Assembly: GCA_905250025.1 (NCBI GenBank)
Contig: CAJNOJ010000219.1
Location: forward strand, 1 to 64,000
Length of the DNA stretch: 64,000 nt
Direction of reading: 5' to 3'
Source: Adineta ricciae
Taxonomy: Eukaryota; Rotifera; Eurotatoria; Adinetida; Adinetidae
Shown: one piece after another, positions 1-64,000 of the stretch
Numbering within the stretch: the first letter of the stretch is position 1
How the letters are laid out: each line of letters opens with the position of its first letter
Position numbers and translations under genes: made by a program
Notes under the pieces: model-generated
What the model was told of the DNA's origin: nothing
Databases searched by the model: none
The model's input: only the letters and a program-made list of their open reading frames with translations

Positions 1-936
1 TGATTATAATAATCATTGTGAACAGGCATGCACGTGTTTCTAGACTACAAACAATATCGTACTCTTCATTAGTGAAAACCAGAAGCCTTTTATATATTCT
101 TCTTTGGTCAGTCAGCAAAAAAGGAATGAGCACAATTGATCGATTTTCTTTTTCCTTCATCCATATCGAGTATCTCTCCATTCCAATTTCCTGACATGTC
201 GTCTCGAGTTGACTGCTTTATATATCTCATTACTAATGTTCTTCATTCATCAGTCTGACAAATGATTTTAAAAGAAAAAGCATTTAACTAGATGACCATT
301 CGTTTGAGATAAAAGACAAACTGTCATACATTGATGTTCACATCTTATGAATGTGTCGTTTTAATATTGATAGCTGATCAAACAGACGATGTTACAATGA
401 AATGATTTTCTTGTTTTACATCACAATGCTCGAATTCATTGATTTTTCCCTTTTCTTGTCTTCATGCTGAGATGATCAAACCGTGAAAGAAACAACATTA
501 ACCATACATATATGAAAGAGAGAAGTTCATTGAAATTCATTTTAGCAGATTTCTTTTCTCTTGCTTGGTGTTAATTACTTCGAAAAAATCTGCTTAACAA
601 TGAGTGATTGTATTCAGTAGTGTTTTTCAAATGGATATTCAAATGCTAAAAGTCCTTCAATGAAGATGAAATTCGCAATTATATCACTGCCAAGTAGAAA
701 AATGTCTCACGCTGTTATGTTTAAGAACACTCGACCAATCCACTTCATACCGATGTCAATTGACAGCAAGAAGAGTTCATTTGGTTCCTTGAGAAGGATC
801 GCTTTTTTTTCTTGACAGATAAGACGAAATAATTAACCTTGACAAATGCACTAATGACGACAATGCGCGAAATTTGTATAATTGAATAAAAAAGAGTCTA
901 AGGTGGAACCGTGATGATGTAAATCAACTTGAGACA
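1..936. other. Intergenic, upstream of RIB43A
   Basis: No credible gene is seen. A short minus-strand frame in the first 180 bases is broken by small indels relative to copy B. The stretch is AT-rich and presumably holds the RIB43A promoter and 5' leader, but no clear core element stands out. Confidence 0.5.
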
Positions 937-2326
937 ATGTTTCTTCAGAATCTACCGATTGATATTCGAGAACAAGCTGCTGTGGAACGACGTCGTCGTC
1001 AAGAGAAGGAACGTTTATCACGCATTTTTAATGTGAAATATCGAACTATCGGTGTGAGTGTTCCTATCTGAGTTCAAGTTGTTTTCTGATCGGAAACCTT
1101 TAGGTTGATAGAGTAGCACTGGATGAACAGATTCACGAGCGAGAACGTTTGAAGCTATTCGAACGGCAACGAAATGATGCATTTGGTAAATTGACATCAT
1201 TTTTCTCCTACGAAATGTTTTTTGTGATATTCAGATTGTGAAATGATACGAAATGATTTCAAATTGATCTCTCTCGAACAAGATGAACTTTCTCAACAAC
1301 GTCAATATGCACAAGAATTAAACGATTATCGTCGTATGCATCAACGGCCGGAAGATGCTAGGGAATGGGATCTGAACGATCCGAACCAATGGAAGTATTC
1401 AACACCAACGCGTGTTAAGGATGACGATGCTCGATTAGGTCCATCGTCAGCTCAAATATTTACTGGAGAAGATCTTCAACAGTCAGCACGAAAGAAAGCT
1501 CAACAAGAACAATTAAAGAATGATTTTGATGTACAAGTAACATTTGAATCCAAGTTAGATGATCAGTGACTAATTGTTAGAATCTTTGCAAGATAATGGC
1601 TAAAATACGAAAAGTCGAACGGGAACGTCTAGCAAATCATTTATATGATTGTAAACAGATAGAATTATCTGAACGTGGTAATATGTTTGAACAGATCGAA
1701 AATGAATGTCATCGAGCAATGCAATTAGCTACACGAAATTATAATGAGATACTCGTACTGTTGAGCAGATTTTCCTAGAAGAGATATTCGAGAAATCTTT
1801 TTTTACTAGGCAAACGAAACAAAAATCCGACACAATGAACAGAAATGCCAACAAACAGAAGAGCAATTAGCTGAGTTGGGTACTACAGTGTTTAGTGATA
1901 TGTTAACTGAGAATATCAAAGATGTACTTGATGCTCGTGGTCGTATCATTGTTGACCGATGGAAAGGAATGACCAAAGATCAATTAGATGACATTCGCCA
2001 CCAACAATTAACACAAATTGCAGAACGTCGAGTACGTACTCTACTTTCTGTTTTCAATTCAATTTCTTTGTTTTCAGAAACTTGATCATACGCAGAAGAA
2101 TTTCGATGAAATTTGGGGGAAATATGCAAATGCAATTGCTAAACAAGAGATAATTACTGAACAAAAAGTGAAAGATGACCATCGCCAATCCCGTCGACAT
2201 CTGGATGATGAGAATCAACATCTTTCGACAAAACAGCGTGCATATCAAGACTATTTGAATACGAATTTGTACCGTTCAGTACCGACTGCCGCCTTTTACA
2301 CACAATTCAATACATCTAGTCGTTGA
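937..2326 (+). CDS. RIBC2: RIB43A-like coiled-coil protein (RIBC2 type)
   Basis: RIB43A proteins are filamentous components of ciliary and flagellar doublet microtubules. Six exons (937-1053, 1104-1185, 1235-1536, 1581-1754, 1810-2031, 2078-2326) join in frame to 381 aa, close to the vertebrate RIBC2 length. Family hallmarks appear in order: the N-terminal basic helix ending RIFNVKYRTIGVD, REWDLNDPN, ARLGPSSAQIFTGEDL, KKAQQEQ, DRWKGMTKDQLDDIR, and the C-terminal FYTQFNTSSR. The start at 937 aligns with the family N-terminus. All introns are 44-55 bp with GT-AG ends. A poly(A) signal follows at 2372-2377. Family membership is recognised directly; the axonemal role comes from the family. Confidence 0.93.
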
Positions 2327-2655
2327 AAACGAAAATATGTGAAAGATCTTCATGTTTTATTCTTTTATTTAAATAAAAATGAAATTCTATTCGATTTGTG
2401 TACAGGATACAATGAAAGTGTGTAAAAGAACGTATCACCATAACAACGGTAAGTCACGAGTAGAACGTCACATAGAAAAGAAGATAGAGCGCTGGTAGAC
2501 AACATGCAATTTGCCTTCTTTCATTTTCTTTTTTCCTCTCTTGTTTTTATGGTTTCTTGCGACGAGAAATTTTCTCCTGCGACTCTGATATAAATCTAAA
2601 AAAAAAGCGTCAGTGTTATAACCATCGTATTTCAGATCATCGTTGGAACATCTAA
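2327..2655. other. Intergenic between RIB43A and GST, with a likely 5' UTR intron
   Basis: It contains the RIB43A poly(A) signal (2372-2377). A donor-like GGTAAGTC near 2449 and an acceptor TTTCAG about 22 bases before the GST start suggest an intron in the GST 5' UTR. Both signals are kept in copy B. Confidence 0.45.
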
Positions 2656-3525
2656 ATGGCAAAAAAGTCTCCGATCACTTTGTATGGGATTGCTCAATCG
2701 ACATGCACCCAGCGCGTTATAGCTACACTAACTGAAAAAGGACTGAGCTTTACACTGCAGTCAATAGACTTTTCTGGTGGTGAACACAAGGTACAACAGC
2801 TCGAATGAGAGTTTTTCAAATTGACCTCTAATGCTTTTCATAGACGCCAAAGTATTTGCAAGATAAGCACCCATTTGGTGTTATTCCAGTATTGATCGAC
2901 GAAAATGGTTTTAAAGTTTATGGTAAGTTTGTTTGCGGACAGATACGGTCCTATTTTAGTTTTGATATACTGCATAGAATCACGCGCTATTTGCCGATAT
3001 CTCGAAATGAAATATAAAGGCAAGGGTACGGAGTTGATTCCAACAAAAGATCCGAAAGCTCAAGGTTTATTTGAACAAGCTGCATCGACGGAAATTTCTT
3101 ATTTTGATCCGTATGCCAGTGGTATCGTCGCGGAACGAGTTTTCAAAAAGTAAGACAGATTTTTCAACACAGAACCGGATGCATTCGCCTAATTGCAGAA
3201 TGAAAGGACAAGGTGAAGCTGACGAAGCAAAAGTTGCGTCGCATAAAGCAGAACTGAATAAAAGTCTCGATGTTTACGAGAAGATTTTATCACAGCAACC
3301 CTATTTAGCTGGTGAAGTAAGAGTTGTTTTTTGTTTATTTCAATTGCTGAACCTCCAATCGAATTCTAGAAATTCACTTTGGCAGACTTATTTCATTTGC
3401 CTTATGGAACGTGGCTTGTCAAAATCGGTGAAGGCGACCTGTTCGAATGTCGACCTCATGTGAAGGACTGGTGGGCGAGAATCACATCGCGAATATCATG
3501 GAAAACAGCTCAAGCGATGGAATGA
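2656..3525 (+). CDS. Glutathione S-transferase, phi-class-like
   Basis: It is predicted to conjugate glutathione to electrophiles or reduce peroxides in the cytosol. Five exons (2656-2790, 2844-2922, 2978-3149, 3199-3316, 3370-3525) give 219 aa, a normal GST length. The N-terminal thioredoxin-like domain has QSTCTQRV, with Ser15 where phi enzymes carry the catalytic serine, then EKGLSF, GEHK, PFGVIPVL with the cis-proline, and ESRAICRYL binding the gamma-glutamyl part. The all-helical domain has FDPYASGIV, LDVYEKIL, YLAGEKFTLADLFHLPY and RPHVKDWW. These signatures fit the phi (GSTF) class of plants, fungi and bacteria better than animal classes, so transfer is suspected. Poly(A) signal at 3624-3629. 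Subclass assignment is by eye. Confidence 0.9.
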
Positions 3526-3840
3526 TACTATTGGTGAAAACGTGCATACTATTTCTTTGCTTTTAGAGTGTCATAGACAGGCGACATTATTTAGTTATAC
3601 ATTTTGAAGGATATCAAGAATGAAATAAAAGTCTGAAACCCACATAGAAACGGAACTGATGTGTGTATTTTTAAAATAGTTTCAAAAAAAAACTTTGCTC
3701 TTTTCTCATCACAAACAAAAAATAATTATAAATGATTGTCGAAGCTAAAGTCGCTCAAAATGGCAACAAATATACAATGGTACTGGTTAGAAAGAGCATT
3801 TCTATCACAGATGACTTCGGTCATTTCTAGTCCTGCTCTG
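3526..3840. other. Convergent intergenic region
   Basis: This gap lies between the 3' ends of the GST (+) and the Pro/Ser-rich orphan (-). It holds the GST poly(A) signal (3624-3629) and AT-rich sequence. Nothing else is recognised. Confidence 0.5.
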
Positions 3841-5991
3841 TTATTTATCAAAATCTAGGATCACTATTCTCTCGCATGGTTGTCCGCTTGTATTAGCTGG
3901 TATATCGTCGACGGCAAATTGAAGTTCAGAGTATAGAGATAGATCGTCTTCTTGAGTTTCCATACGTCTGTTTTGTTCGATGATTAATTTGTCGTGATCA
4001 GATTGCTGATGACGATGCTCTTCAACTTTCTCAATCCAATCAAGTATACGCATGAGTTTTTGTTGCTCAGGATCGGATTCTAATGAATGACCTTCTACCG
4101 TGGACATATGACGTGATGCTATAAATGCTAAATAGAGATTTCCTGGAGTGTAAGTTGTTGATTGGTTAAGCGAATTGTGATGGTGATGCTGATGCTGATG
4201 CTGAGACGAGCTAGCTGCAGCTGTTGGTGGGTTTGCTGCTTGACTTCGACGAATACGAACTAGCGGTGTCGGAGGACTGGATGTTGGTAGTATAGCTGAG
4301 ACGAGTTGTTGCTGTGGAGGATATAGATATGGAGATTTAATGCGATGACTTGGATACGGGTGTGATAAATTATGAGATGGTTCGATCGTTTGAGGTAGAT
4401 TTGGATTTATTGACAAGCGGAGTGTCTTCAGATGAGCTTCGATATCAGCATTTGATGCTACACGATGAGATTTCGTCGGTGTTGGTGGTGGCGGTTTTGG
4501 ACGAGTGTATGGAGCATTGTTAGGCGATGAATTAGTCGACAGATGTCCATATGCGGCTTGAATAACTTCTTCAGAACGGCGACGATATTTGTCAATCTTT
4601 TGTTTCATTGGAGTTTTGATAGTATTATTAGTACGACGTTGATACAATTGACCTAAATGAGAACTCAGTCGTGTTCAGTTTTTCTGAAAAAGAACGATAT
4701 GAAGTATACCATGATTCGTCCGTTCTCTAGTGAGTAATTCTGGTCCACGAGAAGAATCCATTTGTGTGTGTGCTGGAGTGATTCGAAGCTTCGATGATGT
4801 TTTCAAAGGTCGCGGATTCGAATGTTGATTTGTATCACCCGAACTACTGGAGAAACGAAAATCTACTCCACTATCCGTTAGCTGCCTTTGCGACAAGATC
4901 ATATTCTGATTGATTCCATTTCTTTTACTTGTGCGTTGCGATCGACGACCCAGTGGTGTTGGACTTGCAGAATTAATCTCCTCTAACTCTCCATGCGAAC
5001 TCATTAAATTTTCCGTCGAACGTTTACCAAATGCATTGAATATCGATGAAATCGATGCAGATGGCGTACAGCCACTACTTTTCGGACTAGCACTAACTAA
5101 AGGAGTTTTAGACCGTGAACGAGAATGGTATTCATCGTGTGATGGATGATGCCGATCGACATTTCCTTTCGTGTATCGTATTGTTGGTAGATGTGTATCA
5201 TATGGATCAGTCGGCGTTGGCTGTACACGATTGTTTGGAAAGAAATTCGATCGATAAGGTGTTGCTGGAGACGCGTGCGCCGAAGTTTTACGCGCACCGG
5301 AGATACGTAATTCAGCTGTTGTTTCAATTATATCTTAATAAATAGAAAAGCGAACTTGTGATTTTGTTCTTGAACTAAAACTAACGAGTACAAAGAAATC
5401 CCTCGTAATCGATAAAATTACATCCCGTCAGTTCAAAGTATTATTATTGTTTTCTTTGAAAATTCGATGGATTTTTTTATCCTATATTTAGTTTTTATTT
5501 CGAATGAGAGAATAACATAACTAACACATCCGACAGGCATATGTGTTTGTACAATAATAGAATTTCATGAAGGTAGGTGTAATATATGTAATTCTACGGA
5601 TTCCACTTCTTTCTTTTTTCTAATTCTCTTCTTCTTCTCCTCCTTTAAACTACTCATCTAATCGCAATAATAATCTTTGTTTCCAAGTGATTTTCTTTCA
5701 ATCAATCCAGTTTATTTTATTAAGTTGGTTCAATTGAAAAAGTTCACTGCTTTGTTTGTTGTCATAATATTATCATATGAAAGAAGCAGAGAAATTAATG
5801 GTCATATACCTTGATGTACAAGGTAACTTAGTTGTTAAATCATAAAGATGAATACGTGTCTTCTAACGATTTCCAGCACTAGACTAGTTTCACGACTTAC
5901 CATCTTGAAGTTTACCATCGCTGTTGCTTCGTAAGATATGATTGAGCATATCTTTCTTACGCTTGATGATGGTTGAACAATTGTTCGGCAT
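3841..5991 (-). CDS. Unrecognised Pro/Ser/Gln-rich, mostly disordered protein
   Basis: I do not recognise this protein. Three exons (5991-5901, 5333-4710, 4652-3841) join in frame to 508 aa. The start MPNNCSTIIKRKKD is followed by a Ser/Arg-rich region with SRSRSKTP and SPKSSGCTPS. Then come a helix-like QKIDKYRRRSEEVIQAAYG, PPPPTPTKSHR, a His/Gln-rich tract, and a conserved acidic C-terminus (DLSLYSELQFAVDD). Clusters of S/T-P sites suggest phosphorylation. The exon 1 donor GTAAGT is strong. A 48-codon frame at 6777-6634 with a conserved donor can splice in frame to an acceptor just before 5991, adding a hydrophobic N-terminus; which start is used is unresolved. Confidence 0.6.
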
Positions 5992-6633
5992 ATTTGAGTA
6001 ATGCTAATTAATGAATGAAATTGATTGATTGGGATGAAGCGAGCATCAGTCGAAGCATAAGTGACGTGAAAATGGAGCACAACGAAATAGAACTCAGTCA
6101 GTTCGATGTAGTAGTTGGCACCTTTGTGTAATGATTATTTTTTATAAAAAGACAAGCAGGAATGGCAATAAGGCAATGCATACGTATGTATTTTTTCTTC
6201 GAACAATTGAAGAGAGACAGAGGAGAAAAAAAACTTTTTATTCTCTCATCTCACTCAAAGTCAAACATCTCCGTCGATACGCTGGCGTGTGTCGTTCGTA
6301 AATTCGTTTGTTTCGCTTCTTCTGTTCTTTGCTTCTCTATCCTCAAGTGCTGCTGATCCGATTTTTATACACGTATCGGGATGTCCAAGAGAAAATTTTC
6401 ATTTTTCCCTCGGATATTGTGTACAATCCTAAGAAAAATATTAGCAAAAAAACATCTCTGTCGAGTGATTGATTGATTGTTGAATAAATGGAATCTCAAG
6501 TTAATTTCTCAGGTAAATTAAGAAGAAACTTGTTGACAACGACACATTCAAGCAATTAATTCTTACTATTTTTATGCACAAGTCAAGTTCTTGTAAACGT
6601 AATAACAAATGACTTACATGAACGCATATTTAC

Positions 6634-6777
6634 CTTGATGTATAACAATCGAAGAGAAAAAAGCGAGATAAACGCGAAGGACAATGGAATCAAATAACAT
6701 TCTGACAAAGAAACATCATTCGAAGAACAAAGACCATGAACTTCCGCTGGAATCTCCGTCAAAACTTTCATTCTCAT
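6634..6777 (-). CDS. Possible alternative first exon of the Pro/Ser-rich orphan
   Basis: An ATG opens exactly 48 codons ending at a GT donor in both copies. The end is hydrophobic (LIPLSFAFISLFSLRLLYIK), a possible membrane segment. A TTAG acceptor just upstream of 6003 would splice it in frame to HYSN followed by MPNNC, the start used in the main model. Copies A and B differ at five residues. Frame agreement has a one-in-three chance, so this is only suggestive. Confidence 0.3.
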
Positions 6778-6942
6778 AGTCAATCATCGAGATTTGTGTC
6801 AATGTGAGAGATTGTTCTCTCCAGCTGTCATTTACATCAAATTATATAATTGATAGATTTGTTCATATTGATAGGTGAGCGAATCAAATTAGTGAGAAAT
6901 ATATTTATGAATAGATCACACTCGCCAGCTTGATACGTTGAC

Positions 6943-6950
6943 TATAAATA
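6943..6950 (+). promoter_or_regulatory. TATA-like box of the small membrane protein gene
   Basis: TATAAATA lies 34 bases before the ATG at 6984 and is retained identically in copy B (43759-43766). With usual TATA spacing the 5' UTR would be only a few bases long. Confidence 0.4.
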
Positions 6951-6983
6951 GAATATGATTGTGTGCATTGGATATTATCGAAC

Positions 6984-7496
6984 ATGGTTCAACTTCCACC
7001 ACCACCACGTTTCAATCTTCCACCTCCACCTATGCCACCAAAAGACTTTATCGATATGAAAGTCATCTCTCAACTGACTTGTTCGTCAATTCGACAGCAA
7101 TATCAAGAGACGACAATGAATTCGCGCTTGATCTTTCTTGCAACGGCTATTGTGATCGTAGCGATTCTACTTCTGATTATTACATTAATTTGGTTATTAT
7201 TCTCATCTCGTAAACGAAAACACGAAATAGTGAACGTAAAACCCAAAATGTCATCACAGTTTGCAGTCAATCTCAACTCAATGAGTGATCTGTCAACATG
7301 CAGCAGTCGCTCTTATGAAACAGTTTCATACAATCACACGGGTATCTATTTGGACTCGGTCGATACATCGGCTACAACTTGTTCAACAGATGTAACTGCC
7401 GAAATTCATTCTGAATATTATCAACAATACGATTTTCAACCGCAATCAACACTGTATTATCATGTTTTGAATATACCCGATCTGATACCGAATTGA
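6984..7496 (+). CDS. Small single-pass membrane protein, unknown
   Basis: 170 aa in one exon. The N-terminus is proline-rich (LPPPPRFNLPPPPMPPK). One strong hydrophobic segment covers about residues 49-73, followed by SSRKRKH. Positive-inside logic therefore places the C-terminal half in the cytoplasm and the proline-rich end outside. No signal peptide is seen. The tail is rich in Ser/Thr/Tyr (SYETVSYNHTGIY, EIHSEYYQQYDF) and could be phosphorylated. The ATG at 6984 is chosen because copy B lacks any upstream in-frame start. A poly(A) signal lies at 7572-7577. The overall layout recalls small adaptor-like membrane proteins, but no family is recognised. Confidence 0.65.
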   Translation: MVQLPPPPRFNLPPPPMPPKDFIDMKVISQLTCSSIRQQYQETTMNSRLIFLATAIVIVAILLLIITLIWLLFSSRKRKHEIVNVKPKMSSQFAVNLNSMSDLSTCSSRSYETVSYNHTGIYLDSVDTSATTCSTDVTAEIHSEYYQQYDFQPQSTLYYHVLNIPDLIPN

Positions 7497-8088
7497 AATC
7501 AAATGCATACGAAGCTTTTTTGTCATTTCTGTGAACAGTATTGATTTGTTTGGTTTTTGATTTTATTTATGAATAAAGAAAATTTGTTGAATCAGTGTAA
7601 ATAACATCTATTCTCATTGTTAACCTTCATTTTGAAGAATATTTTAATGAGATATTTAAAAAAAAAAGCCCTACGTACAATAATAGAAAAAGACTTCGAT
7701 ATCAAATTATGTGTTGCGTGCATATACTCAGAAGTGTCACCATTATTCTTTACAACAATCCTTGAAAATCGATTTGTTTCTATCAAGTAACAATATACCG
7801 ACTGAAAGTATATTCGCCTGCGTAAATCCACCTCTATAATATATCGATACATTTAGATTTAATAGGAATGCGATTGCTAATGTGAAAATCATTTCTTGTT
7901 GTTGTTATTTAATTCGATGATTTCTATTCACTTCTGATCGATGTTATCGAAGAAAATATTGTGTAAAACGAAAGAAATGTATGGAAATTAAATATAAATC
8001 ACTTACAGAAGGTAATGATTCATTATAAACAAGAAAGTCGTCGTCTTGTCGTTTTTCTTATAGACATACATTTGTACCATTGAATAAG
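7497..8088. other. Intergenic with likely 5' UTR intron of the FN2 gene
   Basis: It holds the poly(A) signal of the membrane protein gene (7572-7577). A donor-like AAGGTAATG near 8010 and an acceptor TTCTTATAG just before 8064 suggest a 5' UTR intron of the downstream gene. Otherwise it is AT-rich and empty. Confidence 0.45.
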
Positions 8089-11000
8089 ATGAAGTTCAGT
8101 CGAAATCAGAGATCCATTTTCTTCGTGTTTATTCTTACAATTCAGTTGACCATCAAAGGAGAACCAGCAAATGATGAAGATCAGGCTCATGTCGTATTAA
8201 ATAGTGAACATGTCAATGATCCAATCATTTCAACCACTCATTTAGTAGAAAGTGTTGATCATGATGATACCATATTATCTCCATCTAAAAGTACAACAAT
8301 TACTGCTGATTCCACTACAACCCCTCATGTTGCGCTCGATTCAACAACAACAACGCACTCTGACGTATTTAATGCGACAGTATCACCGAGTAGTTCTACA
8401 ACAACAACAACAACAACAACAACGGTTGAAACCACAACTACTGTAGCCAGAACAACTAACGGTAGTGTTGCATCTGTAAATAGGTCCGTTGAGATTGAAG
8501 TGGATGTACCTACAAAAACATCGGTATATACTGTAAACATTAATAACAATGATGATCAACCGTTTCTTAACTCCACCACGAATAGAAACAATACATTATC
8601 AATCCAAAACAATACCGATACTTCATTAAATATATCGATTCCAGTTACATCTAATTCGCAGCAAAATACAACAACAACTATTAAACCTATACTGACGATA
8701 AACAATAGTACAGGAATAGGTTCAAACACAACTACATTGAATCCATCAAATTCGTCTACCATTAACAATATCACTACTACTGCTACTATTACCACTACCA
8801 TACCTGTTCGAAATACTACAACTACAGTACAGTTTGCAAACGATAATTCTGTATCGAACACTACGGATAGAACTACCACGACTACCACTACAATGTTACT
8901 ATCCAATAGTAGTAGTATCAGCTTCGTAAATAACAATAATTCTATAAATACAACAACAACAACAGCTACTACTACTACTACTACTGCAGCAACAAAATCA
9001 TCAACTTTGTTACTCGGTACGACTCTATTTGGCAGTACTACCGGTAATGGAACGAACACCAATGTGTCGTCAAGCACTAATGTAACGATTGCGCCTCCGG
9101 TTGCTACTCAGCCGAATAATATTAGTTCGTTACAAATAACATCATCGGTAAATATTTCAAATCAAAGTTTATCATTGGCAAGAAATAATACGGGTGAGAA
9201 CGTTATAGCGCCGACAGTACTACCAAATTTCCCAGCACAAAATCTTACGTCATCAAATGATAACACAAACGTATCCGTGAGTCCAGTAACGTCAACGACT
9301 AGATCATCTTCCAATGACACTCTCAATCGCACATCAACTACGTCGACTACCACTATCATTTCTGATTTATCTACGAGGACAGGACAACAAACGGTCAATA
9401 TTGTTCCTACAGTATCATCTACATTGGCGTATTCAAATGACACTGTATTGATCTCATTGAATACTACTCAGATTAGAGTGCCATCTAACTCGTCAGCAAC
9501 TGCACAACCTCTAAACAGCACGTTGACTTCAACATTATCGCCATCATCATTATCGAATCAAAGCACACCATTGAATGGTAGTAATGCATATTCAAGTATG
9601 CAATCCAATACAACATCAACAAGATCTACTCCTAATGCCAATCAAGTATCTGGTGATATATTTCTTCCAACGCAAAACGTGCTGACTACTGTTAATCAGA
9701 GTGTACCATTACTTCTCAATACGTCTCAGACAGTGAACGCATCGAATATAACAAATCCTCAACTAAGTAGCACACTTCCGCCAGTGAACAGTTCAAATCT
9801 GAATGTATCCAGTTCAATAAATACTACGCAATCCACTCCTGACACAAATCAAAGGACGAGTGGCAGTTTGACTTCAACGACTCGTTCGTCTAATCTTGCA
9901 AATCAAACTTTACCTCTTTCCATAAATAGTACACAAGCATCTGCTCCATTGGACTCATTAGCAACAAGATTATCTAACACCACAGTACCAATTACGATTA
10001 CTCCTGCTTTCTCAACTGCCTCTCAATCCAATATTGCGAATCAAAATTTATCGCTATCAAACCATACTCAAGGAAATACTTCCCTTGATGTTTCTTCAAC
10101 AAGATTATCAAATGTTACGCAGCAACCAGTACTTAACACAGTGTCTGTACCTGTTTCGCAAACGAACAGTTCGAATGCGACTCAATTCACTCCCACTCCT
10201 ACTGTACTCGCAACTCGGACACCAGACAATACAAATGCCTCAATAGCGAATAATCAATCGTTGAACAACTCGACTCCAAATTCGTCAACACCTACGAACG
10301 CTACCCAAGGAAGTGTTACTATTGATGCTTCTGCAACCAGATTATCAACTGTCACACCAGGACCAATACTTAATAATGCATCATCAAGTACATCGCAACT
10401 AAATTATTCAAATCAGACTCTATCACCGGTAACAAATACAACACAGGCAGCCGGCTCTTCAGTTTCGTTCACGACACGAGTACCTACTATTACAAATCAA
10501 CCATCTCTAAATAATCAGTCATTGAACAATTCAGCTCAAAATTCATCAATAACTGCTAATACTACACAAGGGAGTATTACTATTGATATATCCGGAAGCA
10601 GATCACCATTTAGTACGCAAGCATCGGTCCTTAATTCAGTATCATCAGGCTTATTACTACCAAACGTTTCGAATCAGAGTGTAACATTACCAACTTATAC
10701 AAATCAACCATCTCAAAATAATCAGTCACTGAACAGCTCAGCTCAGAATTCGTCAACAACTGCAAATACTATCCAAGGAGGTGTTACTATTGATATTTCA
10801 GCGACAAGATTGCCGTCTGCTACGCAGGCGTCAATATTTAATACAGTCTCACCAAATGTCTCGAATCAGAGTGTGTCTTTGTCGATTAACACAACTCACC
10901 CAGCTGATATTTCTAATACATTCTCAACACGAGCACCGGATCATACAACTCAACAGCTAGTGAATAATCGATCACTGAATAGTTCAACGCAAAGTCCGTT

Positions 11001-14000
11001 ATTGCCTACTAAAACTGCACAAGAAGTAGTCACCAATGATGTCTCTGCAATGAAGTCGCCATTCGTCACACAAACTCCAATACTAAATACTGGATCTTCA
11101 GGTACATCATCCTTCAATATTTCAAATCCAAATGTATCTATAGAAATAAATACAGCCCAGGCAACGATTTATTCAACGTTACTCGAAACTCGGACGCCAG
11201 TTTACACAAATCAGCCAACTGTCAATAACGAGCCATCAAACAATTCAAATCAAAGTTCATTAATACCTGTCAGCACTACCCACGGAGGCGCTACCATTGA
11301 GATCTCCACCACGAGATTACCATCGGCTACGCAACAAGTACCACATAATACCATACCACCAAGTACATCACAGCCCAACAACTCAAATCAGAGTATATCT
11401 GCACAGGTAAACACGACCTTGACAACTGATCATTCAACCTTGCTCGTAACTCGAGCATCGGTTAATACGAATCAACCCACTGGGAATAATCAATCAGTGA
11501 ACAATTCAATTCAGAGTTCGCCATTACCTATTAACATCACCCAAGGAGGTGCTACTGTTGACATATCCTCAACAAAACTGGCATCCGTTACGCAAGGACC
11601 AATATTGAGTACTGTGCCGTCAGGTGTATCACATATCAATAATTCAAATCAGAGCGTAACTCTACAAACAAACACAACCTTCACGACTGATCATTCAATC
11701 TCATACGTAACTGGGGTGGCAGCTAACACCAATCAGGCGACTGCGAATAGTCAACCACTAAACAATTCCATTTCGAATTCGTCGATATCTGCTAACACCA
11801 CGCACGAAACTGTCATTATTGAAATTTCTGCGACGAGACCATCATCCGTTACACAAAGTCCAATATTAAATACTGTTTCGTCTGGTACTGCACAAGTCAA
11901 TAATTCAAACCAAAGCGTATCTACACAATTAAACACGACAGTAACTGCGGACCACTTAACGTTCGTTACAACTCGACTACCGGCTAATATAAGTCAGCAA
12001 ACAAACAGTAGCTTACTATTTACCACCCAATCATTAAACAATTCAAACCAGAACTTCTCTTCACTTACTATTACACCGCACAGTAATGTTTCTCTTGATT
12101 ATACATCAACGAAAGCGTCATCCGCGACAGAAACACATACATCATATACTATTCCGTCAGGTGTGTTGCAATCAAACTCTTCAAATCAGAGTCTACCTTT
12201 AGCAACAAGCGTAACACAAACGACTGATCATTCAACATTACTTGTAACAGGAGTACCGGCCAATACAAACCACTCATCGAATAATTCAAACCCGAGTTCG
12301 GCAACACTTGCCAATATTACTCAAGGAACCGCTGCTTCGGATGCTTCATCAACAAGAGCGTCATCGATTACACATCAGCCAACAACAAATACTGCATCGT
12401 CAGGTACTGCACAAGCTAATACTTCAATTCTAACAATGCATACGACACACGCGACAAGAATACCGAACTATACAGATCAGCCAACTTCGAACAGTCATGT
12501 TTTAAACGTTTCAGGTCAAAGTTCGCCAACCATCAACAACAGTACACAAGGAACTACTCCATTCAATGCAACAGCAACGTATTTGAGCACCATGTCGCCA
12601 ACACGGGATGGCGCTATTTTCAATCAAACTTCACTAGTTCCTACAAAGACTACTACCATGGCAACAGATGGCTCGCCAAGTTCGTTTTCAACACAACATC
12701 CGACTATTATCAATCAAACTACAGCTCATATCCAGACAACGATATCATTACCTTCGTCTTTGAATAGCACACAAATGCTAATTAACTCGACAGGATCGTC
12801 CACAACTGGAGCACCATTTTTGACACATCAACAAACTCAAAATCCAAGTATACTGTCAACGTCCAATAATACACATAATACCCATACAGTTTCACCGTCT
12901 TCTTCGGGTGCAACAGCTCACCAGGGTGATGAGAACATTTCGACAACATTCTCTCCGACTCATATGAGCCAAAGCGTTCCTTTTTCAGTGATAAACACAA
13001 GAAATGATTCGTCAAACAATCCGACTCCCACTCACTTACTACTTAATACAACGGTGCAAACTGTAAACAGTACAGTACCGACACTATTCTCCTCGATACC
13101 GCTAAATCAAACGCAATCGGTTTTTACTGGTAATGCACCAACCGATAGTCATTCCATTCCCGATGCTACCAGAATTCCATCTTCTACAGTTCAACCGACA
13201 GAAAACACATTGCAATCAATTCTGTCATCATCCAGTCATGTAGATAATCGAGCGACTAGTACACCATCGTCGACAGCAGAAAAAACACATGACAGGACGT
13301 CATCAGCATCACCTACTAGTATGAATGGTCAGACTACTAAGGCGGATGCGATCATACAGTCATCTGCGTCTGGTACTCCATTAAAAACAACTATCACAGT
13401 TGCCTTTCCAACTCACGGTTCTGATTTGACGACACATGTGACAGGTATTGGTGATATTTCAACGTCAATATTTCTCGAAAAACTTACTTCATCATCACGA
13501 TCGCAGTCGACATTTACTTCCAGTAATAAACAGTATACTTCTGATAATAATCACGTTGGAACAATAACAGAAAATATCATGCCTTTCTCAACGACGTCCT
13601 CTACTCTAGTTCAATATTCAACTATCGCTGATCAGGCAATGACTGGACACAGTACAATTTCCAACTCTCGCATCCTTTCCACGATATTTTCGTTTTCCAT
13701 TGCAAATTCTGCTGCTGACGATCATAGCCCTCTAACATCAGTGAATACAAATGCAAACACTGATAGATCGTCTCTTCCTCCAACATCTAGCCCGCTAGCA
13801 ACGGCTGCCACCATGACAAATTCGAACCCAAGTCAAACAACTCGTGCGGCGATGCTCTCCACACCAGTGATTCCGATTGCTACATCAACTCTCGATAATA
13901 CTCACTCGGACATTTTAACAGCTATCCGTAATGTCCCAACGAGCACCGTACCTTCATTCATTTCAAATGCAATCAGTACTGCGCAAAATACGATAAATAC

Positions 14001-15769
14001 ACCCTCTAGTACGAATAATTATATAAGTCAAACAGTCTCTACGCCAATCACAGTGAACCTATTTTCTGTTCAAGCGTCATTCACAGCCACGCCGGCTACA
14101 AACACTATCGTAAGCACATCTTCGTTGTTTCCTAACAGTGTACAGAGTACATCAAATAACATAATATCATCAACATTGACTTCAACTGCGCAATCTTCGC
14201 TAACAACTCAAACCACAGCTTCTTTATCTGGATCATTCAATGGCTCAGACACTAGTACTTCTCGATCGATGCCAACATCGACATTATCAAAAGATAGTAC
14301 AACTATTCTTTCGCAATTACTGACATTATCTGGCTCAACTATGTCAAATCTAACTTTAACAACTCGAAATGCAATTTCGAATACTTCATTCACAACACAA
14401 TTAAACTTGAATCTGACGAACACTTCAGGTATTGAAAATCATGCATTTCTTTTCCGATGATCACGTTTTGTCATGTAATCCATAAATAATTAGCTCCCAA
14501 CGAGTGTGTCTTTCCGTTTCTCTATTTGGGCCAATGGTATGAAAAGTGCATCAGCGATGTGTTCAATGATAGTTGGTGTTCTCTAACAGCAAACTTCGAT
14601 CAAGATCGAAAATGGAAGTATTGCCGAGGTAAGTCTGTCGAAACACAAATCCACCAGAAAAACATCTCATTTAGCATCACGAGTGAAAACTACCGGTGGT
14701 ACTGGCAATGGCAATGATTGCTACTTTCCGTTTATATACCAAGGCTCATCGTTTTCTACATGTATTTATCGTACAGTAACAATAGGCACAACGACATCAT
14801 TTGCATTATTTTGCTCGACAACACCCAATCTCGATCAGCATGGTCTATGGGGCTACTGTTTAGGTATAGAATTCGTTTTCTTCTTTCTACTTTGATTTCG
14901 AATTGTATAGATTATACTTCATGCTATTTCCCATTCGTTTACAACGGTATCACATACTCTGATTGTGTCAGCGGGCCACAATCAGCCCGATGGTGCTCTA
15001 CAACTGCTAGGTAAACCGATTTTGTTCATATTTAAAGCAAAATATATTACATTGTTTTTTTGTGTAATTCTAGTTTTGATCGAAACAATATGTGGACTAA
15101 TTGCCCTGGTATGTTACGATCGTTGTTATTCGATTAGTATATGAAAGTGCATTTTGAGTACGTTTCGTCAGTTTCGAGCTATTGCGCAGCATTGCGTTGT
15201 TTTGTTTTCTTATTCGATTTCTTGTTATGTCTGACTTTGTCCTTGCCATTCGAAGTTCGTTTTGACCTGTACGGTAATTTAATGCACTCTTTTAGTTCTG
15301 ATTTATAACCAAAACGTCGTAGTTTTGTCCAATCTGTACATTTACCTGAGTTCAATTTACTATTATAGAAATAGAAATGAAATCGATTTGAAGATAGGTG
15401 ATCCTCATTCGTCTTACCAACGACTTTTTTCAGTTAACATTGGATACAGCACAACAAAGAATAACATAAACCCGAGAAAATCCTTTCAAGAAAAGCGCTG
15501 ATATCTTCTTCATCGTTCTAGTTACTTGTGATGGATATCCACAGCAAGATGAACATTCCGTTGGCTTTCGTCTGCTCTCCGAACAAAAGCCTTGTGTGTT
15601 CAAACAGTCGATATCTCAAGACACTGATCTTATATTGAAATATTATACATTGCCAACATGTCAATTAGAACCATTGTGTCGTGATGGTTACACACCATTA
15701 TTCAAAGAGATCACTTGTCAGGAGGACGGTCGATATAGTTACCCAAGAACGATCTGTATACAAAACTAA
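8089..15769 (+). CDS. Giant secreted Ser/Thr/Asn-rich mucin-like protein with three FN2 modules
   Basis: Six exons (8089-14428, 14494-14628, 14675-14863, 14911-15010, 15074-15108, 15522-15769) join in frame to about 2348 aa. The true ATG is 8089. A signal peptide (SIFFVFILTIQLTIKG) is followed by about 2100 residues of low-complexity Ser/Thr/Asn/Gln sequence packed with N-X-S/T sequons, including about ten degenerate 87-aa repeats. The C-terminus has three fibronectin type II modules (CVFPFLYLGQWYEKC, CYFPFIYQGSSFSTC, CYFPFVYNGITYSDC, each with a downstream WC/FC..T and final Cys), then a Cys-rich segment ending QN. No membrane anchor is seen. The apparent stop at 14458-14460 is intronic. FN2 modules usually bind collagen or glycans, so a heavily glycosylated coat or cuticle component is inferred. 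Confidence 0.85.
8396..8424 (+). repeat. (ACA)n coding microsatellite
   Basis: A run of ACA codons encodes a threonine tract near the N-terminus of the mucin-like protein. The copy B run is shorter, and the length difference keeps the frame. Confidence 0.8.
10030..12420 (+). repeat. Degenerate 87-aa tandem repeats in the mucin-like protein
   Basis: About ten units share the pattern T-Q-G-x-V-T-I-D-I-S-x-T-R-L, then TQ-x-P-I-L-N-T-V-S-S-G, N-N-S-N-Q-S-V, TDHSTL-x-VTR and NNQSLNNS. Spacing between anchors is typically 261 bp (87 aa), with a few shorter units near 68-81 aa. Units are far more diverged from each other than from their copy B counterparts, so the array predates the duplication. 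Confidence 0.75.
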
Positions 15770-16151
15770 ATTAAAGTGTAGTTATTCGATTTGATCAAAA
15801 GGAATGTTATATGTAACTTTTTTGTATTGGAAACAAAGCTACTTGACTGACGAAACACCATGTTTTTAATTTATATATATTTTATTTAAATATGAATAAA
15901 GTATTATAAGAAATTTTTTGTTTGATGAAATCTTATACGATCTTTTTAATTCAACAATGGGTGTAATAATTAATGTAGAGAGGGAAAAAAGAAGTTTCAT
16001 CATTCTGTTAGTTGTGCTCTCTTTTTCTCTCTTCATAGTTTTCACATAATTACGAATCTGCAGATATAACCCGTGCTGCATAGTAACTCAATCTATCTTT
16101 GGATCATTATATACATCATCGCACAAATATTTTCGATTGTTACATTCGGAT
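15770..16151. other. Intergenic, FN2 gene 3' end
   Basis: It contains the poly(A) signal AATAAA at 15895-15900 for the FN2 gene. The rest is AT-rich and presumably carries the promoter of the next gene, with nothing recognisable. Confidence 0.5.
15895..15900 (+). terminator. Poly(A) signal of the FN2 mucin-like gene
   Basis: AATAAA lies 126 bases after the stop codon and is conserved in copy B (52738-52743). Confidence 0.5.
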
Positions 16152-17106
16152 ATGACTGAACGCTTAAGTCGTGGCGCGGAATATATACTTGTACCAAATA
16201 GGAAGCCGAAGAAACCAGTTCAGTATGTATACGAGACAGATGATGACAACGAATCACAAATAGCAACAGTGACAAGAAAAGTGGTTCGACAAAAACCTGC
16301 TCATGAGCAACACATCAGGTATATAACAGCTGATGAATTAGAGCGGGATCATCGCCGTCAACGAGTAGTCGAAACCAATGACGTATGTGTATTAATTTGT
16401 TCGTTTATCATCGGCATGTTAACAGAGAAACTTTTTTTAGCGTAAAATCAAGGTCCGTAACACAGCGAACGGCGAACCAGTGATACTTGATGAGGATGAT
16501 AATGTGATCAAAATCGTTCGAAATGTACAAACACCTACGCCTCCACCGGTAGCATACGAAAATCGGCGAGTTAAACATCGTTCGCATGAGCCACTACGAA
16601 CAGTATACTACGAAACTCCCGACGGTCGTCTGATAGCACAGCCAGCTAACATCCATTCGTTCAGTAAACCTAAGACTGAATTGATCTACACGGATCGTGA
16701 CCCAACGAAGTTATTACGAAAAGTTATTATTGATCCTCGAACAGGCGAACAAGAAACAATTTTCGAGGATAGTCCGAAGAAGCATCATCGAAAGAAATAC
16801 GTTGTCCGAAAGCAGATCAATAATGAATCACCCGTCGAAAGTGATGGTGACGATGAACAACAATCTCAGTACGTTCAGGTAGTACAACGTCAAACAGCGC
16901 CGACTCAGGTTGTTACTAAGCCGGAGAAACCCGGAACAAAATATGTCATGGTCAGAAAAAAAGTCGATTCCGAACCGATCTATGCTGTACCACCATTATC
17001 TCGTCCAGCCGTGAACAGCCACCGTCGTATTGTCTACGAAACAGCAACGTCGAGAAAACCAGCAACTACATATGTTTATTCAGCAGATGACAAATATTAC
17101 AAATAG
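16152..17106 (+). CDS. Basic Tyr/Val-rich orphan protein
   Basis: I do not recognise a family. Two exons (16152-16382, 16441-17106) give 298 aa. The sequence is hydrophilic and highly charged, with repeated aromatic-valine motifs (PVQYVYETDDDNE, QYVQVVQRQ, TKYVMVRKK, TYVYSADDKYYK) and a middle block with VILDEDDNVIKIVRNV, PDGRLI and IDPRTGEQETI. There is no signal peptide or membrane segment. It is likely disordered or extended. Copy B keeps the same frame, intron and C-terminus, and an in-frame insertion lengthens its TPPP run. A poly(A) signal AATAAA lies at 17112-17117. Its 3' end converges with NDUFAF1 over only 148 bp. A cytoskeletal or cuticular role is possible but unsupported. Confidence 0.65.
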
Positions 17107-17254
17107 ATTTAAATAAATGTAACGATTGAACGATCAGCACTTTCCTTTTCTTGCTTGTATTTTTTCCTCCGGCCTTGCACAAATTAATCAATGATCAATT
17201 ACTAGACGAAACGAGAAAGATATGTTCATCTAAATTAACTCAACTTGACACTTA

Positions 17255-18358
17255 CTAAGTAGTTGTGTATGGAGGAAGTGTATACTGTTCATAGGCAAAC
17301 TTATCATAATTGTAGCGTAGATCTCTTAGTAAGCTTATTTCACCTATTTCGAGTTCGAACGGACCATCTGCTGCATCCAAAACTGCGATAGACAGTTGTG
17401 TACATGAAAGTGGTTGAAAAGGATATTGTTTGTCACTAATTCGTCCCATATTGTTACGAAAAAACTGTGCAAAAGGTATTTTCGCTGTCGACCAATATGG
17501 CCCACCCCGTGTATACAACACCATTGAATACATATCAGACTAAATGAAAGAAAGTCAAGAACAAATTCTCTTCGCTATTCACAAACCCAGTGATGATGAT
17601 CTTGGTCTGGTGTATGAAATCGGATTTCGTAAAATCTTCCGTCGCCACGAATGCGTAGAAGAATATGAGTGAAATAAGTCCAGCCTTTCTGATGAGCTGG
17701 CATTAGAAACGATCCCACCAATCGTTCAGAGAACATGATAGCAAAGCCACTTTTATTGTATAGCGTATTTTGATTGACCATTTTGGAAGATATATTACCA
17801 CGAAAAAGAATTGAACCGTGACCACTCGGTACAAGTTCAGCCGTTGACTCACCGACTCCTTCATCAAGATCAGTACGGACTGTCCATTTTTTAATTTCAT
17901 CATTACTTGAAAAATCATGAATGACAAGATAATCATTGTGAAAAAACTCATGTCTATTGAAAAGAAACAAATGTTTGATCATCGTTACTCTGCTGTTTCG
18001 TACGATACCTTCGATCCCATGGTTGTAGTTCTTTCCACCATTTGCTGATCTCTGGAACGATAAGGTCTTTGAATAAACGCCATAGTTTACCTTCGCGAAT
18101 GATTTGTGTCAGCGACTTTTGAAGACGTCGACGTTTCTTTGTTGCTAATGCTTTTGTCGGTGAACCGTACAATTCTCGGTTGATATTCGCACGCCAAAAC
18201 ATAAATGTTCGACATGGTTGCGGCAAAGGCGAAGACGCAGATAAAAACTGACAATTGGGATAGGGATTATTCAAAATCAAATACGATCGACTAGTTGCGT
18301 ATGACTGCAGATAATAACGAATTGGTGTGATAATTCTCAATGATGAACGAAAATACAT
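17255..18358 (-). CDS. NDUFAF1: NDUFAF1 / CIA30 mitochondrial complex I assembly factor
   Basis: NDUFAF1 acts in the mitochondrial matrix/inner membrane in assembling the membrane arm of respiratory complex I. Three exons (18358-18009, 17953-17587, 17539-17255) join in frame to 333 aa; the human protein is about 327. The N-terminus MYFRSSLRIITPIRYYLQ, rich in Arg and Ser and free of acidic residues, fits a mitochondrial presequence. The CIA30 domain follows: IHDFSSNDEIKKWTVRTD, GHGSILFRGNIS, LLRIRGDGRFYEIRF, LYTRGGPYWSTAKIPFAQFF, GRISDKQ, DGPFELEIGEI and FAYEQY. The start lies 125 bp after the PL8 lyase stop on the same strand, with a splice acceptor three bases upstream of the ATG. It may therefore be expressed as the downstream gene of an operon. 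Confidence 0.93.
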
Positions 18359-18483
18359 AATCTAAAGAAATTTGTTCGATGTTTTATTTGTCAAAGAAAA
18401 ATACTGTGAATATTTATTAAAAAATAATATTGCATAAAAATAGGTGTGTAAAAAATAAGTCTAAAACTACATAGATGAGATTT
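18359..18483 (-). promoter_or_regulatory. Intercistronic region with candidate trans-splice acceptor
   Basis: This 125-bp gap separates the PL8 stop from the NDUFAF1 start. On the minus strand it has AATAAA at 18418-18413 and again at 18388-18383. A pyrimidine-rich TTTCTTTAG follows, whose AG (18363-18362) sits three bases before the NDUFAF1 ATG. No good 5' splice site is seen between the PL8 stop and this acceptor. The arrangement resembles poly(A)-plus-spliced-leader processing of polycistronic RNA, known in bdelloid rotifers. Copy B keeps all elements. Confidence 0.5.
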
Positions 18484-21400
18484 TTATTCAGATTCTTCTG
18501 TTATGTGAAATTCAACTGGCATGTAGATTCGTTGCCAAACGGTAATTTTCGTATCACCATCTTCCATAACTTCAGACCTGACATGAACACAGCCATTTTC
18601 ATCATCACTGGTCAACTCCGGATTATTCCATTTACCTTTCAATACCATCCACAAGGTTTCATTGAGCATAAAATCCGTCGTTGCAATACTTATTCGAACC
18701 GTACCAGGTCCACGACCACGTATCATTGCCGTGCATGGCTGCCCAAATGATCGTACGAGACCGAGATCAACGTTGAGACGGTCTTTGGAATAACATGTGT
18801 AACAAGTGGTATCTGTATCTCGATCATAGAAGATATGGGTATCATTTTCCTTTGAGAAAATAATTGAAGGAGGTAAATCAGATAGGTCGGTCGATGACCA
18901 AGGATCATCTCCTGAACGCGAAAATTCATCCATCCATTCCTGTGTTGGATGATTTCCAATGAGAATTGTGTAAACGAATGATGCGGTGCTATCTTCGACA
19001 TTTAAATGTTCAATATACCCGAGACCGTATTTGTCTTTCGTTGTTTTGAAGTATTTTTCATTATCTTCAAAGACTGGTTCTTTGAACTTTTTTGATTTCA
19101 TGTCAATAATCGGGTTTTGTTTACCATCGATTAAATAGTATGCATTGCAATAGATCATATCTTGTTCGCTGCGTCGTAGTGTGATCCGATATGCTTGCTT
19201 GGAATTATCCTTCGGATGTAAATAATAACACAAGTTTCGATGATCAGTTATGGAATTTAATTCCTGGTTATCGAAGACTCTTTCCTCAGGGAAACCGCTC
19301 ATTTCTTCGTCATGATTCAACCGAAATGGTGTTTGTTCAAGTTTTTCTAAATTCGAAAAGTTCGATTGAAACAGTGTTGTTATAACTGGTCGTTTTTCAT
19401 GTTGTAATAATTTAATGTTCGATGTTAAAACAGTAATACGATTATCAAAACAATAAACTGACCGACGCAAAGCAATGTCCCAGACGAAAAAATCATTACT
19501 AAACATGCCATCACGACCTGCTATCGATGTTCCGCCAGCGAACCAATTCTTGGCTGTTAAATTACAATAACCTTCGAATAGTTCTGAACGCGGTCTCAAA
19601 AGACAGGTTGTACCAGGCCTAGAATTTAAAATAAATGTGGTTATGAATGACGTGAGCTGTACAAACCAGTGTGACCAGTTCCAGCCAGGAAATGCACAAC
19701 CCGTATTCGAATATTTCACGGCACCGTGATCGTCGGGTGGAACGATAAATATCGAACAATTACGAACATATTTGCCATAGTTATTTGTATCCGATAACCA
19801 ACCTGAATGCAAGAAATATTAGGAATTATTGTGGGGCTGCAAGTTTCTCACCGTAGATTTCCAAACCACGTCGATTTTTACCCATGCCAATAATGCAGGC
19901 AAAGAAATCTTCACGTCGATGAATACAAGCAGCAGTAGAATTGAGCGTTAAATGACCTATCAGTGGAACTGAATCGACGCCACTGAACAACAATAACAAA
20001 ATTTTCTCGATATACACATATGGAATCTCTGTTTACTCACTCTTTCAAATACGTTGCGATACTTTTATCACTTTTTGGACACATATCCACAAGCATTCCA
20101 GCGACAAATGGATCGTAACCATATTCCTGATCGCAAATACATACACATTTTTTCGTCATATTAATTCCATTGCATGCAACAGTCTTTCCTAGATAAAAAC
20201 TTCTACTCCTTCCTCATTGAATATCAAGACAGAAATTTTACCAGCACGAGCACCAAGATTTGGCGGTATTGTGTTGTTTTCAATCAAACAGAAATTCAAG
20301 GTATGCACACAACGACGAAGAAGGCGACGAATATTATCCGGAAAGTGGAGTCCTGTATCGTTCAGGTCCGATGCAAAATTCAACACATCAGGTAATGAAT
20401 AGGATGTATATTCAAAATGGCACATCCAATGATGATGTACAGTTCCGTCTAAAGACTGAAGATGATTACGAACAACGACATCATTTTGCTTACCTAAAGC
20501 CAGTGGCTCATGGATTCGATTTTCAAATGAATAAATCAAGGTATATCGAAACGCGATAAGTCGTCGAAGAAGTTCATTCGGTTCAGGTATACAAACAATC
20601 AATCGAGACTACGTAGAAAATATTTATCCATTTTACTTTCAATATTATTCGAATGTCACATACCACATTAGTTAGATAATTATGAATGATATCTGTACTC
20701 ATGATTGATGTTTGTTTTTCAGTTAGTAAATGTCCATACATAATCCATATAGCTGATGTGATGATTGGTTGTAATCGATTAACTTCATTCAATTGATCGC
20801 GAATATAAACAAAGCACATGGGGAAATTTCGAATTTCGTATCCTGAATATAAATATCAATTCATTTGGTTTGAAAAGTCACCATTCAGCTACGCTTACCG
20901 ATATCTAGATGTCCTGAAAGGTTTAAATTTCCTTCTGACCAACCTTGCTCCAAGAGATAATCGCACAATTGAAGTAATAGCTTCCAAACATTTTGACCTT
21001 CTTCACTTTCGAACGTTTTTTGGTGTCGATGGCATTGATAAGTTGTCGCTGTTCGTCGCAGTGGGCCCAATAGGAAAGGTTGAATATCTAGTGCATTTTC
21101 TGGTGAATAGAATGCACCTTTACCTAATGGAACATTCGAAATATTATTAGGCTTAATTCCATACACTGCTGATAATTCTTGTAGTTTATTAAAAGATTCG
21201 GGTTTTGCACTTGGTGCCCTATAATGCAAATGGATACTTTTAATATAATATCAGATTTCTCTCCTACCATGTCGCATAGGGCAAACTCCGTAACCACCGA
21301 TCTTTCACTTTATTAACATCATCATCCGAAACAGTCGGATGTTGCTCTTCTAACCATGGACGATTATGAAAGATGTTCTTTGGATTGAACAACCATGTAG

Positions 21401-21923
21401 ATGGATTGTCTTCTAATCGTCTGATGTCACTAGTCCATGGTTGCTGATAATCAGCTTGTGGTCCAGTAGAATGCGTATAATCAAAATTAATTCCATTCAA
21501 AAAGTAGACACCATCGGGAATATTCGATGGTAAAGATATGCGAATTCCATGAATTCGAGTTAGATTATTCTTAAACTGTGGTAGAAGTGCATAACGTAAA
21601 CCCAATGCTCGCCAACCGGAATAGTTAATATGATACCAAATGCGAGCTACAGGTGTACTATCTGTAGCAGTGAGAAATTCGATATCCATAGGTTGTAGTG
21701 CAGTGTTTTCATCGAATTCGATTTCCTGATTGCAATAAAACCACAGCGCAAAACATTTATTATTCGCCCATTTGATCGATCGAAACGCTTCTGGGTTCGT
21801 ATACGTCAGTGACGATCCTGAGCCGGCTTCCCACTTTAGGCTTGATGTGCCATGTTTGAATCGTTCTGACGAAACATTAACTTGACTGTCAATCGCATAC
21901 CAGTATCGTGGATCGTCGTTCAT
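18484..21923 (-). CDS. Polysaccharide lyase family 8, chondroitin ABC lyase-like
   Basis: PL8 enzymes cleave chondroitin/dermatan sulfate or hyaluronan by beta-elimination. Seven exons (21923-21268, 21218-20899, 20842-20664, 20608-20242, 20188-20041, 19982-19852, 19802-18484) join in frame to 1039 aa; bacterial chondroitinase ABC I has about 1020. The N-terminal carbohydrate-binding-like domain (SSERFKHGTSSLKWEAG, YSGWRALGLRYA), catalytic alpha-toroid (DGTVHHHWMCH, LGARAG), central beta domain (GLEIYG, FPGWNWSHW, SRPGTT) and C-terminal beta domain (GQPCTAMI, LKGKWN) occur in family order. The catalytic tetrad appears kept: His449, Tyr455, Arg506 and Glu598, matching His501, Tyr508, Arg560 and Glu653. 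No signal peptide is seen; an upstream stop lies in frame before the ATG. Probably acquired by horizontal transfer, since it is intron-rich and the family is mainly microbial. Confidence 0.88.
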
Positions 21924-22423
21924 GGCACTTCGAGATTATTTGTCTATGATCAAAGAGAAGAAAAAAAAACAGAATGATTAATATTCGAATATGAAACCAA
22001 GGTGTATATATACTGATTGATCAGAAGATCGATTTGTTTTTTTCGTTCTTATATTTATTTTTTATCTTCTTTCTTATAAAAAAAAACTATATAAAATGTC
22101 GTATATTTCTATTTCTTTTATATAAGAATTCAAAATGCAAGCAGTAGAGAATGTGTTAGCAAAGCAAAATATGGCCTGTTTAAAATATGAGGAGAATTTC
22201 TACAAAGCAAAACAAAGTTTCTTTGAATTGTTTTCACTATTCTATATATATACATCGTTCACAAACGAAAATATGTATAAGATCGATAAGAATTGGAAAT
22301 AAGTATATTAGTTAGTCAATGAAAAATAAGCTTTCGTTGGAAAAGAAAAACATCAAAAATAAAAGAGAAATCGACGTTTATTGTTTGACGATATAAAGAA
22401 TAGAACTGAAATGGGAGGAAAAG
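21924..22423. other. Intergenic between plastin and the PL8 lyase
   Basis: AT-rich and gene-free. On the minus strand an acceptor-like TGATCATAG lies 23-24 bases before the PL8 ATG, suggesting a 5' UTR intron or trans-splice site. Nothing else is recognised. Confidence 0.45.
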
Positions 22424-25288
22424 TTAATTTTTTCCTACATTCATATCACTGGCCATGAGACAAGCAAAAACTGTTAAAAGCATCTTCTGTTTTGCTTCGA
22501 CAATATCGTCCGGTAAGGCATAAACACGTGCTCCTATTTTGCGTGCCATGGAAATCGCATACAATGCATTATCCATCTTCGCCTACAAGAAATCGCTAGC
22601 AGATTCGATCGAAACGATGCAAGAATTTTACTTCAGGTGTGCCCGATGTTTTGAGAAGATTGTATTGTATAGATCCAGGTTTAATGGCATCGATTAGATC
22701 GCAGATTAGCATCGAGTCGCTCAATGATTGATCTTGAAAATTGGTTAGAAATGTCGTTTTGTTCGCAGATTTTAACTAATTCAAACGCAGGATAAGTTAC
22801 GAGATATTATCGTTAGGAACGAAAGTTCTCTCACCTTTTCATTAGCCCAATTGATTATATCTTTGTCCGCGATGGGCGTTGAAGACTTAGCTAGTTTTTG
22901 TAATATTGACAAAGTGTACGCACGCATTATTTGCCAAACAAGACCCAGTGTTAACGTTTTATTTCCTTCAAGTATATCTGCTCCGCCAATGCCAGTCATC
23001 TTGAATCGAAGCGGTTCTTTTGCATAATCAACAGCAAAGTTGCAATTACCTAAAGAGGTCAAGGATCGTCTTTGGGATTTATTCGAAATCGATAACCTAC
23101 TCAGCTTTTGAAAGCGCTCTTTTATTGCATTGAATGTTTTGTAAATTTTTGACCAATCGACTGTAGTCGGACGAATAATATCATAAAGCTAAACAAAGAA
23201 CATGAATATTAAACTTTTCATTTCGAATAGGAGCAAACAATTTACCTGAAGAATAATCAATCCATCACATAGATCGGAATAGAGATAGTTCACATGTGGT
23301 TCGAGACCTAGACTATTAATAAAATTTCGATAAGTTTTCTCTTCTCGAGTTTCTTCGATCACAACACCCGGTTCGGGTACTTGTTCAGTTGGTAGATCCA
23401 AAGCGGGATACGTATTAAACAGATTTGCTACAAAACTAAACGGATAAATAAATCTAATTTTTCTTTAAAAACAAACTGTGCTCTTTTTTACGCAAAGTTT
23501 AGTCTCGGATTTCCTTTAACAACATCTTCAGGTGTTATGTGTGCACGTGCTTTGATCTTATCAGCTTCTTGTAACATGAGCTCGGCTCGGCGACGTAAAT
23601 CATTTTCCTATATTGAAAAAAAAATGATCAGCAAATATTGACTTATTAAAACAGGATCATTGCAAAATCACACGAAATTCAAACAAAAACAGAACGTTAT
23701 GGCTCATGCGGCACTAGCTTTATCAAAGTTTGCACAAAGTTACCGAGAGATTAAAATTTACTAAAGAATTTTCATAAAAAAGAGCAGTTCAAAAAATCTT
23801 TCTCATCACTTACTTTCAACGGACTGAGTCCGACAGGGGGTTTCGTGTTAGCAGGTGCGATAATGTGAAGAAGATACGTATACGCTTCTGAATCCTAGAA
23901 TGAAAATATATTTGACTTGGAAAGAAAGTTTCTTTTCGAGAGAAACTTACCTTAATATCATTACTAAAATTCGATACTTGTTTGCCTTTATATTCCGTAC
24001 GTCGAAGTTGGTAATTAACCCAACGTAGTAGCAGTTCTTCGGGAGATAATTTCAATAAATCTTCAGCAGTTTCACCATCACGAAGAAGCAAGACAAGACC
24101 AGGAACGTGTTTTAAATTGATTTCACTGGTTAATTGTATCTAAATGCAAGGAATTCGATTGATAGAAAAATGACAATTGTATTCGTCAACTTACCCGAAT
24201 AATTTGCCAGAGGAGACCCATGACCAGATGAGGTACAGCTTTGGAAATATTCTCAGGATGAATGTTAACCACCTTGCAACCAATACCACGAGCAGAATTG
24301 ATTGCTAGTGAGAAAAAAATAAGCTCGATCCTTTCTCAAACATTTCATCGTCGTACCCAATTCTAAATTTTCACTTTGTCGGAAAATATCCTGTTTGTTT
24401 AAATTTAAATTGATTGCTCGTTCATCGATTGTTTTCGGTACAGCAATATTGATTAGTTTACTAGAACGCCGGTCACATTCAACAGACATGGAACAAGAAA
24501 ATCTGAACATACCAAAGTAAAATACCATCCTGGCATCTTTTGTAGAGTGCTTGTGCATCTTTTGAATCGATCGGATTAGCACGGAGATTCAAATGAGCGT
24601 CATCTGCGAGAAGTCTAGAGAAAAGCGAATGTTATGAGTATACATCTGGTAAATCCTACGCACTGATTTATCCAATTTGCTGTCCAGACACGTTCTTCGA
24701 CTAGCACACTATGGTATGGACCTGATGCTTCTTGTTTTTGTTCTACAACAGACGAGGTTGAATCTAAATCATCATCTGCATCACGACGTGTCGTAACAAA
24801 TCGATCAAGTCCCCCGGCTGTTGGCTTAACAGATCGACCCCAAGTGCTGCCTGGATCTTTTTTAATACGTAGTTGCAAATAAACCTACCAAAATGAATTT
24901 TCTCCAATCGTCATCAAATTCACATAAGTAACAGTCGACTTACATCTTCGAATTCTTCTTTACTCATATGACCGTCCTTATTTCGATCATGCTTTTCTAA
25001 AATTTCGTTTAGTTCAAATTTTTGAACTTTAATACCCAATTGTTGTAGCATTGTATGCACGTCCGAAAAAGCAATGTTACCCTGAAAAATAAACGAAAAC
25101 GTTGAGAACTTCTTGGCAAAACTCGAACTAACCTTTTCAAATTTCTCTTGAATTTCAGCTGATTCCCATTGGTCAGGTTGAATCCATCGACTTTCGCGAA
25201 TGTTTGCTTTCAGATCTTTGGAATTTTCATCATTCGTCTGACTCGGCCGAGTCGAATTTGGATTTCGGTAATTTGTAAACGAAGCCAT
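22424..25288 (-). CDS. PLS: Plastin/fimbrin actin-bundling protein
   Basis: Plastin crosslinks actin filaments in the cytoplasm. The gene has many short exons across the span, ending SDMNVGKN at 22424. After [11 protein letters not shown], an EF-hand region has one clear calcium loop ([12 protein letters not shown]) and an upstream, weaker one. A Ser/Asp-rich linker follows, then four calponin-homology domains: CH1 ([25 protein letters not shown]), CH2 ([31 protein letters not shown]), CH3 ([33 protein letters not shown]) and CH4 ([28 protein letters not shown]). The [15 protein letters not shown] segment between CH2 and CH3 is characteristic. Domain order and motifs match animal plastins throughout. 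Exon borders were not all fixed. Confidence 0.95.
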
Positions 25289-26010
25289 GATTGAGATTCA
25301 ACAAAAAACAGTAAATATACACTCAGATTTTCAAATCAATTGTCAGTATAAGCTATATATGTATAATCTAAAGACAAAGAAATCACGTATTTACATAATT
25401 TGTGTTCTCGATGAATCATCAGCGTGCATCTGATTTTGTTCAGAAGAAAAAGTCAGCGAATGTGATATGTTTGAAAAGAAGGTTAGCATGTGTTATTTAA
25501 AAATCATTCGAAATCAAAATGTCGATGCACTTACCAACGACGGAAGGATATTTTTATCGTTAGAAAATAATGCAAGTTTCTTTTCTCAATCGACAAGTAA
25601 AAGAAGAAGACGAAAAAGAAACAGAACGAAAAGAAGAAAAAGAAAAGAAACGTCATTCACAATTCATTCTGTACTATTTTTGACTATACTCGAAACACCG
25701 CACATCGACAACAACCTGCATTAAGTACAGTGAGAATTAAGCAAATGCTATTCTCAGTTTTCTTTGATGTATGTGCTTTCTTACGCATATTTCTTCTTTA
25801 AAATCTTACAGATAGATCATAAGTCGAACGCGAAAGAAGACCACACATCTCGAGATAGGATGAATAGAAACAAGTACATTCATTTTCTCATCAATCAAAC
25901 ACCAGTGAAATGATTAGACATGTGCTATGAGCTTCTTTTTTTCGTTTGCTTTTAATAAGTAACTGATGAATACATGATATGTTTCTTTTTTGTCTTTTCC
26001 AGGCAATCAA
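25289..26010. other. Intergenic with polypurine tract
   Basis: It separates the hydroxylase stop from the plastin start. It contains an A/G-rich stretch near 25600-25653 on the plus strand that can be misread as a Lys/Arg-rich peptide. Copy B has a stop in that frame, so it is not treated as coding. Confidence 0.5.
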
Positions 26011-26793
26011 TCAATTTCGTTTGTTGTTTGTCGATGATCGATATGTTCCCATCAATCGATCCCAAACATTAAAAAATGATCCATAGTTCCATTTACCATG
26101 TTGATGATGAAAATCATGTCCTAAAGCACCTGACATTATTGATGGAAGCCAATATTGCGTACTAATATAAGGAAAGTCGTAACCTGAATGTGCATTGACT
26201 GTTTGATAAACGCGTATCACAATCCAAAGGCATAACGTAAACAAGTGTTTGTCCTTTAATAGAATCGGCATCAGCCATATTGAGATTTGATTTTGTAAAC
26301 CTTCCCATGGATCACTTAGAACCGAAACAACACCAGTCGGTTGGGTGTACACATGGTGCTTTTTATGTACAGCCTTATATAGCCATGGCGTATGAAATAA
26401 ATAATGTGTCCAGAAGAAGATGGCATCTTCGGCGAGAATAAAAAGTGTCAATTGATAGATTATCGTTGACCATGACGGTCGAGATCCATGAATATCGAGA
26501 TGACCGAAGTAATTCAAAAGGTAGAAGAGCACTGGCGTAAGAAGAATTGTGGATATTTGATGACGAAGAGTTTCCTTGATCATTAGGTTGACTAAGTCGG
26601 GTTGAAAACGTAATTTCTTCTTATGTTTTTGTATACGATATTTATCAATGGAAGGAAAATCATAGAGCTCAATGATGATTAAAAACGCATTAAACAACCA
26701 AAAAACACATTCAAACGTTCCGATGATATATAAACTGAACAACCAAAGGTCTGATTGAGCGAACGACTTTGACGCTAACTGAGTTGTATTCAT
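26011..26793 (-). CDS. Fatty acid hydroxylase superfamily membrane protein (sterol desaturase-like)
   Basis: These non-haem di-iron enzymes oxidise sterols or lipids in the ER membrane. One exon encodes 260 aa, normal for the family. Histidine boxes lie at H130-H134 (WTHYLFH), H143-H147 (HKKHH) and H226-H230 (HDFHHQHG), with an extra His202 (NAHSGYDFP). Hydrophobic stretches near residues 18-42, 80-95, 112-128 and 183-198 fit the multi-pass topology. GSFFNVWDRLMGTYR is the usual C-terminal signature. It resembles C4-methylsterol oxidase and related hydroxylases; the exact substrate cannot be told. A short intron may lie in the 5' UTR (donor GTAAGT near 26844). Copies A and B differ at about eight residues, none a box histidine. 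Confidence 0.9.
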   Translation of the reverse strand: MNTTQLASKSFAQSDLWLFSLYIIGTFECVFWLFNAFLIIIELYDFPSIDKYRIQKHKKKLRFQPDLVNLMIKETLRHQISTILLTPVLFYLLNYFGHLDIHGSRPSWSTIIYQLTLFILAEDAIFFWTHYLFHTPWLYKAVHKKHHVYTQPTGVVSVLSDPWEGLQNQISIWLMPILLKDKHLFTLCLWIVIRVYQTVNAHSGYDFPYISTQYWLPSIMSGALGHDFHHQHGKWNYGSFFNVWDRLMGTYRSSTNNKRN

Positions 26794-27210
26794 TGACAGC
26801 GCTTTAGTTACACTACTTTCTCGATAGAATATACTATAAACTTACCTTGTATGCACATATATATATGATTCGATTGTGATAAGGAAAGAACGGATAAAGT
26901 GAAATTCAAAATAAAATATTGGTGGACAAAAAGCAGACGATCATGATGTTAAGAGCAATCTGTTCTTTTTTTTCTCCAAATGGGAAAGGAGATATTAATC
27001 AACGAAGGCAGTTTAAGGACGATTTAGCAAAGAAAAAGAAGGAAGATTTTTATTTTCACTGAAAAGAAAAACGTCATGATTCATCAACGATGATATCAGC
27101 CGTCGTTTGGCCTATGTATTCCATGTTCGACAGATGTCTACTCATGTCGGATGTGCATAAGTGCGAATGAAAGATTTATTTTTCCAATGAAAAAAAGTCA
27201 AATTCTTCTT
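26794..27210. other. Intergenic at the right end of copy A
   Basis: It contains the hydroxylase 5' leader with a probable UTR intron. The last position alignable with copy B is about 27169, which is the window end on the other side, not a true homology breakpoint. No gene is seen. Confidence 0.5.
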
Positions 27211-28630
27211 TCAGTTTATTTGAATAACAGCAAATACGCACGTTTCATCTTCATTTGGCTGAATAGTAGCGTGAATAATTAACACTGATTTATTGTTCGG
27301 ATCCTGTGTAATAGTGATGTTTGATGATGATTGATATCTGAGTGTTGACGTTGTATTACGATAACCACTATTGAGTGTTAATGTTACAGAAACAGTTTGT
27401 TTTTCCTTTCGATTAGAAAGCGTCACGTTAACATTCAGATCTTGCCCGTACGTGGGTGTCTGCCGGATAGCAGTCACAACACTTATAATTTGAAATTTCA
27501 CATCAGGATCACCTCCTAGATTAAGACTCTGTTGTGTTTGCTTTGCTGTGTCTGGTAAACGACTTTGACCTAATGTTAAGCCTGTGGATGCTAAATAGAA
27601 GGTTATTGTACCGGCTGGTAAAAAGTCCGCTGGTTGGATAATGAATATTCGTTGAAATTGGCCTGATGTTGTACCAACTGATAAATAGGTTGTAGCTTCT
27701 AGTGTATAGTTTAACGTGATTGTTGTTGTCAGAAATGGAAATGTTTTAATTGATTTTGGAAGAAGAGTAAATTTACGAGTTAGATTGTATGAGTATGTAC
27801 CGAAACTAGTAGCATCAGGTTTGGCTGATATCGGTGTGGGTGAATCAGCCAGTGGAGTGGCCATGAATTCAATCCGTTCAGAGTCCATGGGTGAAGGTAC
27901 TCGAAGCGATGTTGATGCTAACGGGACACTTCCAGTGATCAGTTGGCTGTTTTCTATTGTATAAGAATGTTCGTGTTCATTGGTGAGATCAGCTAAAGCT
28001 CGAAGTGTGGCAACTAGAATGAGAAAATACAGAAATTCAATTGAAATTAGCGAGATTATTACGATGATTATCATCGACAATTATTTCATATCTCGGTGTC
28101 CACCAAAGCCCACGAGATAAATAAGTCATATTGGCTTTTGTGCTAGTTTTGTTATCCAATCGCACCGATAAGATCATTCCATTCATATTCGGATCTTGAT
28201 TAAATTCAATCTGATCACGTGATACATACGTGTATCGTGATGAATCGTACTTAATCAATAGCGAATAGGGATCAATCAGTCGTGCTTTCGTTGCTTCTTC
28301 ATCGTCGCATTGAGTTGACCGAACATAAATTTCCATGTTTCGTAAATCTTCATTGGAATTGTAGACATCTTGTTCCAAAATCCTTTGTCCAGGAAAATCA
28401 ATCGTTCCTCTAACGAACGAAATTCAACGTTGAAAAACGAAAAGTTCTTCGTATGAAAAAAACCTTACGGTATGACACTATGATACTCTTGATCCGAGAA
28501 ATATCTTCGCAATGATCCATTGTTGACAGCAATTTCCTCTCGAAATTGTCCAACAGACGTATAAAAGTTCAATTGCAATGCTGAATGAATCGACAGAAGT
28601 CCAAGGAGACAACAGATTCGAAATAACATT
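27211..28630 (-). CDS. Secreted DUF4139-like protein
   Basis: Three exons are modelled. Exon 1 (28630-28470) encodes a signal peptide (MLFRICCLLGLLSIHSALQL). The middle exon, which ends near 28068, carries LSRGLWWTPRYEIIVDD, resembling the W-x-P-x-Y core of DUF4139. The last exon follows a TTCTAG acceptor near 28018 and reads HLATLRALADLTNE and onward to VFAVIQIN. The predicted protein is beta-rich with several N-glycosylation sequons. DUF4139 proteins are poorly understood in animals, so no function is proposed. It may continue the duplication beyond the window. The domain call rests on a short motif and overall layout. Confidence 0.6.
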
Positions 28631-29233
28631 GCTAATAATAATCAATTAAGAATGATACAAAGAACGAAAAAATCGATGACATTTACTTATTTTTCTTCTT
28701 TCTTCTTTTTTTTTCAATGAGTAAATCAAATTTACATTAGTCAAATAATTATTCAGAAGACGAAGATGAAAAAGAAAATAATCTCTTGCGACAATGTATC
28801 CAACTTTGCTGTTTTGCAAATATCTCGTAGGATGTCGAACGACAATCACTTTCAAATAAGATAAAAGGTCAATATTTAATACACAAAACCTGTTCTTCCT
28901 CCTACTTTTCAACACGTTTTCATACTTTGCGTGTCGAATAAGTACATTTCAATCACTTACTTTGATCTATTATTTGTTTATCTTTCTCGAGGTTAACATA
29001 ATACGACAAACCTTGACATAACCATTTTCTCTCATTTGTCGTACTTGCCTATGGCGAATGCGTATCACAGACTTTTAGTTCGATTTAAATTTTGGACATG
29101 CCTATGTGCAAATACATGTATGAGGAGAAAAACCGTAATATTAAATATGTGAATACATATTACAAAAAAGAAATAACACACAACGAATGAAGTTTGCTTT
29201 TGTTTCTTTGTTTGAATCGTATTGCTTGTATTA
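28631..29233. other. Intergenic between aminotransferase and DUF4139-like genes
   Basis: Both neighbours are on the minus strand. The stretch is AT-rich with pyrimidine runs near 28687-28712. Presumed 3' UTR of the aminotransferase and promoter of the secreted protein; nothing specific is recognised. Confidence 0.45.
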
Positions 29234-32200
29234 TTAGCGAACACGAATCGATGACGTACACCGAACGGAATGGTGTTTCTTTCGAGGTTCAACTGGATTA
29301 TTTGATAATTCACTTGTTTTGGGTGAATTGATAAGTTTTTCCTAGGAAGAAAACGAACGTCTCGCACTGACTTTCTCTTATCTAGTAATCTTACCTTAGC
29401 TTCTTCGGGCATGAACGGAATCGAATTAATGTTAGCATTTAAGTCTTCTCCAGCTTCTTTCTGTTTACTCATCATTAAAGCAATATCAATTGGTAGGGTA
29501 AACCAAATCATATGCTTATAGTTATCTGGCACATTCAACGGAGGATCAGATGTATAATCAATTGCATTAAATGCACGACGTACAGCATCCGCAGCCATTA
29601 ATTTCGCTTCACGAAAGGGATCCTAGACGAGCAAATAGAAATATCTGCGTTTTCGTCAATGATCATTCATTTCTACCTACCATTTTCTCACCCCGAGCGG
29701 GCAATGTATGTTTTTTACTGCCGAAATATTGCATTTTACCAGCTTTGTACGTAATATCTCTGAGACTTGATTGTGCAAGTGCGAAACCACTTCGATGACT
29801 CCAACCAGCCGTGACTGGATTGTACGTATACTAAAGAAAACGATTTGAATAGCAAGATATTCAAAATCGATCGTTTACTAACTAGTGGTAAAAATTTCCA
29901 TCCTTCAGTAGCTACGAATTGAACAGCATGAAGAATGTATTCGATTTCATAGTCATTTGCAAAGAATGAAAGATTAAGACGTGTAAAACCTGGTCTAGAT
30001 TACGAGAATATTTCGTTGCGAAAGATTGAAAAGATCGAAATTCATATTTACTTCATCATTACAGTTCGAACAATGTGATCATCACCTCGCGCACTAGAAT
30101 AGAATAATAAATCAATACTAAACGTTTTGTGGACATAATAGAACTTCAACGAACCAAGCATCTTCAGTCATAAATTTGCAATAAATGTCTGTTTTCGCAT
30201 TGTCAATATTCAATAGATCGAGTGCATATGGTCCAGCACATGCACAACCAGATCGTACTTGGATTCCGAAGAGATCATTTAATAGTAGACAAACGAAATT
30301 ATGATGTAGGTACTTGCATACACCTGGTACATAGATAAGAAATGAGAAGATAGGTATACGTGGAGCCGTTTGAGAACCGAGAAGAATTAAAGTGTCATTT
30401 TTTTTAAAACGTCGATAAAAGCGTTTACAGAGTTCATCTTCACGTGCTTGTAAATAGTTTATATCAATCGCATCTTTCAATTGAAAGACAAGGCCAGCAC
30501 GTATACAACCGACGATGTCTGGTGTTCCACCTTCTTCACGAGTTTCGATATTATGATTGTATTCGTGACAAGTACGTGTAACGAAATTCACTGTGCCACC
30601 ACCGCAAGCTTTCGGTGCTTTCAAACTGAATAAACGTTTTTTTGCAATCAATAGACCTAAGATATTTAGCAAGAACGTTAATATGAATTTCGAAAACTAA
30701 ATCATTTTCGAACCTGGTGTACCGGGCCCACCAATAAACTTATGCGTGGATATGAATATGGCATCTTTGTAAGCAGTCGATGATGGATTCATATCAATTT
30801 TAACATAAGGCGCAGCAGTTGCGTAATCCCACAGAATAAAACCCGAATGTTCGTGAACTAATGTTGATATGGCATCGACGTCAGTTAAAATTCCACTAAT
30901 ATTACTCGCCGCATTCAACGAACAGATAATACGTTTGTTCAATTTCGAATAATGTTGTAATCGTTCTTCGAAAACTGCTTTATCAAGTATGCCTTGTTGA
31001 GTTGTTGGAATACGAATCATCTTCACGAGAGAAGAAATTCATTTAAATTTTCTCCGTGAGAAAAGTTCACTTACTTCCACACCAGTTTCCTTCCATGGTA
31101 AAATATTACTATGATGTTCGAATGTACTGATCATCACTACCGTATTTTTACGAACAGTTTCATCGTGAAGTTCAAAATTAACAACAAGTGTGTGAACAGC
31201 ACCCGTTGAACCAGTGCCAGTGAACAGCAAAACATCATCATCATTAGCATTGACAGATTTTTTGATAATAAGGCGAGCTTCTTCACGAAATTTCGTTGAC
31301 TGTTGCGCACATAAGCTTGTTTCACTATGTGTATTTCCATATCTGAAGCACAGAAACAGAAATGAGAGATTGAATTCAAGGAGCACGATGATTATTTACA
31401 AAGGAAGCACCGAATTTTTTATATAGTTTTCAATGAAATGTAACGGTCGACCTGATGCTGTATAATCACAGTAGATCACTTTAATGGGAAAGAAAACACG
31501 AATTTAATGCGATCATTAATGAAGAATTATATATGGAAAACAGAGTAACATACTTCGTCTTAAGCCCCATGGTCCTTGAAAGATATAATCTTTTCCAATA
31601 ACATTTTCTTCGATATATTGAAGGAGTTTAGGCCGAGAAGCTACACTTGTAGTTGTTTTTGTTGACGAACTATGGGTCGCCGTCGTTGAAGTGACGGTAT
31701 TGTTCGTTCCAAAACCACTGCTATTAATACTTAATGATGGAATATGAGTATCCTTAGTTACATGCTTAACTTTGGTCAATTCAGTTCGACCTATCGAATG
31801 TCGTCGTTTTTTGGCAGTTAATGATATTAAAGTAACTGTTTTCGGGTTGACTGTTCGTGTCTGAAAACGAATGGAGAAAATTAGGCAAATATTAGTTTGT
31901 AGGTCAAAATCGAAATATCGAGTTTCTGTAAATGGTAATGATCCTTACGTCGGATGGATCTTCATTGTCACTAGACATAGGTGAATCAGAGCCATAACAA
32001 CTCGAGCCACTATTAAGACGTTGACGTTGACGTTGTTGATGATTGTCGTTTGATGATTGTCGTTTCGAATGATGTTGATGATGACGACATAATTTCGGAG
32101 ATTCGAACGACATTGCAGCTGGTAGTGCTGGCGTTACTGTTCCAGTATTATTAACCATATTGTTATGAGATTTATCATCCATTTTAGCATTAGATATTGT

Positions 32201-32578
32201 ACGAATGATCGGTCGAAATAGAGCCGGATTCTGTAATGTTGTATTATTCATCCACATGTTCGGCGATGATAATGGCACCATATTGATTGGACTAGAACGT
32301 TGAATTTGCTGTTGAATTGGTGAGGTGATTGGTGGTGAAGAACGCGGCACTATTTGGTCACTTCGGTATTTCTGTTTTTGTGGCTCGCGTGGCTGTTGAA
32401 TATATCGAATAGATGTTAAACCTGGTGCCGGATACGTTGGTTGTATTGATTGTAGTTGACTGTATGGATAGAACACGATACTTGGCTGCTGTGGTTGAGA
32501 ATACATTGGCGGTGGCTGAGGAGTCGGCTGTGGCGGTTGCTGATGATGATGTTGTTGCTGGTGCTGGTGTGGATGCAT
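29234..32578 (-). CDS. Class V aminotransferase (cysteine desulfurase-like) with long disordered N-terminus
   Basis: PLP-dependent class V enzymes include cysteine desulfurases and selenocysteine lyases. The first exon encodes about 217 residues rich in His, Gln, Pro and Ser (MHPHQHQQQHHHQQPPQ), joined in frame to TRTVNPKTVTLISL. The catalytic fold then follows: YCDYTASGRPLHFIE, YGNTHSETS, LLFTGTGSTGAVHTL, FEHHSNILPWKE, LNAASNISGI, WDYATAAPYVKID, STHKFIGGPGTPG with the Schiff-base lysine, CGGGTV, REEGGTPDIVG, and RSGCACAGPYALDLL. The C-terminus extends with PGFTRLNLSFFAN and a Lys/Arg-rich end. One junction near 30090-30120 was not resolved, and the 5' end is uncertain: splice-site pairs upstream (32636-32693, 33653-33668) may be extra exons. 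Substrate unknown. Confidence 0.8.
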
Positions 32579-34135
32579 TGAAATTAACTAAATGAAAGAA
32601 TATTTTTTCTATTCATTCTCTTCCAATTATCATACCTGTGTCGATGTATATGGAAACATAGTGATTGTAGATAGTGCAGTTTGTGATTTCTATCTGAAAA
32701 AAAAGAAAACGAAATTGCTGATATTATTATGGGATAGAATTTTACAGTAAATGGTGATTATTTCATTGATGCTCGGGAAGGTGAAATTAGTGTTGTTATT
32801 ATTATTATTGGAAAATATCAAACGAGAAACAATGTGTAAACAGCAAAAGGGAACCTTGATATTTGTTTCGTGCTCATTTGAATACTTACGTAATTTGCAT
32901 GGACAGATGGAGGACGAAATACAGAGAACATTTTTCGATGAATATGTTAATAATATAAACTTTTAAAGGAATTATTCTCAAGAAGAATCCTCGATTCGTT
33001 CATCTCTCACTATGACATTTGACCAAAATTCAAAATTACACGAGCAGCACCCATGAATCCTCGTGGCACGTATACAAAATAGGAAATTTTGAGAAGCTCA
33101 CATGAGACAAAAGACAACTTCTCGTACATGACTTGCTCAAACCTACCTAGAGCTGTCTATAAAACATGTACGATAGTACCTGAATTCAGTAAGAAGAAGA
33201 AGGAGGAGGAGAAGGAAAAAAATCGAAGTTGATCAAGAGAAAAAAAGAACCTTGATTAGATAGTCAAAATATGTGTTTTGTCTTTTCTCCTTCTTGCGTA
33301 TCCATAGCTCAACGTTGACGCATATCATTGATAACGTGAGTGATGATGATCAAGATAGCCATTATATCTGACATAAAGGTAAGAATGATATCAAAAATAG
33401 ATTTCTCATGTGTTTATTATGTTGACCTTCGGAGAGAAATATCATAAATAGTAACAGGACATCGATGGCGAAGAAACTGAAAACTATTTTGGTTAATTTA
33501 AATCGTTAATTATGGGCATGTTTTTGTTTTCGTTCACACAATTATTCGTTGAGTCATATGCTAGTTAGTTTCTTCAAGGTTTATCGAGCGAAAATTAATT
33601 ATGCGAGTATCAATTACTTTTCAATTCAAACGAAAACAAATGCGCGTCTTACCTGGACCGCTCGACATGGAAAAAATGCACTTTTTTTGTATTAAACAAT
33701 TTCTTTGACAATATCGATTTGAGAGAACTGATATATTGATATATCTTTGCTATCTAACATTCTGTTTCTTTTCTCATGATCACATATGATTTCCATTGCA
33801 AGAAGGGAAAAGATATGTCTCCGGTAACAACACCGAGACGTCATAATAAAGTTTTGCCTTTTTCTTCTCTTTTCAACGTTCCGCTCGATGTATTTATCGA
33901 TGTATATATAGAGATAAGCATATGATGTTGCGGTTTGTGTCGTCTCTTTCCTTAATATGTCTAGGTGTATGACAAATGATGTCTGAATATTCTACAAACA
34001 TGATATAAATAAAAAGCATATATATATGTATATGGCAAATGTTCTTTCTTGTGTTTTTTGCTGGACAAGAAAGTATTGAAGAGAAAATAGAACGACTGAG
34101 TAATCTTTGCAATTATGTCGAGATCGAAAGGAGAT
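32579..34135. other. Long 5' region of the aminotransferase gene
   Basis: On the minus strand, 33668-33653 reads ATG plus 13 bases before a strong GTAAGA donor, and 32693-32636 is flanked by TTTCAG and GTATGA. They could be leader or coding exons of the aminotransferase, but I found no frame that joins them cleanly to the main exon. The rest is AT-rich without a gene; a GAA/GGA-rich run lies near 33190-33230. Confidence 0.4.
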
Positions 34136-36557
34136 TTAGGTGTAACCGAACGACCTTGCTAGTTGTAGATCTTGTTGAAGTTGATAACGTTTTAACGAAC
34201 GTCGTTGATGACGACGTAAACGGCGAGTTTCAAGACGTAATCGACGTTTTTCTTCTCGAGATTCCTCATTTTTCCGACGTAACCAACTAAATCAAAACAT
34301 TGAAAATCACGAATGAAACAGTCAATCGAAAGGACAAACATACAGACGAAATGCACGATGGCCATTTTGTTGACTGGAATTGTGTATCGACGATGATGAT
34401 CCGCCGGATGTCATTTCATCTTCTTTAGCTTGTAGTTTTTTAAATTCTTCTGCCATCATCACTTGCTGATCTTTACGTTGAAACCATTCTCGATATTTCT
34501 TCTCGCGTAGTTCTTTATCCGACTTCTCCTGATTGCTCTACAAGCAAAGCGAAGTTTGATTGATGTAACTGATGTGTCCTACTTTAATTTCATATTCTTC
34601 TTCGGTCTGTAGTTGTTTTAATTCATTGGCTTTCATAGCTTCACGATTTTTCCGTTCGATCCATTCTTTGTACTTCTTTTCACGTAGTTCTCCTAATTCC
34701 TTTTCACATTTTTCTTGTCGAGCCTGCGAAAACTCGGAATATTCAAAGACTAATCAAACGCGTTCGTTTTTACCATTTCTTCCTCTCTTTCTAACCGTCT
34801 TTCTTCGTTCAACCTTCGACGTTCAGCTTCTTTATCATGTAACCATTTGGCAAAAGATTCTTGCGCACGAAGTAAATCCTCTCGTCGTTTAATATCACTC
34901 TAAAAACACAATATTTCTTATCAAACATCTCTGTTCATCAAGTTTGTTTTTCTCATCATTCATTCAAGGTAATTACACGCTTTAATTCAAATACTCGACA
35001 TTTTGAAAAAGTACTTAAATGTCTCGGTTTCCCGCGTCTATTTTTCCATCTTACTTCGTTCTTTTTACGGCATTCTTCTTGCAATTCGGCACGTTTTCGT
35101 TCCGCTGCTGTTCGGTTCATTTCTTCGAAATCAACACTACATGGCCTATTGAATTTGAGAAGGAAAAATTACTTTATAGAAATCTTTTACTCACTGCAAG
35201 ATGAAGGATTCAATCGATTTTGAAACAACCGCACTGGAAATTTTGCATGAGAAAAAGAATGGATGGTTCAAATGAATTTGATCTACCTTTTCGCTCTTTG
35301 TTGATTATTTGTTGTTGACTTGGTTTTATTATAAGCCAAGGATTTTGACATCGGGTCGCTAGATTTATTATCAGTTCGTTTTGCATCATCGGATGACTTT
35401 GGCCGCGCTGATGACGATGAAGAATGATGTATCGGATTCGACGATGTTGTTGAATGTGTTACTTTCGTAGTTTTCGTTGTAGATGTTTGATTGTCGTCAT
35501 TGTCGGACCCACTATCAGATTCGTCGATCGCACGCTTAGCGGTGTAGTCATCTTCAGTTTGAAATTCAAATTTTCCATTTCTTGCCACAATTACAGAACT
35601 CTGTGTTGCACTAGAAGTTGTCGAAGGGTTTGCATCACTATTTGCAGTTAATTTCGACGAGGAATTATCTATATCGAACAAGTCATTTGTCATTCTACAG
35701 AAACTCAATTCATCGAGCGTTACCTTCACGAGAAGAAGAAGCGTTTGTAGTTGATGTGACACGTCGATCACCGCCAACCGTTGAACCACCGTAAAATTGC
35801 ATAGCTTTAATTTGCTCCACTAATGTCGGTGTGTCTCTCGGTTTTGTGTCATTCAAAGGTACCGTATACTCATGAGGACTATTTTCATCTTGGGAATCAG
35901 CACCATGAATTGTCGATTCTTCCACGACAGGCGAAATTGGTTGAGTGTCAGATGAATCGGTTATCTTTCCGTCTTCAGGATCCTGAACAAGTTGAACAGC
36001 TTTAACAACCGAATCGAATGAAACACGCTGTTGATGTGTTAACTCAGCCGGTGTTTTATCATGTTCGAATACCTCATTGGCTCTCTTCAGTCTTTCTTGA
36101 ATCGAAATATCATAATCAATACTACTTCCATTATCGAAATGTAATTCATCTATTTGAATAGAATAAAAATATTTTCACAATACAAATCAATATATCAGTT
36201 ATACCATCGTCTGGATCGCTGAAATCTTGACCAAAGCTTGAATTAGGATATGATATATGATCAGTGAGTTGTGTTAGATCATCCACTGAATTCGACATTG
36301 TATTATGATCTCGAAAACCCATGTTCGGATGCTGCCGTTTCATTTGTAATACATCTGCATCTAACGATACAAGAAAAAAGACACTACGAGAGCTTATCCT
36401 AACAAAATCAAAACGTACCATCTGAATGTTGACGTGAGAGCGGTAATCCCGAATCAGCATCAATCAATGGAAATCGATGATTAGGGCTTGATAGGATAGA
36501 ATCATCAGATATTATTGGGACTGATCGATCATACGATGGGAATGAACTTTTGGCCAT
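34136..36557 (-). CDS. CCDC34-like coiled-coil protein with disordered N-terminal half
   Basis: Multi-exon gene starting MAKSSFPSYDRSVP at 36557 and ending LARSFGYT at 34136. The N-terminal half is Ser/Thr/Asp-rich and probably disordered (GSTVGGDRRVTSTTN, DESDSGSDNDD). The C-terminal half is a highly charged helix with at least four modules of the form aromatic-x-x-W-hydrophobic-x-x-K: FAKWLHDKE, YKEWIERKN, YREWFQRKD and a final WLRRKNEES, separated by Glu/Lys/Arg-rich helices. This W-x-x-K spacing recalls CCDC34, a ciliary/flagellar protein in animals. The family call is tentative because charged coiled coils look alike. Small introns separate almost every module. Confidence 0.55.
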
Positions 36558-36596
36558 CACTTCTGTTATTCTATGCGATCATAATTTGTATATGTA
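36558..36596. other. Short upstream region of the CCDC34-like gene
   Basis: Only 39 bases lie between the start codon and the putative Helitron end, so the gene's promoter is interrupted or replaced by the element in this assembly. Confidence 0.4.
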
Positions 36597-36806
36597 CTAG
36601 CGGGCGTACCCGCTGCAAAATAAGAAATATCTATGTCGAATGCCTGACGTGTTGAAAAGCTGCAGCAAATAGAAAAATCAATAGACTCCAAGATTGTATG
36701 CTGGCGGTCCTAATTTTTCCCGCCGTGCATCGCACAAAACGACAACTTCAATTATAGCTCTTTATGCAAAAGAGTTACCGAAGCTGATTTCTGCCTCAGA
36801 ACTTAT
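36597..36806 (-). mobile_element. Probable Helitron 3' terminal fragment
   Basis: Read on the minus strand, the segment ends with a GC-rich hairpin (GCGGG, loop, CCCGC; 36600-36613) followed by CTAG and then a T. This is the standard 3' end of rolling-circle Helitrons (hairpin, CTRR, insertion before T). The 200 bases inward show no coding capacity, so it would be a non-autonomous or truncated copy. Its other end is lost at the unknown base 36807 or in the adjoining bases. Confidence 0.5.
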
Positions 36807-36807
36807 N
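36807..36807. other. Unknown base at the junction before copy B
   Basis: The only N in the window. It lies between the Helitron-like fragment and the first base of copy B, as if two contigs or two haplotypes were joined here. Confidence 0.9.
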
Positions 36808-36816
36808 TCGGTCTTT

Positions 36817-37753
36817 TGATTATAATAATCATTGTGAACAGGCATGCACGTGTTTCTAGACTACAAACAATATCGTACTCTTCATTAGTGAAAACCAGAA
36901 GCCTTTTATATATTCTTCTTTGGTCAGTCAGCAAAAAGAAATGAGCACAATTGATCGATTTTTCTTTTTCCTTCATCCATATCGAGTATCTCTCCATTCC
37001 AATTTCCTGACATGTCGTCTCGAGTTGACGGCTTTATATATCTCATTACTAATGTTCTTCATTCATCAGTCTGACAAATGATTTTAAAAGAAAAAGCATT
37101 TAACTAGATGACCATTCGTTTAAGATAAAAGACAAACTGTCATACATTGATGTTCACATCTTATGAATGTGTCGTTTTAATATTGATAGCTGATCAAACA
37201 GACGATGTTACAATGAAATGATTTTTCTCGTTTTACATCACAATGTTCGAATTCATTGATTTTCCCCTTTTCTTGTCTTCATGCTGAGATGATCAAACCG
37301 TGAAAGAAAAACATTAACCATACATACATATATGAAAGAGACAAGTTCATTGAAATTCATTTTAGCAGATTTCTTTTCTTTTGCTTGGTGTTAATTACTT
37401 CGAAAGAATCTGCTTAACAATGAGTGATTGTATTCAGCAGTGTTTTTCAAATGGATATTCAAATGCTAAACGTCCTTCAATGAAGATGAAATTCGCAATT
37501 ATATCACTGCAAAGTAGAAAAATGTCTCACGCTGTTATGTTTAAGAACACTCGACCAATCCACTTCATACCGATGTCAATTGACAGCAAGAAGAGTTCAT
37601 TTGGTTTCTTGAGAAGAATCGTTTTTCTGATAGATAAGACGAAATAATTAACCTTGACAAATGCACTAATGACGACAATGCGCGAAATTTGTATAATTGA
37701 ATAGAAAAAGTCTAAGATGGAACCGTGATGATGATGTAAATCAGCTTGAGACA
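36817..37753. other. Intergenic, copy B upstream of RIB43A
   Basis: Counterpart of 1-936, differing by scattered substitutions and small indels. No gene is seen. Confidence 0.5.
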
Positions 37754-39143
37754 ATGTTTCTTCGAAATCTACCGATTGATATTCGAGAACAAGCTGCTGT
37801 GGAACGACGTCGTCGTCAAGAAAAGGAACGTTTATCACGCATTTTCAATGTGAAATATCGAACTATCGGTGTAAGTGTTCCTATCTGAATTCAAGTTGTT
37901 TTCTGATCGAAAGTCTCTAGGTTGATAGGGTAGCACTGGATGAACAGATTCAAGAACGAGAGCGTTTGAAACAATTCGAACGGCAACGAAATGATGCATT
38001 TGGTAAATGGACACGACTTTTTTCCTACGAAACGTTTTCTGTAATATTCAGATTGCGAAATGATACGAAATGATTTCAAATTGATCTCTCTCGAACAAGA
38101 TGAACTTTCTCAACAACGTCAATATGCACAAGATTTAAACGATTATCGCCGTATGTATCAACGGCCGGAAGATGCTAGGGAATGGGATCTGAACGATCCG
38201 AACCGATGGAAGTATTTAACACCAACACGTGTTAAGGATGACGATGCTCGATTAGGTCTATCGTCAGCTCAAATATTTACTGGAGAAGATCTTCAACAGT
38301 CAGCACGAAAGAAAGCTCAACAAGAGCAATTAAAGAATGATTTCGATATACAAGTAACATTTGAATTTAAGTTTGATGATCAGTGACTAATTATTAGAAT
38401 CTTTGCAAGATAATGGCTAAAATACGAAAAGTCGAACGGGAACGTCTAGCAAGTCATTTATATGATTGTAAACAGCTCGAATTATCTGAACGTGGTAATA
38501 TGTTTGAACAAATCGAAAATGAATGTTACCGAGCAATGCAATTAGCTACACGAAATTATAATGAGATACTCGTACTTTCGAGAAGATTTTCCTAGAAGAG
38601 ATATTGAAGACAGATTTTTTTACTAGGCAAATGAAACTAAAATTCGACACAATGAACGGAAATGCCAACAAACAGAAGAGCAATTAGCTGAGTTGGGTAC
38701 TACAGTGTTTAGTGATATGTTAACTGAGAATATCAAAGATGTACTTGATGCTCGTGGTCGTATCATTGTTGACCGATGGAAAGGAATGACCAAAGATCAA
38801 TTAGATGACATTCGTCACCAACAATTAACACAAATTGCAGAACGTCGAGTACGTACTCTACTTTCTGTTTTCAATTCAATTTCTTTGTTTTTAGAAACTT
38901 GATCATACGCAGAAGAATTTCGATGAAATTTGGGGAAAATATGCAAATGCAATTGCTAAACAAGAGATAATTACTGAACAAAAAGTGAAAGATGACCATC
39001 GTCAATCCTGTCGACATCTGGCTGATGAGAATCAGCATCTTTCGAGAAAACAGCGTGCATATCAAGACTATTTGAATACGAATTTGTATCGTTCAGTACC
39101 GACTGCTGCCTTTTACACACAATTCAATACATCTAGTCGTTGA
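37754..39143 (+). CDS. RIBC2: RIB43A-like coiled-coil protein, copy B
   Basis: Same six-exon structure and family motifs as copy A (RIFNVKYRTIGVD, REWDLNDPN, DRWKGMTKDQLDDIR, FYTQFNTSSR). All splice sites remain GT-AG. Differences are scattered conservative changes, for example YAQDLNDYRRMYQ for YAQELNDYRRMHQ and ARLGLSS for ARLGPSS. The start at 37754 matches the family N-terminus; an upstream in-frame ATG at 37697 exists only here and is probably 5' UTR. It appears functional. Confidence 0.92.
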
Positions 39144-39471
39144 AAACGAAAATATGCGAAAAATCTTCATATTTTATTTTTTGTTTAAATAAAAATTAAT
39201 TCTATTCGATTTGTATACCGGATACAATGAAAGTGTCTGTAAAAGAACGTATCACCATAACGACGGTAAGTCACGAGTAGAACGTCACATAGAAAAGAAG
39301 ATATAGCGCTGGTAGACAACATGCAATTTGCCTGTTTTCATTTTCTTTTTTCCTCTCTTGTTTTTATGGTTTCTTGCGACGAGAAATTTTCTCCTGCGTC
39401 TCTGATATATATCTCAACAAAAGTGTCAGCGTTATAACCATCGTATTTCAGATCATCGTTGAAATAAATCC
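39144..39471. other. Intergenic, copy B RIB43A-GST
   Basis: Counterpart of 2327-2655, with the same candidate 5' UTR intron signals (GGTAAGTC and TTTCAG). Nothing else is seen. Confidence 0.45.
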
Positions 39472-40346
39472 ATGGCAAAAAAGTCTCCGATCACTCTGTA
39501 TGGGATTTCTCAATCGACATGCACCCAGCGTGTTATAGCTACATTAACTGAAAAAGGACTCAGCTTTACACTGCAGTCAATAGACTTTTTTGGTGGTGAA
39601 CACAAGGTACAACAGCTCGAATAAGAATTTTCCAAATTGATTTCTAATGCTTTTCATAGACGCCAAAGTATTTGCAAGACAAACACCCATTTGGTGTTAT
39701 TCCAGTATTGATCGATGAAAATGGTTTTAAAGTTTATGGTAAGTTTTTTTTCTGGTGGACAGATACCGTCCTATTTTAGTTTTGATTTACTGCATAGAAT
39801 CACGAGCTATTTGTCGATATCTTGAAATGAAATATAAAGGCAAGGGTACAGAGTTGATTCCAACAAAAGATCCAAAAGCTCAAGGTCTATTTGAACAAGC
39901 TGCATCGACGGAAATTTCTTATTTTGATCCGTATGCCAGTGGCATCGTCGCTGAACGAGTTTTGAAAAAGTCAGACAGATGTCTCAAAACAGAACTTGAT
40001 GCATTCGCCTCATTTCAGAATGAAGGGACAAGGTGAAGCTGACGAAGCAAAAGTTGCGTCGCATAAAGCAGAATTGAATAAAAGTCTCGATGTTTATGAG
40101 AAGATTTTATCACAACAACCCTATTTAGCTGGTGAAGTAAGATTTTTTTTTTTGTTTATTTCAACTGAAGAACCTCGAATTGAATTCTAGAAATTCACTC
40201 TGGCAGATTTATTTCATTTGCCTTATGGAACGTGGCTTGTCAAAATCGGTGAAGGCGATCTGTTCGAATCCCGACCTCATGTGAAGGACTGGTGGACGAG
40301 AATCACATCGCGAATATCATGGAAAACAGCTCAAGCGATGGAATGA
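39472..40346 (+). CDS. Phi-class-like glutathione S-transferase, copy B
   Basis: Five exons as in copy A, 219 aa. Five residues differ by my reading: Ala13 to Ser next to the catalytic-serine motif QSTCTQRV, Ser40 to Phe, one Phe to Leu at the end of exon 3, Cys to Ser in LFESRPHV, and Ala to Thr in DWWTRI. The G-site residues (PFGVIPVL, ESRAIC) are unchanged. The exon 3 donor is GTCAGA instead of GTAAGA, still a GT donor. Confidence 0.9.
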
Positions 40347-40662
40347 TACTATTGGTGAAAACATGCATACTATTTCTTTGCTTTTAGAGTGTCATAGACA
40401 GGCGACATTATTTAGTTATACATTTTAAAGGATATCAAGAATGAAATAAAACTTTGAAACCCACATAGAAACGGAACTGATGTGTGTATTTCTAAAATAG
40501 TTTCAAAAAAAAAACTTTGCTCTTTTCTTATTACAAACAAAAAATAATTATAAATGATTGTCGAAGATAAGGTCGCCCGAAATGGTAACAAATATACAAT
40601 GGTACTGCTTAGGATGAGCATTTCTACCACAGATGACTTCGGTCATTTCTAGTTCTGTTTTG
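40347..40662. other. Convergent intergenic region, copy B
   Basis: Counterpart of 3526-3840, with the GST poly(A) signal (AATAAA near 40445). Nothing else is seen. Confidence 0.5.
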
Positions 40663-42807
40663 TTATTTATCAAAATCTATGGTCACTATTCTCTCACATG
40701 GTTGTCCGCTTGTATTTGCTGGTAGATCGTCGACGGCAAATTGAAGTTCAGAGTATAGAGATAGATCGTCTTCTTGAGTTTCCATACGTCTGTTTTGTTC
40801 GATAATCAATTTGTCATGATCAGATTGTTGACGACGATGCTCTTCAACTTTCTCAATCCAATTAAGTATACGCATAAGTTTTTGTTGCTCAGGATCAGAT
40901 TCTAATGAATGATTCTCTACCGTGGACATATGACGTGATGCTATAAATGCTAAATAGAGATTTCCTGGATTGTATGTTGTTGATTGGTTAAACGAACTTT
41001 GATGGTGATGTTGAGATGAGCTAGCTGCAGCTGTGGGTAGGTTTGCTGCTTGACTTCGACGAATACGAACTAGCGGTGTCGGAGGATTGGATGTTGGTAG
41101 AATAGCTGAGACGAGTTGTTGCTGTGGAGGATATAGATATGGAGATTTAATGCGATGACTTGGATACGGGTGTGATAAATTATGAGATGGTTCGACTGTT
41201 TGAGGTAGATTTGGATTTATTGACAAGCGGAGTGTCTTCAGATGAGCTTCGATATCAGCATTTGATGCCACACGATGAGATTTTGTCGGTGTTGGTGTTG
41301 GTGGTGGTGGTTTCGGACGAGTGCATAGAGCATTGTTGGGCGATGAATTAGTCGACGGATGTCCATATGCGGCTTGAATAACTTCTTCAGAACGACGACG
41401 ATATTTGTCAATCTTTTGTTTCGTTGGAGTTTTGATAGTATTATTAGTACGACGTTGATACAGTTGGCCTAAATGAGAACTCAATCGTGTTCAATTTCTC
41501 TGAAAAAGAACGGTATCAAGTATACCATGATTCGTCCGTTCTCTAGTGAGTAATTCTGGTCCACGAGAAGAATCCATTTTTATGTGTGCTGGAGTGACTC
41601 GAGGCTTGGATGATGTTCTCAAAGGTCGCGAATTCGAATGTTGATTTGTATCACCTGAACTACTGGAGAAACGAAAATCGACTCCACTATCCGTTAGCTG
41701 TCTTTGCGACAAGATTATATTCTGATTAATTCCATTTCTTTTACTTGCGCGTTGTGATCGACGACTCAATGGTGTTGGACTTGCCGAAATAATCTCCTCG
41801 AACTCTCCATGTGGACTCATTAAATTTTCCGTCGAACGTTTACCAAATGCATTGAATATCGAAGAAATCGATGCAGATGGCGTACAGCCACTACTTTTCG
41901 GACTAGCAGTAACTAGAGGAGTTTTAGGACGTCCACGAGAATGGTATTCATCGTGTGATGGATGATGCCGATCGACATTTCCTTTCGTGTATCGTATTGT
42001 TGGTAGATGTGTATCATATGGATCAGTCGACGCTGGCTGTACACGATTGTTTGGAAAGAAATTCGATCGATAAGGTGTTGTTGGAGATCCGTGCGCCGAA
42101 GTTTTACGCGCACCGGAGATACGTAATTCAGCTGTTGTTTCAATTATATCTTAATAAATAGAAAAACGAACTTGTGATTTTGCTCTTGAACTAAAACTAA
42201 CGAGTACAAAGAAAACCCTCGTAATCGATAAAATTATATTCCGTTAGTTCAAAGTATTATTATTGTTTTCTTTGAAAATTCGATAAATTTTTTTTTATCC
42301 TACATTTAGTTTTTATTTCGAATGAGAGAATAACATAACTAACACATCCGACAGGCATATGTGTTTGTACAATAATAGAATTTCATGAAGGTAGGTGTAA
42401 TATATGTAATTCTACGGATTCCACTTCTTTCTTTTTTCAGTTCTCTTCTTCTTCTACTCCTCTAAACTACTCCTCTAATCGCAATAATAATCTTTGTTTC
42501 AAAGTGATTTTCTTTCAATGAATCCAGTTTATTTTATTAAGTTGGTTCAATTGAAAAAGTTCACTGTTTTGTTTGTTGTCATAATATTATCATATGAAAG
42601 AAGCAGAGAAATTAATGGTCATACACCTTGATGTACAAGGTAACTTCGTTGTTAAATCATAAAGATGAATATGTGTCTTCGAACGATTTCCAACGCTAGA
42701 TTAGTTTCATGACTTACCATCTTGAAGTTTACCATCGCTGTTGCTTCGTAAGATCTGATTGAGCATATCTTTCTTACGCTTGATGATGGTTGAACAATTG
42801 TTCGGCA
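40663..42807 (-). CDS. Pro/Ser-rich disordered orphan, copy B
   Basis: Same three-exon model as copy A, starting MPNNCSTIIK at 42807 and ending VTIDFDK. The frame is open throughout. The main length differences are in the His/Gln tract (shorter here) and the TPTPT repeat (longer here), all in multiples of three. The C-terminal DLSLYSELQFAVDD block and QKIDKYRRRSEEVIQAAYG are unchanged, marking them as the constrained parts. Confidence 0.6.
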
Positions 42808-43449
42808 TATTTGAGTAATGCTAATTAATGAACGAAATTGTTTGATTGAGGTGAAGCGAGCATCAGTCGAAGCATAAGTGACGCGAACAACGAGTACAAC
42901 GAAATAGAACTCAATCAGTTCGATGTAGTAGTTGGCACCTTTGTGTAATGATTATTTTTATAAAAAGACAAGCAGGAATGGCAATAAGGCAATGCATACG
43001 TATGTATTTTCTCTTCGAACAATTGAAGAGAGACAGAGGAAAAAAAAAACTTTTTATTCTCTCATCTCACTCAAAGTCAAACATCTCCGTCGATACGCTG
43101 GCGTGTGTCGTTCGTAAATTCGTTTGTTTCGCTTCTTCTGTTCTTTGCTTCTCTTTCCTCAAGTGCATCTGATCCGATTTTTATACACGTATCGGGATGT
43201 CCAAGAGAAGATTTTCATTTTTTCCTCGGATATTGTTTACAATCCTAAGAAAAATATTAGCAAAAAAACATTCATGTCGAGTGATTGATTGATTGTGGAA
43301 TAAATGGAATCTCAAGTTAATTTCTCAGGCAAATTAAGAAGAAACTTGTTTACAACGACACATTCAAGCAATTAATTCTTACTATTTTTATGCACAAGTC
43401 AAGTTCTTGTAAACGTAATAATAAATGACTAACATGAATGCATATCTAC

Positions 43450-43593
43450 CTTGATGTATAACAATCGAAGAGAAAAAAGTGAGATAAACGCGAAGAACAA
43501 TGGTATCAAATAACATTGTGACAAAGAAACATCATTCGAAGAACAAAGGGCATGAACTTCCGCTAAAATCTCCTTCAAAACTTTCATTCTCAT
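43450..43593 (-). CDS. Possible alternative first exon of the orphan, copy B
   Basis: Exactly 48 codons from ATG to a GT donor, as in copy A, with five amino-acid differences (for example TEIP to KEIL and LSFAF to LFFAF). The hydrophobic end is kept. It could splice in frame to the acceptor just upstream of the 42807 start. Confidence 0.3.
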
Positions 43594-43758
43594 AGTCAAT
43601 CATCGAGATTTGTTGCAATGTGTGAGATTGTTCTCTCCAGCTGTCATTTACATCAAATTATATAATTGATAGATTTGTTCATATTGATAGGTGAGCGAAT
43701 CAAATTAGTGAGAAATATATTTATGAATAGATCACACTCGCCAGCTTGAGACGTTGAC

Positions 43759-43766
43759 TATAAATA
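43759..43766 (+). promoter_or_regulatory. TATA-like box, copy B
   Basis: TATAAATA at the same 34-base distance from the ATG (43800) as in copy A. Confidence 0.4.
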
Positions 43767-43799
43767 GAATATGATCGTGTACATTGGATATTATCGAAC

Positions 43800-44312
43800 A
43801 TGGTTCAACTTCCACCACCACCACGTTTCAATCTTCCACCTCCGCCTATGCCACCAACGGACTTTATCGATATGAAAGTCATCTCTCGACTGACTTGTTC
43901 GTCAATTCGACAACAATATCAAGAGACAGCAATGAATTCGCGATTGATCTTCCTTGCAACGGCTATTGTGATCGTAGCGATCCTACTCCTGATTATTACA
44001 TTAATTTGGTTATTATTCTCATCTCGTAAACGAAAACATGAAGTAGTAAATGAAAAACCCAAGATATCATCACAATTTGCAGATAACCTTAATTCAATGA
44101 GTGATCTGTCAACATGCAGCAGTCGCTCGTACGAAACAGTCTCGTACAATCACACGGGTATCTATTTGGACTCGGTCGATACATCGGCTACAACTTGTTC
44201 AACAGATGTAACTGCCGAAATTCATTCTGAATATTATCAACAATACGATTTTCAACCGCAATCAACATCGTACTATCATGTTTTGAACATACCCGATCTG
44301 ATACCGAATTGA
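43800..44312 (+). CDS. Small single-pass membrane protein, copy B
   Basis: 170 aa, same layout as copy A: proline-rich N-terminus, one hydrophobic segment near residues 49-73, SSRKRKH, and a Ser/Tyr-rich tail. The membrane segment is unchanged; differences lie in the flanks (MPPTDF, HEVVNEKPKISSQFADN, STSYYHV). The absence of an upstream in-frame start fixes the ATG at 43800. Confidence 0.65.
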   Translation: MVQLPPPPRFNLPPPPMPPTDFIDMKVISRLTCSSIRQQYQETAMNSRLIFLATAIVIVAILLLIITLIWLLFSSRKRKHEVVNEKPKISSQFADNLNSMSDLSTCSSRSYETVSYNHTGIYLDSVDTSATTCSTDVTAEIHSEYYQQYDFQPQSTSYYHVLNIPDLIPN

Positions 44313-44907
44313 AATCAAATGCATACGAAGCTTTTTTTTTTGTCATCTCTGTGAACAGTATTGATTTGTTTGGTTTTTGATTTTATTTATGAATAAAGAA
44401 AATTTGTTGAATCAGTGTAAATAACATCTATTCTCATTATTAACCTTCGTTTTGAAGAATATTTTAATGAGATATTTAAAGAAAAAAGCCCTACGTACAA
44501 TAATAGAAAAGACTTCGATATCAAATTATGTTTTGCGTGCATATACTCAGAAGTGTCACCTTTATTCTTTACAATAATCCTTGAAAATCGATTTGTTTCT
44601 ATCAAGTAACAATATGCCGGTCGAAAGTATATTCGCCTGCGTAAATTCACCTCTATAATATGTCGATACATTTAGATTTAATAGGAAAGCGATTGTTAAT
44701 GTGGAAATCATTTCTTGTTGTTGTTATTTAATTCGATGATTTCTATTCACTTCTGATCGATGTTATCGAAGAAAATATTGTGTAAAACGAAAGAAATGTA
44801 TGGAAATGACATATAAATCACTTACAGAAGGTAATGATTCATTATAAACAAGAAAGTCGTCGTCTTGTCGTTTTTCTTACAGACATACATTTGTACCATT
44901 GAATAAG
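44313..44907. other. Intergenic before the FN2 gene, copy B
   Basis: Counterpart of 7497-8088; the acceptor before the FN2 gene start reads TTCTTACAG here. A T-run near 44333 is longer than in copy A. No gene. Confidence 0.45.
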
Positions 44908-47900
44908 ATGAAGTTCAGTCGAAATCAGAGATCCATTTTCTTGGTGTTTATTCTTACAATTCAGTTGACCATCAAAGGAGAACCAACAAATGATGAAGAT
45001 CAGGCTCATGTCGTATTAAATAGTGAGCATGAAAATGAACCAATCGTTTCAACAACTCATTCAGTAGAGAGTGTTGATCACGATGATACCATATTATCTC
45101 CATCGAAAAGTACAACAATTACTGATGATTCCACCACAACTCCTCATGTTGTGCTCGATTCAACAACAATAACAACAACGCACTCTGACGTATTTAATGC
45201 GACAGTATTACCGAGTAGTTCTACAACAACAACAACAACAACAGTTGAAACCACAACTACTGTAACCAGGACAACTAACGGTAGTGTTGCATCTGTAAAT
45301 AGGTCTGTTGAGACAGAAGTGGATGTACCTACAAAAACATCTGTATATACTGTAAACATTAATAACAATGATGATCAACCGTTTCTTAACTCATCCACGA
45401 ATAGAAACAATACATTTTCAATCCAAAATAATACCGATACTTCATCGAATATATCGATTCCAGTCACTTCTAATTCACAGCAAAATACAACAACAACAAC
45501 AACTATTAAACCTATACTGACGACAAACAACAGTACAGGAATAGGTTCAAACACGACTACATTCAATCCATCGAATTCGTCTACCGTTAACAATTTCACT
45601 ACTACTACTATTACCACTACCATACCTGTTCGAAATACTACAACTACAGTACAGTTTGCAAACAATAATTCTGCATCGAACACATCGGATAGAACTACTA
45701 CGACTACCACTACAATGTTACTATCCAATAGTAGTAGTGTTAGTTTGGTATATAATAATAATTCTACAAATACAACAACAACTACTACTACTACTACTGT
45801 AGCAAAATCATCAACTTTGTTACTCGGTACGACTCTATTTGGCAATACTACCGGTAATGGAACGAACATCAATGTGTCGTCAAGCACTAATGTAACGATT
45901 GCGCCTCCGGTTGCTACTCAGCCGAATAATATTAGTTCGTTACAAGTAACATCACCGGTAAATATTTCAAATCAAAGTCTATCATTGGCAACAAATAACA
46001 CAGGTGAGAACGTGATAACACCGTCAGTACTACCGAACTTCCCAGCTCAAAATCTTACGTCATCAAACAATAACACAAACGTATCCGTAAGTCCAATAAC
46101 GTCAACGACTAAACCATCTTCCAATGACACCCTCAATCGCACCTCAACTACTTCGACTACCACTATCATCTCTGATTTACCTACGAGGACAGGACAACAA
46201 ACGGTCAATATTGTTCCTACGGTATCATCTACATTGGTGTATTCAAATGATACTGTATTGATTTCATCGAATACTACTCAGACCAGAGTGCCATCTAATT
46301 CGTCAGCAACTGCACAACCTCTAAACAACACGTTGACTTCAACATTATCACCATCATCATTATCGAACCAATCGAATCAAAGTATACCATTGAATGGTAG
46401 TAATACATATACAAGTGTACAATCCAATACAACATCGACAAGATCTACTCCTAATGCCAATCAAGTGTCGGATGATGCATTTCTTCCAACACAAAATGTG
46501 CTAACTACTGTTAATCAGAGTGTAGCATTACTTCTCAATACGTCTCAGACAGCCAATGCATCGAATATAACAAATCCTCAATTAAGTAGTACACTTCCGC
46601 CAGTGAACAGTTCAAGTCTGAATGTATCAAGCTCAATAAATACTACACAATCTGCTCCTGACACGAATCAAAGGACGAGTGGCAGTTTAACTTCGACGAC
46701 TCGTTCGTCTAATCTTCTAAATCAAACTTTGCCTCTTTCCATAAATAGTACACAAGCATCTGTCCCATTGGATTCATTGGCAACAAAAATATCCAACACC
46801 ACAGTGCCAATTACGATTACTCCAGCTTTCTCAGCTGTCTCACAATCCAATATTGCGAGTCAAAATTTATCGCTATCAAACAATACTCAAGGAAATACTT
46901 CTCTTGATGTTTCTTCAACCAGATTATCAAACGTTACGCAGCAACCAGTACTTAACACAGTGTCTGTGCCTATTTCACAAACGAACAGCTCAAATACAAC
47001 TCAATTAACTCCCACTCCTACTGTGCTCGCAACTCGGACACCAGACAATACAAATGCTTCAATAGCGAATAATCAATCGTTGAACAATCCAGCTCAAAAT
47101 TCGTCAACACCTACGAATACTACCCAAGGAAGTGTTACTATTGATGCTTCCGCGACCAGATTGTCAACTGTCACACAAGGACCAACACTTAATAATGCGT
47201 CATCAAATGCATCGCAGCTAAATAATTCAAATCAGACTCTATCACTGGTAACAAATACAACGCAGACAGCCGGCTCTTCAGTTTCGTTCACAACACGAGT
47301 ACCTACTATTACAAATCAACCATCTCTAAATAATCAGTCATTGAACAATTCAGCTCAAAATTCGCCAATAACTGCTAATACCACACAAGGGAGTGTTACT
47401 ATTGATATGTCCGGGAGCAGATCACCATTTGGTACGCAAGCGTCAGTCCTTAATACAGCGTCATCAGGCTTATTACTGCCAAACACTTCGAATCAGAGTG
47501 TAACATTATCAACTAATACAAATCAACCGACTCTAAATAATCAGTCGCTGAACAGCTCGGCTCAAAATTCGTCAACAGCTGCAAATACTATCCAAGGAAA
47601 TGTTACTATTGATATTTCTACGACAAGATTGCCGTCTGCTACGCCGCAGGTCTCAATATTTAATACAGTGTCATCAAATGTATTACCATCAAATGTTTCG
47701 AATCAGAGTGTATCTTTGTCGGCCAACACAACTCAACCAGCTGATATTTCTAATATATTCTCAACACGAGTACCAGATAATACAACTCAGCCGCTAATGA
47801 ATAACCAATCACTGAACAGTTCAACGCAAAGTCCACCATTACCCACTAAAATTACACAAGAAGTAGTCACCAACAATATCTCTGCAACGAAGTCGCCATT

Positions 47901-50900
47901 CGTCACACAAACCCCGATACCGAATACTGGACCTTCAGGTACATCATCCTTCAATAGTTCAAATCCAAATGTATCTATACAAATAAATACAGTCCAGGCA
48001 ACGATTTATTCAACGTTACTCGTAACTCGGGCACCAGTTGACACAAATCAGTCAACTGTCAATAATCAGCTATCAAATAATTCAAATCAAAGTTCATCAT
48101 TACCTGCCAACACTACTCAAGGAGGCGCTACCATTGATATCTCCGCCACGAGATTACCATCGGCTACGCAGCAAGTACCACTTAATACCATGCCGTCAAG
48201 TACATCACAGCCTAACAACTCAAATCAGAGTATGCCTGCACAGGTAAACACGACCTTGACAACTGATCGTTCAACCTTGTTCGTAACTCGAGCATCGGTT
48301 AATACGAATCAGCCCACTGGGAATAATCAATCAGTGAACGATTCAATTCAGAGTTCACCTCTGCCTATTAACACCATCCAAGGAGGTGCTACTGTTGACG
48401 TATCCTCAACGAAACTGGCATCCATTACGCAAGGACCAATATTGAATACTGTATCGTCAGGTGTATCATACATCAATAATTCAAATCAGAGCGTAACTCT
48501 ACAAACAAACACAACTTTAACGACTGATCATTCAACCTCATACGTAACTGGGATGGTAGCTAACACCAGTCAACCAGCTGCGAATAGTCAACCACCAAAC
48601 AATTCCATTTCGAGTTCATCGATACCTGCTAACACCACACACGGAACTGTCGTTATTGAAATTTCTACGACGAGACTATCGTCCGTTACACAAACTCCAA
48701 TATTAAATACTGTTTCGTCTGGTACGGCACAAGTCAACAATTCAAACCAAAACGCCTCTACACAATTAAACGCGACAGCCACCGTGGATCATTCAACGTT
48801 TCTCACAACTCGACTACCGGCTAATATAAGTCAGCAAACAAACAGTAATTTATCATTTACTACCCAATCATTAAACAATTCAAACCAGAACTTCTCTTCA
48901 TTTGCTATTACAACGCCAAGTAATGTTTCTCTTGATTATCCATCAACGAGAGTATCATCCGTGACAGAAACGCATCCATCATATACTATACCGTCAGGTG
49001 TATCGCAAACAAACTCTTCAAACCAGAATCCACCTTTGGCAACAAACGTAACACAAACGACTGATCATTCAACTTTACTTGTAACAGGAGTACCGGCCAA
49101 TACAAACCTCCCATCGAATAATTCAAACTCGAGTTCGTCAACACTTGCCAATACTACTCAAGGAACCGCTGCTTTGGATGTTTCATCAACAAGATCGTCA
49201 ACTATTACACATCAGCCAACAGTAAATACTACATCGTCAGGTATTGCACTAGCTAATACTTCAATTCTAACAATGAATACGACACAGGTGACAAGGATAC
49301 CGAACTATACAGATCAGCCGACTTCAAACAATTATTTTTTAAACGGTTCAGGTCAAAGTTTACCAACCACCAACAACATCACACAAGGAACTACTCCATT
49401 CAATGCAACAGCAACGTATTTGAGCACCATGTCGCCAACACGGGATGGTGTTATTCTCAATCAAACTTCACTAGTTCCTGCAAATACTACTACCATGGTA
49501 ACAAACAGCTCGCCAAATTCGTTTTCGACACAATATCCGACTATCATAAATCAAACTACGGCTCATGTCCAGGCAACGGTATCATTACCTTCGTCTTCGA
49601 ATAGCACACAAATGCTAATTAACTCGACAGGGTCGTCGACAACAGGATCTTCATTCGTGACATATCAACAAACTCAAAATCCAAGTATACTGTCAACGTC
49701 CAATACTACATACAATACTCATACAGTTTCATCAACTTCTTCGGGTGCAACAGCTCACCAGGGTGGTGAAAACATTTCGACAACATTCTCTCCGACTCAT
49801 ATGAGCCAAAGTGTTCCTTTTTCAATAATAAACACAACAAATGATTCGTCAAACAATTTGACTCCCACTCAATTACTAGTCAATACAACGGTGCAAACTG
49901 TAGACAGTACAGTACCGTCACTACTCTCCTCGATATCGCTAAATCAAACGCAGTCGGCCTTTACTAGTAATGCACCAACCGATAGTCATTCCATTTCCGA
50001 TTCTACCAGAATTCCATCTGCTACAGTTCAATCGACAGGAAACACATTGCAATCAATTCTGTCATCATCCGGTCATGTAGATAATCGAGCGACTAGTACA
50101 CCGTCGTCGACAGCAGAAAAACCACATGAAAGAACATCATTAGCATCACCTACTGGTATGAATGGTCAGACTACGAAGGTGGATGCGACCATACAGTCAT
50201 CTGCATCTGATACTCCATTAAAGGCAACTATCACAGTTACCCTCCCAACTCATGGTTCTGATTTGACGACACATGTGCCAGGTACTGGTGATATTTCAAC
50301 ATCAATACTTCTCGAAAAACTCACTTCGTCATCACGATCGCAGTCGACATCTGCTTATAGTAATAATCAGTATACTTCTGATAATAATTACGTTGGAACA
50401 ATAACAAAAAATGTCGTTTCTTCCTCAACAACGTCCTCTACTCCAATTCAATATTCAACTACAGTTGATCAGGCAATGACTAGATACAATACAATTTCCA
50501 ACTCTCGTATCCTTTCCACGATATTTTCGTTTTCCATTGCAAATTCTGCTGCTGACGATCATAGTCTTCTAACATCAGTGAATACGAATGCAAACATTGC
50601 TAGATCTTCTCTTCCTCCAACATTTAGCCCGCCAGTAACTGCTGCCTCCATGACAAATTCGAACCCAAGTCAAACAACTCGCACAGCAATGCTTTCCACA
50701 CCGGTGATTCCGATCGCTGCATCAACTCTCGATAATACTCACTCGGACATTTTAACAGCTATCCGTAATGTCCCAACGAGTACTGTAACTTCATTCATTT
50801 CAAATGCAATGAGTACTGCACAAAATACGATAAATACACCCTCTAATACGAATAATTATATAAGTCAAACCGTCTATACACCAATCGTACCAAACCTATC

Positions 50901-52612
50901 TTCAGTCCCAATGTCATTCACACCCACGCTGGCTACAAACACTATCGTAAGTACATCTTCATTGTTTCCAAATAGTGTACAGAATACAACAAATAACATA
51001 ATTTCATCATCATGGACTTCAACTGCGCAATCGTCGCTAAAAACTCAAACCACTGCTTCTTCATCTGGTTCATTCAATGGCTCAGAAACTAGTACTTCTC
51101 AATCGATGCCAACATCGACATTATCAAAGGATAGTACAACTATTCTTTCTCAATTACTGACATTATCTGGCTCAACTATGGCAAATCTAACTTTAACAAC
51201 TCGAAATGCAATTTCGAATACTTCATTCACAACGCAATTAAACTTGAATCTGACGAACACTTCAGGTAATGAAAATCATGCATTTCTTCTCCGATGATCA
51301 CGTTTTCTTATGTAATCAATAAATAATTAGCTCCCAACGAATGTGTCTTCCCATTTCTCTACTTGGGCCAATGGTATGAAAAGTGCATCAGTGATGTCTT
51401 TAATGATAGTTGGTGTTCTCTAACAACAAACTTCGATCAAGACCGAAAATGGAAGTATTGCCGTGGTAAGTCTGTCGAATCACAAATCCCTCAGAAAACA
51501 ATCTCATTTAGCATCACGAGTGAAAACTACCGGTGGCACCGGCAATGGCAATGATTGCTACTTTCCGTTTATATACCAAGGCTCATCGTTTTCTACATGT
51601 ATTTATCGTACAGTAACAATAGGAACAACGACATCATTTGCATTATTTTGCTCGACGACAGCCAATCTCGATCAACATGGTCTATGGGGCTATTGTTTAG
51701 GTATAGAATTCGTTTTCTTCTTTCTACTTTAATTTGGAATTGTATAGACTATACTTCATGCTATTTCCCATTCGTTTACAATGGTATCACATACTCTGAT
51801 TGTGTCAGTGGCCCACAATCAGCCCGGTGGTGCTCTACAACTGCTAAGTAGACCGATTTTATTTATATTCAGAGCAAAATATATTACATTGTTGTTCGTA
51901 TAATTCTAGTTTTGATCGAAATAAGATGTGGACTAATTGCCCTGGTATGTTACGATCATTGTTATTCGATTAGTATATGAAAGTGCATTATGAGTACAAT
52001 TCGTTAGTTTCGAGCTATTGCGCAGCATTGCATTGTTTTGTTTTCTTAGTCGATCTCTTGTTATGCCTGCCTGCCTTTTTTCTTGCCATTCGAAGTTCGT
52101 TTTGACCTCTATGGTAATTCAACGGACTTTTTTAGTTGTAATTTATAACTAGAACGTCGTAGTTTTGTTCGATCTGTACATTTACTTCAGTTCAATTTAC
52201 TATTATAAAAACAAAAATGGAATCGAGTTGAAGACAGATGATCATCATTCGCCTTACCAATGACTTTTTTTTTCAGTTGACATTGAATACAGCACAACAA
52301 AGAATAACATAAATTCGAGAAAATCCTTTCAAGAAAAAAGCTGGTATCTTCTTCCTCGTTCTAGTTACTTGTGATGGATATCCACAGCAAGATGAACATT
52401 CCGTTGGCTTTCGTCTACTCTCCGAACAACAACCGTGTGTATTCAAACAATCGATATCTCAAGACACTGATCTTATATTGAAATATTATACATTGCCAAC
52501 GTGCCAATTAGAACCATTGTGTCGTGATGGTTACACTCCATTATTCAAAGAGATCACTTGTCAAGAGGACGGTCGATATAGTTATCCAAGAACGATCTGT
52601 ATACAAAACTAA
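44908..52612 (+). CDS. Mucin-like FN2 protein, copy B
   Basis: Same architecture as copy A: signal peptide, about 2100-residue Ser/Thr/Asn-rich region, three FN2 modules in short 3' exons, Cys-rich end. Length differences in the low-complexity region are all multiples of three, and splice sites of the 3' exons are kept (donor GTAATG after NTSG). It is the most diverged protein pair in the window, with changes concentrated in the repeats while the FN2 cysteines and aromatic residues are unchanged. The apparent stop near 51297 is intronic. Confidence 0.85.
46850..49260 (+). repeat. Degenerate 87-aa repeats, copy B
   Basis: The same units in the same order and number as in copy A, so no unit has been gained or lost since the copies separated. 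One local in-frame insertion adds the residues VLPSN near 47690. Confidence 0.7.
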
Positions 52613-52992
52613 ATCAAAGTGTAGTTGTTCGATTTTATCAAAAGGAATGTTATATGTAACATTTTTGTGTTGAAAACAAATCTACTTGACTGACGAAGCA
52701 GCATGTTTTTAATTTATATATATTTTATTTAAATATGAATAAAGTATTAAAAAAAACTTTTGTTTGATGAAATCTTATACGATCTTTTCAATTCAACAAT
52801 GAGTGTAATAATTAATGTAGAGAGGGAAAAATATGTTTCGCCATTCTGTTAGTTATGCTCTCTTTTTCACTCTTCATAGTTTTCACATAATTACAAATCT
52901 GCAGATATAGATCGTGCTGCATAGTAACTCAATCTATCTTTGGATTATTATATACATCATCGCACAAGTATTTTCGATTATTACATTCGGAT
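52613..52992. other. Intergenic, copy B FN2 gene 3' end
   Basis: Poly(A) signal AATAAA at 52738-52743. Otherwise AT-rich, no gene. Confidence 0.5.
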
Positions 52993-53955
52993 ATGAGTGA
53001 ACGCTTAAGTCGCGATACGGAATATGTACTTGTACCAAATAGGAAGTCGAAGAAACCAGTTCAGTATGTATACGAGACAGATGACGACAACGAATCGCAA
53101 ATAGCAACAGTGACAAGAAAACTGGTTCGACAAAAACCTGTTCTTCAGCAACACATCAAGTATATAACAGCTGATGAATTAGAGCGGGATCATCGTCGTC
53201 AACGAGTAGTCGAAACGAATGAAGTATGTGCATTGATTTGTTCGTTTATTGTCAGCATGTTAACAGAGTAATTTCTTTTTTAGCGTAAAGTTAAGGTCCG
53301 TAATACAGCAAACGGTGAACCAGTGATACTCGATGAAGATGATAATGTGATCAAAATCGTTCGAAATGTACGAACACCTACACCTCCACCTCCACCGGTA
53401 GCATACGAAAATCGACGAGTTAAGCATCGTTCGCACGAACCACTACGAGCAGCATACTACGAAACTCCAGACGGTCGTCTGATAGCACAACCAGCTAAAA
53501 TCCATCCGTTCAGTAAACCTAAGACTGAATTGATCTACACGGATCATGACCCAACAAAGTTATTACGGAAAGTCATTATTGATCCTCGAACAGGCGAACA
53601 AGAAACAATCTATGAGGATAGTCCGAAGAAACATCATCGAAAGAAGTACATTGTTCGAAAGCAGACCAATAACGAATCATCCGTCGAAAGTGATGGTGAC
53701 GATGAACATCAATCTCAGTACGTTCAGGTAGTACAACGTCAAACAGTACCTACTCAGATTATTACTAAACCGGAAAAACCCGGGACGAAATATGTCATGG
53801 TCAGAAAAAAAGTCGATCCCGAACCGGTCTATGTTGCATCATCGCCATCTCGTCCAATCATGAATAACCATCGTCGTATTGTCTACGGAACAGCAACATC
53901 GAGAAAACCAGCAACTACATACGTTTATTCAGCAGATGACAAATATTACAAATAG
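52993..53955 (+). CDS. Basic Tyr/Val-rich orphan, copy B
   Basis: Two exons as in copy A, with the intron near 53224-53283. Two extra Pro residues lengthen the TPPPPPP run. Motifs PVQYVYETDDDNE, VILDEDDNVIKIVRNV and TYVYSADDKYYK are unchanged, while the region after PEPVY is variable. No family is recognised. Confidence 0.65.
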
Positions 53956-54102
53956 ATTTAAATAAATGTAACGAATGAACGATCAGCACTTTCCTTTTCT
54001 TGCTTGTTTTTTTTCTCCGTCCTTGTACAAATTAATCAATGATCAATTACTAGACGAAACGAAAAAGATATGTTCACCTAAATTAACTCAACTAGACACT
54101 TA

Positions 54103-55206
54103 CTAAGTAGTTGTGTATGGAGGAAGTGTATACTGTTCATAGGCAAACTTATCATAATTGTAGCGTAGATCTCGTAATAAGCTTATTTCACCTATTTCGA
54201 GTTCGAACGGACCATCTGCTGCATCCAAAACTGAGATAGACATTTGTGTACATGTAAGCGGTTGAAAAGGATGTTGTTTGTCGCTAATTCGTCCCATATT
54301 GTTACGAAAAAACTGTGCAAAAGGTATTTTCGCTGTTGACCAATAGGGTCCACCTCGTGTATACAACACCATTGAATACATATCAGACTAAATGAAAGAA
54401 AGTCAAGAACAAATTCCTTCCACTATTCACAAACCCAGTGATGATGATCGTGGTCTGGTGTATGAAATCGGATTTCGTAAAATCTTCCGTCCCCACGAAT
54501 GCGCAGAAGAATATGAGTGAAATAGGTCCAGCCTTTCTGATGAGCTGGCATTAGAAACGATCCCAGCAATCTTTCAGAGAACATGATAGCAAAGCCACTT
54601 TTATTATATAGTGTATTTTGATTGACCATTTTGGAAGATATATTACCACGAAAAAGAATTGACCCGTGACCACTCGGTACAAGTTCAGCTGTTGACTCAC
54701 CAACTCCCTCATCAAGATCGGTTCGAACTGTCCATTTTTTAATTTCATCATTATTTGAAAAATCATGAATGACAAGATAGTCATTGTGAAAAAATTCATG
54801 CCTTTTGAAACAAAACAAATGTTTGATCATCGTTACTCTATTGTTTCGTACGATACCTTCGATCCCATGGTTGTACTTGTTTCCACCATTTGCTAATTTC
54901 TGGAACGAAAAGCTCTTTGAATAAACGCAATAGATTACCTTCGCGAATAATTTGTGTCATTGACTTTTGAAGACGTCGACGTTTCTTTGTTGCTAATGCT
55001 TTTGTCGGCGAGCCGTACAATTCTCGGTTGATATTGGCACGCCAAAACATAAATGTTCGACATGGTTGCGACAAAGGCGAGGACGCAGATAGAGACTGAC
55101 AATTAGGATAGGGATTATTCAAAATAGAATACGATCGACTAGTTGCGTATGGCTGCAGATAATAACGAATTGGTGTGATAATTCTCAATGATGAACGAAA
55201 ATACAT
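54103..55206 (-). CDS. NDUFAF1: NDUFAF1 / CIA30, copy B
   Basis: Same three-exon, 333-aa model. The CIA30 core (LLRIRGDGRFYEIRF, YTRGGPYWSTAKIPFAQFF, DGPFELEIGEI) is identical. Differences lie mainly in the presequence region. The acceptor AG sits at 55211-55210, three bases before the ATG, as in copy A. Confidence 0.93.
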
Positions 55207-55331
55207 GATCTAAAGAAATTTGATCGATGTTTTATTTGTCAAAGAAAACTACTGTGAATATTTATTTTAAAAAAATATTGCAGAAAAATAGGTGTATAAA
55301 AGATAAGTCTAAAACTACATAGATGAGATTT
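55207..55331 (-). promoter_or_regulatory. Intercistronic region with candidate trans-splice acceptor, copy B
   Basis: Again exactly 125 bp between PL8 stop and NDUFAF1 start, with AATAAA motifs and TTTCTTTAG before the ATG, despite several substitutions elsewhere in the gap. Confidence 0.5.
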
Positions 55332-58300
55332 TTATTCAGATTCTTGTGTTATGTGAAATTCAACTGGCATGTAGATCCGTTGCCAAACGGTAACTTTCGT
55401 ATCGCCATCTTCCATCACTTCAGACCTTACATGAACACAGCCATTTTCATCATCACTGGTCAACTCCGCATTGTTCCATTTACCTTTCAATACCATCCAC
55501 AAGGTTTTATTGAGCATAAAATCCGTCGTTGCAATACTTATTCGAACCGTACCAGGTCCACGACCACGTATCATTGCCGTGCACGGTTGCCCAAAAGATC
55601 GCACGAGACCGAGATCAACATTGAGACGGTCTTTGGAATAGCATGTGTAACAAGTGGTATCCGTATCTCGATCATAGAAGATGTGAGTATCATTTTCTTT
55701 TGAGAGAATAATTAAAGGAGGTAGATGTGATAAGTCGGTCGATGACCAAGGATCATCTGCTGAATGCGAAAATTCATCCATCCATTCTTGTACTGGATGA
55801 TTTCCAATGAGAATTGTATAAACAAACGACGCGGTACTGTCTTCGACATTTAAATGTTCAATGTATCCGAGACCGTACTTGTCTTTCGTTGTTTTGAAGT
55901 ATTTTTCATTATCTTCGAAGACTGTTTCTTTGAACTTTTTTGATTTCATGTCAATAATCGGGTTTTGTTTAGCATCGATTAGATAGTATGCATTGCAATA
56001 GATCATATCTTGTTCGCTGCGTCGTAGTGTGATCCGATATGCTTGCTTGGAATTATCCTTCGGGTGTAAATAATAGCACAAGTTTCGATGATCAATTATG
56101 GAATTTAGCTCCTGGTTGTCGAAGACTCTTTCTTCAGGGAAACCGGTCATTTCTTCGTCATGATTCAATCGAAATGGTGTTTGTTCAAGCTTTTCTAAGT
56201 TCGAAAAGTTCGATTGAAACAGTGTCGTTATAACCGGTCGTTTTTCATGTTGTAATAATTTAATATTCGATGTTAAAACAGTAATACGATTATCAAAACA
56301 ATAAACTGACCGACGAAAAGCAATGTCCCAGACGAAAAAATCGTTACTAAACATGCCATCGCGACCTGCTATCGATGTTCCGCCAGCGAACCAATTCTTA
56401 GCTGTTAAATTACAATAACCTTCGAATAGTTCTGAACGCGGTCTCAACAAACAGGTTGTACCAGGCCTAGAATTTAAAATAAACGTGGTTATGAATGACG
56501 TGAGCTGTACAAACCAATGCGACCAGTTCCAGCCAGGAAATGCACAACCCGTATTCGAATATTTCACGGTACCGTGATCGTCGGGTGGAACGATGAATAT
56601 CGAACAATTACGAACGTATTTGCCATAGTTATTTGTATCCGATAACCAACCTGAATGCAAGATATATTTGGAATTACTGTGGCACTGAAAGTTTCTTACC
56701 GTAGATTTCCAAACCACGTCGATTTTTACCCATGCCGATAATGCAGGCAAAGAAGTCTTCACGTCGATGAATACAAGCAGCAGTAGAATTAAGCGTTAGA
56801 TGACCATTCAGTGGAACTGGATCGACGCCACTGAACAACAACAAAATTCTCTCGATACACACATATGGAATCTCTGTTTACTCACTCTTTCAGATATGTC
56901 GCGATACTTTTATCACTTTTTGGACACATATCCACAAGCATTCCAGCGACAAATGGATCGTAACCACATTCCTGATCGCCAATAGATACACATTTTTTGG
57001 CCATATTAATTCCATTGCATGCAACAGTTTTTCCTAGATAAAAACTTCTACTTCTTCCTCGTTGAATATCAAGATAGAAATTTTACCAGCACGAGCACCA
57101 AGGTTTGGCGGTATTGTGTTGTTTTCAATCAAACAGAAATCCAAGGTATGGACACAACGACGAAGAAGGCGACGAATATTATCCGGAAAGTGAAGTCCTG
57201 TATCGTTCAGATCCGATGCAAAATTCAGCACATCAGGTAATGAATACGATGTATATTCAAAATGACACATCCAATGATGATGTACAGTTCCGTCTAAATA
57301 CTGAAGATGATTACGAACAACGACAACGTTTTGTTTACCTAAAGCCAATGGCTCATGTATTCGATTTTCAAATGAATAAATCAAAGTATATCGAAACGCG
57401 ATAAGTCGTCGAAGAAGTTCATTCGGTTCAGGTATACAAACTATCAAGCGAGACTACGTAGAAAATATTTATTCATTCTACTTTCAGTATTATTCGAATG
57501 TCACATACCACATTAGTTAGATAATTATGAATGATATCTGTACTCATGATTGATGTTTGTTTTTCAGTTAGTAGATGTCCATACATAATCCATATAGCTG
57601 ACGTGATGATTGGTTGTAATCGATTAGCTTCATTCAATTGATCGCGAATATAAACGAAGCACATGGGGAAATTTCGAATTTCGTATCCTGAAGTATGTCA
57701 ATTCATTCGATTTGAAAAGTTACCATTGAGCTACGCTTACCGATATCCAGATGACCAGATTGATTTAAATTTCCTTCTGACCAACCTTGCTCCAAGAGAT
57801 AATCGCACAATTGAAGTAATAGCTTCCAAACATTTTGACCTTCTTCACTTTCGAACGTTTTCTGGTGTCGATGACATTGATAAGTTGTCGCTGTTCGTCG
57901 CAGTGGACCCAACAGGAAAGGTTGAATATCTAGTGCATTATCTGGTGAATAGAATGCACCTTTACCTAATGGAATATTCGAAATACTATTTGGCTTAATT
58001 CCATACGCTGCTGCTAATTCTTGTAGTTTACTAAAAGATTCAGGTTTTGCACTTGGTGCCCTACAACGCAAACGGATACTTTTACTATCATATCAGATTT
58101 CTCTCCTACCATGTCGCATAGGGCAAATTCCGTAACCACCGGTCTTTCACTTTGTTAACATCATCATCCGAAACAGTAGGATGTTGCTCTTCTAACCATG
58201 GACGATTATGGAAAATGTTCTTTGGATTGAATAACCATGTAGATGGATCGTCTTCTAATCGTCTGATGTCACTGGTCCATGGTTGCTGATAATCAGCTTG

Positions 58301-58765
58301 TGGTCCAGTGGAATGCGTATAATCAAAATTAATTCCATTCAAAAAGTAGATACCATCGGGAATATTCGATGGTAAAGTTATGCGAATTCCATGAATTTGA
58401 GTTAAATTATTCTTAAACTGTGGTAGAAGTGCATAACGTAAACCCAATGCTCGCCAACCGGAATAGTTAATATGATACCAAATGCGAGCCACAGGTGTAC
58501 TCTCTGTAGCAGTGAGGAATTCGATATCCATAGGTTGTACTGTAGTATTTGCATCGAATTCGATTTCTTGATTGCAATAAAACCACAGCGCAAAGCATTT
58601 ATTATTCGCCCATTTGATCGATCGAAATGCTTCTGGGTTCGTATACGTGAGTGACGATCCTGGACCAGCTTCCCATTTTAGACTTGATGTGCCATGTTTG
58701 AATCGTTCTGACGAAACACTAATTTGACTGTCAATCGCATACCAGAACCGTGGATCATCGTTCAT
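55332..58765 (-). CDS. PL8 chondroitin ABC lyase-like protein, copy B
   Basis: Same seven-exon structure. Histidine and tyrosine of MCHFEYTSYS, arginine of LGARAG and glutamate of GLEIYG are all retained, as are FPGWNWSHW and SRPGTT. The N-terminal domain differs from copy A at about 13 of 219 residues, more than NDUFAF1 or the hydroxylase. No signal peptide is seen at MNDDPRFWYAID. Both copies look functional. Confidence 0.88.
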
Positions 58766-59254
58766 GGCACTTCGAGATTATTTGTCTATGATTAAAGAGA
58801 AAAAACAGAATGATTAATATTCAAATATGAAACCAAGGTGTATATATACTGATTGATCAGAAGATCGATTTGTTTTTTTCGTTCTTATATTTATTTTTTG
58901 TCTTCTTTCTTACAAAAAAATTATATAAAATGTTGTATATTTCTGTTTCTTTTATATAAGAATTCAAAATGTAAGCAGCAGAGAACGTGTTAGCAAAGCA
59001 AAATATGGCCTGTTTAAAATACGAAGAGATTTTCTACAAAGCAAAACAAAGTTTCTTTGAATCATTTTCACTATTCTATATATACATCGTTCACAAACGA
59101 AAATATGTATAAGATCGATAAGAAATGGGAATAAGTGTATTAGTTAGTCAATGAAAAATAAGCTTTCGTTGGAAAAAAAGACATCAAAAATAAAAGAGAA
59201 AACGACGTTTATTGTTTGACGATATAAAGAATATAACTGAAATGGGAGGAAAAG
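58766..59254. other. Intergenic plastin-PL8, copy B
   Basis: Counterpart of 21924-22423, about 11 bases shorter. No gene. Confidence 0.45.
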
Positions 59255-62121
59255 TTAATTTTTTCCTACGTTCATATCACTGGCCATGAGACAAGCAAAA
59301 ACTGTTAAAAGCATCTTCTGTTTTGCTTCGACAATATCGTCCGGTAAGGCATAAACACGTGCCCCTACTTTGCGTGCCATGGAAATCGCATACAATGCAT
59401 TATCCATCTTCGCCTACAAGAAACCGCTAGCAGATTCGATCAAAATCGTGCAAGAATTTACTTCAGGTGTGCCCGATGTTTTGAGAAGATTGTATTGAAT
59501 AGACCCCGGTTTGATTGCATCGATTAAATCGCAGATAAGCATCGAGTCGCTCAATGATTGATCTTGAAAATTGGTCAGAAATGTCGTTTTGTTCGCAGAT
59601 TTTAACTAATTCAATCAAAGGATAAGTTACGAGATCTCATCGTTAGAAACGGACGTCCTCTCACCTTTTCATTGGCCCAATTTATTATATCTTTGTCCGC
59701 GATGGGTGTTGAAGACTTAGCTAGTTTTTGTAATATTGACAATGTGTACGCACGCATTATTTGCCAAACAAGACCAAGTGTTAATGTTTTATTTCCTTCA
59801 AGTATATCTGCTCCGCCAATGCCAGTCATCTTGAATCGAAGTGGTTCTTTTGCGTAATCAACAGCAAAGTTGCAATTACCTAAAAAGGTTAAGGATCGTC
59901 TTTGAGATTTATTTGAAATTGATAACCTACTCAGCTTTTGAAAACGCTCTTTAATTGCATTGAATGTTTTGTAAATTTTTGACCAATCGACTGTGTTCGG
60001 ACGGATAATATCATAAAGCTAAACAAAGAACGTGAATATTAAACTTTTCGTTTATCATAAGAGCAAAAAATTTACTTGAAGAATAATCAATCCATCACAT
60101 AGATCGGAATAGAGATAATTCACATGTGGTTCGAGACCTAAACTGTTAATAAAATTTCGATAAGTTTTCTCTTCTCGAGTTTCTTCGATCACAACACCCG
60201 GTTCGGGTACTTGTTCAGTTGGTAGATCCAAAGCGGGATACGTATTAAATAGATTTGCTACAAAACTAAACGAATAAATAAATATAATTTTTCTTTCAAA
60301 GAAGATTGTGTTATTTTTTTACGCAAAGTTAAGTCTCGGATTTCCTTTAACAACATCTTCAGGTGTTATGTGTGCACGTGCTTTGATCTTGTCAGCTTCT
60401 TGTAACATGAGCTCGGCTCGGCGACGTAAATCATTTTCCTATATTGAAAAAAAATTATAAGCAAACATTGACTTATCAAAACAGAATCATCGCAAAATCA
60501 CACGAAACTCAAACAAAAACAGAACGGTATGGCTCATGCGGCACTAGCTTTATCAAAGTTTGAACAAAATTACCGATAGATTAAAATTTACTAAAGAATT
60601 TTCATAAAAAAAGAAACATTCAAAAAATCTTTCTCATCACTTACTTTCAACGGGCTGAGTCCGACAGGAGGTTTCGTGTTAGCAGGTGCGATAATGTTGA
60701 GAAGATATGTATATGCTTCTGAATCCTATAATGGAAATATATTTGACTTGGAACGAAAGTTTCTTTTCGAACAGAACTTACCTTAATATCATTACTAAAA
60801 TTCGATACTTGTTTGCCTTTATATTCTGTACGTCGAAGTTGGTAATTAACCCAACGTAGTAGCAGTTCTTCAGGAGATAATTTCAGTAAATCTTCAGCAG
60901 TTTCACCATCACGAAGAAGCAAGACAAGACCAGGAACGTGTTTTAAATTGATTTCACTGGTTAATTGTATCTAAATGTAAGGAATTCGATTGATAACAAA
61001 ATGGCAATTGTATTCGTCAACTTACCCGAATAATTTGCCAGAGAAGACCCATGACCAGATGAGGTACAGCTTTGGAAATATTCTCAGGATGAATATTAAC
61101 CACCTTACAACCAATACCGCGAGCAGAATTGATTGCTAATGAGAAAAAGAATAAGTTCGATATTTTCTTCAACATTTCATCGTCGTACCTAATTCTAAAT
61201 TTTCACTTTGTCGAAAAATATCCTGTTTATTTAAATTTAAATTGATTGCTCGTTCGTCGATTGTTTTCGGTACAGCAATATTGATTAGTTTACTAGAACA
61301 TCGGTTACATTCAATAGATATGGAACAAGAAAAACTGAACATACCAAAGTAAAATACCATCCTGGCATCTTTTGTAGAGTGCTTGTGCATCTTTTGAATC
61401 GATCGGATTAGCACGAAGATTCAAATGAGCGTCATCTGCGAGAAGTCTAGAGAAAAACGAATGTTATGAGTATAAATCTGCTCAATCATACGCACTGGTT
61501 TATCCAATTTGCTGTCCAGACACGTTCTTCGACTAGTACACTATGGTATGGACCTGATGCTTCTTGTTTTTGTTCTACAACAGACGAGGTTGAATCTAAA
61601 TCATCATCTGCATCACGACGTGTCGTAACAAATCGATCAAGACCACCGGCTGTTGGCTTAACAGATCGGCCCCAAGTGCTGCCTGGATCTTTTTTAATAC
61701 GTAATTGCAAATAAACCTAGCAAGATGAATTTTTCCTAATTGTCATCAAATTCACATAAGCAACAGTCGACTTACATCTTCGAATTCTTCTTTACTCATA
61801 TGACCATCCTTATTGCGATCATGCTTTTCCAAAATTTCATTTAGTTCAAATTTTTGAACTTTAATACCCAATTGTTGTAGCATTGTATGCACGTCCGAAA
61901 AAGCAATGTTGCCCTGAAAAAATAAACGAAAACATTGAGAACTTCTTGGCGAAACTCCAATTAACCTTTTCAAATTTCTCTTGAATTTCAGGTGATTCCC
62001 ATTGGTCAGGTTGAATCCATCGACTTTCGCGAATGTTTGCTTTCAGATCTTTGGAATTTTCATCATTTGTCTGACTCGGTCGAGTCGAATTTGGATTTCG
62101 ATAATTTGTAAACGAAGCCAT
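59255..62121 (-). CDS. PLS: Plastin/fimbrin, copy B
   Basis: Same multi-exon gene with EF-hand loop [12 protein letters not shown] and four CH domains. Coding differences from copy A are very few in the exons I could compare, consistent with strong constraint on actin-binding surfaces. Introns carry most of the changes. Confidence 0.95.
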
Positions 62122-62825
62122 GATTGAGATTCAAAAAAAAACAGTAAATATACAGTCAGAGTTTCAAGCCAATTGTCAGTATAAGCTATATATGTATAAT
62201 CTAAAGACAAAGAAATCACGTATTTACATAATTTGTGCTCTCGATGAATCATCAGCGTGCGTCTGATTTTGTTCAGAAGAAAAAGTCAGCGGAGAAGAAG
62301 TTTAGCACATGTTATTTGAAAATCAATCGAAATCAGAATGTCGATGCATTTATCAACGACGGAAGGATATTTTTATCGTTAGAAAATAATGCAAGTTTCT
62401 TTTCTCAGTCGACAAATGAAAAGAAGTAGACGAAAAAAAAACAGAACGAAGAGAAGAAAAAGAAAAGAAATGTCATTCACAATTCATGCTGTACTATTTT
62501 TGACTACACTCGAAACACCACACATCGACAACAACTTGCATTAAGTACAGTGAGAATTAAGCAAATGCTATTCTCAATTTTCTTTGATGTATGTGCTTCC
62601 TTATACATATTTCTTCTTTAAAATCTTACAGATAGATCATAAGTCGAACGCGAAAGAAGACCTCACATCTCGAGATATGATAAATACAAACAAGTACATT
62701 CATTTTCTCATCAATCAAACATCAGTGAAATGATTAGACATATGCTACGAGCTTCTTTTTTCGTTTGCTTTTAATAAGTAACTGATGAATACATGATATG
62801 TTTCTTTTTTGTCTTTTCCAATCAA
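62122..62825. other. Intergenic, copy B
   Basis: Counterpart of 25289-26010, including the polypurine tract near 62418-62472, whose plus-strand frame contains a stop here. No gene. Confidence 0.5.
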
Positions 62826-63608
62826 TCAATTTCGTTTGTTGTTTGTCGATGATCGATATGTTCCCATCAATCGATCCCAAACATTAAAAAATGATCCATA
62901 ATTCCATTTACCATGTTGATGATGAAAATCATGTCCTAAAGCGCCTGACATTATTGATGGAAACCAATATTGCGTGCTGATATAAGGAAAGTCGTAACCT
63001 GAGTGTGCATTGACTGTTTGATAAACGCGTATCACAATCCAAAGGCATAATGTAAATAGATGTTTGTCTTTTAATACAATCGGCATTAGCCAAATTGAGA
63101 TTTGATTTTGTAAACCTTCCCATGGATCACTCAGAACCGAAACAACACCAGTCGGTTGGGTATAGACATGATGCTTTTTATGTACAGCCTTATATAGCCA
63201 TGGTGTATGGAATAAATAATGTGTCCAGAAGAAGATGGCATCTTCAGCGAGAATAAAAAGTGTCAATTGATAGATTATCGTTGACCATGACGGTCGAGGT
63301 CCATGAATATCGAGATGACCGAAGTAATTCAAAAGGTAGTAAAGCACTGGCGTAAGAAATATCGTGGATATTTGATGACGAAGAGTTTCCTTGATCATTA
63401 GATTGACTAATTCGGGTTGAAAACGTAGTTTCTTCCTATGTTTTTGTATACGATATTTATCAATGGAAGGAAAATCATAGAGTTCAATGATGATTAAAAA
63501 CGCATTAAACAACCAAAAAACACATTCAAATGTTCCGATGATATATAAACTGAATAACCAAAAATCTGATTGAGCGAATGACTTTGACGCTAACTGAGTT
63601 GTATTCAT
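62826..63608 (-). CDS. Fatty acid/sterol hydroxylase-like membrane protein, copy B
   Basis: 260 aa in one exon. The three histidine boxes (WTHYLFH, HKKHH, HDFHHQHG) are unchanged. About eight conservative differences from copy A, such as SDFW, QPEL, VLYY, HGPRP and QYWFP. Confidence 0.9.
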   Translation of the reverse strand: MNTTQLASKSFAQSDFWLFSLYIIGTFECVFWLFNAFLIIIELYDFPSIDKYRIQKHRKKLRFQPELVNLMIKETLRHQISTIFLTPVLYYLLNYFGHLDIHGPRPSWSTIIYQLTLFILAEDAIFFWTHYLFHTPWLYKAVHKKHHVYTQPTGVVSVLSDPWEGLQNQISIWLMPIVLKDKHLFTLCLWIVIRVYQTVNAHSGYDFPYISTQYWFPSIMSGALGHDFHHQHGKWNYGSFFNVWDRLMGTYRSSTNNKRN

Positions 63609-63671
63609 TGACAGCGCTTTAGTTACACTACTTTCTCAATAGAATATACTATAAATTTACCTTGTATGCAC

Positions 63672-63702
<31 letters not shown>

Positions 63703-64000
63703 ATTCGATTGTGATAAGGAAGGAACGGATAAAGTAAAATTCAAAATAAAACATTGGTGGACGAAAAGCAGACGATCATGATGTTAAGAGCAATCTGTTC
63801 TTTTTTTCTCCAAATGGGAAAGGCGATATCAATCAATGAGTATAGTTTAAGGACGATTTAGTAAAGAAAAAGAAGGGAGATTTTTATTTTTACTGAAAAA
63901 AAAACGTAATGATTCATCACCGATGATATCAGCCGTCGTTTGGCCTATGTATGTCACGCTCGACAGATGTCTACTCATGTCGGATATGCATAAATGCGAA
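63609..64000. other. Right end of window, copy B
   Basis: Counterpart of 26794-27169. It includes an expanded dinucleotide run. Homology to copy A continues to the last base. Confidence 0.5.
63670..63702. repeat. (AT)n(GT)n microsatellite
   Basis: An AT run followed by GTGTGTG. Copy A has only a short ATATATAT at the matching place (near 26857), so the run expanded or contracted after the copies separated. Confidence 0.85.

Follow-up and report, generated by a model that had tools for sequence, protein, structure and literature searches.

The window analyzed here, 64,000 nt of Adineta ricciae DNA (positions 1 to 64,000 of contig CAJNOJ010000219.1), contains on its minus strand, from 21923 to 18484, a gene whose seven exons and six GT-AG introns (49, 56, 55, 53, 58, and 49 nt, in order) give a single frame of 1039 aa with 0 internal stops (Table 1). 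A 1039-aa product with six introns had been proposed in the first-pass annotation, and the same frame was recovered at exactly these positions. The neighbors of the gene are CIA30, CH-domain, and fatty-acid-hydroxylase genes, with animal-type exons in the CIA30 and CH-domain genes. The GC3 of the gene (0.31 and 0.32) resembles that of five neighboring frames (0.29-0.35), and GC in 2-kb blocks of the window ranges from 0.338 to 0.415. On the plus strand, at 8029-14460, there is also an open frame of 2143 aa, which is Thr/Ser/Asn-rich and mucin-like, with imperfect internal repeats, a hydrophobic start just past its first Met, and no Pfam match. The pyrimidine tract and CATAG read from the letters ahead of the ATG may be a spliced-leader (trans-splice) acceptor. 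When the genome was searched with a pattern that we take to be the bdelloid spliced leader, 41 matches were found, each with a T at the first base as its single mismatch, compared to 0 for the reversed control, and these copies often lie in divergent pairs ∼150 nt apart (contigs C6, C8, C43, C77, C79, C99, and C146).

Table 1. Positions of the PL8 gene copies and associated features in the window, and of GH88 loci elsewhere in the genome.
Feature	Position	Strand	Remarks
First tandem segment	1..36596	+	93.65% identical to contig 36817-73453
Exon 7	18484..19802	-	super-sandwich and C-terminal domains; stop codon
Exon 6	19852..19982	-	super-sandwich domain begins; catalytic E598
Exon 5	20041..20188	-	
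Exon 4	20242..20608	-	toroid domain; catalytic H445, Y452, R506
Exon 3	20664..20842	-	toroid domain; H322 and D324 at site of bacterial His pair
Exon 2	20899..21218	-	toroid (catalytic) domain
Exon 1	21268..21923	-	N-terminal domain, Lyase_N / carbohydrate-binding-like; start codon (ATG) at 21923
Pyrimidine tract, then CATAG	21924..21945	-	20 nt upstream of ATG
The window's only N	36807	.	10 bases ahead of second tandem segment (36817)
Second PL8 copy	55332..58765	-	1039 aa, seven exons, 0 internal stops
Second copy, exon 1	58765-58110	-	
Second copy, exon 2	58060-57741	-	
Second copy, exon 3	57687-57509	-	
Second copy, exon 4	57453-57087	-	
Second copy, exon 5	57033-56886	-	
Second copy, exon 6	56830-56700	-	
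Second copy, exon 7	56650-55332	-	
GH88 unsaturated-glucuronyl-hydrolase locus (L138/L142)	C112:114777-115946		
GH88 unsaturated-glucuronyl-hydrolase locus	C4:662084-663281		
GH88 unsaturated-glucuronyl-hydrolase locus	C448:39354-40558		
GH88 unsaturated-glucuronyl-hydrolase locus	C448:58780-59981		

A second copy of the gene carries the same six introns (49, 53, 55, 53, 55, and 49 nt). The coding parts of the two copies align base for base, with 46 amino acid differences, and Nei-Gojobori counting gave a dS of 0.185, a dN of 0.020, and a dN/dS of 0.11, which indicates purifying selection between the copies. Each copy lies in one of two 36.6-kb near-copies that abut at 36597-36817 with a single N between them, which is probably a scaffold join, and no third copy of the segment was found on the contig up to 94000. 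Most likely, these copies are homologous haplotypes that the assembly placed head to tail, and so would not represent independent loci; the alternative is a true tandem duplication. For A. ricciae, single scaffolds are reported that carry two homologous blocks one behind the other (PMC5916493), and the synonymous divergence of homologues, in a species taken to be A. ricciae, is given as 0.14 ± 0.036 (PMC5916493; PMC7943196). Because the gene has introns, shows purifying selection between its copies, has host-like GC3, and is flanked by the CIA30 and CH-domain genes, we conclude that it is a real, resident, intron-bearing animal gene, as the first-pass annotation had held. Nothing was found in support of bacterial contamination or a mis-joined model; the six spliceosomal introns, which both of the diverged copies retain, the host GC3, and the three kinds of flanking gene make this explanation so improbable that we rejected it.

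To assign the encoded protein to a family, domain models were compared with it. The Lyase_N domain (PF09092) scored 43.3 bits (cut-off 26), and the Lyase_8 super-sandwich (PF02278) scored 28.1 bits (cut-off 27), both above their cut-offs, while the Lyase_catalyt toroid (PF09093), at 22.2 bits, was under its cut-off of 25.1. A profile of 60 bacterial rows, whose source alignment was built jointly with the window rows, these being removed afterwards, matched residues 6-1036 at 254 bits, and none of 200 shuffles nor the one reversed copy was reported at E ≤ 10. The same profile also matched the parts of the protein singly, with 62.7 bits for exon 1, 53.2 bits for exons 2-6, and 119.1 bits for exon 7. 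Identity to bacterial relatives is about 20-25%. Judged from these comparisons, the protein is predicted to be a PL8 lyase of the chondroitinase-ABC type, complete in length but deeply divergent in sequence, in agreement with the original proposal of a full-length chondroitin ABC lyase-like product.

The catalytic residues had been proposed to be His449, Tyr455, Arg506, and Glu598, of which the latter two stand. The columns of H449 and Y455 contain Tyr in 59/60 and Gly in 42/60 bacterial rows, and these residues were rejected as catalytic. The tetrad is H445, Y452, R506, and E598, whose columns are His, Tyr, Arg, and Glu, respectively, in 60/60 bacterial rows each, and it is present in both copies, with a His-Tyr spacing of 7. 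Bacterial sequences also have a His pair preceding GY, which in ABC lyases presumably plays a role in dermatan cleavage. In an alignment that a one-residue insertion makes ambiguous here, the H322 column is His in 54/60 and the D324 column is His in 56/60 bacterial rows, so that the site appears altered in the PL8 protein, with one His and an inserted residue.

Structure prediction was applied to exons 1 and 7, with alignments that contained bacterial lyases, so that the models are not independent of homology. The exon 7 model (438 aa, from a 25-row alignment) had a mean pLDDT of 71.1 and a pTM of 0.77, and when it was compared with the PDB by Foldseek, 1hn0 (chondroitin ABC lyase I) ranked first (E 1.8e-19), with 7eip in second and 2q1f in fourth place. 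PL8-type lyases, judged by titles and families, accounted for 35 of 36 matches with E ≤ 0.001. For exon 1 (218 aa), the pLDDT was 71.7 and the model was poor past residue 160; matches were led by 2q1f, 7eip, and 1hn0, followed by carbohydrate-binding modules. Both exons modeled thus gave lyase-like structures.

The best structural matches of both modeled parts are the Proteus vulgaris chondroitin ABC lyase I (1hn0, 7eip) and the Bacteroides thetaiotaomicron chondroitinase (2q1f), PL8 proteins which are likewise ∼1000 aa long, have the same Lyase_N, toroid, and super-sandwich order, and share the His-Tyr-Arg-Glu tetrad with its His-Tyr spacing of 7. In contrast to the P. vulgaris and B. thetaiotaomicron enzymes, to which it is ∼20% identical, the window protein has no apparent signal peptide, is encoded with six introns, and appears to have lost one His ahead of GY next to the one-residue insertion. 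It also contains 27 cysteines, compared to 0 to 10 in five bacterial proteins counted.

The gene is not the only PL8 gene of this animal. In the genome searched (130.46 Mb, 1033 contigs), Lyase_N matches were confined to the two copies of the window gene, while a six-frame search with PF02278 gave 14 matches elsewhere, on 8 contigs, and 0 at the window gene, the last being a point against its assignment; PF08124 gave 8 matches. There is a separate chondroitinase-AC-type PL8 family (L001-L008, on contigs C63, C178, C127, C309, C389, C590, C525, and C580). Four of its members, L001-L004, each consist of one uninterrupted frame of 761-772 aa that begins with a hydrophobic stretch, L005 has an internal duplication and one unread base, and several further matches have stops; pairs in the family are about 94-95% identical. 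All five AC-type frames inspected begin with hydrophobic stretches, and the L001 product (751 aa) had chondroitinase AC (1hm2) as its first structural match (E 6.1e-46). The chondroitinase AC and hyaluronate lyase branch, which includes L001-L005, shares the PL8 super-sandwich and tetrad type with the window protein, but its members lack Lyase_N and are about 750-770 aa long, those of this genome are uninterrupted by introns and hydrophobic at the start, and the branch is split from the window gene in the tree described below (SH-aLRT 99).

Other genes related to glycosaminoglycans are present in the same genome. GH88 was found at one place by Pfam search and at four loci by protein search (Table 1), and the structural matches of the C112 product were GH88 3wiw (E 6.2e-57) along with unsaturated glucuronyl hydrolases. 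The motif THDVGF, which we take to hold the catalytic Asp of GH88, is kept in the C112 and C4 copies, and SPYNAGF stands there in both C448 copies; the genes on C4 and C448 look as if one intron divided each of them. The CHGN family (PF05679, chondroitin synthase / GalNAc-transferase) gave 18 exon-level matches on seven contigs (C111, C67, C39, C214, C8, C3, and C20). A GH56 search of the genome gave no match, but its control was also silent, and we claim no absence.

By inspection, the PL8 protein begins with MNDDP and has no hydrophobic stretch at its N-terminus, and a TAA five codons upstream of the ATG closes the frame. Inspection of both copies revealed no apparent signal peptide at the ATG and no convincing exon upstream, although 18 splice combinations were tried for copy 1 and 19 for copy 2. 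The most hydrophobic alternative start (11 residues) falls within the last coding part of the CH-domain gene upstream and would be spliced to the interior of exon 1, with a loss of ∼19 residues. One such splice pair is common to both copies (22450/21865 and 59281/58707), and it is an unlikely source of a signal peptide. The lack of an apparent signal peptide leaves the site of action unsure.

Relatives of the PL8 protein were found among Bacteroidota, Bacillota, Actinomycetota, Pseudomonadota, and Planctomycetota, and all are distant. A single-protein scan of genome contigs for close bacterial relatives gave 4 pattern stretches, of which 0 were confirmed, and an alignment-based scan gave 104 relatives, 80 of them kept, with best-segment identities of 19-31%. 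In the phyla of two of these relatives, 15/392 genomes matched the profile (G001 included) and 3/395 matched the protein (G003 included). None of 26 pattern stretches in the viral contigs scanned was confirmed; searches of plasmids and phages returned 6 and 2 records, respectively. One sequence filed as a plasmid, NZ_OL790811.1 of Proteus mirabilis, is 4.08 Mb long, and at such a size is a chromosome.

For phylogeny, 118 rows were thinned at 70% identity to 60, and 6 were added to give 66. The window PL8 pair grouped with the ABC-type rows, apart from the AC-type rows (SH-aLRT 99), with long branches that make its inner placement unsure. Its position in the ABC-type clade was basal, in a part that the tree leaves unresolved, on a branch of 4.4 changes per site, and the branch was 4.61 in a tree made without the longest rows (10 left out); in both trees, meeting of long branches and odd composition were flagged for the window rows. 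When the sampled bacterial ABC rows were constrained to one clade with the window outside (6 rows left out), the resulting tree exceeded the free one by 1.78 log units (p-AU 0.549). The phylogeny with bacterial rows thus bears out the ABC-type assignment, and shows no nesting in any donor group. Since the gene nests in no bacterial group, no donor is indicated, a reading limited by the long branches and odd composition. Recent transfer appears unlikely, because of the low identity to bacteria and the length of the branch. The gene may represent either an old acquisition or an old eukaryotic ancestry, and the trees do not separate these.

Horizontal acquisition from bacteria in the bdelloid lineage, old enough for introns to be gained, has in our estimate somewhat less than an even chance of being correct. 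It would fit with the abundance of transferred genes reported in bdelloids (PMC4632278; PMC3499245), and the AC-type PL8 and GH88 genes of the same genome have bacterial best structural relatives, but there is no donor group, the identity of about 20-25% is low, six introns are present, and codon adaptation, seen in GC3, is full. A gene inherited vertically from an old animal (or choanozoan) PL8 clade, and not acquired specifically by rotifers, is a possibility that we hold more tentatively. Corals and molluscs have database entries under the name chondroitin sulfate ABC lyase, and these would count in favor of such a clade, as does the absence of any bacterial group that holds the gene, its position on a long branch at the ABC-type base, and the constrained topology, in which a bacteria-only ABC clade was equally good or better. 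Long branches nevertheless make the placement weak, and the relatives sampled for comparison are bacterial. The choanoflagellate Salpingoeca rosetta is reported to carry two genes for chondroitin sulfate lyases, possibly from bacteria; only one is restricted to choanoflagellates, consistent with an old clade, but both are called transfer candidates, which points the other way (PMC7971027). By that account, the S. rosetta lyases are also eukaryotic, belong to an intron-rich genome, and are proposed to be bacterial-type (PMC7971027). Searches of the open-licence literature turned up no publication that describes a rotifer gene for a PL8 or chondroitin lyase.

We consider it probable that the product of this resident animal gene is a PL8 lyase of the chondroitinase-ABC type acting on a chondroitin-type glycosaminoglycan, and that the gene is not a recent transfer; the substrate is a likely one because CHGN-family genes, which serve chondroitin synthesis, are present in the genome. 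In such an enzyme, substrate would enter the cleft that separates the alpha/alpha toroid from the super-sandwich, where R506 and its neighbors would neutralize the uronate carboxylate, Y452 and H445 would abstract the proton at C5 and donate one to the leaving oxygen, and E598 would support the active site. The resulting beta-elimination would break the chain and leave a 4,5-unsaturated uronate, and such unsaturated ends could be opened by the GH88 hydrolases of the same genome. A pseudoenzyme or non-lyase, perhaps cytosolic, whose fold is kept for binding, would agree with the very long branch, the lack of an apparent signal peptide, and the changed His pair, but the four catalytic residues are kept in both copies and dN/dS is low, and we regard this explanation as improbable.

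For an active lyase, digestion of extracellular glycosaminoglycans is plausible, though no signal peptide is apparent. The presence of AC-type PL8, GH88, and chondroitin-synthase-family genes in the same genome suggests that a lyase route for glycosaminoglycans is plausible in this animal. A broader and rather doubtful proposal is that bdelloids break down chondroitin-type glycosaminoglycans, their own or those in food, by a bacterial-type route in which ABC- and AC-type PL8 lyases are followed by GH88, with the ABC-type gene representing a deep eukaryotic lineage whose product is adapted to function in the absence of a classical secretion signal.

In the usual view, animals break down glycosaminoglycans by means of hydrolases. 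A genome that contains two PL8 types together with GH88 and chondroitin-synthase-family genes would make it testable whether elimination chemistry is used on the animal's own matrix or on its food, and also whether such lyases were transferred or go back to an ancestral trait of animals, common to choanoflagellates, that has been lost.
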